64,000 bases of DNA, taken from NCBI RefSeq assembly GCF_003051005.1, contig NZ_QAOW01000003.1, positions 434,001-498,000 on the forward strand, in the 5' to 3' direction. Below, one piece after another: positions 1 through 64,000 of the stretch (its first letter is position 1; every line of letters begins with the position of its first letter). This stretch comes from Rhodococcus sp. OK519 (lineage in GTDB: Bacteria; Actinomycetota; Actinomycetes; Mycobacteriales; Mycobacteriaceae). Made by a program: the position numbers and the translations under genes. The notes under the pieces are model-generated. The model was not told the origin of the DNA and did no database searches. It worked only from the letters and a program-made list of their open reading frames with translations.

Positions 1-173
<173 letters not shown>

Positions 174-440
174 TTAACACGTGACCAAACGATCGTCCCA
201 TCAACAGCGCAGGTCAGGGGCGTCGTTACCTGATCTTAGGGCTTGACAGAGTGCTCCAACCGTGCATTTCGACCCCCCGGAAAGGCCCTTCCGGAGCGCC
301 ACCACGGACGCCCGATCCTGTACTCCGCCAACCGTTGCGCGCCCGACACGACCTCGTAACGAGTACCCAGCGCGCGGCGTCTCGAGGCTGACTACTACTC
401 TGCCTAGTGGATTGTGAACCTGACCCATGGAGGACAACCC

Positions 441-1040
441 GTGACTGCTCTCAAAGCGTCGCCGACTCGCCGAGTCCTGGCCGCTGTCGCTCTCGCTGCC
501 GGCGCGACGCTCGTGCTGTCCGCATGCGGTGCGGGTCAGATCTCGCAGACCGCGACCCAGGTTGCTGCCATCAACGGCAACCAGGCTACGAGCGGCGACA
601 TCGCACTGCGCAACGTGCACGTCGTCTACCCCAACTCCGAGGAATACAGCATCGAGCCCGGCGGCAACGCGGCGCTCGCATTCACCGCTGCCAACCTCAG
701 CGAGTCGAAAACAGACCGTCTGAAGGACATCAAGACGGACTTCGCCGGCTCGGTGAAGATCGACAAGAAGGACGGCACCCTCGAGATCAAGCCGCAGGCT
801 GCTCTCGGCGCCGGCAACCCGGATGTCACGGTGCCCGAGCAGGCACCCGAGCACGTCAGCCTGATCGACGTCACGCTCGAGGACATCCGCGAGGGCGTCC
901 GCCCGGGCCTCACCTTCCCGGTCATCTTCACGTTCGAGAACGCCGGCGACATCGTCGTGCAGGTTCCGGTCGACGCCGGCCCGCTGGTCGAGCGCCACGA
1001 GTCGGACAAGTCTCCGGACGTGGCCGAGGGTCATCACTGA
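441..1040 (+). CDS. lpqE: LpqE-like lipoprotein
   Basis: Exported lipoprotein of about 199 residues. The GTG at 441 is preferred over the upstream ATG at 414 because GGAGG lies at 429-433, 7 nt before it. The N-terminus has basic residues, a hydrophobic stretch and a lipobox, LSAC followed by GAGQISQT, matching mycobacterial LpqE. The mature part is a soluble beta-rich domain without obvious catalytic motifs. Function is unknown in the family; it is anchored outside the cytoplasmic membrane. It sits between divergent carD and radA, and a strong terminator follows it. Confidence 0.85.
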   Translation: MTALKASPTRRVLAAVALAAGATLVLSACGAGQISQTATQVAAINGNQATSGDIALRNVHVVYPNSEEYSIEPGGNAALAFTAANLSESKTDRLKDIKTDFAGSVKIDKKDGTLEIKPQAALGAGNPDVTVPEQAPEHVSLIDVTLEDIREGVRPGLTFPVIFTFENAGDIVVQVPVDAGPLVERHESDKSPDVAEGHH

Positions 1041-1056
1041 TCCACAGCACTTCGGG

Positions 1057-1092
1057 AAGGCCCGGGCGACACCGTCGCCCGGGCCTTTCTGT
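1057..1092 (+). terminator. Strong hairpin terminator after lpqE
   Basis: Perfect 14-bp inverted repeat: arms 1057-1070 and 1074-1087 with a 3-nt loop (ACC), followed by TCT. It separates lpqE from radA, so radA probably has its own promoter. Confidence 0.85.
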
Positions 1093-1105
1093 CTGTGCGG
1101 GCCAC

Positions 1106-1111
1106 TAGGAT
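1106..1111 (+). promoter_or_regulatory. -10 element for a leaderless radA transcript
   Basis: TAGGAT at 1106-1111 fits the actinobacterial -10 consensus TANNNT. It lies 6 nt before the GTG start of radA and directly after the lpqE terminator. No Shine-Dalgarno sequence is present, so a leaderless mRNA starting at or near the GTG is inferred. Confidence 0.55.
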
Positions 1112-1117
1112 TCGCGG

Positions 1118-2506
1118 GTGGCCAAACCCAAATCCAGCTTCAAGTGTTCGTCGTGCCAGTACACGGTGGCCAAGTGGGTGGGCCGCTGCCCCGAGTGCGG
1201 TACGTGGGGCTCGATGGACGAGGCCCCGGTCCTCGCGGCGGTCGCGTCCCGGCCCGGCGCGTCACTGGCCCGAGCCGGCGCGGCGGCGCTCCTGCCGTCC
1301 ACTCCCGCGACGCCGATCACCCAGATCGACAGCAAGGCGACCCAGGCCAAGGCGACGGGGGTCGACGAACTCGACCGCGTGCTCGGCGGCGGCGTCGTGC
1401 CCGGGTCGGTCGTGCTGCTGGCCGGCGAGCCCGGTGTGGGCAAGTCGACCCTGCTGCTCGAGGTCGTGCACCGGTGGGCGTGCCGCAGCGCCGACGACCG
1501 GGCCCTGTACGTCACGGGTGAGGAGTCGGCCGGGCAGGTGCGCCTGCGCGCCGACCGCACCGGCGCGGTGCACGAACGGGTGTACCTGGCCGCGGAGTCC
1601 GACCTCGCGACGATCCTCGGACACGTCGAGCAGGTCCGCCCCACACTGTTGATCGTCGACTCGGTACAGACCATGCTCGCCGCCGACGTCGACGGTGTCG
1701 TCGGTGGTGTCACCCAGGTGCGGGCGATCACGAGCGCACTGACATCACTCGCGAAGGCCAGCGGTGTGCCCGTGTTGTTGATCGGTCACGTCACCAAGGA
1801 CGGCGCGGTCGCCGGACCGCGGTCGCTCGAGCACCTGGTCGACGTCGTCCTGCATTTCGAGGGCGACAAGCACTCGAGCCTGCGCATGGTCAGAGGCATC
1901 AAGAACCGATTCGGCGCGGCCGACGAGGTGGGCTGCTTCGAACTGCGCGAGGACGGCATCGTCGGTGTCAGCGACCCGTCCGGGCTGTTCCTGCACCATC
2001 GGGCCGACGAGGTGTCCGGTACCGCCGTCACGGTCACGATGGACGGCAAGCGCCCGCTACTCGGCGAGGTGCAGGCGCTCGTCGCGCCCACCAACAACCC
2101 GTCGCCCCGCCGCGCGGTCAGTGGGCTCGATTCGGCACGCGTGTCGATGGTGCTGGCGGTCCTCGAACGCCGCCACGGCATCAAGCTGTCCGACAAGGAG
2201 GTCTACGCCGCGACGGTCGGAGGGATGCGCATGACGGACCCGTCGTGCGACCTGGCCCTCGCGGTCGCGGTCGCGTCGGCGGGCAAGAACCGGCCGATTT
2301 CGGCGGGCACCGTCGTGCTCGGTGAAGTGGGGCTGGCCGGGGAGGTCCGACGGGTGTCCGGCGTGGCCCGCAGGGTCGCCGAGGCCGCACGCCTGGGATT
2401 CACGCGCGCGGTGGTCCCTGTCGACTCCGGTGACGTGCCGAAGGGTATCCGCTCGATCGAGGTCGCCAACGTGGGAGACGCACTCCGGGCGCTGAGCCTG
2501 AGTTAG
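1118..2506 (+). CDS. radA: DNA repair/recombination ATPase RadA
   Basis: RadA (Sms), 462 residues, a RecA-like ATPase and branch-migration helicase used in recombinational repair. Visible in order: an N-terminal zinc finger with C10, C13, C24 and C27; a Walker A GEPGVGKS at about 103-110; the RadA-specific KNRFG motif; and a C-terminal Lon-protease-like domain. Length is normal for the family. It starts at GTG 1118 with a -10 box 6 nt upstream. Its neighbour disA encodes the c-di-AMP synthase, and RadA and DisA are known to interact functionally in mycobacteria, although here a thioesterase gene on the other strand lies between them. Confidence 0.96.
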
Positions 2507-2610
2507 GCCTTTCGGGACAGAACATCGTCGGCCGACACTGGAGCAACTCCGTGCCGAGCATGGAGTGGCAGCCGAGATCAACCCCTCTATCCGTGTCGAA
2601 GAGCGGGGCG

Positions 2611-3171
2611 TCAGACCGCGGAGGTACCGAACGGCGATGAGGGTTCGCCGTCGACGAACGCCGCGGTGGGCGCGAAGTGCTCCGGATTCACGGTCAGGAA
2701 CAGGCCCCGCGACGTCGCGACCGGAGTCTCCGGATCGGCGCCGGGGCCCTCGACGATGAACGCCTCCGAGGTCGTGTACGCCTTGCGGCGCACGGTGCCT
2801 TCGAGTCGCGCCCGGAACTGCAACACCGAACTCAGCGGGATGGGGCGAGCGAAGTCGATCTCCAGGTGCGCCGTGACGACGGGGCCGCCGAGCACCATGC
2901 ACGCCATGCCCTGCACCTCGTCGAACGCGGTCGACAGGATGCCGCCGTGGATCACTCCGGGGCCGCCCTGATAGCGGTTGGCCACCTCGAGGCGGCCCGT
3001 GACGGCCAGCTCCTCACCGGCCTGGAAGCTCATCGCCATGCCGGCGGGCTGGTCGTCACCACATCCGAAGCACTTGGACCAGTGCTGCGGGAGTGCTTCC
3101 CCGGGTACGGGAAACCAATCCGGCAGCTCCGGAAGAACGAGGTCATCGGGCAAGGTCCAAGTACTGCTCAC
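2611..3171 (-). CDS. PaaI/hotdog-fold thioesterase
   Basis: Protein of about 186 residues of the PaaI-type acyl-CoA thioesterase (hotdog) family. A HGGILSTAFDE-type segment is the hotdog catalytic region, and a CFGCGDDQPAGM segment is typical of actinobacterial members. Substrate is unknown. The start is taken at GTG 3171; TACATT (3180-3185 on the reverse strand) 8 nt upstream resembles a -10 box, so a leaderless transcript is possible. The longer reading frame to 3222 has no supporting signal. It lies convergent to radA and divergent from disA. Confidence 0.8.
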   Translation of the reverse strand: MSSTWTLPDDLVLPELPDWFPVPGEALPQHWSKCFGCGDDQPAGMAMSFQAGEELAVTGRLEVANRYQGGPGVIHGGILSTAFDEVQGMACMVLGGPVVTAHLEIDFARPIPLSSVLQFRARLEGTVRRKAYTTSEAFIVEGPGADPETPVATSRGLFLTVNPEHFAPTAAFVDGEPSSPFGTSAV

Positions 3172-3255
3172 AACTAGGTAATGTAGATGCGGCCCGACCG
3201 CGGCCCGTATGCGGCACGGCAAGATGTGACGTCGACCGCACCAGGGGGATTCGCG

Positions 3256-4350
3256 ATGACCGATGTGCCGCCGTCGACTGCGTCACGTGACACCCGCGAA
3301 ACCATCGCCCGCCTCGCCCCCGGAACCGCCCTCCGCGACGGGCTCGAACGCATCCTGCGCGGGCGCACCGGCGCACTGATCGTGCTCGGCTACGACGAGC
3401 AGGTCGAGGAACTGTGCGACGGCGGCTTCGAACTCGACATCGACTTCGTGCCGACGCGCTTGCGCGAGCTGTCGAAGATGGACGGCGCCGTCGTGCTGTC
3501 GACGGACGGCACCCGCATCCTCCGCGCCAACGTGCAGCTGGTTCCGGACCATCGGATCCCGACAGTCGAATCGGGCACCCGGCACCGCGCGGCCGAGCGC
3601 ACCGCCATCCAGACCGGGTATCCGGTCGTGTCGGTGAGCCAGTCGATGAGCATCGTCAGCGTGTATGTCGGCGGAATCCGACACGTCATCAACGCGTCGG
3701 AAACCATCCTGTCGCGTGCGAACCAGGCGGTGGCCACCCTCGAGCGGTACAAGTCGCGCCTCGACGAGGTCACTCGGCAGCTGTCGGTGGTCGAGATCGA
3801 GGACTTCGTGACGCTGCGCGACGCTCTGACGGTGGTACAGCGGCTCGAGATGGTTCGCCGCGTCTCGGTCGAGATCGAGCAGGACGTGCTCGAACTCGGC
3901 ACCGACGGTCGCCAGCTCGCCCTGCAGTTGGAGGATCTCGTCGGCGACAACGACACCGTCCGCCAGCTGATGGTCCGCGACTACCTGGCAGGAAGCGAGC
4001 CCGCATCCGCGACCGCGGTGGAGAACACGCTCGCGGCGATGGACAAGCTCACCGACGTGGATCTACTCGACCTCACGACGCTCGCACGGGCATTCGGCTA
4101 CCCCGGCACGATCGAGGCGCTCGATGCACCCATGAGCCCCCGCGGTTACCGCGTGCTCACCCGGGTGCCCCGCCTGCAGTTCATGCAGATCCATCGCCTC
4201 GTCAGCTCGTTCGGAACGCTGCAGGGTCTGCTGGCAGCCACCGCCGCGGACCTGCAGTCCGTCGACGGCATCGGCGGCCTGTGGGCAAGGCACATCCGGG
4301 AGGGCCTGTCGCGGCTCGCCGAGGCGTCGATCAGCGGCCCGTACGACTAG
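3256..4350 (+). CDS. disA: Diadenylate cyclase DisA (c-di-AMP synthase)
   Basis: DisA, 364 residues, condenses two ATP into the second messenger cyclic di-AMP and scans DNA for damage. The DAC domain shows both signature motifs, DGA at 76-78 and RHR at 109-111. A helical linker and a C-terminal helix-hairpin-helix DNA-binding domain follow ([16 protein letters not shown] near the end). ATG 3256 is chosen because a purine-rich AGGGGGAT precedes it and the protein then begins like mycobacterial DisA. The gene order radA-disA is conserved in actinobacteria. Confidence 0.96.
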
Positions 4351-4377
4351 TCGGCCGGTCAGCCCCGACACAGCACG

Positions 4378-5058
4378 TCAGGCGATGTTGAACGGCTCCG
4401 GACTGCTGCGCAGGGACCCCAGCTGTCCCACCACTGTGTAACCCCCGGGTGCGACCGCCTCACGCGGCGCGGTGCAACCCGGGGCAGACGTCTTACCGGA
4501 CCACTTGACGGTGAAACCGGCCTGTTTGCCCGGCTCCAGCGTCCGCACCTCGGGAGCCGCGGACGGGAAGCAGTCGACGTTGGACCACAGCCGGTCCTTG
4601 CCGTCGAGGGAGTAGACGAGCACCTGCTGGAGGCTCGATCCGAGGTCGCGCTCGCACGTGCTGGTGCCGATGTTCGTGATCGCGATCGTGAATCCGGGCT
4701 CTTCCCCAGCCTTGTACTGCGGAAGATCGGGAGTCACTCTCAGCGCCAGCGACTGGTCTGTGCACTCCTTGGACGGATTGCCGGTGGTGGTGCTCGGCGC
4801 CGTCGTGGTGCTGGACGCTCCGGCGCTCGAGGCGTCGGTCGCCGACGGATCGGCGGACTCCGACGCGTCCGGCGCCGCGTTCGGTTCCGTCAGCTCGGAC
4901 GAAGCCGCGGCGGCAGCCGACTCGGGTTCGTCGTCGCCGCCACCGATGGACAGGACGATCCACACGATCAGCACGAGCGCCACGACGGCGCTGCCGATGG
5001 CGAGCGCCCGCCGACGCCAGTAGATCTCCGGGGGAAGCGGTCCGTTCGGTTCAAGCAC
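4378..5058 (-). CDS. Single-pass membrane protein with secreted domain (Rv3587c-like)
   Basis: 226 residues: a short cytoplasmic N-terminus ending in RRR, one transmembrane helix at about 17-38, a Ser/Thr/Ala-rich low-complexity linker (about 45-95), and an extracytoplasmic beta-type domain with four cysteines (near CTDQS, CERDLG, DCFPS and APGCTAP). Position between disA and the carbonic anhydrase matches the conserved protein of unknown function in M. tuberculosis. No enzymatic motif is seen. It probably acts at the cell envelope. Confidence 0.75.
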   Translation of the reverse strand: MLEPNGPLPPEIYWRRRALAIGSAVVALVLIVWIVLSIGGGDDEPESAAAAASSELTEPNAAPDASESADPSATDASSAGASSTTTAPSTTTGNPSKECTDQSLALRVTPDLPQYKAGEEPGFTIAITNIGTSTCERDLGSSLQQVLVYSLDGKDRLWSNVDCFPSAAPEVRTLEPGKQAGFTVKWSGKTSAPGCTAPREAVAPGGYTVVGQLGSLRSSPEPFNIA

Positions 5059-5126
5059 GGCTCAACCGTAATTCCACGAATACAACACCCGCATCAGCAC
5101 ACTCGGCGTGTCGCCCCGGGTTCACG

Positions 5127-5753
5127 TCAGTCGACGGTCTCACCCACATCGCCGACCACGCTCTGCAGCTTGATGTCGCCGTCGGACAGCTTGTAGGTGA
5201 CGCCGACGATGGCGCACTTGCCCGCCTCGACAGCCTCGGAGATGATCCGCGATCGCTGCATCAGCAGCGAACCCGTCTCGACGACGTGGCGGCCCTCGAG
5301 TTCGTCGACGGTGGTCAGACCCTCGCGGCGGCCCATCAGGATCGACGGCGAAACGCGCTCGACGACGTCGCGAATGAAGCCGGCCGGGATGTTGCCGTTG
5401 TCGAGGGCGTCGAGCGTGGCCTTGACGGCACCACAGCTGTCGTGGCCGAACACGACCACCAGCGGAACCTTGAGGACCGCGACGGCGTACTCGATGGAGC
5501 CGAGGACCGCGCTGTCCATCACGTGACCGGCGGTGCGGACGACGAATGTGTCACCGAGGCCCTGGTCGAAGATGATCTCGGCGGCGACACGGGAGTCGCC
5601 GCAACCGAAGATCACCGCGGTCGGATACTGGGCGTCGACCAGTTTCGCCCGGTCGGCAATACCCTGGCTCGGATGCAGCGGGGTTCCGCTGACGAAGCGC
5701 TCGTTACCCTGCTTGAGGGCCTTCCAAGCGGAGATCGGGTTGGAATTGGGCAT
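5127..5753 (-). CDS. canB: Beta-class carbonic anhydrase
   Basis: 208-residue beta-carbonic anhydrase that interconverts CO2 and bicarbonate. Zinc ligands and catalytic pair are in place: C51 and D53 in CGDSR, then H104 and C107 in GHDSCGA. The ATG at 5753 (MPNSNP) aligns with the start of the mycobacterial orthologue; a GTG at 5768 would add five residues and is not supported by a good ribosome-binding site. Divergent from mutY, as in M. tuberculosis. Confidence 0.93.
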   Translation of the reverse strand: MPNSNPISAWKALKQGNERFVSGTPLHPSQGIADRAKLVDAQYPTAVIFGCGDSRVAAEIIFDQGLGDTFVVRTAGHVMDSAVLGSIEYAVAVLKVPLVVVFGHDSCGAVKATLDALDNGNIPAGFIRDVVERVSPSILMGRREGLTTVDELEGRHVVETGSLLMQRSRIISEAVEAGKCAIVGVTYKLSDGDIKLQSVVGDVGETVD

Positions 5754-5824
5754 GAGGCAATTGTGCACCCTTCGCCGCTCGGCGTCTCGGCGGACCTGAC
5801 GAATGCCTTAGGGACGAACAGAAA

Positions 5825-6727
5825 GTGGTGAGAGTTTCGGTGGCTTCCACGTCAGTGGACAGTGCGGCGCTACTGCGGTGGTACGGCGAACAGGCACGCG
5901 ACCTGCCGTGGCGCCGCGAAGGTGTGACCGCCTGGCAGATCCTGATGAGCGAGATCATGCTGCAGCAGACACCGGTCGTCCGTGTGGCCCCGATCTGGGA
6001 GGAATGGGTCCGGCGGTGGCCGGTGCCGTCGCTGATGGCGGCGTCGAGCCAGGCGGATGTCCTGCGAGCCTGGGGCAAGCTCGGCTACCCGCGGCGGGCG
6101 CTCCGCCTGCACGAGTGCGCAGGCGTCCTGGCGGCGGAACACGGTGACGCCGTCCCCACCGACGTCGACGTCCTGCTGAGCCTGCCGGGCATCGGCGACT
6201 ACACCGCCCGCGCGGTCGCATGTTTCGCGTACGGACAGCGGGTTCCCGTGGTGGACACCAATGTTCGACGGGTCGTCGCTCGGGCCGTGCACGGCCGCGC
6301 CGATCAGGGCAACCCGTCGACCAAACGCGACATGGCCGACGTCGACGCACTCCTGCCCCGCACCCGCGAACGCGCAGCCCGCTTCTCGGCCGCGCTGATG
6401 GAATTGGGTGCCACCGTCTGCACCGCCCGCACCCCGGACTGCGACGCCTGTCCCCTGCCCCGCTGTACCTGGGTGGAGGCGGGCCGACCCGCGTACGCCG
6501 GCGAGCCGCGCAAGGTGCAGAAGTTCGCCGGCACCGATCGCCAGGTGCGCGGGAAGCTGATGGACGTGCTGCGGGGCACCGCGCATCCGGTCGAGCGCGC
6601 CCAACTCGATCTCGTGTGGCTCAGCGACCCCGGCCAGCGCGACCGCGCGCTGGACTCACTGCTGGTCGACGGGCTGATCGAGCAGACCGAGGACGGCCTG
6701 TTCGCCCTGGCCGGCGAGGGGAACTGA
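5825..6727 (+). CDS. mutY: A/G-specific adenine glycosylase MutY
   Basis: MutY, 300 residues, removes adenine mispaired with 8-oxoguanine. Visible: catalytic E43 in SEIMLQQTPV, the helix-hairpin-helix LPGIGDYTA at 120-128, catalytic D144 in VVDTN, and a [4Fe-4S] cluster C199-X6-C206-X2-C209-X5-C214. The C-terminal 8-oxoG-recognition domain is short, as in mycobacterial MutY. Start is the first GTG of the frame; GTG 5840 is an alternative. It ends 5 nt before the convergent hydrolase gene. Confidence 0.93.
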   Translation: MVRVSVASTSVDSAALLRWYGEQARDLPWRREGVTAWQILMSEIMLQQTPVVRVAPIWEEWVRRWPVPSLMAASSQADVLRAWGKLGYPRRALRLHECAGVLAAEHGDAVPTDVDVLLSLPGIGDYTARAVACFAYGQRVPVVDTNVRRVVARAVHGRADQGNPSTKRDMADVDALLPRTRERAARFSAALMELGATVCTARTPDCDACPLPRCTWVEAGRPAYAGEPRKVQKFAGTDRQVRGKLMDVLRGTAHPVERAQLDLVWLSDPGQRDRALDSLLVDGLIEQTEDGLFALAGEGN

Positions 6728-6732
6728 CGCCC

Positions 6733-7479
6733 TCATCCGAGGGACGTCAAGAACTCCTCGACCGCATCGCGGTACCGCCCGGGCTGATCGTCGTGGACCA
6801 GATGTCCGGCGTCGGCGACCCACACGTACTGCGCGTCGTGGCCGTCGAGCATGCGTTTCATCTGCCCCTCGGGGGTGATGGTGAACTCGCCCTCGATGAG
6901 CAGCGCGGGCGCCCGCACCGCATCCCACTGCTCCCAGAAGTCGCGCGTGCCCCACTCCTCCGAGATGTCCCGGAAGGTCGCGACACTGCCGTGCAGGTAC
7001 CAGCCGTCGGCGCGTCGCTCGAACGAGTCCAGGAAATAGCGGCCCGCGACCTCCCCGAAGAACTCGAGCACCGACTCCTCGCTGGGAAACGGCTGCGGCC
7101 ACGCGGAAACCATTGCCGCCCAGTCCTGCGCGGTGCGGCCGCGGAAGTCCGGGGCCATGTCCTCGAGCACCAGCGCCCGGACCCGGTCGGGATGCGCAGC
7201 GGCGAAGCACCACGCGTGCAGCGCGCCCATCGAATGGCCGATCACGGTGAGCGGCTCGTCCAGCCCGTCGAAATCGCTGAGCGCGGCGGCGAGGTCATCG
7301 ACGAACAACTCCGTCGTCGGATCGCCGTCGATCGGACGACCGTGACCGGCTGCGTCGAACGTGTAGACGTGGCCGTGTTCGCGCAGCCACGAAACATGCC
7401 GCGACCACGTCCGTGAACTTCCCATCAGCCCGTGCAGGAGCAGTATCGGCCGCCCCGCCCCACCCTCGTCGTGCAACAC
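6733..7479 (-). CDS. Alpha/beta hydrolase (Rv3591c-like)
   Basis: 248-residue alpha/beta hydrolase. The oxyanion region LLLHGLMGS is near the N-terminus, the nucleophile elbow is GHSMGA (serine), and the GHLVHDDQP segment near the end supplies the catalytic histidine; the acid lies in a segment shortly before. Substrate unknown; small-molecule ester, epoxide or C-C hydrolase are all possible. GTG start. Sits between mutY (convergent) and mhuD (divergent), the order seen in M. tuberculosis. Confidence 0.85.
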   Translation of the reverse strand: MLHDEGGAGRPILLLHGLMGSSRTWSRHVSWLREHGHVYTFDAAGHGRPIDGDPTTELFVDDLAAALSDFDGLDEPLTVIGHSMGALHAWCFAAAHPDRVRALVLEDMAPDFRGRTAQDWAAMVSAWPQPFPSEESVLEFFGEVAGRYFLDSFERRADGWYLHGSVATFRDISEEWGTRDFWEQWDAVRAPALLIEGEFTITPEGQMKRMLDGHDAQYVWVADAGHLVHDDQPGRYRDAVEEFLTSLG

Positions 7480-7534
7480 GGGATCGACGGTAGCCGAATG
7501 CCCGCGGTACAGGGGAGGACAACTGCCTCGGGAG

Positions 7535-7540
7535 TACCCT
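7535..7540 (+). promoter_or_regulatory. -10 element for a leaderless mhuD transcript
   Basis: TACCCT at 7535-7540 matches TANNNT and lies exactly 7 nt before the mhuD ATG; there is no Shine-Dalgarno sequence in between. A leaderless mRNA is inferred. Confidence 0.5.
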
Positions 7541-7547
7541 CGCGGGC

Positions 7548-7862
7548 ATGGCAGTCGTGAAGATCAACGCAATCGAGGTACCCGAGGGCGCCGGCCCCGA
7601 ACTGGAGAAGCGGTTCGCGAGCCGCGCCCACGCGGTCGAGAATTCGCCCGGATTCCTCGGGTTCCAACTCCTGCGTCCGGTGAAGGGCGACAACCGCTAC
7701 TTCGTGGTGACGCAGTGGGAGTCCGACGAGGCGTTCCAGGCGTGGGCGAGTGGCCCGGCTCGCGAGGCCCACGCCGGCGAGCGCGCGAAGCCTGTCGCCA
7801 CGGGCGCCTCACTGCTCGAGTTCGATGTCGTGCTCGACGTGGCGGCCAAGCGCGAATCCTGA
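7548..7862 (+). CDS. mhuD: Haem-degrading monooxygenase MhuD
   Basis: 104-residue ferredoxin-like (ABM/IsdG-type) protein closely resembling mycobacterial MhuD, which opens haem to mycobilin, releasing iron without CO. All residues known to matter are present at the same numbers: N7, R26, W66 and H75 (the haem-iron ligand). The order hydrolase-mhuD is that of M. tuberculosis Rv3591c-Rv3592. No IdeR-type iron box was recognised in the 68 nt before it. The stop codon lies inside a 15-bp tandem duplication. Confidence 0.93.
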   Translation: MAVVKINAIEVPEGAGPELEKRFASRAHAVENSPGFLGFQLLRPVKGDNRYFVVTQWESDEAFQAWASGPAREAHAGERAKPVATGASLLEFDVVLDVAAKRES

Positions 7863-7880
7863 TTCCGCGAATCCTGATTC
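7851..7880 (+). repeat. Perfect 15-bp tandem duplication spanning the mhuD stop codon
   Basis: CGCGAATCCTGATTC occurs at 7851-7865 and again immediately at 7866-7880. The first copy encodes the last codons and the TGA (7860-7862) of mhuD; the second is untranslated. Confidence 0.9.
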
Positions 7881-7923
7881 ACTGCCCGCAGCTCGGGCGA
7901 GAATCGCCCATACAAGACATACC

Positions 7924-7959
7924 GGTCACGGTGTCAATCGCTCGATTGACACCGTGACC
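7924..7959 (+). terminator. Perfect 16-bp hairpin between mhuD and the B12 riboswitch
   Basis: Arms 7924-7939 and 7944-7959 pair perfectly around the loop GCTC. It directly abuts the 5' end of the cobalamin riboswitch. Best read as the mhuD terminator; it has no U-tract, so a regulatory palindrome is an alternative. Confidence 0.7.
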
Positions 7960-7960
7960 T

Positions 7961-8085
7961 GCATGGTGCCAAAGTTCGCTCGACAGAGCGATGGGTCGAC
8001 GGTAATCCGGTGTCATTCCGGAGCGGTCGCGCCACTGTGATCGAGGGAACACCCTCGGGAGCCAGACACCTCGGCCATCGCATGG
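7961..8085 (+). promoter_or_regulatory. Cobalamin (B12) riboswitch upstream of cbtBA
   Basis: Recognisable core elements appear in the right order: GGTGCC at the 5' side, GGTAATCCGG (8001-8010), GCCACTGTGA (8031-8040), and the B12-box GGGAGCCAGACACC (8057-8070) followed by a segment (TCGGCCATCGCATGG) that can pair loosely with the 5' end. It ends about 25 nt before the AGGAGG of cbtB, so sequestration of the ribosome-binding site is a likely mechanism. B12 should repress the cobalt transporter genes that follow. Confidence 0.88.
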
Positions 8086-8118
8086 ACCTAGCGGGACGCG
8101 AAATCCCAGGAGGCACCG

Positions 8119-8313
8119 ATGGCAATCGCCTATTCACCCGACAGATCGGCCGAGACGGCCACCGTCGCACTCATCGCCGCGGCAGTCGTACTGCTCGCGA
8201 TGCTCACGCTCTACCTCGTCGGATTCGACCAGGGCGCAATCTCCCGCAGTGGCATGTACATGCACGAACTGATGCATGACGGTCGTCACCTGCTGGGTGT
8301 GCCGTGCCATTGA
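8119..8313 (+). CDS. cbtB: Cobalt transporter subunit CbtB (copy 1)
   Basis: 64-residue CbtB: one transmembrane helix at about 15-38 followed by a short His/Met-rich tail with HELMHDGRHLLGVPCH, the cobalt-binding motif of the family. ATG 8119 follows AGGAGG with good spacing. Located directly after the cobalamin riboswitch and overlapping cbtA by 10 nt, so the pair is translationally coupled. CbtB works with CbtA in B12-regulated cobalt uptake (family knowledge). Very similar to the second copy at 14.8 kb. Confidence 0.92.
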   Translation: MAIAYSPDRSAETATVALIAAAVVLLAMLTLYLVGFDQGAISRSGMYMHELMHDGRHLLGVPCH

Positions 8314-9116
8314 AACCACTGACGACGATCACCGAGACCTTCAAGACCCTCCTCCTCCGTGGCCTGCTGGCCGGCCTGATCGCAGGCCTGCTGGCAGGTG
8401 CCGTCGCGTTCACACTCGGTGAACCCCACGTGCAGTCCGCGATCGTTCTCGAGGAATCCGCTGCCGCACCGGAGACGGATCACCACGCGAGCGAGGCGGC
8501 ACCGCACGACACCGAAGCTGCGGAATCCGCTGAGCCTGAGGGTCATGCACACGGCGACGATGCCCTCGTCAGTCGCACAGGTCAGCGATTCGGCCTGTTC
8601 CTGGCCACCGGCCTCGCCGGTCTCGCGTTGGGCGCGATCTTCGCCGTAGTCGTGCACTACGCACGCCGGTTCACCACGATGGCGGGTCCCCTCCTCGCCA
8701 TCGTGGTGGCTGGATGCGGCTGGCTCGCAATCGAAGCCGTGCCGTTCTTCAAGTACCCGGCCAACCCACCGGCCGTCGGCGATCCGGAGACGATCAACGA
8801 GCGGACCCTGCTGTGGCTCGCGTCGGTGATCCTCGGTCTCGTCGCGGTGGCGGCAGCCGTGTACGCAGGCCGCGCTCTGCGCAACCAGCAGTTGGTGACG
8901 GCCCGCGTCATCGCCCGGGTGGCAGCGTTCCTCGTGGTCGTCGCCATCGGGTACATCACGCTGCCCGGGATCGACGAGGTGGGCGAGGACTTCCCCGCCA
9001 CCCTGCTGTGGCAGTTCCGCATCTCGTCCCTCGCGACACAGGCAAGCCTGTGGCTAGCGCTGGGGCTGGCGTTCGCATTCCTCACCGAACGCGCCGCCCG
9101 CCGCACGATCCGCTAG
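8304..9116 (+). CDS. cbtA: Cobalt transporter subunit CbtA (copy 1)
   Basis: 270-residue polytopic membrane protein of the CbtA family. The first helix follows FKTLLLRGLLAGLIAGLLAG; a His/Glu-rich extracellular loop (about 48-85, with DHHASEAAPH and GHAHGD) could collect metal; further helices and the conserved FFKYPANPPAVGDP and GEDFPATLLW motifs follow. GTG start at 8304 inside the end of cbtB. Expression is predicted to fall when cobalamin is abundant. It ends 1 nt before the convergent DsbA-like gene. Confidence 0.92.
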   Translation: MPLKPLTTITETFKTLLLRGLLAGLIAGLLAGAVAFTLGEPHVQSAIVLEESAAAPETDHHASEAAPHDTEAAESAEPEGHAHGDDALVSRTGQRFGLFLATGLAGLALGAIFAVVVHYARRFTTMAGPLLAIVVAGCGWLAIEAVPFFKYPANPPAVGDPETINERTLLWLASVILGLVAVAAAVYAGRALRNQQLVTARVIARVAAFLVVVAIGYITLPGIDEVGEDFPATLLWQFRISSLATQASLWLALGLAFAFLTERAARRTIR

Positions 9117-9117
9117 C

Positions 9118-9888
9118 TCAGATCGCGCACGAGTCGTCGTTGCAGCCCTCGGCCTCCCCGCCGAGGGCTGCACTGGTTTCGCCCTCCGCATCCTCGAAGG
9201 CCTGACGAAGCAACTCGCCGAACACGTCCTGCGGCTGCGCACCCGACACCGCGAGGCGGCGGTTGGCGACGAAGAACGGCACCCCGGACACCCGAAGCTC
9301 CTTGGCAGCGTCGAGGTCGGCCCGCACCACATCGGCGGCGGCATCGCCGTCGAGCGCCGCAGCGACCTCGGCGCCGTCCATCCCGACCGTCGCAGCGATC
9401 TCGACCAGCACGGCGCGGTCGTCGATCACCTTCCCGTCCGCGAAGTGCGCACGGAACAACGCCTCGAGCAGTACGTCACGCCGCTCCCCCGCCAGGTGCA
9501 GCAGGCGGTGTGCATCGAAGGTATTGGCCGCGATCACGGTGTCGAAGTCCATGACCAGCCCGTCGGCGGCCGCGGTCGTGGCGACGTGCGCGAACATCTG
9601 ACGGACCTGGTCGGCCGGCATGCCCTTGTGCTCGACCAGTGCCTCGAGCTCACCGCGCCGCGCACCCACCGGAGTGTCCGGCGCGAGCTGGTACGAGCGC
9701 CACACCACCGACACCCGGTCCCGGTGCGGAAACTGGTCGAGGGCATCCGTGAAGCGGCGCTTCCCGATGTAGCACCACGGGCAGGCGATGTCCGACCACA
9801 CCTCGATCAGGACGGTCGGCAGAGCGGACTCGGTTCCAGCGTGCACGGCAGGGGCATTGTTCTCGATGGTCACGACGCATTCGAACAC
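9118..9888 (-). CDS. DsbA-family (FrnE-like) thiol oxidoreductase
   Basis: Up to 256 residues. After about 25 residues the protein reads IEVWSDIACPWCYIGKRRF, giving the CPWC thioredoxin-fold active site of FrnE/2-hydroxychromene-2-carboxylate isomerase-like DsbA proteins. A helical insertion and the cis-proline segment SGVPFFVANRR follow. A cysteine pair at the very C-terminus (CNDDSC) resembles the extra CX4C of FrnE. No signal peptide, so cytosolic. The start is uncertain: GTG 9888 or GTG 9873. 42 nt downstream of the acyl-CoA synthetase gene and possibly co-transcribed with it. Confidence 0.82.
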   Translation of the reverse strand: MFECVVTIENNAPAVHAGTESALPTVLIEVWSDIACPWCYIGKRRFTDALDQFPHRDRVSVVWRSYQLAPDTPVGARRGELEALVEHKGMPADQVRQMFAHVATTAAADGLVMDFDTVIAANTFDAHRLLHLAGERRDVLLEALFRAHFADGKVIDDRAVLVEIAATVGMDGAEVAAALDGDAAADVVRADLDAAKELRVSGVPFFVANRRLAVSGAQPQDVFGELLRQAFEDAEGETSAALGGEAEGCNDDSCAI

Positions 9889-9930
9889 ACGGCGGCGACG
9901 TGTTGTTCCGTGCGCGCCGTGTGACCCCGG

Positions 9931-11613
9931 TCAGCCCCTGCCGAGTTCCTCGCGGAGCACCCGCTTGAGGACCTTGCCCGTACTGCTGCGCGGCAGGCCC
10001 GCGCGCCCCTTGGCGATGACGAGTCGCTGCGGCGTCTCGCCCGGATCGACACCGCGATCCTCGAGAAACTGCACGATCTCTTCGAGACTGAGGACGGCAC
10101 CGGGCGAGCACGCGACGACAGCGACAACCTGCTCACCGACGCGCCCCTCGGGGCAGCCGATCACGGCCACTTCGGACACCGCCGGATGCTCGGCGATGAT
10201 CACCTCGAGGTCGACCGACCCGATCCGCACCCCGCCCCGCCGGATGATGTCCGAGGCGCGGTCGACGAACCTCAGGTACGCGTCGTCGGGTCCGTCGATG
10301 ACGAACAGGTCGCCGGTCATCAGGAACCCCTCCGCATCGAACGGATCGCGATCACGTGCGGGGTTGAGGTACCCCGCGAACACCGTCGGGCCCGTCACCC
10401 GCAGTTCCCCGAGGACTCCAGGCTCGGTGATCTCGGCCCCGGTCTGCTGATCCACCAGCTTCAGCACCGTGCCCCGCCCGTCGCCGCATCGGGGATACAG
10501 CAGCGCGCGCGGGTGATCCGACGAGCGGGCATCCGGATCCGACCGCAGGCTCACGCCCTCGATCGTGCCGAAGAAGTTGACGAGTTGAACACCGTGCCGA
10601 TCCCGCCAGCGCTGCACCGTCTCCGGCGCGAGATGTCCTGCACCCACGCCGACCCGGGTGAGGGTGGACAGATCCACGGCAGGCCCCTCACAGGACTCGA
10701 CGGACGCCAGCATCGAGGGACGCCCGGCCGTGTACGTGACCTTCTCCTCGGCGATCTGTCGCACGAATACGTCCAGGCGGAACGGCTGATGCTGAACCAG
10801 GATGCACCCGGTCGACAGCCACGGCAGCATCGTCCCGATGATCCCCGCCGAAGTCATCATCGGGAACGGATTGAGGACCACGTCGTCGGCTGTGAGCCCG
10901 GCCGCCTCGACCACACCGCGCGCGTGGGCGAGGGACTCGCAGTGGGCGTGCGGCACACCCTTCACGGCGCCCTCGGTGCCGGACGTCCAGCAGATGGCGA
11001 TGCAGTCGTCGGGCGCGGCGCGGTCGACTGCGCCGTTCGCGGCGACTTCGGCCGCATCCGCGGCGGTGGGCACGCCGTGACCGATCCTTACGACACCGTC
11101 AGGGACGCCGACACCGTAGCTGAACACTGTCCGCATGGTCGGGATCTGCGATCGCGCCGAGATCACCCGTTCAGCAACGTGATTGGACCCGATCCGGGCA
11201 GCAGTGACGAACGCACTCGCACACGATTCGTTGCAGAGTTCGACGATCTCGCGTTCGACGGACTCGATCGCGAGCAGTGAGACGATCGCGCCGATCCGCC
11301 ACGCGGCGAGGATGACTACAACCTGCTCGATGGTGTTGGGAAGCTGGACGCCGATCACCTCACCCGCACGGACGCCGGACCGCAACAGGGTCGCAGCGAG
11401 CCGATCGACCTCGCCGTCCAACTCGGCCCACGTGATTCGGCCGGGGACCGCGTCCACGTAATCGGACTTGTCCACCGGGTCGACGACTGCGAGCTGATTA
11501 CCCCGTTCGCGCACCCTGTCGGCCAGCAACTGCTGGACGGTGTCCTGCGTCCAGACACCGGACTTGGTGTACTCGTCGATGCGGATCTGAGGGTGAATCT
11601 TCAGGCTCCCCAT
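9931..11613 (-). CDS. AMP-dependent acyl-CoA synthetase/ligase
   Basis: 560-residue ANL-superfamily adenylating enzyme that activates a carboxylic acid with ATP and transfers it to CoA. The P-loop-like A3 motif is CWTSGTEGAVKGVPHAH; the A5-type NFFGTIEG, the A7/A8 region (MTGDLFVID, FVDRASDIIRRGG) and the terminal lysine segment LPRSSTGKVLKR are present. Substrate cannot be read from sequence; cyclohexanecarboxylate/fatty acid-CoA ligase-like is a guess. ATG 11613 follows GGGAGGG. A CRP/GlxR-like palindrome lies 56-71 nt upstream. Confidence 0.85.
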   Translation of the reverse strand: MGSLKIHPQIRIDEYTKSGVWTQDTVQQLLADRVRERGNQLAVVDPVDKSDYVDAVPGRITWAELDGEVDRLAATLLRSGVRAGEVIGVQLPNTIEQVVVILAAWRIGAIVSLLAIESVEREIVELCNESCASAFVTAARIGSNHVAERVISARSQIPTMRTVFSYGVGVPDGVVRIGHGVPTAADAAEVAANGAVDRAAPDDCIAICWTSGTEGAVKGVPHAHCESLAHARGVVEAAGLTADDVVLNPFPMMTSAGIIGTMLPWLSTGCILVQHQPFRLDVFVRQIAEEKVTYTAGRPSMLASVESCEGPAVDLSTLTRVGVGAGHLAPETVQRWRDRHGVQLVNFFGTIEGVSLRSDPDARSSDHPRALLYPRCGDGRGTVLKLVDQQTGAEITEPGVLGELRVTGPTVFAGYLNPARDRDPFDAEGFLMTGDLFVIDGPDDAYLRFVDRASDIIRRGGVRIGSVDLEVIIAEHPAVSEVAVIGCPEGRVGEQVVAVVACSPGAVLSLEEIVQFLEDRGVDPGETPQRLVIAKGRAGLPRSSTGKVLKRVLREELGRG

Positions 11614-11668
11614 GGGCCCTCCCTTTCTCGCGATCCGACGTCCCCGACAGCCGTCACTCCACTGAATG

Positions 11669-11684
11669 TGTGATCTAGGTCACT
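11669..11684. promoter_or_regulatory. CRP/GlxR-type binding site upstream of the acyl-CoA synthetase
   Basis: TGTGATCTAGGTCACT matches the cAMP-regulator consensus TGTGANNTANNTCACA at all fixed positions except the last. A longer palindrome GATCTAG-GTCA-CTAGATC (11672-11689) overlaps it. Position about 56 nt before the ligase ATG suits control of that gene. Confidence 0.6.
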
Positions 11685-11799
11685 AGATCTATCACGGTCC
11701 AGTTACTTGCGCGAGTCGCAATCCGCCCGATAGCGCACGACCTGCGGAAATCAGACGAACACCGCGATCGGGAGCCCGATCCCCGGGGGCTGCGGGCCG

Positions 11800-12450
11800 T
11801 CAGACGACCAGCCCCGCCCGGAACGCCTGCAGCGCCGCCTCGACTCGATTCCGCACACCGAGCTTGTCGAAGATCGCCGACACGTGCGACTTCACGGTCG
11901 TCTCCCCCATGAACAATCGCCGCCCGATGTCGGCGTTCGACTCCCCCTCGGCCAACACCGTGAGTACTTCACGCTCGCGCTCGGTGAGCCTGCTCAGATC
12001 AGGCCCGGCGGACTGCGGCATACCGCGCTCGGACACGATGCGCCGCAACGCTTCCGGACTGAAGAGCGTGTGACCGGATGCCACCACCCGGACCGACTGA
12101 TGGAACGTCAGCGGCGATTCGTCCTTGCTGAGAAAGCTGTGCGCGCCGGCAGCGACGGCCTTCACGACGAGATCGTCGACATCCATCGCGGTCATCGCGA
12201 TGACCTTCGGAGGCGATTGCAACTCCATCAGTCGGCGAGTCGCTTCGAGCCCACCCACCCGACGCATCTTGAGATCCATCAGCACCACGTGGGGCTTCAT
12301 CGAAGCGACCGCGGCCGGGACCTCGTCCCCGTCGCTCACGCACCCCACCACACAAATGTCCTGCGCAGGATCGAGAATGTCCGCTACCCCCCGTCGAACG
12401 AACGGATCGTCATCGACGATCAGAACGGTGATTCCCCCAAGGTCTCCCAT
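11800..12450 (-). CDS. NarL/LuxR-family response regulator
   Basis: 216 residues. Receiver domain with DDD at about 13-15 and phospho-acceptor D59 (VLMDLKM), then T and K of the switch (AMTAMD, LSKDE). C-terminal LuxR helix-turn-helix (LTEREREVLTVLAEG to TVKSHVSAIFDKLGVRNR). Encoded 42 nt downstream of its histidine kinase in the same orientation, so a cognate pair. Signal and targets are unknown. Confidence 0.92.
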   Translation of the reverse strand: MGDLGGITVLIVDDDPFVRRGVADILDPAQDICVVGCVSDGDEVPAAVASMKPHVVLMDLKMRRVGGLEATRRLMELQSPPKVIAMTAMDVDDLVVKAVAAGAHSFLSKDESPLTFHQSVRVVASGHTLFSPEALRRIVSERGMPQSAGPDLSRLTEREREVLTVLAEGESNADIGRRLFMGETTVKSHVSAIFDKLGVRNRVEAALQAFRAGLVV

Positions 12451-12492
12451 AATGCTCAGAGAATAGTTGCCGACACCGACAATTCCGGCTGT

Positions 12493-13752
12493 TCAGGCGG
12501 ACCACGGAACCCAGCACCTCACGACGAAGTCCGACTCGAGCCGGCCTGCCTCCACCGTCCCGCCGATCTCCTGGGCCTGCTCCGCGAGACCCCGCAGCCC
12601 GGTCCGAGAACCGACACCTGCACCGGTCACGCTTCCGCTCAACGAGTTGCGCACCAGGATCTGGATGCCGCGCTCGGGCGCACCCTCCAGCGAGATCGCG
12701 ACGACCTGATCTGCGGCATGCTTCTGGGCATTGGTCAGCGACTCCTGCACGACGCGGAAGCAGACGTGTCCCGCCAGCACGCCGACATCTCCCGGCGCCA
12801 GATCTGTGGCGAGCGTGCAGTGCATGCCGGCGGCCCGGGCCGCCTGGACCAGTTGCGGCACCGAGTCGATGCCCTGATGCCCCGCCGAACTCCGCGGGCC
12901 ACCCGTACCGCGCAACACCCCCACGATGCCCTTGAGGTCGTCGAGCGCCTCGTGTGCGGTCGACCGGATCTGGGCGGCCGAGTTCACGACCTTCTGCGGG
13001 TTGTCGGCAGCGTTGACCTGCAGGGCACCCGCGAACAACGAGATGCGACTGAGGCCCGCCGCCAAAGTGTCGTGCATGTCCCTCGCGATCCGCGTGCGCT
13101 CCTCCGCGCGGATCATCTCGTCGCGCATCACGTCGCTCCGTTCGGTCGCCGCGTCCCGCACCTGCTCGGCCTCCACGAGCGCGCTACGGGTGCGGAGCAC
13201 GGCCGCCGACGCCAGCACCAGACCGACCAGGATCGTCGCCACCAGCAACGGGATCCACGCCGACACGACGTACTGGTTCATCGGACTGCCGTCCTCGGGC
13301 TTCTGTGAGCCGATCGTGAGAACCGAGTAGTCGCGCAGTCGGTAGGCGTCGTAGAGGAGCGACACCGCACACGCCACCCAGACAGCGACAGCCGCACCGG
13401 CCAACCGGTATCCACGCACGAGGCGCGCGACGGCGAAAAGTGCGATGAGCGCTGCCGTGGCATCGGTTTCGAACGCGATCGGACCGACGAGCGCTGCCGC
13501 CAGTACCAACCACGGACGTTCGTACCGCCACACCAGCGCCACACCGGCAGCGAGGTTCAGCATGAGCCCGATGCCGTGGTTCCAGGCCGGCGTGTTCGCG
13601 GACATCGACGCGAGCCCCACCGTCATCAGCGAACAGAAGACGCTGAACGAGACCGCGAGCACGGTCCAGACGCGACGCCGAATCCTCTCGGCTCTCTCGG
13701 ATTTCACGAAGAGCACGGTACGCAGCTTCACCGACATCCCGACATCCGACAT
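12493..13752 (-). CDS. NarL-type sensor histidine kinase
   Basis: 419 residues. About five or six transmembrane helices in the first 185 residues, a short coiled-coil linker, the HisKA_3 dimerisation box with H227 in RTRIARDMHDTLAAGLS, and a C-terminal HATPase domain (QESLTNAQKHA N-box; GTGLRGL-like G-box). No extracellular sensing domain of size, so it probably senses a membrane-associated stimulus. ATG 13752 or ATG 13737 can be the start. Divergent from the DUF4352 gene. Confidence 0.9.
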   Translation of the reverse strand: MSDVGMSVKLRTVLFVKSERAERIRRRVWTVLAVSFSVFCSLMTVGLASMSANTPAWNHGIGLMLNLAAGVALVWRYERPWLVLAAALVGPIAFETDATAALIALFAVARLVRGYRLAGAAVAVWVACAVSLLYDAYRLRDYSVLTIGSQKPEDGSPMNQYVVSAWIPLLVATILVGLVLASAAVLRTRSALVEAEQVRDAATERSDVMRDEMIRAEERTRIARDMHDTLAAGLSRISLFAGALQVNAADNPQKVVNSAAQIRSTAHEALDDLKGIVGVLRGTGGPRSSAGHQGIDSVPQLVQAARAAGMHCTLATDLAPGDVGVLAGHVCFRVVQESLTNAQKHAADQVVAISLEGAPERGIQILVRNSLSGSVTGAGVGSRTGLRGLAEQAQEIGGTVEAGRLESDFVVRCWVPWSA

Positions 13753-13904
13753 AGGTGGGACTCGGCGGCACGAACAGGTACGAAATGAGGAGGAGGTTCC
13801 TCCGACGGGAGGAAGACACCGCGGGTGTCGCTGCGATGTGCTCGAAGCAGATCAACGAAACGCCGCCACCGGGCGGCGATCCACGACCGTCGAAAGGAAG
13901 CTCG

Positions 13905-14513
13905 GTGAGCGCTCCGCAGCAGTACCCCCACCCGCCGCAGCCCGGCTACGTTCCGCAGGAACCGCCCCGCAAGAGCTGGTTCGCCCGGCACAAGGTGCTG
14001 ACCTCACTCGGGGTGGTCGCCGTGGCGATCATCGCGATCACCGCCGCGACCAGCGGATCCGGGGACGGGCCCGCGCAGGAGGCGCGCGAGGCAGGCGCGG
14101 CCGTCGAGGCACCGTCCGATGTCCGGATCGGAACGCCGGTTCGCGACGGCAAGTTCGAGTTCGTCGTGCACGGGGTCGAGGCGGGCGTGCCGAGCGTCGG
14201 GACCAACGAGTACCTCACCGAGCGGGCCCAGGGGCAGTTCGTCCTCGTGCGAATGACCGTCCGCAACATCGGTGATCGCGAGCAGAGCTTCACAACGTCG
14301 GCCCAGAAGCTGGTCGACGCGCAGGGACGGCAGTACTCGGTGGACGACATGGCCACCATGACCCTCGACAGCGGCACGCCGTTCGAGCAGATCAATCCCG
14401 GCAACTCCATCGATGCCGCGATCGTGTTCGACGTACCGGCCGGCGTTGCACCGGCTGTGCTCGAGGTTCACGATTCGGTCTTCTCGGGCGGTGAATCGGT
14501 TCTGCTGCAGTAG
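13905..14513 (+). CDS. DUF4352-type secreted/membrane-anchored protein
   Basis: 202 residues with a Pro/Gln/Tyr-rich N-terminal tail (PHPPQPGYVPQEPP), one transmembrane helix (about 30-50) and an extracytoplasmic immunoglobulin-like DUF4352 domain (FVLVRMTVRNIGDREQSF, then a GNSIDAAIVFDVP strand). The GTG at 13905 is chosen because AAAGGAAG precedes it; the frame is open further upstream but without a start signal. Family function is poorly known (stress or lipoprotein-like). A strong terminator follows it. Confidence 0.78.
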   Translation: MSAPQQYPHPPQPGYVPQEPPRKSWFARHKVLTSLGVVAVAIIAITAATSGSGDGPAQEAREAGAAVEAPSDVRIGTPVRDGKFEFVVHGVEAGVPSVGTNEYLTERAQGQFVLVRMTVRNIGDREQSFTTSAQKLVDAQGRQYSVDDMATMTLDSGTPFEQINPGNSIDAAIVFDVPAGVAPAVLEVHDSVFSGGESVLLQ

Positions 14514-14531
14514 CGATCGGTCAGAACCGAT

Positions 14532-14574
14532 GGCGGTGTGGTTCGGCGTCGAGGGGTCGCCGAACCACACCGCC
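14532..14574 (+). terminator. Strong 17-bp hairpin terminator
   Basis: Perfect arms 14532-14548 and 14558-14574 around a 9-nt loop, 18 nt after the DUF4352 stop codon. It isolates the following cbtBA-scn operon. Confidence 0.85.
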
Positions 14575-14832
14575 TCCGCGCGTCGACCGGCCCGCAGTTG
14601 TGCGAAGCGCACAACTACGCGCGACGGCCGAAGCTGCGCGGTAGCGTCGGGGTTGGCTTCCGATCGACGGAGAGCAGGCAACACACTCGATCGACCGGAC
14701 CGCTGTCGCCCAAGGCTGTTCGCCGCCCCGGATCCTGGTCCACCGGGTTCGCGGTGCCGCTCGCACGGTGCTGCATCGGAACCCGGCACGTCCTCCGACC
14801 CGATCGTCCGGGGCGCACCCCAGGAGGAACCC
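14575..14832 (+). promoter_or_regulatory. Leader region of the cbtBA-scn operon with operator-like palindrome
   Basis: 258 nt without a gene. It holds a perfect 8-bp inverted repeat AGTTGTGC-GAAGC-GCACAACT (14596-14616) about 25 nt before a possible -10 hexamer TAGCGT (14642-14647), the right distance to overlap a -35 region. AGGAGG (14822-14827) serves cbtB. I looked for the cobalamin riboswitch core (GCCACTG, B12 box) and did not find it, unlike the first cbtBA copy. Confidence 0.45.
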
Positions 14833-15027
14833 ATGACTCTCGTCCACAGTCCCAACAGGGCAATCGAATCGCTCGGCATCGCACTCGTCGCGGTCGGCGT
14901 CGTGCTCCTCGCTCTGCTCACCCTCTACCTCGTCGGATTCGATCAGGGCGCCATCTCGCGCACCGGTATGTACATGCACGAACTGATGCACGACGGTCGC
15001 CACCTTCTGGGGCTCCCATGCCACTAG
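14833..15027 (+). CDS. cbtB: Cobalt transporter subunit CbtB (copy 2)
   Basis: 64 residues, one transmembrane helix (about 14-37) and the same His/Met-rich cobalt motif (MYMHELMHDGRHLLG) as copy 1; the C-terminal two thirds of the two proteins are nearly identical. ATG 14833 follows AGGAGG. First gene of an apparent six-gene operon leading into the cobalt-dependent hydrolase, so it most likely supplies cobalt to that enzyme (inference). Confidence 0.92.
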   Translation: MTLVHSPNRAIESLGIALVAVGVVLLALLTLYLVGFDQGAISRTGMYMHELMHDGRHLLGLPCH

Positions 15028-15824
15028 CGGGGTCGCTCAAGAGCCTGCTTCTGCGCGGTCTCCTCGCCGGCCTGATCGCCGGCCTCCTGACCGGCGCCGT
15101 CGCCTTCGCGCTCGGGGAACCACATGTCGCGGCGGCCATCGCCATCGAGGAATCGACATCCGCCCCGGCGGAGCCCCACGATGCAGCTACACCGGCGCAC
15201 TCGCACGATGACGACCCACTCGTCTCCCGGGACGGACAACGCGCCGGGTTGTTCCTGGCGACCACCCTCGCGGGAATCGCGATCGGCGCCATCTTCGGGG
15301 TCGTCGCTCACTACGCGCGAAGATTCACGACTCTTTCGGGCCCGCTGCTGGTGCTCGGTCTCGCGGGCGCCGGCTGGCTCGCCGTCGAGGCGGTGCCCTT
15401 CTTCAAGTACCCGGCCAACCCGCCGGCAGTGGGAGACCCCGACACGATCAACGAACGAACCTGGCTGTGGCTTGCCGCACTCGTGCTGGGACTCTTCGCA
15501 GTCTGCGCAGCGGTATACGTCGCAAAAGTCCTTGTCTCCCAGAGATACTGGACAGTACGTCTCGCCGCCTCAGCTCTGACCTTCCTCGCAATCGTGACCG
15601 TCGGCTACCTGCTTCTCCCCACCGTGAACGAAGTGGGAGAAGACTTCCCCGCCACCCTGTTGTGGGAGTTCAGGATCTCGTCGATGGCGACGCAGGCGAC
15701 GCTGTGGCTCTGCCTCGGTCTCGCCTTCGCCTTCCTCACCGAACGGGCCCAGGCCACGCCGACACCCGAACGGATCTCTCCCGCCGCCGAGGGTAAGGCG
15801 ACGACCAGGACCACGCGACCGTAG
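15018..15824 (+). CDS. cbtA: Cobalt transporter subunit CbtA (copy 2)
   Basis: 268-residue CbtA with the same helix pattern as copy 1, a shorter His-rich loop (AHSHDDDP), and the family motifs FFKYPANPPAVGDP and GEDFPATLLWEF. The ATG at 15018 overlaps cbtB by 10 nt. A hydrophilic C-terminal tail of about 20 residues is absent from copy 1. Followed after 68 nt by scnB with its own GGAAGGGAG ribosome-binding site. Confidence 0.92.
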   Translation: MPLAGSLKSLLLRGLLAGLIAGLLTGAVAFALGEPHVAAAIAIEESTSAPAEPHDAATPAHSHDDDPLVSRDGQRAGLFLATTLAGIAIGAIFGVVAHYARRFTTLSGPLLVLGLAGAGWLAVEAVPFFKYPANPPAVGDPDTINERTWLWLAALVLGLFAVCAAVYVAKVLVSQRYWTVRLAASALTFLAIVTVGYLLLPTVNEVGEDFPATLLWEFRISSMATQATLWLCLGLAFAFLTERAQATPTPERISPAAEGKATTRTTRP

Positions 15825-15892
15825 GAGGGGCACTGGCGAGGATTCGGAACGACCAGGACAAAACCCCGAACCCACATGGAAGGGAGACCTCC

Positions 15893-16327
15893 ATGACCAC
15901 CGCACATCAGGCTCGATTCCAGACGCTCACCGACGGTCTGGCCAAGATCGCTCCGGCAGAACACGACGTGCGGGATTCGCCGTACACGATCACCAACGCG
16001 CAGTACGACGTTCTGCGACACGTCCTGCACGACGTCGGCGGACAGCCCGCGCTCTCGGTCCCGTACCTCGAGAAGGGCGAAGAGGCGTGGGAGATGAACA
16101 CCTACGTCACGTGCGAATGCCTCGGCTGGCGTGGCTCCTGGAACTCGGAGATGCGCCGGCGGGCCGAAGTCGATCTCGGCGAGACGCAATACTTCGGCTA
16201 CCCCTACTACGCCCGCTGGCTCACCGTCGCCGCGAAGGTGATGGTCGACAAGGGCCTCATTCCCCTCGACGAACTCTGCGACCGCATCGACCAGGTGCGC
16301 GCCCGCCTTCAGGAGGAGCGGAAATGA
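15893..16327 (+). CDS. scnB: Thiocyanate hydrolase beta-like subunit (NHase beta N-terminal domain)
   Basis: 144 residues corresponding to the N-terminal half of nitrile hydratase beta. The segment YYARWLTVAAKVMVDKGLI corresponds to the conserved NHase-beta helix, and TCECLGWRGSW is shared with the small protein at the end of the operon. In Thiobacillus thioparus thiocyanate hydrolase the NHase beta chain is likewise split into two polypeptides (beta then alpha), with this gene order. Stop overlaps the next start (ATGA). Nitrile hydratase of the three-subunit type is the alternative function. Confidence 0.75.
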   Translation: MTTAHQARFQTLTDGLAKIAPAEHDVRDSPYTITNAQYDVLRHVLHDVGGQPALSVPYLEKGEEAWEMNTYVTCECLGWRGSWNSEMRRRAEVDLGETQYFGYPYYARWLTVAAKVMVDKGLIPLDELCDRIDQVRARLQEERK

Positions 16328-16623
16328 CCCCCAAGTTCAAGGTCGGCGACCGCGTGGTCGTCAAGGACCAGACGAGCCTCTTCCACACCCGCACACAGGC
16401 TTTCGTGCGCAATCAGGAAGGCACCGTCGTCGAGCACCGTCCCGATTGGGTGATTCCGGAGGACGAGGCGTTCGACAAGCTCGAGACCGGACGCAAGGAA
16501 CCGTTCTACGTCGTCCGTTTCAAGCAGACCGACCTGTGGCCGCGCTACACGGGATTCGCCATCGACACTCTCGAGACCGAGTGTGCCGAAGGCTGGCTCC
16601 GGCCCGCAGGCAAGAACAAATAG
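16324..16623 (+). CDS. scnA: Thiocyanate hydrolase alpha-like subunit (NHase beta C-terminal domain)
   Basis: 99 residues matching the SH3-like C-terminal domain of nitrile hydratase beta: FKVGDRVVVKD at the start, then FYVVRFKQTDLWP and a GFAIDTLE segment. Together with the previous gene it reconstitutes an NHase beta chain. It contacts the cobalt-bearing subunit in the family. ATG overlaps the scnB stop codon, and GGAGGAG lies just upstream. Confidence 0.78.
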   Translation: MTPKFKVGDRVVVKDQTSLFHTRTQAFVRNQEGTVVEHRPDWVIPEDEAFDKLETGRKEPFYVVRFKQTDLWPRYTGFAIDTLETECAEGWLRPAGKNK

Positions 16624-16638
16624 ATAGGAGGAGGAGAA

Positions 16639-17337
16639 GTGAGCGATTCGCACAGCCATTCGGGCAAGGATCCACACGCCCCCATCCAGGCTTCGGAAGA
16701 GATCAGCGAGTTCGAGGTGCTCGAACTCGCGCTGCGGGAACTCGCGATCGAGAAGGGCCTCTTCTCCACCGAGGACCACAGGCGTTTCTCCGAGTGGGCC
16801 GAATCGATCGGCCCGTCAGGCGGTTCCAAGCTGGTCGCCAAGGCCTGGACCGATCCCGAGTTCAAGAAGCGTCTGCTCGAGAACGGCACCGAGACGTGCA
16901 AGGAGGTAGGCATCGACTGGACGGACCCGACGGGCACCGGCACACCCAGTGACTACACCTTCTTCTACGTCCTCGAGAACACGCCGGAGGTGCACAACGT
17001 GATCGTGTGCACCCTGTGCTCGTGCTATCCGCGTCCGGTGCTCGGCATGTCCCCGGACTGGTATCGGACACCGAACTACCGGCGTCGCCTGGTTCGACGT
17101 CCGCGCGAGGTACTCGCCGAGTTCGGCCTGCACTTCCCGTCAGATGTGGAAGTGCGCGTGCATGATTCGAACCAGAAGTCCCGATTCATGGTGATGCCGA
17201 TGCGCCCTGAGGGCACCGAGGGCTGGTCCGAGGAGCAGCTCGAGAAGATCGTCACCCGGGACACCATGATCGGTGTGGCGCTGCCCTCGACAGACTGGGA
17301 CGCGTCGAAGGCGCCGTCGGCTGGAGGTGGCAAGTGA
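16639..17337 (+). CDS. scnC: Thiocyanate hydrolase gamma / cobalt nitrile hydratase alpha-like catalytic subunit
   Basis: 232 residues of the NHase alpha/SCNase gamma family. The metal-binding claw is VCTLCSCYPRPVLG, with C124, C127 and C129 as ligands (two normally oxidised to sulfinic and sulfenic acid). Thr at the third position and Tyr after the motif mark the non-corrin cobalt type rather than the iron type. GTG start after AGGAGGAGGAGA. Reaction is either thiocyanate to carbonyl sulfide and ammonia or nitrile to amide; sequence alone does not separate these for me. Confidence 0.85.
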   Translation: MSDSHSHSGKDPHAPIQASEEISEFEVLELALRELAIEKGLFSTEDHRRFSEWAESIGPSGGSKLVAKAWTDPEFKKRLLENGTETCKEVGIDWTDPTGTGTPSDYTFFYVLENTPEVHNVIVCTLCSCYPRPVLGMSPDWYRTPNYRRRLVRRPREVLAEFGLHFPSDVEVRVHDSNQKSRFMVMPMRPEGTEGWSEEQLEKIVTRDTMIGVALPSTDWDASKAPSAGGGK

Positions 17338-17666
17338 CGGCGACCCAAGGCTACGAGGTCATCCTGAGAACGCTGCCGCCCGGAAGCGAACGCGCCGGCG
17401 ACCTCGACGACACCGACCGCAAGCCGGAACCGTGGGAGTCCGCGATGCAGGCCACCTGCGAGTGCCTGTCGTGGCGTGGATCGTGGGACAACCTCGAACG
17501 CCGGCACACCGAGGACGAGCTGGGCGAGACCGTCTACAGCGAGTTCCCGGTCCGTTCACGGTCCGCCATCACCACGGCGCACGCCTTCCTGGATCGCGGA
17601 GTCGTGAGCCAGGACGAACTGCGCGCGAAGATGGAGCAGGTCCGGGCGAGGCTCGAACGCAGCTGA
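17334..17666 (+). CDS. P15K-like cobalt-insertion activator of thiocyanate hydrolase
   Basis: 110 residues, GTG start overlapping the scnC stop (GTGA). It resembles the first subunit of the operon (TCECLSWRGSWDN, LGETVYSEFPV, and the same C-terminal DELRAKMEQVRARLE helix). In T. thioparus the activator P15K is encoded right after the gamma subunit and resembles the beta chain; NHase activators are also beta-like. An activator/metallochaperone role is therefore inferred. Last gene of the cbtB-cbtA-scnB-scnA-scnC operon. Confidence 0.68.
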   Translation: MTATQGYEVILRTLPPGSERAGDLDDTDRKPEPWESAMQATCECLSWRGSWDNLERRHTEDELGETVYSEFPVRSRSAITTAHAFLDRGVVSQDELRAKMEQVRARLERS

Positions 17667-17713
17667 GGACGGACCTCACCGCCCCAACACGTTCGAGCGC
17701 TCGCCACAGGGGG

Positions 17714-18148
17714 CTACTCGAGCGCGGCGTCGAGCGTGATGTCGACGCCGGTCAGGGCCTTGCTCACCGGGCAAGACTCCTTGGCGGCCTGGGCGACGCG
17801 GGCGAACCCCGCAGCGTCCAGGCCGTCTACCTCGCCGCGCACCGTGAGCACGATCCCGGTCAGCTTGAACCCCGGATCGTCGGGTCCGAGCGAGACGTCG
17901 GCGCGGATGTCGAGACTCTGCGGCGTCCCGCCCGCCTCACCGATCAGCGCCGACAACTGCATCGCGTAGCAGGACGAATGCGCCGCCGCGATCAGTTCCT
18001 CGGGACTGGTCGTGCCACCGGCGTCGTCCGCCGCCCGTTTCGGGAAGGAGACCTCGAACGTGCCGGTCCCGGAACTGGTGAGTTCCACCTGACCCGAACC
18101 CTTTTCGAGTGTTCCGTTCCAAGCGGTACGCGCGGTACGTGTGGGCAT
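17714..18148 (-). CDS. OsmC/Ohr-family peroxiredoxin
   Basis: 144 residues, OsmC family: thiol-dependent detoxification of organic hydroperoxides. Both catalytic cysteines are present, C60 in AAHSSCYAMQ and C126 in ESCPVSKAL, and TTSPEELIAAAHSSC is the OsmC signature. Family-typical length. Convergent to the scn operon and divergent from the membrane protein at 18.2 kb. No regulator is adjacent. Confidence 0.92.
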   Translation of the reverse strand: MPTRTARTAWNGTLEKGSGQVELTSSGTGTFEVSFPKRAADDAGGTTSPEELIAAAHSSCYAMQLSALIGEAGGTPQSLDIRADVSLGPDDPGFKLTGIVLTVRGEVDGLDAAGFARVAQAAKESCPVSKALTGVDITLDAALE

Positions 18149-18214
18149 GTGCAGATCCCCTCTCGTCGTCAGGTCTAGGTCCTTCTCGCAAACTACCCCC
18201 TATCGTGGGATCAC

Positions 18215-18868
18215 ATGGGGCAGCTGGAGAACGTCGGGCTACGGCGGGAGTCCCTCGGTTTCGCGTGCGGCTCGAGCCTGTTCGTACTCGGCGCCTTCCC
18301 CGGCTACACGTCAGCCGTGGGCAGCGAGGCGGACAACCTCACCTACTTCGCGGGGTCGCTGTTCTTCACCGGCGCCGCATTCGTCCAACTGCGACTGAGC
18401 GGACGAGTGGTGCCCACCGCCTCGACCTCGCGTGTGGACCGGTACGACTGGTGGTCGGCGCTCGTCCAGTTCGTCGGCACGCTGTTGTTCAATGTCAGCA
18501 CCGGAGCCGCGCTCGTGCACAGCCTGTCGCTCCGCGAGCACCACGAGTTCGTCTGGCAACCCGACGTGTTCGGCTCGTTGTGTTTCCTCGTCTCGAGCGG
18601 CCTTGCCGTGGTCGCCACCACCGACGTCGACGGACTGTGGGATCCACACGCCCGCAACTGGATCAGCACCTGGCTCAACGTGACCGGATCGGTCGCGTTC
18701 GGGATTTCCGCGGTGGGAGCAGTGATCGTTCCGGGCACCCACCGACCGGAGAGCGCCGTGGCCGCGAACCTCGGCACCCTGGTCGGGGCATTGTGCTTCC
18801 TGATCGCGGCGCTGTTCATGAAACCGGCGGCGCCCGGAACGGTGAGGATTCCCGGCAGGCACCGCTGA
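18215..18868 (+). CDS. Polytopic membrane protein, possibly YrhK-like
   Basis: 217 residues with about six hydrophobic helices and no charged catalytic motif. The LFVLGAFPGYTSAVGSEADNLTYFAGSLFFT segment is similar in style to YrhK-domain proteins, a family of unknown function; I am not certain of that assignment. A -10-like TATCGT (18201-18206) lies 8 nt before the ATG without a ribosome-binding site, so the transcript may be leaderless. Convergent with the MFS gene; a weak GACCCGG hairpin separates them. Confidence 0.6.
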   Translation: MGQLENVGLRRESLGFACGSSLFVLGAFPGYTSAVGSEADNLTYFAGSLFFTGAAFVQLRLSGRVVPTASTSRVDRYDWWSALVQFVGTLLFNVSTGAALVHSLSLREHHEFVWQPDVFGSLCFLVSSGLAVVATTDVDGLWDPHARNWISTWLNVTGSVAFGISAVGAVIVPGTHRPESAVAANLGTLVGALCFLIAALFMKPAAPGTVRIPGRHR

Positions 18869-18894
18869 CCCGGGCCGGGTCGGCGTTCTCGGTC

Positions 18895-20481
18895 TCACAG
18901 ATCCGCGTGCTCGGCAGCTTCATCGATTTCGCGATAGTGCGCGAGCAGTTCCCGTTCCCGGTCGTGGCGCGGATAGGCGAAGAAGACGAGCGCCGCGCCG
19001 ACCAGGACGATCGCGATCGCCGCGCCGTACGCGCGGGAGTCTCCGTCGAGGAAGGCTGTGCGGGCAGCATTTTCGATCACACTCGCGTACTGCGGGTACC
19101 GTTCCGCGACATTCTCGGCACCTGCGAACGATTTCTCCAGAGCGGCCTGGGTCTCGTCACCGACGCCCCTCGCCTGCGGACTGGCGGCAATCGCGGCAGC
19201 GAAGGAAGCCGCGTATCCGGCGGTGAGCAGCGCGCCGAGCACCGACTGCACGATGGCACCACCCAGATCGCGCTGCAGGTCCGCAGTGCCCGACGCCATC
19301 CCGGCACGCCACACCGGCACCGAGCCGGTCAGCGAATGCGAGGCCGGGGTACCGGCCAGTCCGACGCCCGCGCCGAGGAACATGTAGCCGAGCGCGATCT
19401 TCCAATACTGTGCGTCTTCCTTCCAGAGCAGGAGCGCCACCACCAGCCCCAGGACGATTGCCGCGTATCCGAGCAGCAGCGTGAACCGGGCGCCGTGAGA
19501 CTCGACCAGCTTGGCCGACTGCGGGGCGACCACCACCATGACGGCCGCCGCGGGCAGACCGGCGGAGCCTGCCGCCAGCGTCGAGTACCCGAGCACGTTC
19601 TGCATGAACTGCTGACCGATGAACAGGGTCCCCATCAGCGTTCCGAACACCACGATGCCGGCGATCGCCGCCACCCAGAAGATTCGCCGGCGGGCCACTC
19701 GCAGGTCGAACAGCGGGTACTTTGCCCGCAGCTGCCGGATTCCGAACGCCACCCCGGCAGCGGCGGCGACCAGCAGCATGGAAAGTGCCGTCGCACGCAT
19801 TCCGGCGACCGGGGCGAAATTGATGCCCAGTACCAGAGCCGCCACCAGGATCACCGAGACGATCCCGCCGAGATGGTCCACGGGATCGGTCGACTCGTTG
19901 ACGTGGCCAGGCACGAAGCGAACCGCAGCCCACAACGCGACCAGTGCGAGCGGCACGGTCACCAGGAACACCGATCCCCACTCGAACGACTGCAACAGCG
20001 CCCCCGACACGAGCGGCCCGAGCGACGAGATGCCGCCCCCGATCGCGGACCACAAGGCGATCGCCTTGGTCCGGTCCGCCCCCGACCAGAGTGCCGTGAT
20101 CAGCGCGAGTGTGGTCGGGAAGGCCATACCGGCCGCGACGCCACCGAGCAGTCGGGCAAGGACGAGCACCTCGATGCTCGGTGCGAACGCGGCGATCGCA
20201 CTGGCCGGCAGCGACAGCACCATGCCGAGTACCAGCATCATCTTGCGCCCGTACCGGTCTCCGAGGGCTCCGAGATAGAGCACCGAACCGGCGAGCCCGA
20301 CGGAGTAGCCGACGGCAATCAGGTTCAACTGGGTCTGACTGGCGTCGAATGCCCGACCGATGTCGGGCAACGCGACGTTGGCCACCGCCAGGTTCAGGTT
20401 CGCGACGGCCGCAACGAGTATCAGAGCCGCAAGGACGAACGCGGCCCGCGCGGGACGGGTCCCGACCGCTGCGGATGTCAT
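18895..20481 (-). CDS. MFS transporter, DHA2 (14-TM) drug-exporter type
   Basis: 528 residues (ATG 20481; ATG 20499 would add six). The MFS motif A is LGDRYGRKMM after helix 2, motif C-like GPLVSGAL in helix 5, and the length and hydrophobicity pattern fit 14 helices of the EmrB/QacA drug:H+ antiporter family. A large periplasmic loop before the last helix (about residues 430-490) is charged. Substrate unknown. Divergent from the uridine-kinase-like gene. Confidence 0.85.
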   Translation of the reverse strand: MTSAAVGTRPARAAFVLAALILVAAVANLNLAVANVALPDIGRAFDASQTQLNLIAVGYSVGLAGSVLYLGALGDRYGRKMMLVLGMVLSLPASAIAAFAPSIEVLVLARLLGGVAAGMAFPTTLALITALWSGADRTKAIALWSAIGGGISSLGPLVSGALLQSFEWGSVFLVTVPLALVALWAAVRFVPGHVNESTDPVDHLGGIVSVILVAALVLGINFAPVAGMRATALSMLLVAAAAGVAFGIRQLRAKYPLFDLRVARRRIFWVAAIAGIVVFGTLMGTLFIGQQFMQNVLGYSTLAAGSAGLPAAAVMVVVAPQSAKLVESHGARFTLLLGYAAIVLGLVVALLLWKEDAQYWKIALGYMFLGAGVGLAGTPASHSLTGSVPVWRAGMASGTADLQRDLGGAIVQSVLGALLTAGYAASFAAAIAASPQARGVGDETQAALEKSFAGAENVAERYPQYASVIENAARTAFLDGDSRAYGAAIAIVLVGAALVFFAYPRHDRERELLAHYREIDEAAEHADL

Positions 20482-20570
20482 GCGGTCAGTCCACACCATC
20501 GACGCCGGTCGCGTGCACCGAAATGCCGATGCGACGAGAGTCGGCCCGCGACTGGCATAGCGTGCTGATC

Positions 20571-21200
20571 ATGACAGTCGACGACCCGATCCTCCCGGCA
20601 TTCGCCGAGGGCACAGCCCGAACCGTCGCGTTGGCGCACGCCGCGCTTCGTCGACGTCCGCGAAGGCACGGAAAGCGCGGGACGATCCTGGTCGGAATCG
20701 ACGGCCCCTCGGGCAGCGGGAAATCGACTCTGGCCGATCAGGTGGCCGCAGCGCTCGACGCCGCCCCGATCGTCCGGATGGACGACCTGTACCCAGGTTG
20801 GGACGGCCTGGCCGCCTCGGTTCCACGGCTCGTCCGCTGGGTTCTCTCCCCTGCCCTACACGGCCGGATCCCCCGCTATCGGCGCTACGACTGGCATCGC
20901 GGCGGATTCGCGGAGTGGCGGGCGGTTCGCCGTCATCGATATCTGGTCGTCGAGGGCGCGGGGTCGACCTGTGGCACTGCACGCGAGTACTACGCGGTCC
21001 GGGTGTTCGTCGACGGCGACCCGGACGAACGGATGCGACGTGCTCTGCGGCGCGACGGAGAGATGTTCCGACCGCACTGGACCCGTTGGGCCCGGCAGGA
21101 GGCGGCGCTGTTCGGGGCGGACAGGACCCGCCGGGCCGCCCATGTCACGTTGATCACGAGTTCGGTGTCGGAGAGGCAGAACTGCACAGTTCGACCATGA
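20571..21200 (+). CDS. Uridine kinase-like P-loop NTPase
   Basis: 209 residues. Walker A GPSGSGKS at 45-52 in ILVGIDGPSGSGKST, a MDDLYPGWDGL segment typical of uridine kinase/phosphoribulokinase-like enzymes, a basic YRRYDWHRG stretch, and a VVEGAGST segment (Walker B-like position). Related actinobacterial proteins are annotated as uridine kinase, but substrate is unproven. Start is the ATG at 20571; the frame is open upstream without a start signal. Ends before a strong terminator shared with clpC. Confidence 0.78.
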   Translation: MTVDDPILPAFAEGTARTVALAHAALRRRPRRHGKRGTILVGIDGPSGSGKSTLADQVAAALDAAPIVRMDDLYPGWDGLAASVPRLVRWVLSPALHGRIPRYRRYDWHRGGFAEWRAVRRHRYLVVEGAGSTCGTAREYYAVRVFVDGDPDERMRRALRRDGEMFRPHWTRWARQEAALFGADRTRRAAHVTLITSSVSERQNCTVRP

Positions 21201-21225
21201 GTCGGTGGTGCCGGCCTCAAATGCG

Positions 21226-21261
21226 ACGACGCCCCGCGAGCACATGCTCGCGGGGCGTCGT
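21226..21261. terminator. Bidirectional 17-bp hairpin terminator between the kinase gene and clpC
   Basis: Perfect arms 21226-21242 and 21245-21261 with a 2-nt centre, flanked by TTCT on the plus side. It lies between two convergent stop codons (21200 and 21273). Confidence 0.88.
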
Positions 21262-21272
21262 TCTGCGTGAAC

Positions 21273-23825
21273 CTACTCGGCCGAACCACCCTCGGACGGG
21301 GTGTCACCGGCATTTGCCAGAGCCTCGGCCGGCGAGTCCGGAACCGTGACCGGCTTCGGGGCTCCGTGGAACGTGAACTTCGCGTTCTCTCCGGCGCCTT
21401 CGCCGTCCCAGCCCTCGACGTCGACCAGAACGATCTGACCTGCGCCGAGCTCGTTGAAGAGGATCTTCTCCGACAGCTGGTCCTCGATCTCGCGCTGGAT
21501 GGTGCGACGCAGCGGTCGCGCACCGAGCACCGGATCGAACCCGCGCTTCGCGAGCAGCGACTTCGCCTGCGCGGTCAGCTCGATATCCATGTCCTTGTTC
21601 TTCAGCTGCTTCTCGACGCGAGCGATCATCAGGTCCACCATCTGGATGATCTCGTCGCGAGACAGCTGGTGGAAGACGATGATGTCGTCGATGCGGTTGA
21701 GGAACTCGGGGCGGAAATGCTTCTTGAGCTCGTCGTGGACCTTGAGCTTCATGCGCTCGTAGTTCGACTCGGTGCCGGTTCCCGAGGTGAAGCCCAGGCC
21801 GACAGCCTTCGAGATATCCGAAGTACCGAGGTTCGAGGTGAAGATCAGCACCGTGTTCTTGAAGTCAACCGTGCGACCCTGACCGTCGGTGAGACGACCG
21901 TCCTCGAGCACCTGCAGGAGGGTGTTGTAGATCTCCTGGTGTGCCTTCTCGATCTCGTCGAACAGGACCACCGAGAACGGCTTGCGGCGCACCTTCTCGG
22001 TGAGCTGACCGCCCTCTTCGTAGCCGACGTAGCCGGGAGGGGCACCGAACAGACGCGACGCGGTGAACCGGTCGTGGAACTCGCCCATGTCGATCTGGAT
22101 GAGTGCGTCGTCGTCACCGAACAGGAAGTTGGCGAGCGCCTTGGACAGCTCGGTCTTACCGACACCGGACGGGCCGGCGAAGATGAACGAGCCGGACGGA
22201 CGCTTCGGATCCTTCAGGCCGGCGCGGGTGCGGCGGATCGCCTTGGAGACGGCCTTGACGGCGTCTTCCTGGCCGATGATCCGCTTGTGCAGTTCCTCCT
22301 CCATGCGGAGCAGACGCGTGGTCTCCTCCTCGGTGAGCTTGAAGACCGGGATACCGGTCCAGTTGCCCAGCACCTCGGCGATCTGCTCGTCGTCGACCTC
22401 GGCGATGACGTCCAGGTCACCGGAACGCCACTGCTTCTCGCGCTCGGCACGCTGCGCGACGAGGGTCTTCTCCTTGTCGCGGAGGTTCGCGGCCTTCTCG
22501 AAGTCCTGCGCGTCGATCGCAGATTCCTTCTCGCGGCGGGCGTCGGCGATCTTGTCGTCGAACTCGCGCAGGTCCGGCGGAGCGGTCATCCGGCGGATGC
22601 GCATTCGGGCGCCGGCCTCGTCGATGAGGTCGATGGCCTTGTCCGGCAGGAAGCGGTCGTTGATGTACCGGTCGGCCAGTGTGGCCGCCGCAACCAGCGC
22701 GCTGTCGGTGATCGAGACGCGGTGGTGCGCCTCGTAGCGATCGCGCAGGCCCTTGAGGATCTCGATGGTGTGCTCGACCGTCGGCTCGCCGACCTGCACC
22801 GGCTGGAACCGGCGCTCGAGGGCGGCATCCTTCTCGATGTACTTGCGGTACTCGTCGAGGGTCGTGGCACCGATGGTCTGCAGCTCACCGCGAGCCAGCT
22901 TCGGCTTGAGGATCGAGGCCGCGTCGATGGCGCCCTCGGCCGCGCCCGCACCGACGAGGGTGTGCAACTCGTCGATGAACAGGATGATGTCGCCGCGGGT
23001 GTTGATCTCCTTGAGCACCTTCTTCAGGCGCTCCTCGAAATCACCGCGGTAGCGGCTGCCGGCAACCAGCGAACCCAGGTCCAGCGTGTAGAGCTGCTTG
23101 TCCTTGAGGGTCTCCGGGACCTCACCGTTGACGATGGCCTGCGCGAGGCCCTCGACGACGGCCGTCTTACCGACGCCCGGTTCACCGATGAGGACAGGGT
23201 TGTTCTTGGTGCGGCGGCTCAGCACCTGCATGACGCGCTCGATCTCCTTCGAGCGGCCGATGACCGGGTCGAGCTTGCCCTCGAGGGCGGCCTGCGTGAG
23301 GTTGCGGCCGAACTGATCGAGAACCAGCGACGTCGACGGGGTACCGGCCTCGCCACGGGTGCCGCCCGCTTCGGCGGGCTCCTTGCCCTGGTAGCCCGAC
23401 AACAGCTGGATGACCTGCTGACGCACACGGTTGAGGTCGGCGCCGAGCTTGACGAGCACCTGAGCGGCGACGCCCTCGCCCTCACGGATCAGACCGAGGA
23501 GGATGTGCTCGGTGCCGATGTAGTTGTGGCCGAGCTGCAGCGCCTCACGGAGGCTGAGCTCGAGGACCTTCTTGGCACGCGGAGTGAAGGGAATATGACC
23601 GGACGGGGCCTGCTGGCCCTGGCCGATAATCTCCTCGACCTGGCTGCGGACACCTTCGAGGGAGATACCCAACGACTCCAGCGACTTCGCCGCCACGCCT
23701 TCACCCTCGTGGATGAGGCCCAGCAGGATGTGTTCCGTGCCGATGTAGTTGTGGTTGAGCATCCTGGCTTCTTCTTGGGCCAGGACGACGACGCGCCGCG
23801 CGCGATCGGTGAACCTCTCGAACAT
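21273..23825 (-). CDS. clpC: ClpC AAA+ unfoldase (Clp protease ATPase subunit)
   Basis: 850 residues. Two N-terminal Clp repeats (each containing [15 protein letters not shown]-like sequence), first AAA+ domain with GEPGVGKT, the ClpC-specific UVR/M-domain ([13 protein letters not shown]), second AAA+ domain with GPSGVGKTE and the LGF-type loop for ClpP binding, and a short acidic C-terminus. It unfolds substrates for the ClpP1P2 peptidase and is essential in mycobacteria. ATG follows GAGGGAGAG. A TAGAGT hexamer (23954-23959, reverse strand) about 130 nt upstream could be its -10. Confidence 0.97.
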
Positions 23826-24093
23826 CGCTCTCCCTCACACTCTCCGGCAAACAGTTCCGAGACCTGCGTCTCGACACTCCCCGCCGCGTTTCGCTCCGGC
23901 ACAACAGGCTGACGGCCCCCGGAACCGATGAAGGTTCCACGACCCCACCTCATACTCTAGTGGGCTGCCTTCGGACCTGCCGCTCCTCCACCCGTCAAAT
24001 CGGTGGACCGGACCTGCTCGAAGTGTTCAACGCCGCAGGTCGCGGATTCGTTTCCCGCGCGCTGTACGCCTGAAGCGAACACTCCCGCGCGCG

Positions 24094-25347
24094 TCACCGT
24101 CGCAGATCTGCAACCTTCGCCGACGACCCCGGGTCGTGCGGGTTCCTCCGATCACGGCTCGGCTCGGGCATCCCGGCATCGTCGGCGACCCCCGCGTCGC
24201 GCGAGGCGATCGTCATCGCCCGCCGTTCCTCGCGCGGGCCGGTGGGCAGCAGCCGTTCCGACGTCCGGTGCAGCGCCCACGCGATCGGGACGGAGAAAGC
24301 CACGGTGACCACGAAGACTCCGACGGTCGAACCCTGGAACGTGCGGTAGCCGAGCATCTCGACGACGAACTCCATCACCACCAGATGCACGAGGAACACC
24401 TCGTAGGAGATCTCCCCGAGCCACACCACCGGCGCCGACGAACACAGGCGTCCGAGCGGGCCGGGACGATCGCCGATCACGAGCGGTGCCATCAGCGCCG
24501 TCGCGAACAGCAGGTAGAGCATGGATTTCGTCGATGCGGCGACAGCGTCCGCCGGGACGATCGTCGCCTCCCCCGCCAGCGGCGTGCAGGCGAGCAGCAG
24601 GAAGTAGATCGCCAGCAGTCCCATCCCGTACGGATTGCAGCGCTTCACCGTGACCGAGGCCAGCGCGAGGAGCATGCCGCCCGCGAACCACGCGACGAAA
24701 CCGGGCAGCCACAACCGGGCGGTGAAGGTGATGTCGGTGTGGTGGGTGATCAGCGTCCACAGCGGGCTGATCGCGACGAGGACGAGCAACGCGACCGCCA
24801 ACCGGACCGGATGCCAACGTCGGCGGCACACGACCACCACCACGAACCAACCGATCAGCGGCAGCAGCAGGTAGAACGTCGCCTCGACCGCGAGACTCCA
24901 CATCTGCGTCAGGCCCGTGTGCAGGTGACCGGCCCCGTAGATCTGGGTCAGCGTCATGTTGCGCGCGAACCCCGACCAGCCGAGACCCGTCTCACCCGCA
25001 TCGTCCCGGAACAGGTAGATCACGTACGTCACAATGACGGTGATCCAATACGCGGGCAGGATGCGTCGCACCCGATGCCACAGGTAGGTCCGGGTCGACG
25101 GCAGTTCCCGCTGACCCGCCGCCGTCCGCAGCCACGGACGGAACAGCAGAAATCCGGACAGGACGAAGAACACCGCGACGCCGATCTCGAGCCGGGAGAA
25201 CGCGCCGCCCGCGAGATCCGGCGTGTACCGGCCCGTCCAGAAGGCTGCGTGGGCGCCGATCACGAGCAGCGCCGCGACCGCGCGGAGACCGGTCAGCGCG
25301 GGGAGATAGCCGACCTCCGCGCGACTGGAGGGCCGAGTGTCCCTCAC
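24094..25347 (-). CDS. Acyltransferase 3 (OafA/YrhL-type) membrane protein
   Basis: 417 residues of the acyltransferase-3 family, which O-acylates glycans or lipids at the membrane. Begins with PALTGLRAVAALLVIGAHAAF, containing the conserved R and H; further motifs FFVLSGFLLFRPW and a R(I)LPAYW segment are present; about ten helices. The hydrophilic C-terminal 50 residues are cytosolic. Its GTG (25347) overlaps the TGA of the preceding gene, so the two are translationally coupled and probably act together in envelope glycan decoration. Confidence 0.88.
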   Translation of the reverse strand: MRDTRPSSRAEVGYLPALTGLRAVAALLVIGAHAAFWTGRYTPDLAGGAFSRLEIGVAVFFVLSGFLLFRPWLRTAAGQRELPSTRTYLWHRVRRILPAYWITVIVTYVIYLFRDDAGETGLGWSGFARNMTLTQIYGAGHLHTGLTQMWSLAVEATFYLLLPLIGWFVVVVVCRRRWHPVRLAVALLVLVAISPLWTLITHHTDITFTARLWLPGFVAWFAGGMLLALASVTVKRCNPYGMGLLAIYFLLLACTPLAGEATIVPADAVAASTKSMLYLLFATALMAPLVIGDRPGPLGRLCSSAPVVWLGEISYEVFLVHLVVMEFVVEMLGYRTFQGSTVGVFVVTVAFSVPIAWALHRTSERLLPTGPREERRAMTIASRDAGVADDAGMPEPSRDRRNPHDPGSSAKVADLRR

Positions 25348-27194
25348 GATCCCGCCTTCGGCGCCCCGACGACGGATCCGATGGGCCCGGCGCCCACACA
25401 CAGTTCCAGCCCCGGAGTTCCGGGCGTGACGCGAAGCGCCTCGCCTGCGCCGTACAAACGCACGAACACCTGGCCCAGCCCGGCCTCGACGGGCACCGTC
25501 ACGGTGTCGTCGCTCCGGTCGAGGCCCACCTCGACGACACCGTCGGCGCTCGCGAAGTAGTTGAGCTGGGCCGTCCATTCCCAGTCGATGAGCGGACCGT
25601 CGAGCGGCACCTCCGCGCCTCCGCCCTCGATCCGGTACCCGCAGCCCGGCTCCGGGCCCTGCCCGATATTTCGGGTCGCGGTCACGGCTGCGGGGATCAG
25701 GCGTCCCGAATCGTCGAGCAACTGAAGGTAGTCGGTGTGCCTGGCGAACTCGGGACGGTCACGCAGCGGACCGAAGAGGTGACTGGTCGTGTTGTGCGGG
25801 TACGCGACCGGCAGGAGCACCCAGATCGATACCGGCTGATCGAGCAGCGGTGTGTCCGGGTTGGCGGCCAGCGACTGCCTGGCATGCGCGAGATAGTCGA
25901 CCGTCGGGTTGTCGCGCCAGCGTTGGACGAACGTGATCGTCGACCACAGGCTGCTCGCGACGAACAGCACGACCAGCGCGGCCACCACCACCGGAGGGAC
26001 CTTCGACAGCGGTCGGACGTGTTCGCGACGCGGAGCCCGCACGATCAGCGCCCAGCCGATCGCGAGCACGACTCCGCTGTCGGCGACGTACCGAAGCGTC
26101 TGGGCCAGTTCGTAGGCGGTGTCCGGACCGGACCTGGTCAGCACCATCGCGGCCTCTGAGGCCGCGACGTACGCGACCATCGACAGCCACACCACACCGG
26201 TGCGTTTCCGGTAGCGCAGCGACCACCCGAGCGCCGCCGCGACCGCCACCCAGCCCAGCACGACCAGCACTGTCGGCGGCGTCGTCCACGGCGGACTCGG
26301 CGGCCAGCGATCCCAACCCCACGGCCCACCGAGCAGCGTCGGGATCAGGCCAAGCGACGTGCCGTGGTGCACCAGTCCGACGGTTTGCGTCGCACTGGGC
26401 AGCACGAAGCGCGACTCGGTGAACACGAGGTACGACGCCGCCCAGCACGCGACGACGGCGACGAGCGGAATCCACAACGCCCGACCCTTCGACAGCGCCG
26501 AGCGGACCGGCCGCGCCACCCCGTCGACGCGGTACATCAGCACCACGACGGCGAATGCGACGAGCGGGACCAGCACCGACTTCTCGAAGAACGCCAACGA
26601 CAGTGCGGCGACGACGGCGCCGGACACGGCGAACCTCGGTCGTCCGGTCCGGCACAGGCGGATCGCGTCACCCGCCACCCACGCGAGACCGATCTGCATC
26701 GGCAGCGAGTTCAGGCCGGCCGCCCACCACGCGAACGACGGCAGCGTCAACGGCGAGAATAGGTAGAACGTGAGCGGCAGCAACAGGACGGCGCGGGTCC
26801 CCATCAGCAGACGCAGCACCCGCAGCACCGCGAGCGAGGCCCCTGCCTGCAATACGAGCAGCATGATCGCCGGCACCGCCCAGTTCAGCGGCGCCACCGT
26901 CGTCGCGATCCAGGCCGCGAGGAAGGCGGCCGGCATGAAGTGTCCGTCGTGGTCGTAGAAAAGGAAGGCACCCGACGGCATCGAGGCCTGGCCGGAGCGG
27001 CTGACGAGGATCAGATCGTCCCAGTAGAAGTCCCCCGCGAAGGCGACGACACCGCGCACCACCAGTTGCAGCGCGACGAGCGCGACGGCGAGAGCGAGCA
27101 CGTGCCGCGGGGAGAGTGGCCACCACCGGTTGCGCGATGAGCCGACCGACGTTTCCGTCGCGTCGCCCGTGCCTGCCTCCGGAACCGCTCGCAC
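25344..27194 (-). CDS. Large polytopic membrane protein, GT-C glycosyltransferase-like
   Basis: About 616 residues with some 12 hydrophobic helices over the first 420 residues and a soluble beta-rich C-terminal domain of about 190 residues. An acidic FYWDDLILV motif follows the first helix, where GT-C glycosyltransferases carry their catalytic acidic residues; assignment is by topology only. AAGGAG fits the GTG at 27194 better than the first GTG at 27200. Coupled by GTGA overlap to the acyltransferase-3 gene, suggesting a shared cell-wall or lipid modification pathway. Confidence 0.65.
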   Translation of the reverse strand: MRAVPEAGTGDATETSVGSSRNRWWPLSPRHVLALAVALVALQLVVRGVVAFAGDFYWDDLILVSRSGQASMPSGAFLFYDHDGHFMPAAFLAAWIATTVAPLNWAVPAIMLLVLQAGASLAVLRVLRLLMGTRAVLLLPLTFYLFSPLTLPSFAWWAAGLNSLPMQIGLAWVAGDAIRLCRTGRPRFAVSGAVVAALSLAFFEKSVLVPLVAFAVVVLMYRVDGVARPVRSALSKGRALWIPLVAVVACWAASYLVFTESRFVLPSATQTVGLVHHGTSLGLIPTLLGGPWGWDRWPPSPPWTTPPTVLVVLGWVAVAAALGWSLRYRKRTGVVWLSMVAYVAASEAAMVLTRSGPDTAYELAQTLRYVADSGVVLAIGWALIVRAPRREHVRPLSKVPPVVVAALVVLFVASSLWSTITFVQRWRDNPTVDYLAHARQSLAANPDTPLLDQPVSIWVLLPVAYPHNTTSHLFGPLRDRPEFARHTDYLQLLDDSGRLIPAAVTATRNIGQGPEPGCGYRIEGGGAEVPLDGPLIDWEWTAQLNYFASADGVVEVGLDRSDDTVTVPVEAGLGQVFVRLYGAGEALRVTPGTPGLELCVGAGPIGSVVGAPKAGS

Positions 27195-27290
27195 GCACAC
27201 ACTCCTTCCCGCCGGCCCGATCGCCGGAGCGGAACCTTACCCATGCAAATTAATGGGTCTCTGAGGGTCCGCGAGAGGCCCGGTGCGGCG

Positions 27291-28238
27291 TCAGCCTCCC
27301 GTGATCGGCGCGACGAACACACACGGCACCGGACGCGGATGATCCGGATCCAAGGCATTGAGGACGTGAGCGGCGGCGACCGGTTCGGCGGCAATGGCCG
27401 CGTGCTCACCGTAGTTGGAACTGCATTCGTCCTGCACGACGACGTTGGTCGCATTCGGCGCCTCGAGGAACCCACTCGTATGGGGCACGACCAGTTCGTC
27501 GTAGCGCGTCATGATGTTCGTGTAGGTGATCTTGGATGCGTAGATCCCGTCCGCCTGCAGTGCATTCAGAAAATCGGACCCGGTCACCATTTGCGGGCAC
27601 GCCTGGCAAACGGCACCGATGCCTTCGTCGATCAAAGCCCCGGCACCGAGCGTTCGGGCCCCCTCGACGAGTTGGGCCGCGCCGAATGCGTCGGTCCCGT
27701 TCCACAGCGGCGCCAGCGACACATACTTGTCGACCTTGTCCCCACCACCGAGATGTTTGACGTAATAGGTCGGCATCAGCGTGCCCTGTGAATGGCCCAC
27801 GAGATCGACTCGGTGGGCGCCGGTCGCAGCGAGAACGCGGTCCACGAAATCGCGCAGTTGTCCGGCGCTCTGCACGATCGTCTTCATACCGCCGACAGCG
27901 GATATCGGCCACGGCAGATCGTCGAAAGCACCGTAGGTCAGCGAGAAGACGCAATATCCCTCGTTGGCCAACAGCGGAGCATACGTGCCCCAATTGTCCT
28001 GGCGGTTGCCACCGGTGCCGTGAACCAGGACAACAGGATTCGGATGCCGGTCCGGCGGTTTACATGCCCAATCGTTCGATCCCGGCGCAGACCCACCCGG
28101 ATTGCCCAATTCCAACGGTATTCCCGCAAGGAAGTTATAGGAAACCGGACGGTTTTCTTGTGCTGCTCCCGGCCCCGCCGCACAAACCAGCGGGATTACC
28201 GACAGCACCACGCCCGCAAAGATTCGCCTCAGCCGCAC
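27291..28238 (-). CDS. Secreted lipase/esterase (alpha/beta hydrolase)
   Basis: 315 residues with a cleavable signal peptide (RRIFAGVVLSVIPLVCAAGPGAAQ). The oxyanion segment is VVLVHGTGGNRQDNW, the nucleophile elbow VGHSQGT, and several cysteines (CKPP, YCVF, CQACPQ, DECSS, PCVF) suggest disulfides outside the cell. Resembles class-2 (LipA/EstA-like) bacterial lipases common in Rhodococcus and Mycobacterium; substrate acylglycerols or esters. GTG start. Monocistronic by appearance. Confidence 0.85.
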   Translation of the reverse strand: MRLRRIFAGVVLSVIPLVCAAGPGAAQENRPVSYNFLAGIPLELGNPGGSAPGSNDWACKPPDRHPNPVVLVHGTGGNRQDNWGTYAPLLANEGYCVFSLTYGAFDDLPWPISAVGGMKTIVQSAGQLRDFVDRVLAATGAHRVDLVGHSQGTLMPTYYVKHLGGGDKVDKYVSLAPLWNGTDAFGAAQLVEGARTLGAGALIDEGIGAVCQACPQMVTGSDFLNALQADGIYASKITYTNIMTRYDELVVPHTSGFLEAPNATNVVVQDECSSNYGEHAAIAAEPVAAAHVLNALDPDHPRPVPCVFVAPITGG

Positions 28239-28305
28239 ATCGCGGACGCTATCAGCGAGTCTTTACGGGCGTACCCGATTCGACGGAGCCGTGCTCCTGC
28301 CGTAA

Positions 28306-28659
28306 TCAGTGGGCCTTGTTGTAGGCCTCGGTGATTTCCGCAGAGATGCGTCCGCGCGAGGACACCGTGAACCCGTTGCGGCGCGCCCATTCACGAATCG
28401 CCGCACTCTGCTCACGATCGACAGACGGCCGCGACGACGTGGTAGCGGCGCCGGCAGCGCCCTTTCCTGCACGACGACGATTGGTCACCTTGCGCGCATG
28501 CGAAACCCACACCTCGAGTTGCTCGCGCAGTTTTGCGGCATTATCCGAGGAGAGATCGATCTCGTACAGAACCCCATCCAGGCCGAACTCGACGGTTTCA
28601 TCGGCAGTCGCGTCCTGATCGACGTCGTCGATGAGCGTAACAGTGACCTTCTTTGCCAT
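28306..28659 (-). CDS. lsr2: Lsr2 nucleoid-associated silencer
   Basis: 117 residues beginning [14 protein letters not shown], the hallmark of Lsr2. The N-terminal dimerisation domain ends near 60; a basic linker (NRRRAGKG) follows; the C-terminal DNA-binding domain has the SSRGRIS minor-groove hook and ends in YNKAH. Lsr2 is the actinobacterial H-NS-like protein that coats and silences AT-rich, acquired DNA. It sits between lysS and clpC as in M. tuberculosis. ATG 28659 is certain from homology. Confidence 0.96.
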
Positions 28660-28787
28660 GGGGTCAATTCCTTCCGAATCCCGCGCCTTACTAGGACGCG
28701 AAGCGCCCGATCGGCAACTCGAAAGCAATAGTACCCCGAATCATCGAATTCGATGACTCGGCAAAAGAAGTATTACGAAACCGCCGG

Positions 28788-30299
<1,512 letters not shown>

Positions 30300-30310
30300 G
30301 GGGTCCAAGA

Positions 30311-30814
30311 CTATAGGGCGCCGTCTGCCGAGCGTGTCGCCGGTAGGACGGCAGCGACCGCGAGCACCGCGCCAGACGCGCAGTACAGGCCGACCCGCAC
30401 GTGATTCCAGAGTGACCAGCCGGTTCGGTAACGGTGCCAAGCGGCCGCATCGGCCACGTCGGTGGACGCGAACGCGTTGTTGCGCGGAACGTGATAAATC
30501 ACGGTGACCGCGAACGCCGCGAGCACACCGATGCAGCCGAGAACCGTCACCGCCCAGCCGTCGGCCCGCACGACCGAAGACCAGATTCCGGCGACGCATG
30601 CAGCGAGCGCCGACCCGACCAACGGCAACATCAACGCGCTGCGTGGCGCCTCGACATTGAACGCCTCCATCGACGCTATGGCGGCGCGCGCATCCACCGA
30701 GCGCAGGGCCGGCATCACCACGGCAGAGAATGCGAACAATGCGCCACCCGCGACGACCGCGCCGAACGCAGTCACCCCGACGACCGACTGCAGAACGATC
30801 TCGGAGCCCTTCAC
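30311..30814 (-). CDS. DUF1772 (anthrone oxygenase-like) membrane protein
   Basis: 167 residues, four hydrophobic helices, with the HVPRNNAF motif and the [15 protein letters not shown] segment characteristic of DUF1772 proteins. Some family members are linked to anthrone oxidation; most are of unknown function. GTG start overlaps the TGA of the NAD(P)-binding gene upstream (GTGA), so the two form a unit facing the AraC regulator. Confidence 0.82.
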
Positions 30815-31644
30815 GACCAGGCCCCCGTTCGCGCGGCCTCGGCCGCAAAGACAGCGAAGTCGCGCGCAGGCCGTTCCAACACCTCTTCGACAACGCCGGT
30901 GACGAATCGATTTCGGCCGTCGAGAACCTCGGAGAACAGGTAGGAGAGAAGGTCGACCATCCCGTCGGGGACACCGCCTGCTGTCATCTCTTCGGAAAAC
31001 TGCTCCAGCCCAATTGTTTCGAACGTCACGGCGCGGCCCGACGCCAGCGAGATCGCGGCGACCGCCTCGGCGAAGGACAGCGACCGTGGACCCGTCACCT
31101 CGAAGACTCGACCGAGAAGATCGGCACGTGTCAGGGCGGCGACCGCCACCTCGGAAAGGTCGTCGAGGTCGATGAAGGGTTCAGCCACGTCACCTACCGG
31201 AAGTGCCAGGTGCCGCGTACGAATCGGTTCGCGTAGATAGCCCTCACTGAAGTTCTGAGCGAACCAACTCGCGCGCACCACTGCCCATTCCAATCCGCTG
31301 CAGGACAGGGACTCCTCGGCCTTCTCCGCTGCCGGTTCACCCCGCCCGGACAGGAGCACGACCCTACGAACGCCCGCGGCCAGCGCGAGATCTGCGAACT
31401 CCGCAATGTGCGAACTCGATTCCGGAACAGCAAGATCCGGCGCGTACGTCACATACGCGGCGTCGACACCGGACAGAGCCGGCCCCCACGTCACGCGATC
31501 GTTCCAGTCGAAGACCGTCCCCGCGCTCCTCGACGCGATTCGGGTGCGCACCCCCTTCGCCGTCAACCCCCGTCCAACGCGCGCACCGGTCTTACCGGTA
31601 CCACCGATCACTACCGCCGTCTGAATCTCACTTGTCGAGGTCAT
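30811..31644 (-). CDS. NmrA-like NAD(P)-binding oxidoreductase/regulator
   Basis: 277 residues. N-terminal Rossmann motif [17 protein letters not shown], then VVLLSGRGE and [15 protein letters not shown], which match the NmrA/YtfG (NAD(P)H:quinone-type) atypical SDR group rather than classical SDRs because no YxxxK is seen. Redox sensing or quinone reduction are possible roles. ATG 31644 (MTSTSE) chosen. Coupled to the DUF1772 gene and divergent from an AraC regulator, which probably controls both. Confidence 0.8.
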
Positions 31645-31724
31645 GTACCCATTCGAACGCCAGTCGTCGATACGATCCATAGTCGAAAGTCGCAGAAACA
31701 TACGCCAGCGTCTAACTTCGTGTC

Positions 31725-32690
31725 ATGGATGCACTGTCGATGATGCTCGCCGGATCGAGGGCGGAGGGCGCATTCCTTCTGCGCTCGCTGCTCGATCCCC
31801 CGTGGTCACTGCGCATCGAGGACCACGCTCCCGTCACCGTGCTGGTTCTTGTGCGCGGATCGGCAATCGTCGTCTCGGACACCGGTCAGAGCGAGTACCT
31901 CGAGGCAGGCGACGTCGCACTCCTTCGTGGACCCGACCCGTACACGGTCGCCGACCGGCCGGACACGCCGCCACACGTGATCATCGACGAGAGCCAGAAC
32001 TGCCACGCTGCCGCCGGAGCACCCGCCCTGCGCATGACCGGCCTCGGCGTCCGGACGTGGGGCAACGCGTCCGGCGGATCGACCGCGATGCTGACCGGCA
32101 CCTACCGATTCGACAGTGTTCTCAGCCGGCAACTGCTCGACAGCCTCACCCCGATCGCGGTGGTGCCCCGCAGCTCCGGCACCGAACCGATGATCGCCCT
32201 TCTGGCGCAACAGATCACGCTGGACAGGCCCGGCCAGGACGCCCTGCTCGATCGGCTACTGGATCTCGTCCTGATCGCATCGCTGCGGGAATGGTCGGCC
32301 CTCAACCCGTCACGGTCGCCGAACTGGATCACAGCCTACGACGACCCGATCCTCGGGAATGCCCTGAAGCTGATCCACAATCAGCCGGAGCGGCCGTGGA
32401 CCGTCGAGAGCCTGGCCCGCGAATGCAATTGTTCCCGCGCCGCTTTCGCACGAAGGTTCTCCGAGCGCATGGGCATCGGGCCGGTCGGCTACCTCACCGA
32501 ATGGCGCCTGTCCGTCGCCGCCGACCTGCTGTCGAACCCCGAACGGACCGTCTCGACGATCGCCACCGAGGTGGGCTACTCCAGCCCGTTCGCGCTCACT
32601 GCCGCGTTCACCAGACACCACGGGGTGAGCCCCCGGGAGTTCCGACGCCGTCAGTGCGCCGAGACCGCCGCGAGCTCGCGGGTGCAATGA
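31725..32690 (+). CDS. AraC-family transcriptional regulator
   Basis: 321 residues. An N-terminal cupin-like sensing domain (AraC_binding_2 style, LLRGPDPYTVAD) is followed by two helix-turn-helix motifs, SLARECNCSRAAFARRFSER and TIATEVGYSSPFALTAAF, ending FTRHHGVSPREFRRR. It is divergent from the nmrA-DUF1772 pair, 80 nt apart, and likely regulates it. TAACTT (31713-31718) 6 nt before the ATG suggests a leaderless mRNA. Its 3' end overlaps the convergent rhodanese gene by 40 nt. Confidence 0.9.
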   Translation: MDALSMMLAGSRAEGAFLLRSLLDPPWSLRIEDHAPVTVLVLVRGSAIVVSDTGQSEYLEAGDVALLRGPDPYTVADRPDTPPHVIIDESQNCHAAAGAPALRMTGLGVRTWGNASGGSTAMLTGTYRFDSVLSRQLLDSLTPIAVVPRSSGTEPMIALLAQQITLDRPGQDALLDRLLDLVLIASLREWSALNPSRSPNWITAYDDPILGNALKLIHNQPERPWTVESLARECNCSRAAFARRFSERMGIGPVGYLTEWRLSVAADLLSNPERTVSTIATEVGYSSPFALTAAFTRHHGVSPREFRRRQCAETAASSRVQ

Positions 32691-33073
32691 CGCTCACCCA
32701 TGAGTGCGCCGAGCAGACCCGCAGCCTTGACGGCCTTGTAGCCGCCCACCAGGTCGGTGGCCTTGTGTAGCCCGAGCTGCCGCAACGATGCCGCAGCCAG
32801 GCTCGAGGTGTAGCCCTCGGAGCACACGATCACCCACTCGACATCGTGATCCACGGCCAACGCGAGGTTCGCGTTGCTGGTCGGATCGAGGCGCCACTCG
32901 AGGACGTTGCGCTCGATGGCGAGCGCACCGGGCAGCGTGCCCTCGATGGCGCGCTGCGCCTGGGGGCGGATGTCCACGAAGATCGCGCCGCGCCGGTAGG
33001 CCTCGGTCAGTTCGAAGACGTACATGCGGTCGATCTGCGAACGAGCGTCGTCGAGCATCTGGTCGATGGTCAC
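32651..33073 (-). CDS. Rhodanese-like sulfurtransferase
   Basis: 140 residues, single rhodanese domain. The active-site loop is VIVCSEGYTSS with catalytic C84; VDIRPQAQR is the typical early motif, and a GGYKAVKAAG helix closes the domain. It transfers sulfane sulfur. GTG 33073 overlaps the stop of cysteine dioxygenase (GTGA), so the pair is coupled and likely handles cysteine-derived sulfur. Confidence 0.88.
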   Translation of the reverse strand: MTIDQMLDDARSQIDRMYVFELTEAYRRGAIFVDIRPQAQRAIEGTLPGALAIERNVLEWRLDPTSNANLALAVDHDVEWVIVCSEGYTSSLAAASLRQLGLHKATDLVGGYKAVKAAGLLGALMGERHCTRELAAVSAH

Positions 33074-33657
33074 TTGGATTCCCCTTCGGGCAGATCGGTC
33101 AGCTCGGTACGGGTGCGGCGCAGCGCACCGTGCTCGGTGACCTCGTAATAGGACATGGCGGCGAGCGGCGGCGAGTACGCGTGCACGCTCAGAGTGGGTT
33201 CGGAGATGTCGGTGACGGGTCCCGGTGCACGCATCACGTCGTGCACCCACCCGAGCGGGAAGGAAGCCTGATCGCCCGCGTCGAGCGTCCGACGACGCAG
33301 TTCGCCGCCCACCCAGCGGTATTCGGCCAGACTGCCGCTCAGCACCGTGAGTGCACCGAAAGACCCTGCATGGTCATGTAATTCGGTGGAGCGGTCGGGA
33401 ACCCAGCTGATCAGCCAGACGTCGACGTCGTCGTCGGAGTGCAGGCGCGTGGACCAGCGCTCGGCCGTCGGGAAGGCTGCCGGCAACAGGTGATCGTGCC
33501 GACCCTCGATGACGTCGGCGGCACCCTGATCGGTGATCCGGAGCAGGTCGGCGGGGCGCAGGCGCGTCGGCAACGACGAACCGAGACGACGGACGTCGGG
33601 ATGAGCGGCAAGATCGAGTGCAGACGTGGAAACGTCAATGGAATATGCAGAATGCAT
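33070..33657 (-). CDS. Cysteine dioxygenase (type I)
   Basis: 195 residues, cupin fold. Iron ligands fit H94 and H96 (TELHDHAGS) and H159 (SVHAYSPP). It oxidises L-cysteine to cysteine sulfinate. ATG 33657 is preferred: GGAG lies 8 nt upstream. Next gene, overlapping by 4 nt, is a rhodanese. A 13-codon cysteine-rich ORF lies 39 nt before the start, so control by cysteine supply through translation is suspected. Confidence 0.9.
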   Translation of the reverse strand: MHSAYSIDVSTSALDLAAHPDVRRLGSSLPTRLRPADLLRITDQGAADVIEGRHDHLLPAAFPTAERWSTRLHSDDDVDVWLISWVPDRSTELHDHAGSFGALTVLSGSLAEYRWVGGELRRRTLDAGDQASFPLGWVHDVMRAPGPVTDISEPTLSVHAYSPPLAAMSYYEVTEHGALRRTRTELTDLPEGESK

Positions 33658-33696
33658 GAGCAAAGCTCCAAGAAGTGAAATTGGTCAAGGCAGCGT

Positions 33697-33738
33697 TCAG
33701 CCTCGACAACACTCCTGGGCGCTCATGCAACGGAACAT
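33697..33738 (-). CDS. Cys-rich 13-residue leader peptide upstream of cysteine dioxygenase
   Basis: Reverse-strand ORF from ATG 33738 to TGA 33697 encoding MFRCMSAQECCRG, with Cys at 4, 10 and 11 (two adjacent). It is too short for gene finders. CACACT, a weak -10-like hexamer, lies 7 nt before the ATG, so the message may start at this codon. Actinobacteria use poly-Cys upstream ORFs that stall under cysteine limitation to regulate sulfur genes; the location before a cysteine-consuming operon fits. Confidence 0.6.
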   Translation of the reverse strand: MFRCMSAQECCRG

Positions 33739-33809
33739 GTCGAACAGTGTGACACAACATCGCCGGCGACGAAACCCCGAAGGCGCCGTGAGACCCGCGA
33801 CTTCGACCC

Positions 33810-34622
33810 TCAGACCTCGCTGCGCCGCGCTCCGCGACGCGCAAGGTTACGTTCGTAGACCAGGCGCAGGCCCTCGAGCGTGAGTTCGGGTTCGTGGTGC
33901 TCGACGGTCTCGCACTCCGGCATGATCAGCAGCGCGCGGTCGCCGGTTGCGATGACGGCGACGTCGTTACCACCGAATGCCGTGAGCTCCGCACGAACTC
34001 GACGCACCAGACCGTCGACCAGGCCGGCGAAGCCGAACACGGCACCGGACTGCATGGCTTCGACGGTGTTCTTGCCGACCACCGACCGCGGGCGCACCAA
34101 TTCGACCTTGCGCAGCGCCGCGGACTGTGACGCCAGCGCGTCCGTGGAGATCTCGAGTCCCGGAGCGATGGCGCCGCCCAGGAATTCCCCCTTCGCGGAC
34201 ACCACGTCGACACACGTCGACGTACCGAAGTCGACGATGATGCAGGCGCTGTCATAGAAGTGATGCGCGGCAAGGCTGTTGACGATGCGGTCGGCCCCGA
34301 CCTCCTTGGGGTTGTCGACCAGCAGCGGCACCCCGGTACGCACGCCGGGCTCCACCACTACGTGTGGGACGTGGTCCCAGTAGCGCGCGAGCATCACCCG
34401 GATCTCGCGCAGCACCGACGGAACGGTCGACAAGGCCGAGACACCGGTGACCTGTTCGGCATTCGCACCCAGCAGACCCCGGAACGTGAGCGCCAACTCG
34501 TCGGCGGTCATCCGCGCATCGGTTCGCATCCGCCAGTCCTGCACCAACTTCGAGTGCGCACCGCTGCCGGTGAACAGTCCGAGAACGATGTTCGTGTTCC
34601 GGACGTCGACGGTGAGAAGCAC
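33810..34622 (-). CDS. coaX: Type III pantothenate kinase CoaX
   Basis: 270 residues of the ASKHA-fold type III pantothenate kinase, which phosphorylates pantothenate in the first step of CoA synthesis and does not show CoA feedback. Motifs: [12 protein letters not shown] (phosphate 1), a [15 protein letters not shown] segment, [14 protein letters not shown], and [14 protein letters not shown] start. Downstream of panD by 4 nt in the operon DUF2520-panC-panD-coaX. Confidence 0.94.
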
Positions 34623-34626
34623 CGCC

Positions 34627-35049
34627 CTACACCAGACTGGAGAGCATCCGCGGCGTGATCAGACCGGAACCCTCGGGCGCGTGCGCGGGGTCCGAACCGA
34701 GCTCGACCGGCTTGTTGTCACCGTCGACGAACACGACCCGTGGCGCATACTCGCGGATCTCCTGCTCGTTCATCACGCCGTACGCGATAAGAATGACGAG
34801 GTCTCCGGGATTCACCAGATGCGCTGCGGCACCGTTGATCCCGATGACACCCGAGCCTCGCTCGCCGGTGATCACGTATGTCTCGAGGCGAGCGCCGTTG
34901 TCGATGTCGACGATTGTGACCTGCTCACCCTCGAGCAGATCTGCCGCCTCCATCAGATCCTGGTCGACGGTCACCGACCCCACGTAGTGCAGGTCGGCGT
35001 GCGTGACCGTCGCCCGGTGGATCTTCGACTTCATCATGGTGCGCAACAT
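34627..35049 (-). CDS. panD: Aspartate 1-decarboxylase PanD (pro-enzyme)
   Basis: 140 residues. Self-cleaves between G24 and S25 (YVGSVTV) to create the pyruvoyl cofactor, then decarboxylates aspartate to beta-alanine for pantothenate. Conserved [15 protein letters not shown] segment binds substrate. Small gaps to panC (33 nt) and coaX (4 nt) show a single operon. Confidence 0.95.
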
Positions 35050-35082
35050 GTTCGGCCCTTCGATATTTCCGTGGAGAGGAGG

Positions 35083-36027
35083 TCAGTAGATGTCTGCGAC
35101 GGTCGGATCGCCTGCCTGCGCGTCGCGTTCGAGGAAGCCGGTGCCCACCGCGACGCCGACATTGTCGATCAGCCGGGTGGCGCCGATCCGGGCGGCGACG
35201 AGGAGGCGGCCGTCGCCGCGCTCGGGGGCAGGGCCGAGGTCGACGCCGCGGACCTCGAGGTAGTCCACCTCGACCTCGGGCACGGCCGCAAGGACCTGTC
35301 GCGCAGTCGCGAGGATCGCCTCGGCGCCACCGGATGCGGCATGCGCGCCCGCGACGAGCGCCGCCGACAGGGTGGTGGCGAGCTGACGCTGCTCCGCATC
35401 CAGGTACCGGTTGCGCGACGACAGCGCCAGCCCGTCCTGCTCGCGCACCGTCGGGACGCCGATGATCCGGACGTCGAAGTTGAGGTCGCGGACCATCTGC
35501 CGGATCAGCGTCAGCTGCTGGTAGTCCTTCTCCCCGAAGAATGCGCCGTTGGGCGCGGCGATCTGCAGCAGCTTCGCGACGACGGTGAGCATGCCGGCGA
35601 AGTGCGTCGGCCGGCTGCCGCCCTCGAGCTCGGCGCCCAGGGGGCCGGGCAACACCGTGGTGCGCGGGCCGTTCGGGTACATTGCGGCCACAGTGGGAGC
35701 GAACACCAACTCGACGCCCTCGGCACGCAGCAGCGCCAGATCCGCGTCGAGCGTGCGCGGGTACGCGTCGAGATCCTCGCCCGCACCGAACTGCAACGGA
35801 TTGACGAAGATCGACACGATCACGACCGCACCGGTCAGCTTCGCCTGCCGCACCAGCTCGATGTGCCCGGCGTGCAGCGCACCCATCGTCGGGACGAGCG
35901 CCACCTGACGGCCGACGCCGCGCAGCGCCTTCGACACCCGCGTCACGATCGCAGGGTCGTGGTGCACGGTCAGTTCGCCGCGCTTGTATCCGCCCTGCAA
36001 TGCAGAAGCTTCGGTCACAGTGCTCAC
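35083..36027 (-). CDS. panC: Pantothenate synthetase PanC
   Basis: 314 residues. Condenses pantoate and beta-alanine using ATP. Nucleotidyltransferase fold with the HIGH-like [15 protein letters not shown] and KMSKS-like ALSSRNRYL motifs, and [10 protein letters not shown]. The first 20 residues (to YKRGEL) are an extension also found in mycobacterial PanC. Start ATG overlaps the TGA of the DUF2520 gene. Confidence 0.95.
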
Positions 36028-36950
36028 CTTCGGTCCTCGAGTACTTCCATCAGTTCGGGCTTGGATCCCGTACGTTGTGCGGTCCGCAGCGACAGCGCGC
36101 GATAGCCGGCGGCCAGTTGCGGGTCGACGTCCTCGAGAACCTCGAGGTGCTTCGCGACGGCTGGTGCGTCCCCGCGGGCGACGGGTCCGGTCAGCGCCGC
36201 CTGTCCACGCCGCAGTGCGTTGTCGAGTGCCGCCGACAGCAGCGGTTGCAGGACACGCTCGGGCAGCCCGTTGGGGTCCTGCCCGATCAGTTCCTGTCCC
36301 AGCAGTTCCTGCCCTTCGAGCGCGACCCTCAGCGCCGCGACCGCGTCGACGACCAGAGTCACGAGGTGATTGCTGCCGTGCGCGAGGGCCGCGTGGTAGA
36401 GCGGACGGAGGTCCTCCCGGACGCGAACCGGCTCACCGCCGATCTCGAGGACGAGGGACTGGCCGATCGCGTAACCGATGTCGTCGGCCGCGGTGATCCC
36501 GAAGCACGCGTCGGACAGGCGCGCGGTGTCCTCGGCGTGGCCGGTGAAGGTCATCGCGGGATGGATCGCGAGCGGTACGACGCCCTGCGCGGTGAGAGGC
36601 TCGAGGATGCCGATGCCGTTGGCGCCGGAGGTGTGCACGACGATCGTGCCCGGCCGCACCGAATCCGTGGCGGCAAGGCCCTTGATCAGACCTGCGAGTT
36701 CGTCGTCGGGTACGGCGAGGACGAGCAGTTCCGCGCGGGCGGCCACCTCGGGCACCGACAGGATCTCGCTGTCCGGCAAGCGGGTCTCGGCGCGGTGGAC
36801 GGAGGCGTCGGACACCGCGGAACAGGCGACGACGAGATGACCGACTCGCTCCAACGCGGAGCCTACGGCTGTTCCGACCCGCCCAGCGGAGACGATTCCT
36901 ACCGTCAATCGCGCGGGCGCAGGTCCATTGGTGATCCCGAAAGAGGTCAC
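36024..36950 (-). CDS. Rossmann-like DUF2520 protein of the pantothenate operon
   Basis: 308 residues. N-terminal NAD(P)-binding motif [17 protein letters not shown], middle segment [11 protein letters not shown] and IHPAMTFTG, and a helical C-terminal DUF2520 domain; the architecture is that of 6-phosphogluconate dehydrogenase-like oxidoreductases including ketopantoate reductase. GTG 36950 chosen because GAGAGGA lies 6 nt upstream. Stop overlaps panC start (ATGA). Orthologue of Rv3603c; a role in pantoate formation is inferred from context only. Confidence 0.8.
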
Positions 36951-37073
36951 ACTTGTCCTCTCGTTCGTTCCAGTCCCGCTCGGCGGGTACCAGACGTCCT
37001 GCGGAGAGAATAGCGCCGCCGGAAGAGGCGACGCCACGGGCTGGCGACGTGATCTACAGCACGGGGTGAGTCG

Positions 37074-38096
37074 TCACTCTGCGCGGCGGCGCCGACGCGG
37101 CGCGCCGTCGCCGGCTTCGGCGGTCTTCATGTTGGCCATTATCTCGGCAACCGACAGTCCGCTCGAGTGTGCGCCGGCGCTCTCGGAATCCTCGGAGAGT
37201 CGTCGCGAGCGCCGCGACCCGGGAGTCGCCTCCTCGTCGACGGAAGTCGCCTCCTCGTCGATGGGGGTCGCCTCCGGTTCAGACACCTCCGGTTCAGGAT
37301 TCTTCTCCGGTACCACCTGCACTACGGGCTGTTCCACGTCGTCGTCGTCGACCGCCTCGACATCGAGCGGTTCCGGCTGGACCGGTTCCGGCTGGACGAT
37401 GGTCGTCTCGGCGGTCATCGGCTCGTCGTACGGGGTCGCGAGGGAGGGGCCGTGCGGCGCAGGGGTCTGTGTGCTGTTCCGGGCGGTGTCGTTCCGGCCC
37501 GAGCCGTTCCGGTCCGTGTCGTTCCGGCCCGTCTCGTTCCGGCCCGTGTCGTTCCGGCCGGGCTCGTTCCGGCCGGGCTGGGCCCCGGGGACGAACAGTC
37601 CCGATGCGGCCGGTTGGTAGCTGCCGGAAAGCTCCTGCACCCGAGTCGACTCGGCCCGCAGTGCGACCCGGTCCTCGGGCAGCAGTCCGTCGAACAGAAC
37701 CTCGAGGTTCTTGCGCAGGGCAGCAAGCTCCTCGCGCAGCGCCGCGATGGTCTCGGCCTCGGCGCCCAGTTCGCCACGCACCCGCACCTCGACGCCGAGT
37801 TCGTACTCGCGGCGCGCAGAGATCTCGCGCTCCAACTGCAGCTCGTACACCTTCTGCAGGTCGCGGACCTTGGCCTTGTCGAGTGCGGACTCCCGGCGGA
37901 ACTTCGTCATCGCGATCGCGCCGAGCGTCGCGGCCCACAGCGCGACGACCAACCCCACACGCAGGAGTTGGACGCTTTCACTGAAGATCAAGAGGAGCGA
38001 CGCGACCACGGCGAGTACGACGAGGCCGGCGACGATCATCTGGCTCGCACTACGCCGGTTACGGCGTACTGACTTGGCGCGACCGGGAACCGTCAT
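37074..38096 (-). CDS. Two-helix membrane protein with coiled coil (DUF6779/Rv3604c-like)
   Basis: 340 residues. Basic N-terminus, two transmembrane helices (about 18-38 and 45-64), a coiled coil (about 75-137, rich in E/L/R), then a low-complexity tail containing seven pentapeptide repeats of the GRNDT type (175-209) and a Glu/Val/Pro-rich stretch with IDEEATS and VDEEATP units. Ends in basic PRRRRRAE. No enzymatic motif. Resembles the Rv3604c position product; a structural or divisome-linked role is possible but not shown. Confidence 0.7.
   Translation of the reverse strand: MTVPGRAKSVRRNRRSASQMIVAGLVVLAVVASLLLIFSESVQLLRVGLVVALWAATLGAIAMTKFRRESALDKAKVRDLQKVYELQLEREISARREYELGVEVRVRGELGAEAETIAALREELAALRKNLEVLFDGLLPEDRVALRAESTRVQELSGSYQPAASGLFVPGAQPGRNEPGRNDTGRNETGRNDTDRNGSGRNDTARNSTQTPAPHGPSLATPYDEPMTAETTIVQPEPVQPEPLDVEAVDDDDVEQPVVQVVPEKNPEPEVSEPEATPIDEEATSVDEEATPGSRRSRRLSEDSESAGAHSSGLSVAEIMANMKTAEAGDGAPRRRRRAE
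37470..37574 (-). repeat. Seven tandem 15-bp units encoding GRN-type pentapeptides
   Basis: Within the Rv3604c-like gene, seven consecutive 5-codon units read GRNEP, GRNDT, GRNET, GRNDT, DRNGS, GRNDT and ARNST. The DNA units are highly similar (core CGGAACGA on the coding strand), which indicates expansion by slippage or unequal recombination. Confidence 0.9.
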
Positions 38097-38189
38097 GCGA
38101 TCAGGGTAACTGGACCGCAGAGGTTCCCCGGTTCGGACACAACGGTGGCCACAATCCGTTATGCCCGATTGGAGCGGGGCGGGTCGGGG

Positions 38190-38660
38190 TCAGTGCGCGG
38201 GTTCGTCCGGGTGGTCGTCGGGAGTCCGGCAGCAGTGCTCGAGCCACAGCGCGGCGGCCACCAGCAAAACGGCCGCAACCAACCCGACGATGACGCCCGG
38301 GCTGTCGGACACCGCCGCCCGCAGGTGCGATCGCTGCGGCCACAGGTACACGAGGAAGCCCGCCCAGACGCCGGCACTCGCGGCTCCGACCAGTGCTGAC
38401 GCCTTCGCGAGTGCGACCGCGCGGGCGGCGGTGATCGGGTGCAACTGCCGCGGGCCGTCGCCGATGGCGTGCCCCCGCACCCGTGAACGGACAACGAACG
38501 CGAGAATCGTTTCGATGAGGGCAACCGGGTACAGCGACGCTCCGGCATAGACCGGAATCGGCGGGATCGAACCATAGGCGACCCGCAGCAGCAGCCACGT
38601 CGCCACTGCGGCCAGCAGAGCCAGCGACAGCAGGTCCCAGATCCGGGTCGGCTTCATCAC
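38190..38660 (-). CDS. DUF3180 four-helix membrane protein
   Basis: 156 residues with four transmembrane helices and a His/Cys-containing tail (HCCRTPDDHPDEPAH). Matches DUF3180 (Rv3605c position), unknown function. GTG 38660 and ATG 38657 are both possible starts; either overlaps the folK stop, so it is coupled to the folate operon. Confidence 0.8.
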   Translation of the reverse strand: MMKPTRIWDLLSLALLAAVATWLLLRVAYGSIPPIPVYAGASLYPVALIETILAFVVRSRVRGHAIGDGPRQLHPITAARAVALAKASALVGAASAGVWAGFLVYLWPQRSHLRAAVSDSPGVIVGLVAAVLLVAAALWLEHCCRTPDDHPDEPAH

Positions 38661-39169
38661 AGTGACCGTAGTTCCAGTCGCTGCGCCGTCCGACGAACTC
38701 CGTCCCTTTCACTCACGTCCAATTTCGCGAGTGCGTCCTCCACCCGGACCGTTGTCCCGGCAACCGCGAGCGTCGCGTCGGGTTCGACGGCCAACCACGG
38801 CACCAGCACGAAGGCCCGCTCGTGCGCCCGCGGATGCGGCAGCGTCAGTTCCGGATCATCGCTGCGGATTCCGTCGCACACCACCACGTCGACGTCGAGT
38901 GTGCGCGGACCCCACCGCTGCTCGCGGACGCGATCGGCGGCCACCTCGAGTTCCTGCCCGCGGCGCAGCCATCCCAGCGCGTCCGTGTCGGGATCGTCGA
39001 CGACGACGATCGCGTTGAGGAAGTCCTGCTGGTCGACGCCGCCCCACGGCGCCGTCGCGTACACCGGCGACACCGCCACCACCCAGTTCTGCAGACCGTC
39101 CACGACGCCCTGTAGGTGGGCCAGGCTGTCGCCGATATTGGACCCGATGGACAGGACGGCCCGACTCAT
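38657..39169 (-). CDS. folK: 6-hydroxymethyl-dihydropterin pyrophosphokinase FolK
   Basis: 170 residues. Transfers pyrophosphate from ATP to 6-hydroxymethyl-7,8-dihydropterin. Family motifs SIGSNIGDS at the start, the [19 protein letters not shown] segment, and [13 protein letters not shown] near 110. ATG 39169 overlaps the folB stop (ATGA). Confidence 0.95.
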
Positions 39170-39564
39170 CGCGGTATCCCCGAGCCGGAACGGGACCGCG
39201 TCGCCACCACCGCGACATCGGCGAAGGTCAGCGGAATGGGCGCGGAGGGCTTGTGCAGCACCACTTCCACGCCGCTTACCCGCTCGTCGAGCATCACGTC
39301 GTCCGCGATCTCCGCGGCCACGGTCTCGATGAGGTCGCGCACCGGACCGCCGACGATTTCGGCCGCGCGCTGCGCCAGATCGCCGTAGTCGAACGTGTCC
39401 TGCAGGTTGTCGGACGCGGCCGCCGGAGCGAGGTTCATCCACAGCGTCACATCGACGTAGAAGTCCTGCCCGTCCCGTTTCTCGTGGTCGAAGACCCCGT
39501 GGTTGCCACGGACCTTCAGTCCGCGCAACTCGATGCGATCGCCGCCGACATCACTCACCGCCAC
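39166..39564 (-). CDS. folB: Dihydroneopterin aldolase FolB
   Basis: 132 residues. Cleaves dihydroneopterin to hydroxymethyl-dihydropterin and glycolaldehyde. [21 protein letters not shown] and the [11 protein letters not shown] segment (catalytic Glu) with VVLHKPSAP are visible. Starts at GTG 39564 or GTG 39558. 19 nt after folP. Confidence 0.94.
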
Positions 39565-39583
39565 CTCCTGGCACGAAAGACAA

Positions 39584-40444
39584 TCAACTCTGGGAAGTAC
39601 GAGCCTGAGAGCCGCGGGCCCACGCCCCGGCGACCGCGATCGCGTCGAGCGACGCCTGAGCGTCGTGCACCCGCACCCCCCACGCGCCGTGGGAGGCCGC
39701 GAGCGCCGAGATCACGGCGGTCGCGGTCTCGCGTCCGGCGGGCGGACGCACCGTTCCGTCCGCGTCCGCCAGCAGCGATCCGAGGAACCGCTTGCGCGAG
39801 GCGCCGATCAGGACGGGGAAGCCGAGTTCGACCAACTCGGGAAGCCGGTGCAGCAACTGCCAGTTGTGGTCGGGGTCCTTGACGAAGCCGAGGCCCGGGT
39901 CGAGCACGAGGGCCGACGGGTTCACTCCCGCCGCGACCGCGGCGTCCACCTGGACCATCAGTTCGTCGCGCACGTCCCGGACGACGTCGCCGTAGTGCGT
40001 CGAGCCGCCGGCGTGGACGAATCCGTCAGCGGGCCGCCAGTGCATGAGCACCCAGGGCACTCCCGCATCCGCGACGACGCGGGCCATGTCCGGGTCCGCG
40101 CGCCCACCCGAGACGTCGTTGATGATGGCGACACCGGCCTCGATCGCGGCCTGGGCGACGGACGCCCGCATAGTGTCGACACTGACGGTCACGCCCTCGG
40201 CGACGAGCGCCGCGATCACGGGTGCGACCCGCGCGGCCTCGATCTCCGGTTCTACCCGCGCCGCGCCCGGCCGGGTGGACTCACCGCCGACATCGACGAT
40301 GTCCACGCCGAGCCGATGCAGATGCACCCCGTGCGCGACGGCCGCGTCCCGGTCGAGAAACTGCCCGCCGTCGGAGAAGGAATCGGCGGTGACGTTGAGG
40401 ACGCCCATCACGACGGGCCGACCGGGGCGCGGTAAGGCGATCAC
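39584..40444 (-). CDS. folP: Dihydropteroate synthase FolP
   Basis: 286 residues. TIM-barrel enzyme joining p-aminobenzoate to the pterin; the sulfonamide target. Signatures [16 protein letters not shown] and [38 protein letters not shown] and GASRKRF are all present. GTG 40444 overlaps the folE stop (GTGA). The C-terminal extra residues (about 15) are low complexity. Confidence 0.95.
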
Positions 40445-41052
40445 TTGCGCAGGATCAGATCCAGCGCCTCGGCGCGCGAAGCGGAGTTCGACTGGAACAG
40501 GCCCCGCACCGCCGACGTCGTCGTGCTGGCACCCGGCTTGCGGATCCCCCGCATCGCCATGCACAGGTGCTCTGCTTCGACGACCACGATGACGCCGCGC
40601 GGATCGAGCTTGGTCATCAACGCATCGGCGACCTGGGTGGTGAGCCGCTCCTGCACCTGCGGACGCTTGGCGTACAGATCGACCAGCCGGGCGAGCTTCG
40701 ACAGACCGGTGACCCGGCCTTCGGCGCCCGGAATGTAGCCGACGTGCGCGACACCGTGGAACGAGACGAGGTGGTGTTCGCACGTGGAGTACATCGGAAT
40801 GTCGCGCACCAGCACGAGTTCCTGATGTCCCTCGTCGAACGTCGTGTTCAGGACGTCGTCCGGGTTGGTGTACAGCCCCGCGAAGACTTCGCGGTAGGCG
40901 CGCGCCACACGGGCCGGGGTGTCCAACAGACCCGGGCGGTCGGGGTCCTCGCCCACCGCGATCAGCAGCTCACGGACAGCCGCTTCGGCACGTGCCTGAT
41001 CGAAAGGCCTCCCCGTCATGAGGGCGACCGACTCACTCCCCAACTGATTCAC
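40441..41052 (-). CDS. folE: GTP cyclohydrolase I FolE
   Basis: 203 residues. Converts GTP to dihydroneopterin triphosphate. Zinc and active-site residues in [13 protein letters not shown] and [11 protein letters not shown]; the substrate loop [23 protein letters not shown] is conserved. GTG 41052 (VNQLGS) is chosen because its length then equals mycobacterial FolE. First gene of folE-folP-folB-folK-DUF3180, each coupled or closely spaced, after the ftsH terminator. Confidence 0.94.
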
Positions 41053-41088
41053 CGACAACCGACCGCACCTCCAGTATCGGGGCTGACT

Positions 41089-41122
41089 GCCCTGGCCCAC
41101 CCCGATAGGGGTGAGCCAGGGC
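41089..41122 (-). terminator. Hairpin terminator between ftsH and folE
   Basis: 15-bp stem (41089-41103 with 41108-41122; one G-U) around a 4-nt loop, 20 nt after the ftsH stop in its reading direction. It implies a separate folE promoter or partial read-through. Confidence 0.75.
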
Positions 41123-41142
41123 CAAGCCTAGTTGCGAGCCGA

Positions 41143-43488
<2,346 letters not shown>

Positions 43489-43749
43489 ACAGGTTCGGCC
43501 ACGGCGGCCGGTCCTTTCGATAGTGCGGGCTACGCTCGTGCAGATTCACGGGTCTTCAGTCCAGCGAACCGGACAAATCGACTCCCGGCTGTCCGGACAT
43601 CTCAGATTACCGCGAACGATGATGCTCGACGCCTGGTAGCAGCCATCCACTCCGAGAAGTGGCGTCATTGCGTTCAACGCACGACGGTGCCGTCCCGGTT
43701 CCCGATGCCCGCCGATCGACACCCACGGTCACCCGATTCGTGCCGCAAC

Positions 43750-45108
43750 TCACACGTTCGCGTGCCGCGGCCAGCCCTGCCGACGTTCGAGTTCGGCGGC
43801 CACCGCGAGGATTGTCGCCTCACCCCCGGGGGGCGCGACGACCTGCACGGCGATCGGGGTTTCCGACCCGCTGTGTATACCGACCGGCACGCTCGCGGCG
43901 GGCCATCCGAGGACGTTCCAGAGCGCACTGAACGGTGCATATCGTACATTTGCGACCACGTTGGACGCCCAGGACTTCTCACTCCATGCGAGCGCGCGGA
44001 TCGGTGGCTGCGCGAGCGACGGTGTCAGGATCACGTCGTGGTCGGCGAAGAATCCCCGCATCCGCGCGTCCAACCGGTCCACCTGGGACTGCCGGACCAG
44101 GCCCGCCCGCTCGATCACTCGGCCGATCGCGGCATGCCGTCGGGTCCGCGGCTGCAGCAGCGTCGGGTCCAGCCCGTCGGCGTCGGCCGCGGTGCCGGCG
44201 AGCCAGCGCACGAACGCCGCAGACATCAACGGCGGGTACGGCACCTTCACCGTGCGGGTGTGGTGGCCGCCTTCGCCGAGCAGCGCGGCCGTCTTCGCCA
44301 CCCCGCGAGCCCATTCGCCGTCCAACGGCACGATCGGCGACGGCGTGTTCGTGTCCACGCCGATCCGCAGCGGCCGTGGAGTCGACAGAGACACCTCGGC
44401 CAGGTCCGGCCGCGCGGCCAGCACCGACAGCATCAGGGCCGCGTCCCGCACGGTCGACGCGATCGGTCCGTTCTCCGACATCCCGAACCACGAATGCACG
44501 CCGAGTTCGGCCGGGACCAGGCCGCGGCCGGGCTTGATACCGAAGACGCCGCAGGCCGCCGACGGGATCCGGATCGACCCCATTCCGTCGGCGGCCAGGG
44601 CGATCGGCACCATCGCGTCGGCGACCGCGGCCGCGGAACCACCCGACGAGCCGCCCGGCCCGTAGGACGTGTTCCAGGGATTCCGGGTGATCCGGCCCGG
44701 CGAGTCGACGGCGCCCCACACACACAGTTCGGGAACGGCGGTCAGACCGATCGGGATCGCGCCGGCGGCGCGCAGGCGCGCGACGGTCGGGTGATCGTGG
44801 GTGGAGGGCGACGGGTCCGTGGCCAGCGAACCGTCCCGCATCGGTTCACCGGCGACTTCGACGTTGTCCTTGATCGCGACGGGAACGCCGGCCAAGGGCA
44901 GGTCGGCCAGGTCCGGCCGCGCGGCCAGCGCCCGCGCCTCCTCGACGGCCCGATCCCGCATGACCCGCACGAACGCATTGATCCGCGGATCGCGCTCCTC
45001 GATCCGGCGCAACGCGTCCTCGACGGCGGTGACCGGCGACAGCTCGCCCGAGCGGACCCGGGTGGCGATCGACACGGCGGTGAACTCCTCGACCAGGTGA
45101 TCTCGCAC
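43750..45108 (-). CDS. Amidase signature-family amidohydrolase
   Basis: 452 residues from GTG 45108. The Ser-cisSer-Lys triad is visible: K in PVAIKDNVEV, the GPGGSSGGSAAAVAD serine-glycine loop, and the intervening serine in GSIRIPSAACGVFG. Cleaves amides; substrate undefined (amidase, Glu-tRNA amidotransferase-like or carbamate-type). GTG 45171 is an alternative start with a purine-rich leader, but the added 21 residues look non-coding. Divergent from the kinase gene. Confidence 0.88.
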   Translation of the reverse strand: MRDHLVEEFTAVSIATRVRSGELSPVTAVEDALRRIEERDPRINAFVRVMRDRAVEEARALAARPDLADLPLAGVPVAIKDNVEVAGEPMRDGSLATDPSPSTHDHPTVARLRAAGAIPIGLTAVPELCVWGAVDSPGRITRNPWNTSYGPGGSSGGSAAAVADAMVPIALAADGMGSIRIPSAACGVFGIKPGRGLVPAELGVHSWFGMSENGPIASTVRDAALMLSVLAARPDLAEVSLSTPRPLRIGVDTNTPSPIVPLDGEWARGVAKTAALLGEGGHHTRTVKVPYPPLMSAAFVRWLAGTAADADGLDPTLLQPRTRRHAAIGRVIERAGLVRQSQVDRLDARMRGFFADHDVILTPSLAQPPIRALAWSEKSWASNVVANVRYAPFSALWNVLGWPAASVPVGIHSGSETPIAVQVVAPPGGEATILAVAAELERRQGWPRHANV

Positions 45109-45207
45109 CTGACGAGTATCCGTCCGTCGGCGATAGTATTTCGAGTACCCCGAGGGGTGAGTTCCTTCCACCCTTCTGCACTCCCCCTCCTCGGACGGTG
45201 ACGAGTG

Positions 45208-47550
45208 ATGGACGGTTCAGTCGAATCGACCGCCGATGCCGCGAACTCCGCATCGACGGTCATGGGCGGGCCTTCGAACGACCTGGGCACGCAGACCGTG
45301 TCGTTCCTGGCCGACGTCGTGGCCCGGTTCGCCTCCGCTTGGGAGTCGGCGACCGACGGCACGACTCCGGACCTGGACACCTTCCTTCCCGGAGGCCTGC
45401 CGGTCGGTGACGCGTTGCGCCGCGCCGCGCTCGTCGAGTTGATCAAGGTGGATCTCGAGTACCGGTTGCTGCACACCGATCAGCCGAGGCCGCTGTCGTC
45501 GTACTGCGCACAGTTTCCGGAACTGCGGACGAAGCCGGTGCCGGCGGATCTCATCTACGAGGACTTCCATCTGCGTCGCCGCGGGGGGCACACCGTCGAT
45601 GCCGTGGACTACGCGCGTGAGTTCCCCGAGCACGCGGGCCGGTTGGCGGATCTGCTCGACGGCACCGGCGACTATCGCAGCACGCTCGTGGCGCAGCCGG
45701 GCGCGCAGCACGCGCTCGACCAGGTGGACGTCGGCGACAGCATCGACGACTTCGACCTGCTCACCGGGCTGGGCCGCGGCTCGTTCGCCCGCGTGTTCCT
45801 GGCCCGGCAGCGTTCCATGCAGCGGTTGGTGGCAGTGAAGATCTCGCACGACCACGGCACCGAACCGCAGACCCTCGCCCAGCTGGACCACGACTACATC
45901 GTGCGGGTGTTCGACCAGCGACTGCTGGCCGACCGCGAACTCAAGCTGCTGTATATGCAGTACGTCCCGGGCGGCACCCTGCTGGACGTCCTGCGCCGCG
46001 TCCGCGAGCACCCGGCCGATCCCCAGCACCCGCTGTCGGGTCGCGTGCTACTCGAAGCGATCGACGCGGTCCTCGAACGCAAGGGCGAGATCCGGCCGTC
46101 GGATTCCAGCGTCCGCGACGAGATCGCGACGCTGAGTTGGCCGGAGACGGTCGCCTGGCTGGGCCGACGTCTGGCAGACGCTCTCGACTACGCGTACGAG
46201 CACGGCGTGCTGCACCGCGACATCAAGCCCGCGAATGTGCTGCTGACGTCGGAGGGTGTCCCCAAGCTCGCAGACTTCAACATCAGTTTCAGCGACCGGG
46301 TGGCCGGCACCAGTCCGGTCGCCTACTTCGGAGGGTCGCTCGCCTACATGTCGCCCGAGCAGTTGGAGGCGTGCCACCCGGAGCTGTCGGGCTCGGCGAC
46401 CGACCTGGACGCCCGCAGCGATATCTACGCGCTCGGCGTGATGCTGTGGGAACTGCTCACCGGACGCCGGCCCTTCGAGGACGAGCAGGGAGCGGGCGAG
46501 TCGGCGACGTCGCTCGAGCGGATGCTCGCCCTGCGCCGCCGCAGCATCGACCCGCAGTTCCAGGAGGAATTGCCCGACGACTGCCCCGCGGCCCTGCGCC
46601 GCGTCCTGCTGACCTGCTTGGCCCCCGACCCGAGCGATCGGTGGACGACCGGGGCGGAGCTGGCGCAGCAGTTCGACCTGTGCCTCGACGCCCGTGCCCG
46701 TGACCTGGTCGATCCGCCGCCGACCAGCTGGCGGTACCGGCTGCGGCCGTGGATGATCCCGATCGTCGCGCTGGGTGTGGGTGTGCCGAACACGCTGGCC
46801 GCGATCTACAACTATCACCACAACAAGACGCTGATCATCAGCGAACTCTCCCCCGACGCCCAGCAGCGGTTCGTCCAGATCTCACAGGTGATCAACAGTG
46901 TCCTGTTCCCGTTGGGGTTCTTGTTGATCATCTACTTCTGCCGCTACGTCATCTCGGTGCCGCGCGGTCTACGGAAGGGCCGCAGCTACGACGCCGCGAC
47001 CCTCGCTCGTGCCCGCGCCGACACCCTGCTGATGGGTGACCGGATCGTCGCGGTCGTCTTCGCGCTGTGGCTCTTCGCGGGGATCGCGTTCCCGGTCTCG
47101 ATGCAGATCGCCGCGGGCAGCATCCCGCAAGGCGCGTACGTGCACTTCCTGGGGTCGCAGATCGTGTGCGGCGCGATCGCCGTCGCCTATCCGTTCTTCC
47201 TGGTCACGTTCTATGCGGTTCGATGCCTGTATCCGTCGCTACTCCCGCACGGCATCGCCAGCAGCAGCGACGAACGCCGACTCCGCGGACTGGACCGGCG
47301 CAGCACCATGTACCTGGCGGTGGCCGCCTCGGTGCCGCTGATCGGAGTCGCCGGGGTGACGTTCCTTTCCCCCGACGAGATCTCCGTCGTGATCTACGCG
47401 GTGCGGGTGCTCTGCGTCGGCGGCGTCATCGCGTTCGTGTTCGTGTACTGGCTGTTCCGCCTGCTCGAGGAGGACCTGCGGGCGCTCGAACGCGTCGTGT
47501 CCCAGGGGACCTATCCGCCGTACACCTTGGGGTCGAGGGTGCCGATGTAG
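45208..47550 (+). CDS. Serine/threonine protein kinase with C-terminal 6-TM domain
   Basis: 780 residues. N-terminal region (about 30-155) reads [43 protein letters not shown]: a pattern I associate with planctomycete and myxobacterial kinases. Kinase domain with [10 protein letters not shown] (188-197), lysine in VAVKIS (K212), HRDIKPAN (337-344), then DFN (357-359) where DFG is expected, and SPEQL in the activation-loop end. After about 515 come six hydrophobic helices. Start ATG 45208 or GTG 45205. The 3' end overlaps hpt by 40 nt. Confidence 0.85.
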
Positions 47551-48065
47551 GGCAGGTCGCGGTAGCGCTCCGCGTAGTCGAGGCCGTAGCCGACGACGAA
47601 CTCGTTGGGGATGTCGAAACCGACGTGCGCGACCTCGACGTCGACCTTGACGGCGTCGGGCTTACGCAGCAGCGTGACGACCTCGAGCGACGCCGGGTTG
47701 CGGGTCCGGAGGTTGCGCATCAGCCACGACAGCGTCAGACCGGAGTCGATGATGTCCTCGACGATCAGCACGTGGCGGCCGGCGATGTCCTTGTCGAGGT
47801 CCTTGAGGATCCGCACGACACCGGACGACGACGTCGACGAGCCGTACGAGCTGACGGCCATGAACTCCATCTGGGTGGGGATAGGCAGCGCCCGCGCGAA
47901 GTCGGTCATGAAGAAGATCGCGCCCTTGAGGACACCCACGAGCAGCAGATCGTCCTGCATCGGTTCGTCGGCATAGCGGGCCGCGACGGCCTCGGCCAGT
48001 TCGGCCGTGCGCTCCTTGATCCCGTCCTCGGAGATCAGTACCGATGCGATGTCGCCCTCGTACAC
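47511..48065 (-). CDS. hpt: Hypoxanthine(-guanine) phosphoribosyltransferase
   Basis: 184 residues. Purine salvage: hypoxanthine/guanine plus PRPP to IMP/GMP. PRPP-binding motif [13 protein letters not shown], the [18 protein letters not shown] segment, and SSYGSST loop are present; length is typical. GTG start. Gene order hpt-tilS as in M. tuberculosis; 12 nt gap from tilS. Its 3' end overlaps the convergent kinase gene by 40 nt. Confidence 0.95.
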
Positions 48066-48077
48066 GGAGCATTCCCT

Positions 48078-49058
48078 TCAGTCGTTCACGAACCCCGCCG
48101 ACAGCCTGCCACGCCGCCGGGAAGCAACCAACCTGACTCCCACCCTGCCGCCGCCGAGCGCGACGCCGCCTTGGCCCCGCCAGCGGCCGATCAGCTCGTC
48201 GACGGCACGTAACTGCTTGTCGGTCAATGCTTTCGCTCCACTGTCGAGCAGCCACAGCCGCAGCGCCCGTCGGCGCACAGCGACGGGGACGTCGACGAGG
48301 TACTCGATCACGAGGTCGTCTCCGTCACGTGCGGACGCGGCGGTCTGTTCCGCGAGGGCGTCGAGCACCTCGCCGTCCTCGCGGAGGTGCTCGGCGGTCC
48401 GCGCGAGGGCCGCGGCGACGCCGCCACCGAGGGCGGCCTCGAGCAGCGGCAGCACCTCGTGACGCAGGCGGACGCGGGTGAATGCGGGGTCCGAGTTGTG
48501 TGGGTCCTCGTGCGGCGCGAGGCCGAGTTCGGCGCACGCCCGGCGGGTCACATCGCGGCGCACCCCCAGCAGCGGGCGCCCCCACGGCGCGTCGTGGCCG
48601 GCCATTCCCCGGATCGACCGTCCGCCCGATCCGCGGGCCAGACCCAGCAGGACGGTCTCGGCCTGGTCGTCGAGGGTGTGACCGAGCAGCACCGGGTGCC
48701 CGGAGCGGGCGGCGTCCAGGGCGGCGTATCGCGCGGACCGGGCGGCTGCCTCGAGTCCCCCGGGCCCGCTGACGTCGACAGGCACGACGTCGGCGCCCGC
48801 GCAGCCGAGGTCGAGGGCCCGCGCGGCCGCAACCGCGGCAACCTTCCCGGACCCGTCCTGCAGTCGGTGGTCGACGACGACGGCGCGCACCGACGGCGCC
48901 TCGGCGACGGCCGCTGCGGTGAGGGCGAGCGAGTCGGCGCCGCCGGAGAGGGCCACGACGACAGCCCCGGCGGGGTGATGCCGCGACAGCCAGGCGCGCA
49001 CCGCGTGCCGGACGTCGAGGATTGCGGGTTCCTCCGGGAGCACGACCCGCGCGGTCAC
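48078..49058 (-). CDS. tilS: tRNA(Ile)-lysidine synthase TilS
   Basis: 326 residues. Converts the wobble C34 of tRNA-Ile(CAU) to lysidine. PP-loop VVALSGGADSLALT (S38-S43), then HTLDDQAET and the GMAGHD segment with RPLL. GTG 49058 overlaps the stop of the metalloprotease gene (GTGA). The C-terminal domain is short, as in mycobacterial TilS. Confidence 0.93.
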   Translation of the reverse strand: MTARVVLPEEPAILDVRHAVRAWLSRHHPAGAVVVALSGGADSLALTAAAVAEAPSVRAVVVDHRLQDGSGKVAAVAAARALDLGCAGADVVPVDVSGPGGLEAAARSARYAALDAARSGHPVLLGHTLDDQAETVLLGLARGSGGRSIRGMAGHDAPWGRPLLGVRRDVTRRACAELGLAPHEDPHNSDPAFTRVRLRHEVLPLLEAALGGGVAAALARTAEHLREDGEVLDALAEQTAASARDGDDLVIEYLVDVPVAVRRRALRLWLLDSGAKALTDKQLRAVDELIGRWRGQGGVALGGGRVGVRLVASRRRGRLSAGFVND

Positions 49059-50107
49059 CCCAGGACCCGGGTGATCCACAGGTCGGGATCGTCGATCTCC
49101 GCGGCGACGGGCATCGTGTCGGGGCCGGACCAGATCGCGTTGAACTGCTCCATCCCGACCTTCGCGACGACCGCGTCGACGAAGGCCTTGCCGCGCACGT
49201 ACTGCGCCATCTTGGCGTCCATCCCGAGCAGCGCGCGGACGAGACGCTGGACGGGGTTGCTCTTGCGGTGGCGGCGCGCGTCGAACGCCTTGCGGATGCG
49301 GACCACCGACGGCACCACGTCGGGACCGACGGCGTCCATGACGTGGTCGGCGTGGCCTTCGAGGACGGTGCCCAGCATCAGCATCCGGTCCAGGGCCTGG
49401 CGCTGCGGTTCGGCCTGCGTCGCGCGCAGCAGTCCGACGACGCCCCGCTGGTCGGCGGGCAGGTCGTCGCCGCGGCGCCGCTCCCGCAGCGCGCCGGAGA
49501 GCCTGGTGACCATCTCGGTCATCGGTTCGTCGGTGGACTCTCCCAATGTCGCGACCGACTGCCGCATGTAGTCGCCCATCCACGGCGCCGACGAGAACTG
49601 CACGCGGTGCGTCACCTCGTGCAGGCACACCCACAGCCGGAAGTCGGAGGGCGGGACGCGCAGGGTGCGCTCGACCTGCAGCACGTTGGGCGCGACCAGG
49701 AGCAGTGCGCCGTGCTCGCCGGTGAAAGGGTCGTACTGGCCGAGGATGGCCGACGACAGGAACGCGAGCATCGCGCCTGCCTGCAAGCCGGCGGGCTTAC
49801 CGGCCAGCAGTGTCCGCTGCCCGGGATCGAGTTCGGAGCCGGTGAGCTGCGCCATCGACTGCGCAGCCGCGTGAATCCAGCCGGCCCGGTCCAGTACCTG
49901 TGCCTCGGGGATCGGCAGGCCGTCCGCGAGTCGGGTGACGTCCCGGACCGGTCCCTCCGCCCGGATCGACGCCTGCGCGAGTTCCGCGACGACGGCCTCC
50001 GCGGTGTAGCGGGACGTGGCGGGTCCGGCCGGAGCCAGCCGCGCGCCGGCGCGCGCGGCGATACCCCAGTCCACCGTGTTCGCGAATCCGTGCTCAGATT
50101 CCGTCAC
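49055..50107 (-). CDS. Zinc-dependent metalloprotease (DUF2342/Rv3626c-like)
   Basis: 350 residues. Zinc motif CLHEVTHRVQF (HEXXH at 163-167 from this start) with a downstream glutamate/histidine candidate in LEGHADHVMD. No signal peptide. GGAGGT about 10 nt before the GTG at 50107 decides that start over GTG 50119. Conserved in Mycobacteriales next to tilS; substrate unknown. A shared transcription unit with tilS and hpt is likely. Confidence 0.88.
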   Translation of the reverse strand: MTESEHGFANTVDWGIAARAGARLAPAGPATSRYTAEAVVAELAQASIRAEGPVRDVTRLADGLPIPEAQVLDRAGWIHAAAQSMAQLTGSELDPGQRTLLAGKPAGLQAGAMLAFLSSAILGQYDPFTGEHGALLLVAPNVLQVERTLRVPPSDFRLWVCLHEVTHRVQFSSAPWMGDYMRQSVATLGESTDEPMTEMVTRLSGALRERRRGDDLPADQRGVVGLLRATQAEPQRQALDRMLMLGTVLEGHADHVMDAVGPDVVPSVVRIRKAFDARRHRKSNPVQRLVRALLGMDAKMAQYVRGKAFVDAVVAKVGMEQFNAIWSGPDTMPVAAEIDDPDLWITRVLG

Positions 50108-50140
50108 GTCCCGACCCACCTCCGGTTGTTACCCGCTCAT

Positions 50141-51547
50141 TCACCTGCATCCGCACAGACGCAGCGCGCCCGCCACCGCGTCGAGTGCGGGACGGCTCAC
50201 CTCTGGCGGACGATCGTTCGACATCAGCGCGAACGTCAGTACCCGGCCGTCCACGTCGACGACGTACCCCGTCAACACGCTCGCGACGGAAAGAGTTCCC
50301 GTCTTGGCGCGCACCCAGCCCGCGCCTGAACGATCGCCCGACGCGTACCGGTCGGACAGCGTGCCGGTGGCACCGGCGACGGGCAGGTCGTCGAGCATGG
50401 GGCGCAGTTGCGGCTTGGTGTCGCCCGCCGCGGCGGTCAGGACGTCGGCGAGCAGTCGCGACGGGATGCGGTCGTCGACCGACAGCCCGCTGCCGTCGTG
50501 CAGGGTCAGCCCGTCCATCTTGAAGCCCGCGTCATACAGCGCTTGGCCGATGGAGGCGGTAGCACCCGCGAACGACTGTTCGGCGTTCTCGGCGACGGCG
50601 ACCTCGCGGGCGATGGCCTCGGCGAGCACGTTGTCGGACCTGCGCATCATGACGCCGAGGCGGTCGCGCAGTGGCGCGGACAGCACGCTGGCGACGGGCG
50701 CGGCACCCGATTCGGCCTTGCCGACGGTGACGCGGGCGGGGTCGATGCCGAGGGCCTGCGCGAGGACGCGGCCGGTGTCGAGCGCGGGGGTGGCACTGCG
50801 CGGCGACTCGTCGGCGAAGGGGTCGATCCGCGCGCCGTCGATCATGAGCGACTCGATGGGCGCGATGTAGCCGGCGGCGACGTCCTCGGGCATCCAGCCC
50901 TGCGCCATCGTCGGGCCGGTGTAGGCGCTGGTGTCGACGACGATGCTGTCCACCTCGGTGCCGGCGCGGCGGATCTGTTCGACGAGGTCGGCGACGCGGG
51001 GCGCCCCCGGGTAGTAGCTGGGTTGCCCGACGGGCTGCGCCGTCAGGGTGGGATCTCCCCCGCCGACCAGCACGAGTTCGCCCGGACGCGAGCCCTGTAC
51101 GACGCGCGTCTCGACGCGGTGCTCCGGGGCCAGGGACAGCATCGCGGCGGCCGCGGTGAGGATCTTGGCGGTGGACGCCGGCGTCATCGGGGCGTCGGGG
51201 TTCTGGCTCCACAGCGTCGTGCCGGTCTGCGCGTCGGCGACGACGCCGGTGAACGCACCGAGCGCCGGATTCGACACCAGCGGGGCGAGGACCGCACCGA
51301 GCGCCTCCCGCGTGGGCATCGGGGCGTCGTCGGGGACGGGCACTACCTGCGGTGTCGCGGTGACCGGCGACGGCTGCGCGGATGTCGCGGCGCCGTCGGA
51401 GGCGGTGGCGGTGTCCCGCTGGACGAGGACGATCGCCAGTCCGGCGACCGCGAGGATCAGCACGACGGCAAGCGAAATCAGGATCCGAACATTTCGGCGT
51501 CGGCGACCGGCCAGCGCGCCGATCCTCTTCTTTCCCTCGCCCGCCAA
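50141..51547 (-). CDS. dacB: D-alanyl-D-alanine carboxypeptidase/endopeptidase (PBP4 type)
   Basis: 468 residues: N-terminal membrane anchor (about 20-42), Ala/Thr/Pro linker, then the penicillin-binding domain with SXXK as STAK (S125, K128), SDN in RRSDNVLAEA and KTG in VRAKTGTL. Trims peptidoglycan stem peptides outside the membrane. Start codon appears to be TTG 51547 behind GGAGGG. Divergent from ppa, as in M. tuberculosis. Confidence 0.92.
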   Translation of the reverse strand: MAGEGKKRIGALAGRRRRNVRILISLAVVLILAVAGLAIVLVQRDTATASDGAATSAQPSPVTATPQVVPVPDDAPMPTREALGAVLAPLVSNPALGAFTGVVADAQTGTTLWSQNPDAPMTPASTAKILTAAAAMLSLAPEHRVETRVVQGSRPGELVLVGGGDPTLTAQPVGQPSYYPGAPRVADLVEQIRRAGTEVDSIVVDTSAYTGPTMAQGWMPEDVAAGYIAPIESLMIDGARIDPFADESPRSATPALDTGRVLAQALGIDPARVTVGKAESGAAPVASVLSAPLRDRLGVMMRRSDNVLAEAIAREVAVAENAEQSFAGATASIGQALYDAGFKMDGLTLHDGSGLSVDDRIPSRLLADVLTAAAGDTKPQLRPMLDDLPVAGATGTLSDRYASGDRSGAGWVRAKTGTLSVASVLTGYVVDVDGRVLTFALMSNDRPPEVSRPALDAVAGALRLCGCR

Positions 51548-51726
51548 CGTCCCTCCGAAATCTCTCGCCGCCGTTTCGACGGACTATCCAGATCGTCTCG
51601 AGCGAGGTCCCACAAGGTTCCGGCACCCGCATCACACAGTATCGCCGACCCGCTACCCTTTTCCCGAACCGTCTACCCAGGCGGCAGAGGCAGACAGCCA
51701 GAAGACCCAGACAGTGAGGACATGAC

Positions 51727-52218
51727 GTGGAGTTCGACGTCACCATCGAAATCCCCAAGGGCCAGCGCAACAAGTACGAGGTCGACCACGAGACCGGCCG
51801 CGTGAAGCTGGATCGCTACCTCTACACCTCCTTCGGGTACCCGGCCGACTACGGCTACATCGAGAACACCCTCGGCGAGGACGGCGATCCGCTGGACGCG
51901 ATGGTGCTGCTGCCCGAGTCGGTCTTCCCCGGTGTCCTCGTCGAGGCACGCCCGGTCGGCATGTTCAAGATGGTCGACGAGGCCGGCGGCGACGACAAGG
52001 TCCTGTGCGTTCCCGCGGGTGACCCGCGTTGGGATCACATCCAGGATCTCGCGGATGTCGCACAGTTCGAGCTGGACGCCATCCAGCACTTCTTCGTGCA
52101 TTACAAGGATCTCGAGCCGAACAAGCACGTCACGGGCGCCGACTGGGTCGGTCGCGCCGAGGCCGAGAAGGTCATCACGGAGGCTGTCGAGCGCCTGAAG
52201 GCCAACGGCGGACACTGA
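51727..52218 (+). CDS. ppa: Inorganic pyrophosphatase Ppa
   Basis: 163-residue soluble family I pyrophosphatase. Hydrolyses PPi to drive biosynthesis. Catalytic acidic residues in [25 protein letters not shown] start. Followed by an 18-bp terminator. Confidence 0.96.
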
Positions 52219-52228
52219 CGCTTTCCAG

Positions 52229-52268
52229 GTGAAGGGGTGGGACCACGATCGTGGTCCCACCCCTTCAC
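52229..52268 (+). terminator. 18-bp hairpin terminator after ppa
   Basis: Perfect arms 52229-52246 and 52251-52268 around GATC, 10 nt after the ppa stop codon. Confidence 0.9.
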
Positions 52269-52305
52269 TGTCGCTGCTGTTTTCGGGGCCGTCCGACTCC
52301 CCCAC

Positions 52306-52311
52306 TACGAT
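52306..52311 (+). promoter_or_regulatory. -10 element for a leaderless lexA-like transcript
   Basis: TACGAT (TANNNT) 7 nt before the GTG at 52319, no ribosome-binding site between. No SOS-box-like GAAC-N4-GTTC palindrome was seen around it. Confidence 0.5.
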
Positions 52312-52318
52312 TTGCCGG

Positions 52319-52981
52319 GTGACCGGTTACGACGATCTCGACATGTTCGGCGGCCTCGACGCCTCCACCCTGCCGTCCCGCCAGCAGCGGATCCTGGTGA
52401 CGATCCGCGACTGGGCGGACGCCCACGGGTGCCCGCCGAGTACCCGTGAGATCGCGGACACGGTGGGGTTGCGCTCGACGTCGTCGGTGTCGAAGCATCT
52501 GAAGAGCCTGGAGGACAAGGGGTTCCTGCGCCGCGGCGGCGCGATGACCCGACAGCTCGACGTCCGCCCGTTCCTCGCCGGTTCGGCCCCGGGCCGCGCG
52601 TCGGAGAACACGGTGACCGTTCCCGTCGTCGGCGACATCGCGGCCGGCGCACCGATCCTCGCGGAGGAGCACACCGACGAGGTGCTGGCGCTGCCGCGCG
52701 AACTCGTCGGCTCGGGCACCGTCTTCGCGCTGCGGGTGCGCGGCGAGTCGATGGTCGACGCCGCGATCTGCGACGGCGACACCGTCGTGGTGCGCCGCCA
52801 GGACGAGGCTCACTCTGGCGAGATCGTGGCCGCGATGATCGACGGCGAGGCCACTGTGAAGGTGCTGCGCCGACGAAACGGCCACGTGTTCCTCGAGCCC
52901 CGCAACCCCGCCTACGAGGTCATCGACGGCGACGAGGCCGTCATCCTCGGCAAGGTGGTCTCGGTGATGCGGCGGATCTGA
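52319..52981 (+). CDS. LexA-family self-cleaving repressor
   Basis: 220 residues. N-terminal winged helix (PPSTREIADTVGLRSTSSVSKHLKSLEDKGFLRR) and an S24 peptidase domain with the A109-G110 cleavage bond (DIAAGAPI), catalytic S144 (GESMVDA) and K181 (ATVKVLRR). All parts needed for RecA-stimulated autocleavage are present. The usual lexA of Mycobacteriales lies elsewhere next to nrdR, so this is probably a paralogue (inference). Starts at GTG 52319; upstream frame belongs to the ppa terminator region. Confidence 0.88.
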   Translation: MTGYDDLDMFGGLDASTLPSRQQRILVTIRDWADAHGCPPSTREIADTVGLRSTSSVSKHLKSLEDKGFLRRGGAMTRQLDVRPFLAGSAPGRASENTVTVPVVGDIAAGAPILAEEHTDEVLALPRELVGSGTVFALRVRGESMVDAAICDGDTVVVRRQDEAHSGEIVAAMIDGEATVKVLRRRNGHVFLEPRNPAYEVIDGDEAVILGKVVSVMRRI

Positions 52982-53184
52982 GCGCGCCGCGTCCCCCTTC
53001 GAATGCTCGTTCCTCGGTTCGCGAGCCTGTCTACATCACATGGAGACCGTTAAACGGTACGGCGCAAAAAGGCGACTGGCAGATGATCACGAGAAAATGA
53101 CGCACTACACTACGGCCACGTTCAACGACGATCCGCTTTGCGTCTTCAGTTCCGTGCATATTTGGTTTGAAGCCTCCTAACGTC

Positions 53185-53763
53185 TCACCCAGGTACCCGC
53201 CATGCCGTGACAGAGTCGCTTTCCGCAATTGGAGGCAATTTCGTGACCGTGAAGCCACCGCCACGGCCCCCCCTCCAAACACTGTATCGACGACCACGCT
53301 CGGTCTCGATAATGACCGGAAAGTTCCCCCTCCCCTCGCCCGCCCGCCGTATGGATACTATCGCCCTCTCTGGTAGCGGATACTCGTCCGTCAGCGCGTC
53401 AACGTACTCGCGGTAGCTGGACCCAGGGTCACTCAATTCAATGACAGCCTGAGCTGCCTGAGCCTGTCCCTGATCTAGACTTCCAATATCGGTGAGGATC
53501 GCGATCTGGGTCGCCAGCGCCTCGATCTTGTCGTGAGTCTTCTCGGTATCTTTCGCTGTGAGGATGTAGATGACCACAGCAAACGACAAAGCGCACACAG
53601 TCGCCCAGAATCCAGCCAACTCGAAGACCCCGCGAGCGTTGAACCACCAGAAAGCAGCAGTTGGCACCGCCGCGACGACTGCAGACCCCCCGATAACAAA
53701 GCGTCGCTTAGTCACTTGCTCGGAGAACCATTCTTGCGCTTTGCCGCTCCATGGATGCTTCAA
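53185..53763 (-). CDS. Small membrane protein with coiled coil, unknown function
   Basis: 192 residues. Two hydrophobic helices (about 21-42 and 48-70), a short coiled coil (about 72-105, KDTEKTHDKIEALATQIA), then a soluble C-terminal domain with a KTRRGRYSVWRG-like basic strand. No family recognised. It lies in the lower-GC stretch between the lexA-like gene and the OLD/UvrD pair, transcribed away from them. May be part of the same mobile region. Confidence 0.6.
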   Translation of the reverse strand: MKHPWSGKAQEWFSEQVTKRRFVIGGSAVVAAVPTAAFWWFNARGVFELAGFWATVCALSFAVVIYILTAKDTEKTHDKIEALATQIAILTDIGSLDQGQAQAAQAVIELSDPGSSYREYVDALTDEYPLPERAIVSIRRAGEGRGNFPVIIETERGRRYSVWRGGRGGGFTVTKLPPIAESDSVTAWRVPG

Positions 53764-54120
53764 TGACTTCTCCCGAACTCCCCGGACACTAAAATGGCCC
53801 TCTCCGTCAATTGCAGGACCATGCCCCGCTACTCACCTCGTGCAAGGTAGCGCCGAATCGGGCATTCTGCTCATCGGCCTTCTCCGGCCGCATTCGGCCA
53901 CCCCGACTGAGCCCTGGCCGGTTCCGTTTTGCACTGTCCGGCAAAGCGGCGTTCGGGCGTCGACCCGATACGGATATCAAGTCGATTGAAGTGGCTGGCC
54001 GGCACGACGGGTGGACCGAGGTTGCGAGACCGCGGGTCGCCTGCACGCGAATCCATCCACATCTCAAACCATGCCACTCCGCGCGTACGCACTCTGGAAG
54101 GTCACCGAAGGATGACTCAA
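53764..54120. other. Gene-poor 357-bp stretch in the lower-GC island
   Basis: No coding frame here shows a convincing start, codon bias or domain. Short frames on both strands are mutually exclusive and proline/arginine-rich, as expected from chance. It may contain the promoter of the 192-residue gene and remains of older insertions. Confidence 0.4.
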
Positions 54121-54627
54121 CTAGGAAATCGGGTCCCTCCCCCGATCCGCACAGATCTGATTGCAGATCTCCCGCACCTCGTCAGGAACCTCGGAGATCA
54201 ACATCAGATAGGTATCACCTGTGGCCCCGAGTGCGCCGGACCCGAACTCTCGGTAATGGTCATCGCACAGATATGCGCCCCCGCTACGGTCGCCTATCTG
54301 GATTTGGGCGTCATAGCGCGCGGTCACACCACAAAAATCGCACTTGGGTAGGCTCGATAGGAACGCGACTGTACCTAGCCGGGGGTTGACCATAAGATCT
54401 ACTTCGTCAGCGAGTTCGTACGAGTGAGCCAATTCATGAAGGACGTGTTCGGGAGGCGGCGGCACCAGATTTCCACTAGCGTTCCTGGCTGGCCACGCCA
54501 TCGCGTGGAGATTCATGTAGTCGTACACCGCCTCGAATGCGGCGTGAAGTCGCTCGTCACCAGTCAAGTCCGAGGGCAGATTGAGCGAAGCGTTCGGCAT
54601 CCGCAAGAACGGATCTGGGGTCGTCAT
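54121..54627 (-). CDS. Zinc-ribbon protein of unknown function
   Basis: 168 residues from ATG 54627. A likely zinc site is formed by CDFCG and, about 35 residues later, CDDHY. A HVLHELAHSYELAD segment contains HELAH, an HEXXH arrangement as in zinc metallopeptidases, though no third ligand is obvious. Divergent from the OLD nuclease gene (222 nt apart). Function not recognised; a defence-linked accessory is possible only by location. Confidence 0.6.
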   Translation of the reverse strand: MTTPDPFLRMPNASLNLPSDLTGDERLHAAFEAVYDYMNLHAMAWPARNASGNLVPPPPEHVLHELAHSYELADEVDLMVNPRLGTVAFLSSLPKCDFCGVTARYDAQIQIGDRSGGAYLCDDHYREFGSGALGATGDTYLMLISEVPDEVREICNQICADRGRDPIS

Positions 54628-54849
54628 GGCCGAAGTCTGCCTTGAGCGAGCTACTGCCGAGGCAGTTTCGATGCCGCTCACCGCAGCCTTCTCCAGTCAG
54701 ACGTGATCCCACGTATCGCACTTTCTTCTATCAGCAATTATCTTCGCCACTCCCGGCGATTCGCAGCATCGCCTGCCGGAATCCCGTGCTTCAATGCAAG
54801 ATTGCTGGATGGGCGCCGACGCCCAAACAGGGGACAAAGAGGTCAACAC

Positions 54850-56451
54850 ATGATTGAGCGCATCGTCGTCCGGGGCTACCGCCTCTTGCAGGACTTCGAG
54901 ATGGAGCCCTCGGCGGGACTCAATATCGTCGTGGGCGGCAACGAGGCTGGCAAGTCGACCCTCCTGGAGGCGATCAGTCTGGCTCTCACGGGGCGTGTCG
55001 ACGGCCGCTGGGCTGAAGAACAACTCAACCCGTACTGGTTCAACCAACAATTGGTGGCCGACTACTTCACTGCGCTTACCGGCGGGAGTTCCCCCGAGGC
55101 CCCTGAGATCCTCATCGAACTCTTTCTCAGCCAGTCGAACCCGGACATCCACGTCCTCCGCGGCGTCTACAATTCCCGAGCCACGGACGCACCAGGCCTG
55201 CGCGTCCACATCAAGCCGTCGACCGACTACGCCCAGGAATTCACCGACTATCTCAATGCCCCAGACCGACCCGACATCATCCCTGTCGAGTACTACGAGG
55301 TGGAGTGGCAAGATTTCGCCGGTGCAACAATCCGCCGCCGCCCGAAGGGACTGGGGGTCTCCTTCATCGACTCGCGAACTATCCGGTCGACAACAGGTGT
55401 CGATTACCACATGCGCGAGATGCTCGGTGACTTCGTCGAGGCTAAGGAGCGAGCTGCAATCTCAGTAGCGCACCGTAGCGCACGGCACAACATTTCGGAG
55501 ACTGCGCTTTCCGAGGTGAACCAACGCATCGCCACTGCTAGCACCAGACTCCATGAAAAAGATCTCGCCCTGCAGATGGATCAGTCATCAAGCGCATCTT
55601 GGGAAGCGGGCGTTGTCCCACACGTTGGTGAGATCCCGTTTGCCCTTGCGGGCCAGGGTCCGCAAGCCGCGATCAAGGTGGCGCTCGCGATGAACCGCTC
55701 GGCTGGTACCACGGCTTACGTTCTGATCGAGGAGCCGGAGAATCACCTGTCCCACACCAGCCTTACAAGCCTGATCGCTCGCATCGAGGCGCTTGCAGGC
55801 GAACGGCAGGTTTTCATCACCACACACAGTTCCTACGTTCTCAACCGGCTTGGGCTCGACAAGCTCCGACTCCTGCACGCGGGAACACCGACAACGTTCT
55901 CTGCGATCACTGCAGACACCGTTCGCTACTTCAAGCGTCTCTCCGGCTTCGATACCCTCCGGATCGTTTTGGCGGACAAACTCGTCCTCGTGGAGGGCCC
56001 GTGCGACGAGATGCTCTTCGAACGCGCCTTCCGCGACAAGCACGGCAAGGCACCCATCGAAGCTGGGATCGACGTACTGTCCATGGCCGGGGTTGCCTTG
56101 GCTCGAGCCCTGGAGCTCTCCGCAGCAGTCGGCCGTCAGGTCGCTGGGATCCGAGACAACGACGGTCAGCCGCCAAGTCACTGGGAGGAGAAGGTTGCAG
56201 CCCATCTCCTCCCCGGGAAGCGGGAACTATTCATCGGGGAACCTGCCGATGGCAAGACCCTCGAACCTCAGTTGATTCACGCCAATGGCGACGCCGTCTT
56301 GCGAGCACTTCTGCCGATTGCGGATGCCACGAAATCCACCCTCGACTGGATGACCGGCCACAAGACCGACGCTGCCTTGACACTGGCCGAATCGGAAACT
56401 TCGATCACGTTCCCGGACTATCTGATGAAAGCGATCGAGTTCGTCGAATGA
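54850..56451 (+). CDS. OLD-family nuclease, GajA-like (Gabija)
   Basis: 533 residues. ABC-type ATPase part: Walker A GGNEAGKST (29-37), Walker B VLIEEPE (291-297), switch His in TTHSS (326). C-terminal TOPRIM nuclease: E382 in VEGPCDE, D436 and D438 in RDND, then TLEPQL and a late KTDAAL lysine. This is the two-domain plan of GajA, the DNA-nicking subunit of Gabija. ATG 54850 follows AGAGG. It overlaps the helicase gene by ATGA. Length is close to B. cereus GajA (about 578). Confidence 0.82.
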   Translation: MIERIVVRGYRLLQDFEMEPSAGLNIVVGGNEAGKSTLLEAISLALTGRVDGRWAEEQLNPYWFNQQLVADYFTALTGGSSPEAPEILIELFLSQSNPDIHVLRGVYNSRATDAPGLRVHIKPSTDYAQEFTDYLNAPDRPDIIPVEYYEVEWQDFAGATIRRRPKGLGVSFIDSRTIRSTTGVDYHMREMLGDFVEAKERAAISVAHRSARHNISETALSEVNQRIATASTRLHEKDLALQMDQSSSASWEAGVVPHVGEIPFALAGQGPQAAIKVALAMNRSAGTTAYVLIEEPENHLSHTSLTSLIARIEALAGERQVFITTHSSYVLNRLGLDKLRLLHAGTPTTFSAITADTVRYFKRLSGFDTLRIVLADKLVLVEGPCDEMLFERAFRDKHGKAPIEAGIDVLSMAGVALARALELSAAVGRQVAGIRDNDGQPPSHWEEKVAAHLLPGKRELFIGEPADGKTLEPQLIHANGDAVLRALLPIADATKSTLDWMTGHKTDAALTLAESETSITFPDYLMKAIEFVE

Positions 56452-57530
56452 ACCGAGTCACTCTCGCCGTCGCTGGCTCCCGCAAGACGCAGTCAATCGT
56501 CGATGCCTGCGCAGGCGGAGCACCGAACGTACGCCGCCTCGCATTGACATTAACCCAAACCGGACAAGCCGAGCTCCAGGGACGACTCCGGCAAGCCTGT
56601 ACACCAGGAACAGCACCCGAGGTCATGGGTTGGTTTACGTTTCTACTTCAACACTGCATCCGCCCGTATCTACCGCTGCAGTTTCCTGAACAGCGCCTCC
56701 GCGGCTTCAACTTTGACGGCCAGCCCGTAGGCGGAAGATACGCCGAGGGACCGGCGCGATTCTTCGACGCAGAGGGGCGAGCGTATCGGCTCCATCTGTC
56801 GAGGCTGGCCTGCGACGTGTCCGCGGCGAGCAATGGCGCTGTCGTCGACCGCCTTTCCCACATCTACGACGAGATCTACATCGACGAGGTGCAGGACCTG
56901 ACCGGGTGCGACCTCCTCATCGTCGAACAGCTCATGAAAGCCGCCGACGTCGACGTCCACATGGTGGGCGACGTTCGGCAATCGGTGTTCGATACCAACC
57001 CTCGGGACCCGAATCTCAAGAAGTTTCGAGGCGTGAAGATGCTCGACTGGTTCGAACTGCACCGCGCCTCAGGTCTTCTCGACGTCCAGCACAACCAGGA
57101 AACCTGGCGCGCCAACCAAGTGATCGCCGACTTCTCCGACACACTCTTCCCAACCGAGTTCTGTTTCGAACCGACAGTCTCGAAACAGACAGAGCTCACC
57201 GGCCACGATGGGGTGTTCGCTCTCACCGAGGCCGACACGGCCGCTTACTTGACGCGGTTCAAACCGCAGGCGTTACGAGACAGCATCGCCACAGCACGTA
57301 ACGTCGATCTGCCGTTTCGCAATTTTGGGACGGTGAAGGGGCTGACCTTCGATCGAGTAGTCGTGTATCCGCCGAAGTCCGTCACTGACTTCCTCACAAA
57401 GGGGACTGAGCTCAAGCCGAAAACCGCGTGTGGGCTCTACGTGGCCGTAACCCGTGCCAAGCACTCGGTTGCATTCGTAGTCCAAAACCCGACGGCCACG
57501 CAGCTGACACCTTGGAGCGCATCAGGGTAG
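56448..57530 (+). CDS. Compact UvrD-like helicase, GajB-like
   Basis: 360 residues, SF1A helicase. Motif I is AGSRKT (9-14), unusual because R12 stands where the usual motif has Gly; motif II DEVQD (146-150), motif III GDVRQS (174-179), motif V TVKGLTFD (295-302), motif VI VAVTRAKH (332-339). The 1B/2B insertions are reduced, and it is shorter than Bacillus GajB (about 494). Its start overlaps the OLD nuclease stop (ATGA), so the two form an obligate pair resembling Gabija phage defence. Confidence 0.78.
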   Translation: MNRVTLAVAGSRKTQSIVDACAGGAPNVRRLALTLTQTGQAELQGRLRQACTPGTAPEVMGWFTFLLQHCIRPYLPLQFPEQRLRGFNFDGQPVGGRYAEGPARFFDAEGRAYRLHLSRLACDVSAASNGAVVDRLSHIYDEIYIDEVQDLTGCDLLIVEQLMKAADVDVHMVGDVRQSVFDTNPRDPNLKKFRGVKMLDWFELHRASGLLDVQHNQETWRANQVIADFSDTLFPTEFCFEPTVSKQTELTGHDGVFALTEADTAAYLTRFKPQALRDSIATARNVDLPFRNFGTVKGLTFDRVVVYPPKSVTDFLTKGTELKPKTACGLYVAVTRAKHSVAFVVQNPTATQLTPWSASG

Positions 57531-57582
57531 GAACGACGCCAATTTCGATGTTGAGCGACTCTGCCAACGAAATTGACCAGCA

Positions 57583-59274
57583 CTAATCGCCGCCTGCTCG
57601 AGTGACACCCGATCCACTGTCGTCGACACCCGACTTCTTCCGCAGCGGCACCTCGCGCCAGATGAGGATCAGCACCAGCGCGACGACGGCGAGGACGACA
57701 ACCGGCGGATAGATCGCCTCGAAGGCCGCCGCGAAGCCGTCCTTGAACGGTGCCGCGAGGGTGGGATTCAACTGTTCGATGAAGGATGTGTCGTTCATCG
57801 CGGCACTCGCCGCGCTCGGGTCGCCGCTCATCAAGCCGCGCGCGATTTCGGCCTCCACCGGGTTCGAACTGTTCACGCCGGCCGCGACGGCCTGCTGGAA
57901 CTCCGGTGACGCGGCGGCGTCGTGCAGTTGAGTCGTGATCGCCGGGGTCAGTTGCGCGAAGAGGATCGACAGGAACAGCGCGACACCGAGCGTGCCGCCA
58001 ATCTGCCGGAAGAACGTGGCGGCGGCCGTCGAGACGCCCATGTCCCTGGGCGGCAACGCGTTCTGGATCGCCAGGGTCAATGGTTGCAGCAGATTTCCCA
58101 AGCCCAGTCCGAGCACGAAGATGAAGGTCATGAACATCGGCAGGCTGGTCTGCGCGGTCACCGTGTGCAGCAGCAGGGCCGCGACCGCGATCAGCACAGC
58201 ACCGACGATCGTGAAGATGCGATAGCGGCCGGTCTTGGCGATCAATTGACCGGACAGCACCGACCCGATCGCGATGCCGAGCACCGCGGGCAGCATCTGG
58301 AAGCCCGCCACGGTGGGACTCGAGCCCTTCACCACCTGCAGGTACTGCGGGATGACGGTGATGGCACCGAACATCACGGCGCCGACGAGGAAGCTGATGA
58401 GCACGCCGAGCGCGAACGTCTGGCCGCGGAAGAAGTGCAGCGGGAACAGTGCCGCGTCCTTCATGAAGTATTCGACGACGACGAAACCCAGCACGCCGAC
58501 GACGCCGATCGCGTAGCAGGTCAACGACTTCGGGCTGGTCCAGCCCCACTCGCGCCCCTGCTCTGCGACCACCAGGATCGGAACCAGGCCGATCGCGAGG
58601 ACGAGCGCGCCCCACCAGTCGATCCGTATGGCCCGGTGCACCGGCGGCAGGTGCAGCACCCGCCACACCACCGCGAGCGCGAGCATGCCGATGGGGACGT
58701 TGACGAGGAACACCCACCGCCACCCGGCGATGCCCAGGATCGACGGCTGTCCCGCCAGCACGCCGCCGATCACCGGGCCGAGCACGCTCGACGTGCCGAA
58801 CACAGCGAGGAAGTAGCCCTGGTAGCGGGCGCGTTCCCGGGGCGAGACGATGTCGCCCACGATCGCGAGCGCCAGCGAGAACAGGCCACCGGCGCCCAGG
58901 CCCTGGATGGCCCGGAACACCGCGAGCATGTACATCGACTGGGCGAACGTGCACAGCACAGAACCGAGCACGAAAAGCACGATTGCGGCCATGAAGAACG
59001 GTTTGCGGCCGTAGATGTCGGACAGCTTGCCGTACAGCGGGGTGACGAGGGTCGCGGTGATGAGGTACGCGGTGGTCACCCACGCCTGCAGGGCATAGCC
59101 GTCGAGGTCGTCGGCGATCGTGCGCATCGCCGTCGCGACGACGGTCTGATCGAGCGCGGCGAGGAACATGCCGAGCAGCAGGCCGCTGAGGATCGCCAGG
59201 ATCTGGCGGTGGGTGAACGAAACCTGCGGCCCGGACGCGGCGGCGGGATCGATGTCTCGAGATTCCTCGGTCAT
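57583..59274 (-). CDS. MFS multidrug exporter, EmrB/QacA (DHA2) family
   Basis: 563 residues, 14 helices. MFS motif A is YGKLSDIYGRKPFF, the DHA2 motif D1-like LDQTVVATAMRTIADDL in helix 1, and motif C GPVIGGVLAG in helix 5. A large loop before the last helix. Substrate unknown; related actinobacterial proteins export drugs or lipids. 32 nt separates it from the crotonase gene transcribed ahead of it. Confidence 0.88.
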   Translation of the reverse strand: MTEESRDIDPAAASGPQVSFTHRQILAILSGLLLGMFLAALDQTVVATAMRTIADDLDGYALQAWVTTAYLITATLVTPLYGKLSDIYGRKPFFMAAIVLFVLGSVLCTFAQSMYMLAVFRAIQGLGAGGLFSLALAIVGDIVSPRERARYQGYFLAVFGTSSVLGPVIGGVLAGQPSILGIAGWRWVFLVNVPIGMLALAVVWRVLHLPPVHRAIRIDWWGALVLAIGLVPILVVAEQGREWGWTSPKSLTCYAIGVVGVLGFVVVEYFMKDAALFPLHFFRGQTFALGVLISFLVGAVMFGAITVIPQYLQVVKGSSPTVAGFQMLPAVLGIAIGSVLSGQLIAKTGRYRIFTIVGAVLIAVAALLLHTVTAQTSLPMFMTFIFVLGLGLGNLLQPLTLAIQNALPPRDMGVSTAAATFFRQIGGTLGVALFLSILFAQLTPAITTQLHDAAASPEFQQAVAAGVNSSNPVEAEIARGLMSGDPSAASAAMNDTSFIEQLNPTLAAPFKDGFAAAFEAIYPPVVVLAVVALVLILIWREVPLRKKSGVDDSGSGVTRAGGD

Positions 59275-59306
59275 GTCCGACCCCGCCGTCGCTCGTCACA
59301 TCGCGG

Positions 59307-60137
59307 TCAGTGCCCCTTGAACTCTGGGGGACGCTTCTGGAACACCGCCGTGATCGCCTCGGTGAGGTCCTCCGACGGCAGGAAGGCCGCATTCCACGCG
59401 GCCACGTAACGCAGGCTGTCGTTCACCGCCGCGGAACGACTGTGGTCGAGCACGTCCTTGATGCCGTGCACCACGAGCGGCGGGTTGGCCGCGATGTCGG
59501 CGGCGGTCGCGTGTGCCGCGGCGAGCACCGCGTCGGCATCCTCGAACACGTCATTGACCAGTCCGATCTTCTCCGCGCGGGCCGCGTCGATGTCTTTGCC
59601 GGTCAGCGCCAGTTCACGCAGATGCCCGTCGCCGATGATCGCCGGCAGGCGGGCGAAGCTGCCCATGTCGGCGACGATAGCAACCTTGACCTCGCGGATG
59701 CTGAACTTCGCGTCGGCACTTGCGTATCGGATGTCGGCGGCCGTGATCAAGTCGACACCGCCGCCGATGCACCAGCCCTGGATCGCGGCGACGACGGGCT
59801 TGCGGCAGTCCGCGACGGCGTTGATGCCGGACTGCATGCGCTTGATCAGGTTGTGGAAGTCGGTGCGCGGACCGGCCTGAGCCTTGTCCGCGAGCACGGC
59901 GCCGAAGCCCCCGCTCATCGCCGGCAGGTCGAGGCCGAACGAGAAGTGCTTGCCCGATCCCGCCAGTACGACGGCACGGACCTCGGGGTCCGCGTCGAGT
60001 TCGGCGAAGATGCCGGGGAGTTCCTCCCAGAAGTCCGGCCCCATCGCGTTGCCCTTGCCGGGGCCGATGAGCGTCACCTGCGCGACGTGGTCCTTGCGCT
60101 CGACCGTGAACGCTTTCCAGCTCTGCTGTTCCGTCAT
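59307..60137 (-). CDS. Crotonase family: delta(3,5)-delta(2,4)-dienoyl-CoA isomerase-like
   Basis: 276 residues from ATG 60137. Oxyanion and active-site segments SFGLDL and GWCIGGGVDLITAADIRY are present. The three acidic residues of mammalian dienoyl-CoA isomerase (D176, E196, D204) have counterparts here with identical spacing: D129, E149 and D157 (REVKVAIVADMGS). This argues for isomerisation of 3,5-dienoyl-CoA from odd-position unsaturated fatty acids, rather than hydration. Possibly co-transcribed with the MFS gene. Confidence 0.82.
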   Translation of the reverse strand: MTEQQSWKAFTVERKDHVAQVTLIGPGKGNAMGPDFWEELPGIFAELDADPEVRAVVLAGSGKHFSFGLDLPAMSGGFGAVLADKAQAGPRTDFHNLIKRMQSGINAVADCRKPVVAAIQGWCIGGGVDLITAADIRYASADAKFSIREVKVAIVADMGSFARLPAIIGDGHLRELALTGKDIDAARAEKIGLVNDVFEDADAVLAAAHATAADIAANPPLVVHGIKDVLDHSRSAAVNDSLRYVAAWNAAFLPSEDLTEAITAVFQKRPPEFKGH

Positions 60138-60175
60138 TACCGAAGAGTAACTTGGCGGCGTCGGGCACACCAGAG

Positions 60176-60613
60176 TCAGGGAGCGACGGGATAGTGGCTG
60201 GTGATCGCGACGCGGTTCCACGCGTTCATCACGATCGCGAGCCAACTCACCGCCGACACCTGCTGCTCGTTCAGCGAACCGTCGTCCCACACCCGGGTGT
60301 CCGGCACCGACAGCCGGGTCACCTGCTCCGCCAGAGCGAGCGCGGCACGCTCAGCCGGCGTGAAGTACTGCGATTCCCACCAGGCCGCGATCACCGCCAG
60401 CCGGTCGCTCGTCTCCCCCTGGGATATGGCGTCGCGGGTGTGCATGCGCAGGCAAAATGCGCACCCGTTGAGTTGCGACACCCTGATCTTGACCAGTTCT
60501 CCCAGGAGCGGGTCCAGCCCCGACGCTTCGATTGCGGCATCGGCCTGCCCGTTGAGGACGATCAACTGCTTGTAGGCGTCCGGGTGCTGCTTGCTGAGGT
60601 TCACCGAACTCAT
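60176..60613 (-). CDS. AhpD-like/carboxymuconolactone decarboxylase-family protein
   Basis: 145 residues. Redox motif C51-X2-C54 with H58 (NGCAFCLRMH) of AhpD-like alkylhydroperoxidases; the SQLNGCAFC context is typical. ATG 60613 is preferred as GGAGGA lies 6 nt upstream; the GTG at 60619 falls on the ribosome-binding site. Likely thiol-dependent peroxidase. 31 nt downstream of the VOC gene and probably co-transcribed. Confidence 0.88.
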   Translation of the reverse strand: MSSVNLSKQHPDAYKQLIVLNGQADAAIEASGLDPLLGELVKIRVSQLNGCAFCLRMHTRDAISQGETSDRLAVIAAWWESQYFTPAERAALALAEQVTRLSVPDTRVWDDGSLNEQQVSAVSWLAIVMNAWNRVAITSHYPVAP

Positions 60614-60643
60614 CTGCACTCCTCCGATTCGCTTCGGGCGTCG

Positions 60644-60997
60644 TCAGTCGCGATGCCGCACGATGTTCAGGATGTTGCCGTCCGGCGCACGGACGAAGAA
60701 TCTGCGCACACCCCACGGCTCGGTGGTCAACGGGTACACGATCTCGTACCCGAGTCTGCGCGCCTGCGCGTATGCAGCGTCGACGTCGTCGGTGTGCACC
60801 GACACCACAGAATCCTCGGGCGCGGACGCATCGCGCGTGACCAACTGGACGCTCACCCCGGTGTCCGGTGACGCGAAGCGGGCCACCCAGCCCATGTCGA
60901 ACTCCTCGGTACTCAAACCGAGATAGTCCGTGTAGAAGCGTTTGGCCGCACCGACATCCGGAACACGAAGATTGGCCGTGATGCGTGTGACGCGCAT
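60644..60997 (-). CDS. VOC (glyoxalase/bleomycin resistance) superfamily protein
   Basis: 117 residues with the paired beta-alpha-beta-beta-beta modules of the VOC fold (ITANLRVPDVGAAKRFYTDYLGL then the second half GVRRFFVRAPDGNILNIV). Metal ligands cannot be assigned with certainty. ATG 60997 follows GGAGG with 5-nt spacing. Could be a dioxygenase, lyase or resistance protein. In one unit with the AhpD-like gene. Confidence 0.85.
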   Translation of the reverse strand: MRVTRITANLRVPDVGAAKRFYTDYLGLSTEEFDMGWVARFASPDTGVSVQLVTRDASAPEDSVVSVHTDDVDAAYAQARRLGYEIVYPLTTEPWGVRRFFVRAPDGNILNIVRHRD

Positions 60998-61293
60998 GTC
61001 GTCCTCCAGTCGCACTCGACGCGGACACCGAAATCCTCCCAGCCCGAGGCGAACCTAGTGGCGATACGCGCGATCTCATCCCGTTCGGACTCCCCGCCCG
61101 ATCTACCGCTCGAGCCTCGCCGGACGGGTGACCGCCAGGACGACGCCGGCCATCCCCGCGGTTCTCCACCGATCCACGCTCGACTCGTTAAATGTGCGCA
61201 AAATCCGCGCAGACCGGCTGGCTTCAACCCTCGAGAGGTGCATGATCGAATCGCCCGCACGTGGCATCTCCGCGACGTCGAGAGAGGTTGCGC
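60998..61293. other. Non-coding 296-bp region before the OHCU decarboxylase gene
   Basis: No convincing gene. It holds AGAGAGG (61281-61287), the ribosome-binding site of the next gene. AT-rich patch TTAAATGTGCGCAAAAT around 61187-61203 may mark its promoter. Confidence 0.35.
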
Positions 61294-61815
61294 ATGCTTA
61301 TGCACCAGGGAATCGGTCTCGATCGGTTCAACGATCTGCCCCGCAGTCGAGCCGTGCACGCGCTGTTCGAATGCTGCTGCTGCCTGCCGTGGTCGGCACG
61401 GATCGCCGACGGCCGCGCGTACGCGTCGCACAGCGAACTCCTCGCGTTCGCCGACTCCGAGTTGCACGCGTTGCCCGAGTCCGAGATCGCGCAGGCGCTG
61501 CAGGGCCATCCGCGGGTCGGGGCGCGGGCGGGGAGCCTGGCGTCGTTCCGGGAGCAGTGCTCGGTGTGGGTCGAGGATGTTGCCGTGATGAGCACGCTCG
61601 ACCAGGCATCCGCTGCGTACGAAGCGCGGTTCGGTTTCCGGTACGTGTGGTGCTCGGACGGACGTAACGGCCGGGCGCTGCTCGCCGACTTGACGGCACG
61701 TATGACGAACACCCTCGACACCGAACGGCACGTCAGGACAACGGAACTCGCACGAATCACCTGCACTCGACTCGACCGGATGCTCGGCCCGGAGGGCGGG
61801 TTCCCGACCTACTGA
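61294..61815 (+). CDS. OHCU decarboxylase (urate catabolism)
   Basis: 173 residues. Resembles 2-oxo-4-hydroxy-4-carboxy-5-ureidoimidazoline decarboxylase, the last step from urate to S-allantoin. Family-like motifs: LPWSARIADGRAY, HPRVG (catalytic His) and YEARFGFRYVWCSDGR. An ECCCCLPW stretch with four consecutive cysteines is unusual. ATG 61294 is supported by AGAGAGG. No other urate genes lie in the window. The 3' end overlaps the convergent TetR gene by 7 nt. Confidence 0.82.
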   Translation: MLMHQGIGLDRFNDLPRSRAVHALFECCCCLPWSARIADGRAYASHSELLAFADSELHALPESEIAQALQGHPRVGARAGSLASFREQCSVWVEDVAVMSTLDQASAAYEARFGFRYVWCSDGRNGRALLADLTARMTNTLDTERHVRTTELARITCTRLDRMLGPEGGFPTY

Positions 61816-62441
61816 GGACGGTCGGCGCGCGCCACGGCCCCGGCGAACAACGCGGTCACGGCCTCGCCCATCGTGCGTTCGTCGACTTCCTCAGGGTCGA
61901 CGGAATGTTCGAGGACCAGCCCGGAGATGAGTGCCATCAACGAGATCGCGGTGGTTCGGACGTCGATGTCGACAGCCCACTCGCGCGCCCGTTCGCCGAT
62001 CAGCTCGACGAGTTTGCCGCGCAGATAACGACGTTCGCGTAGATACGCCTGTTCGACGATCGGGTCACGGCCCGCCTGGACCCCGAACTCGAGGACGAGT
62101 AGCGACCATCCCGGATCGGCGGTGAGCGCCGACGCGATCTCGGCACCGCCGCGCCCGACGGCGTCTGCCAGGTCGAGGCCGGAGATCTCGGCGAGGACCC
62201 GGCCCGCGAGTTCGAGGGAGCGCTGCGCGAACAGTTCCGCGAACAGGTCCTGTTTGGACTCGAAGTTCGAGTACACGGCCCCTTTGGTGAATCCGGCGCG
62301 GCGGGCGATCTCGGCGAGTTTGGCACCGGCGAACCCTTGCTCGGCGAACTCGTCGGCGGCGGCGTCGAGGATGCGCGTTCGCACCACATCGCGCCCTGGC
62401 CGCGCTACTGCGGGCATCTCGTCTTGACGACTACCAGTCAC
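61809..62441 (-). CDS. TetR-family repressor
   Basis: 210 residues from GTG 62441 (ATG 62417 is an alternative). N-terminal helix-turn-helix ILDAAADEFAEQGFAGAKLAEIARRAGFTKGAVYSNFESKQ-type, split by its recognition helix TKGAVYSNF. C-terminal ligand domain typical of TetR. TACCCT on its strand (62449-62454) lies 7 nt before the GTG and inside the palindromic operator, so it should autoregulate. It is divergent from a membrane protein that it likely represses. Confidence 0.88.
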   Translation of the reverse strand: MTGSRQDEMPAVARPGRDVVRTRILDAAADEFAEQGFAGAKLAEIARRAGFTKGAVYSNFESKQDLFAELFAQRSLELAGRVLAEISGLDLADAVGRGGAEIASALTADPGWSLLVLEFGVQAGRDPIVEQAYLRERRYLRGKLVELIGERAREWAVDIDVRTTAISLMALISGLVLEHSVDPEEVDERTMGEAVTALFAGAVARADRPQ

Positions 62442-62442
62442 G

Positions 62443-62471
62443 ATACCTAGGGTATTCAATACCCACGGTAT
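62443..62471. promoter_or_regulatory. Double TetR operator between the divergent genes
   Basis: Two copies of ATACC-N3-GGTAT, at 62443-62455 and 62459-62471, spaced 16 bp centre to centre; between them is the perfect palindrome GGGTATTCAATACCC (62450-62464). The tetR -10 (TACCCT on the reverse strand) lies inside the array. Confidence 0.7.
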
Positions 62472-62509
62472 CGACAACCGCGCGGAACCACTCCGACTCG
62501 AGGACACCC

Positions 62510-63616
62510 GTGACCACATCGACCACCACCGAACCCGACTCCGCCGCACAGGCCCCGACATCGGCCGCACCGCTGCCCACAGGCCCGCTCGAGCGGTTCG
62601 GCAGCCGCAAGGTGATGGCCGCGCTGGTAGTCGGAGTGCTCGCGCTGCAGCTCGGATTCATCCTCAGCTACGTGGCGGCGTTCCATCAGCCGACACCGCG
62701 GGACATCACGGTCGCCGTCGTCGCCGGGCCTGGACTGCCCGACGGCATCGGTCAGCAGTCCGTCGACAAGCTCAACGCGCTCGACGGCCATCCCGTCGAC
62801 GCCCGCACCGCATCCGACACCGCGGAGGTGCGGCGTCTGCTTCGCGATCGGGAGATCCAGGGCGCGTATGTGATCGAACCGACCGGTACCGACACACTGA
62901 TGACCGCGAGCGCGGGCGGCAGTTCGATCGCGTCGGCGCTCGAGTCGATCTTCGAGCAGGTCTCGGAGACCCAGCACCGCCAGATCGTGGTGCGCGACGA
63001 GATCCCCGTCGGCGCCCACGACAACCGCGGACTGTCGGGCTTCTACCTGTCGATCGGCTGGGTCGTCGGCGGCTATCTGCTGGCGGCAGCCATCGGACTG
63101 ATCATCGGAGCGCCGGCGACACTGCGGCAGGCGTGGGCCCAGCTCGCGGTGATGTTCGGGTACGCCGTCGTCTCGGGGGCACTCGGCGCGCTCATCACGA
63201 CCCACGGACTGGGCACCTTTGCCGGTCATTGGTTCCCGCTGTGGATCCTGGGTACTGGCGTGGTGTTCGCAACGGGCGTGTTCACGCTGGGCCTACGCGC
63301 CGCCGTCGGCATCCTCGCCGTCCCGCTGGCCATCGCGGTGTTCGTGGTGCTCGGCAATCCGAGTGCCGGCGGCGCATTCGGCGCCAATGTGATCCCCAGC
63401 TTCTACGCGGCCATCGGCAAGTGGATCACGCCCGGCGCCGGGACCGAGGGCGTGCGCAGCATCGTGTACTTCGACAACGTCGGCCTGGCGCAGCCGGCGG
63501 TGGCGGTGGCGCTCTACACCGTGCTCGGCGCCGTCCTGCTCCTCGGCTTCACCGCGTTCCGGTCACAGAGGATCACCGGTTCGACGGCCGATACGCCTGC
63601 CCCCGCCGCGAAGTAG
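62510..63616 (+). CDS. ABC-2/YhgE-Pip-like membrane protein (DUF3533-like)
   Basis: 368 residues. One helix near 35-55, an extracellular domain (about 60-175), then five or six helices in the C-terminal half; this plan is that of YhgE/Pip and DUF3533 membrane proteins, often part of ABC-2-type export. GTG 62510 has GAGG about 6 nt upstream. Its promoter region carries the TetR double operator, so it is the presumed regulon target. Confidence 0.78.
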   Translation: MTTSTTTEPDSAAQAPTSAAPLPTGPLERFGSRKVMAALVVGVLALQLGFILSYVAAFHQPTPRDITVAVVAGPGLPDGIGQQSVDKLNALDGHPVDARTASDTAEVRRLLRDREIQGAYVIEPTGTDTLMTASAGGSSIASALESIFEQVSETQHRQIVVRDEIPVGAHDNRGLSGFYLSIGWVVGGYLLAAAIGLIIGAPATLRQAWAQLAVMFGYAVVSGALGALITTHGLGTFAGHWFPLWILGTGVVFATGVFTLGLRAAVGILAVPLAIAVFVVLGNPSAGGAFGANVIPSFYAAIGKWITPGAGTEGVRSIVYFDNVGLAQPAVAVALYTVLGAVLLLGFTAFRSQRITGSTADTPAPAAK

Positions 63617-63631
63617 TCCTACTCTGAATCC

Positions 63632-64000
63632 ATGCCCAGGCTGCTGCATCCCAATGCGGCGCACGTCGCCGACACCTTGATCGCGCGCGGTCACCACGGT
63701 GTCATCGTCACGCAGCCTGCCCCCACTCACAGCGCCGAGCAGGCCGCCGAGGCGCTGGGCGCGGATCGGGGCGCGATCGTGAAGTCGCTGATCTTCCTAC
63801 TCGACGACGAACCGGTGTTGCTGCTGGTCTCGGGCGCGCACGAGGTGAATCTCGACGCGACCGGCGCGCGACTCCAGGGCACCCTGACGCGTGCCCCGCT
63901 GGACGTCGTGCGGGAGGTGACGGGGCAACCGATCGGCGGTGTGGCGCCGCTGGGGCACCCCACGAATCTGCCGACCTACATGGACACCGCCCTCGCCGCC
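63632..64000 (+). CDS. YbaK/prolyl-tRNA-editing-like protein, 5' part (cut by window edge)
   Basis: First 123 codons visible. Conserved lysine in GAIVKSLIF and the GGVAPLGH motif of the YbaK/ProX family, which deacylates mischarged tRNA (Cys-tRNA-Pro). TACTCT (63620-63625) lies 6 nt before the ATG with no ribosome-binding site, suggesting a leaderless message. The 3' end lies outside. Confidence 0.88.
   Translation, partial: MPRLLHPNAAHVADTLIARGHHGVIVTQPAPTHSAEQAAEALGADRGAIVKSLIFLLDDEPVLLLVSGAHEVNLDATGARLQGTLTRAPLDVVREVTGQPIGGVAPLGHPTNLPTYMDTALAA

Follow-up and report, generated by a model that had tools for sequence, protein, structure and literature searches.

On the minus strand of Rhodococcus sp. 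OK519, a reading frame of only 13 codons, three of which specify cysteine, precedes a cysteine dioxygenase-rhodanese operon, raising the question of whether so short a frame is a genuine leader, what signal it reads and which of the two genes it serves. The frame, MFRCMSAQECCRG followed by UGA (33697..33738, minus strand; defined by open-reading-frame analysis and comparison of relatives), lies in a 64,000-nucleotide stretch of DNA, hereafter the window. A sequence-only reading of this DNA had proposed that translation stalling at the two adjacent cysteine codons acts as a cysteine sensor, an attenuation that would match use of the dioxygenase to its substrate. The features on which that proposal was built, namely the frame and its coordinates, three Cys codons (TGC, TGT and TGT), a gap of 39 nt between the leader and the dioxygenase ATG (33657), and the hexamer CACACT 7 nt 5' of the leader ATG, are all present in the window.

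Comparison with related genomes, the check that had been suggested, established that both the leader and its cysteine pair (codons 10-11, TGT TGT, 33711-33706, minus strand) are kept. A 13-codon leader ending MSAQECCRG and containing TGT-TGT was found in 14 out of 14 genus genomes searched, and because of this the leader ORF is confirmed as real, beyond chance. At 80 loci fetched by their dioxygenase (L016-L095), 73 had a short ORF carrying Cys-Cys close to its 3' end, the loci without one being L051, L056, L057, L060, L071, L072 and L073; the ending ECCRG was shared by 40 of these 73 leaders in a search that did not require it. The codons of the pair were TGT-TGT in 64 of the 73 and TGT-TGC in 6, and TGC came first only in three loci that were removed as false picks (L058 and L063) or as doubtful (L085), leaving 70 leaders. 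In the loci L096-L124, 27 out of 29 carried a Cys-Cys leader, L111 and L121 being those without. Mycobacterial leaders retain the cysteine pair, and their flanking residues vary (QECCQA, SRWCCSA, SRECC-stop, GWCCG); the residues beside the pair also differ in Gordonia, VRCCR being among the variants of these two groups. No leader was found in two Gordonia loci, L063 and L073. Inspection by eye of the Williamsia loci L051, L056, L057, L058, L060, L071 and L072 showed that several of them have a short frame opening with GTG, in which a single TGT occupies the corresponding position.

The first cysteine codon did not fare as well in the same comparison. The search pattern that yielded seventy distinct ECCRG leaders prescribed codons 9-13 and the 13-codon register but left everything upstream free, so the invariance of codons 9-13 in this set is unusable as evidence. 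Codon 4 specifies Cys in 58 of these 70 leaders and thus varies, which makes the other two cysteine codons the conserved ones. The start codon is GTG in 64 and ATG in 6. The preference for TGT over TGC was also considered, since TGT is rare (4 versus 37 occurrences in 12 stretches of the window), and was set aside as weak evidence, the 12 stretches having been chosen for high third-position GC, which itself favours TGC.

The genes downstream were identified by profile matches. The first (33070..33657, minus strand) encodes a protein of 195 aa that is devoid of Cys residues and matches PF05995 with 39.6 bits (cut-off 23); the second (32651..33073, minus strand) encodes a single-domain rhodanese of 140 aa that matches PF00581 with 41.1 bits, and its start overlaps the dioxygenase stop. 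Among solved chains, cysteine dioxygenases scored best for the first protein (64.5 bits); 6xb9, a 3-mercaptopropionate dioxygenase, scored 14.1. In an alignment of 40 rows, H94, H159 and Y161 are invariant and H96 and H139 occur in at least 90%; the roles of these residues, the metal-site histidines presumably among them, are assumed here. Together with the PF05995 match, these histidines make the product a predicted cysteine dioxygenase. Its closest named match, 93% in the dioxygenase, is in Rhodococcus hoagii AcN21-7. Upstream of the leader lies coaX (PF03309), followed by genes that we take to be panD and panC. A short ORF with contiguous Cys codons is therefore found directly before a sulfur-metabolism operon. 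The lack of any Cys in 101 of 121 dioxygenase relatives was weighed as a sulfur-sparing composition that might prove the direction of control, and was rejected as weak, given that the neighbours panC and panD are likewise without Cys.

The region upstream of the leader was compared in the 70 distinct ECCRG leaders. A -10-like element, CACACT (33746..33751, minus strand), stands at fixed spacing, 7 nt before the leader ATG, and is preceded by the TG of an extended -10 (33754-33753, minus strand). A is found at -12 in 68 of the leaders, and T at -8, T at -16 and G at -15 in 64 each. A sigma-70 scan requiring a -35 found no promoter at the leader, so that the -10 element alone defines the putative promoter. 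The constant spacing suggests a leaderless mRNA, with transcription probably starting at the leader ATG itself, in which case 70S ribosomes would begin directly on the leader. Locus L176 has the GAGTGTTGTCGAGGC core and, downstream of it, a rhodanese, and no in-frame ATG or GTG leader start was found there.

Folding, alignments and covariation delimited a structured RNA element of 93 bases (model R1; 33646..33738, minus strand) that spans the leader, the gap and the start of the dioxygenase gene. In helix 1, the 5' arm GCAUGAG, formed by leader codons 4-6 (33722..33728, minus strand), pairs with 33660-33654, that is, with the 3' arm CUCAUGC (33654..33660, minus strand), which contains the dioxygenase start codon (33657-33655) and was identified by RNAfold, RNAalifold and covariation. 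In helix 2, the 5' arm CCCAGGA, formed by codons 7-9 (33713..33719, minus strand), pairs with 33673-33666, and the 3' arm (33666..33673, minus strand), identified by folding and pair retention, contains a Shine-Dalgarno-like GGAG. Helix 3 is an inner hairpin, GUCGAGGC...GCCUUGAC (33684..33707, minus strand), which begins in the second codon of the cysteine pair and overlaps the leader stop. RNAfold predicts the GCAUGAG:CUCAUGC pairing in most relatives with ECCRG leaders, and RNAalifold recovers, unaided, six of the seven helix 1 pairs together with the inner hairpin; both arms of helix 2 are absent from its consensus, which has three local pairs instead (columns 22-24 with 30-32). L028, L029, L037, L097, L098 and L101 carry additional GC-rich sequence, folding as a hairpin of its own, after the inner hairpin and before the Shine-Dalgarno arm.

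Conservation of the pairing was assessed in an alignment of 44 ECCRG leaders (A1), from which L030 was left out, having been missed by the start-codon pattern. With the three-helix structure, 94.0% of cells were paired, versus 92.9% in shuffles (a level reached by 0 out of 500) and 38-48% when the structure was slid, the latter being a lenient control that favours any structure drawn from one member sequence. Doubly changed pairs numbered 4, versus 1.3 in shuffles (reached by 1 out of 500), and doubly changed cells 21 versus 4.0 (0 out of 500). Two pairs of this alignment were unbroken in every row: pair 14-114 (UA in 30, UG in 10 and CG in 4), where a leader with ACG or similar matches GUG starts, and pair 16-112 (AU in 20, GU in 9 and GC in 15). 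Helix 2 showed a double change in one sequence only. In a larger alignment, composed of 67 distinct rows retrieved with the covariance model and fitted to it, 94.2% of cells were paired versus 36.6-43.6% when slid; the 5 doubly changed pairs were reached by 88 out of 500 shuffles and so do not exceed them, and the 34 doubly changed cells, against a mean of 10.7, were reached by 0 out of 500. Alignment A3 comprised 84 chosen loci, of which 77 matched. These results indicate that the leader RNA pairs with the start codon of the next gene, as evidenced by covariation, and with its Shine-Dalgarno region, as evidenced by folding and pair retention with hardly any covariation. The element is thus an mRNA structure that sequesters a start site, demonstrated for the start codon and supported for the Shine-Dalgarno sequence by folding and pair retention only. 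A comparison with Rfam gave no match above gathering score, the one match obtained being at chance level (asX3, 16.9 bits, gathering 40).

An inner hairpin that overlaps the leader stop is reminiscent of classical attenuators, and the leader might accordingly act on transcription, through attenuation of the Rho or terminator type, and not on access to the start codon. This appears highly improbable, since the start codon itself lies within the covarying helix and no terminator-like site was found between the leader and the dioxygenase gene; the sole minus-strand terminator match, at 33772-33760, is upstream of the leader and does not exceed what shuffles yield (1 versus a mean of 0.5).

The effect that a ribosome on the leader would have on this structure was modelled by computing the free energy needed to open the stretch from the Shine-Dalgarno sequence to the start codon, either in free RNA or with a 27-nt ribosome footprint placed at each codon. 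Results were obtained for 71 out of 81 loci with distinct regions, 7 having no match to the Shine-Dalgarno pattern and L058, L063 and L085 having been dropped. For 49 ECCRG leaders, the median opening cost of 14.8 kcal/mol in free RNA dropped to 7.6 when codon 10 occupied the A site and to 10.8 when codon 4 did; for the window leader, the modelled cost fell from 21.3 to 9.0 kcal/mol. A stall at codon 10 lowered the cost by more than 3 kcal/mol in 48 of the 49, the exception being L035 (8.3 to 9.2). A stall at codon 4 was the costlier in 46 of the 49, and on this ground, together with its variability and its position inside helix 1, the first Cys codon was discarded as a sensor. A shuffle control was applied to 17 of the 71 scanned loci: all 8 of the ECCRG leaders tested had an opening cost that no more than 1 in 100 dinucleotide shuffles of the leader reached, and 9 out of 9 non-ECCRG leaders tested were not above shuffles, L074 and L092 being more open than 100 and 97 out of 100 shuffles, respectively. 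According to the model, the leader in Rhodococcus-type loci is itself what masks the start site, and the mask should be lifted by a ribosome paused at the Cys pair.

In the model the hairpin is opened not solely by a ribosome at the cysteine codons but by one at any of codons 5-12. The element could then be a constitutive throttle, or a general coupling of the rhodanese to translation of the leader, with the Cys codons as incidental products of pairing, and the TGC of codon 4, lying inside helix 1, does look like such a by-product. We regard this as quite unlikely, however, for mycobacterial leaders in which no such hairpin was found retain the Cys-Cys pair, and the first TGT of the pair is outside the three counted helices, although two of its bases do pair in the minimum-energy fold of the window leader.

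The modelled switch was not seen in most of the mycobacterial, Gordonia and Williamsia leaders tested. For 22 other leaders, from mycobacteria, two Gordonia and one Williamsia, the median cost was 5.7 free and 6.8 stalled, and none showed a fall of more than 3. A further set of 16 loci gave results for 13 (none for L176, L180 and L183), and 12 of these fell by more than 3, including loci without a dioxygenase and the mycobacterial L119 (9.4 to 5.1 kcal/mol); L101 does not follow the modelled switch (9.9 to 10.3 kcal/mol). A mechanism common to all genera was consequently set aside for now on the basis of the 22 other leaders, although L119 does show the switch. Many of the mycobacterial loci L077, L081-L084 and L086-L095 have a conserved stretch, close to CAATCTATGCAACACTGGCGGCC, that ends at the leader start. 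Because no start-codon mask was found in those of these loci that were scanned, control may work differently there.

Combined, the conserved codons, the pairing and the energy model indicate that the sulfurtransferase operon is probably governed by a translational attenuator that responds to cysteine. On a leader free of ribosomes, codons 4-9 would base-pair with the Shine-Dalgarno region and start codon of the next gene, holding that gene shut. With charged tRNA-Cys plentiful, ribosomes would cross the two UGU codons and leave at UGA, and the hairpin would re-form, so that expression would stay off. With charged tRNA-Cys scarce, a ribosome would wait with UGU in its A site and cover the 5' arm, and the start site, as modelled, would be freed. 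If a stall opens the start site in this way, shortage of Cys-tRNA should turn the operon on. This is the reverse of a substrate-matched disposal of cysteine and fits sulfur salvage under cysteine shortage as the likely purpose. Both the direction of induction and the response to cysteine are predictions from the structure and the energy model. Cysteine-sensing attenuation, as put forward in the sequence-only reading, thus stands with respect to a conserved leader with Cys codons and an RNA structure of the attenuation type; the matching of the dioxygenase to its substrate does not, for the structure predicts expression in Cys-tRNA shortage, the wrong way for disposing of an excess.

The distribution of the element also argues against such matching. 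Model R1 matched 139 out of 301 genomes of the family, with one match each, including one in the genome of the window, under strict search filters by which weak matches may be lost. The dioxygenase profile matched 222 of the same genomes, 201 of them strongly (E below 1e-60, our own reading of the match table). Crossing of the two lists yielded 115 genomes with both, 86 with a strong dioxygenase and no element, and 24 of the 139 element-bearing genomes in which the element persists although no intact dioxygenase of this type is present. A weak dioxygenase match occurs in 12 of the 24; two of these matches are remnants and ten may reflect a distant dioxygenase-like protein somewhere in the genome. 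Co-presence in these lists is not adjacency, as illustrated by G224, in which a weak element match lies far from the dioxygenase.

Twenty-two of the 24 genomes were inspected (G382 and G388 were left out), and in all 22 a rhodanese gene lies downstream of the element, directly in 20 (the 19 loci L174-L192 plus L169) and behind a dioxygenase remnant in 2. Of the 151 helix 1 cells in these 22 loci without an intact dioxygenase, 147 are paired. In L013 (G011) and L014 (G013), both of the same genus, the core of the dioxygenase has been deleted in frame, and the remnants, of 82 and 76 aa, are still open and overlap the rhodanese start. Identity between L013 and L014 is 92/94 in the element, 176/213 (plus 18 gapped) in the remnant, 400/417 in the rhodanese gene and 631/698 in the coaX stretch. 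At L169, L180, L183 and L192, the start region of the dioxygenase appears to be fused in frame to the rhodanese, with the body lost and the masked start codon kept. Conversely, a dioxygenase match was found in 154 out of 173 loci, five of the 154 being remnants and some genomes being counted more than once; all 154 also have a rhodanese, with gaps of 85 nt or less between match ends in 153. On a CoaX tree of 76 rows, whose dioxygenase-less rows were picked on purpose, 7 changes of dioxygenase presence were needed, at least 3 of them forced by well-supported branches. Since the element stays before the rhodanese where the dioxygenase is gone, and every dioxygenase locus has a rhodanese, the rhodanese is the steady target of the leader and the dioxygenase an optional first gene.

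In TnaC and other arrest peptides, a ribosome stall on a short leader turns on a catabolic operon. A similar arrest is conceivable here, in which free cysteine would stall the nascent peptide at its own Cys-Cys and an excess of cysteine would open the hairpin and turn cysteine catabolism on, through the same switch and with the opposite signal. Such an arrest would tie a cysteine-degrading enzyme to the presence of its substrate, and the ECCRG ending shared within the genus and by the 40 leaders found without requiring it counts in its favour. This is nevertheless an unlikely explanation: the TnaC signal consists of the free amino acid plus a specific peptide, whereas the residues around Cys-Cys vary between genera (mycobacteria and Gordonia), RNA pairing can explain part of the peptide conservation in Rhodococcus, and the element is retained where the dioxygenase is gone.

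For the preferred explanation, attenuation relieved by shortage of Cys-tRNA, one point on the opposite side is that a dioxygenase switched on in cysteine shortage is physiologically odd. A tentative reading, to which we give slightly less than an even chance, is that the operon is a salvage unit centred on the rhodanese, that the dioxygenase is on in cysteine starvation and, under sulfur limitation, releases sulfite from thiols that need not include cysteine, and that lineages repeatedly discard it and keep the switch, re-fastened onto the rhodanese start. In the available part of a transcriptome study of Gordonia NB4-1Y, three organosulfur sources gave higher expression of a cysteine dioxygenase than MgSO4 did (PMC7661421); this gene is not matched to the dioxygenase-rhodanese locus, and its response is suggestive only, as a hint at the salvage direction. 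In the proteome of R. qingshengii IGTS8, as far as the available part of the report goes, two proteins, one listed as a rhodanese-related sulfurtransferase and the other as a rhodanese, neither tied to the rhodanese of the leader, were lower in sulfate-free, dibenzothiophene culture (PMC8557817), which speaks against the salvage direction.

Further leaders of this general kind are on record. Within the same genome, a second Cys-rich leader, MYANHELMLTRRRAVDLCRLGGCCCPCC (L127:240-323, plus strand; G000 contig 3 near 188133), has TACGCT 7 nt before its start and a rhodanese with two domain matches downstream; it falls just short of the NF042933 cut-off (43.0 bits against 45) and passes that of NF042934 (32.5 bits against 27). 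The presence of this leader before another rhodanese counts in favour of the attenuator proposed here. The NCBIfam entry NF042933 (Ms5788A family) is also a Cys-rich leader and differs from the dioxygenase leader in sequence and length. The latter had no NCBIfam match when the longer frames of four relatives, one of the ECCRG type, were searched, the 13-aa peptide of the window being too short. Canestrari et al. (2020) reportedly described polycysteine leaderless short ORFs of Mycobacterium smegmatis. In the accessible portions of the literature, leaderless short ORFs with Cys codons of M. smegmatis are presented as cysteine-dependent attenuators (PMC9031893, PMC9094748, PMC13236596), and these published examples, compared through citing papers, may include a dioxygenase locus. 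As far as those portions describe them, the M. smegmatis ORFs resemble the window leader in being short, of leaderless type and furnished with contiguous Cys codons before a sulfur operon. On the same basis the window leader differs in that it has only two contiguous Cys codons, in that in Rhodococcus the leader codons themselves form the strand hiding the start codon, and in that it precedes a dioxygenase and rhodanese operon, or a rhodanese alone, in Rhodococcus and relatives. No description of the dioxygenase-rhodanese leader was found in a literature search that covered titles and the beginnings of abstracts, most subscription papers being outside its reach. The leader therefore probably belongs with the known cysteine-responsive leaderless short-ORF attenuators, among which its target is unusual and its build compact.

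If this explanation is correct, control by ribosome-sensed cysteine extends from mycobacterial operons to Rhodococcus and related actinobacteria, and is achieved by a switch of 93 bases in which the sensor codons and the hidden start codon can be changed separately. Natural deletions would reveal which gene the switch serves, and the usual view of the bacterial cysteine dioxygenase as a disposal enzyme would come into question.
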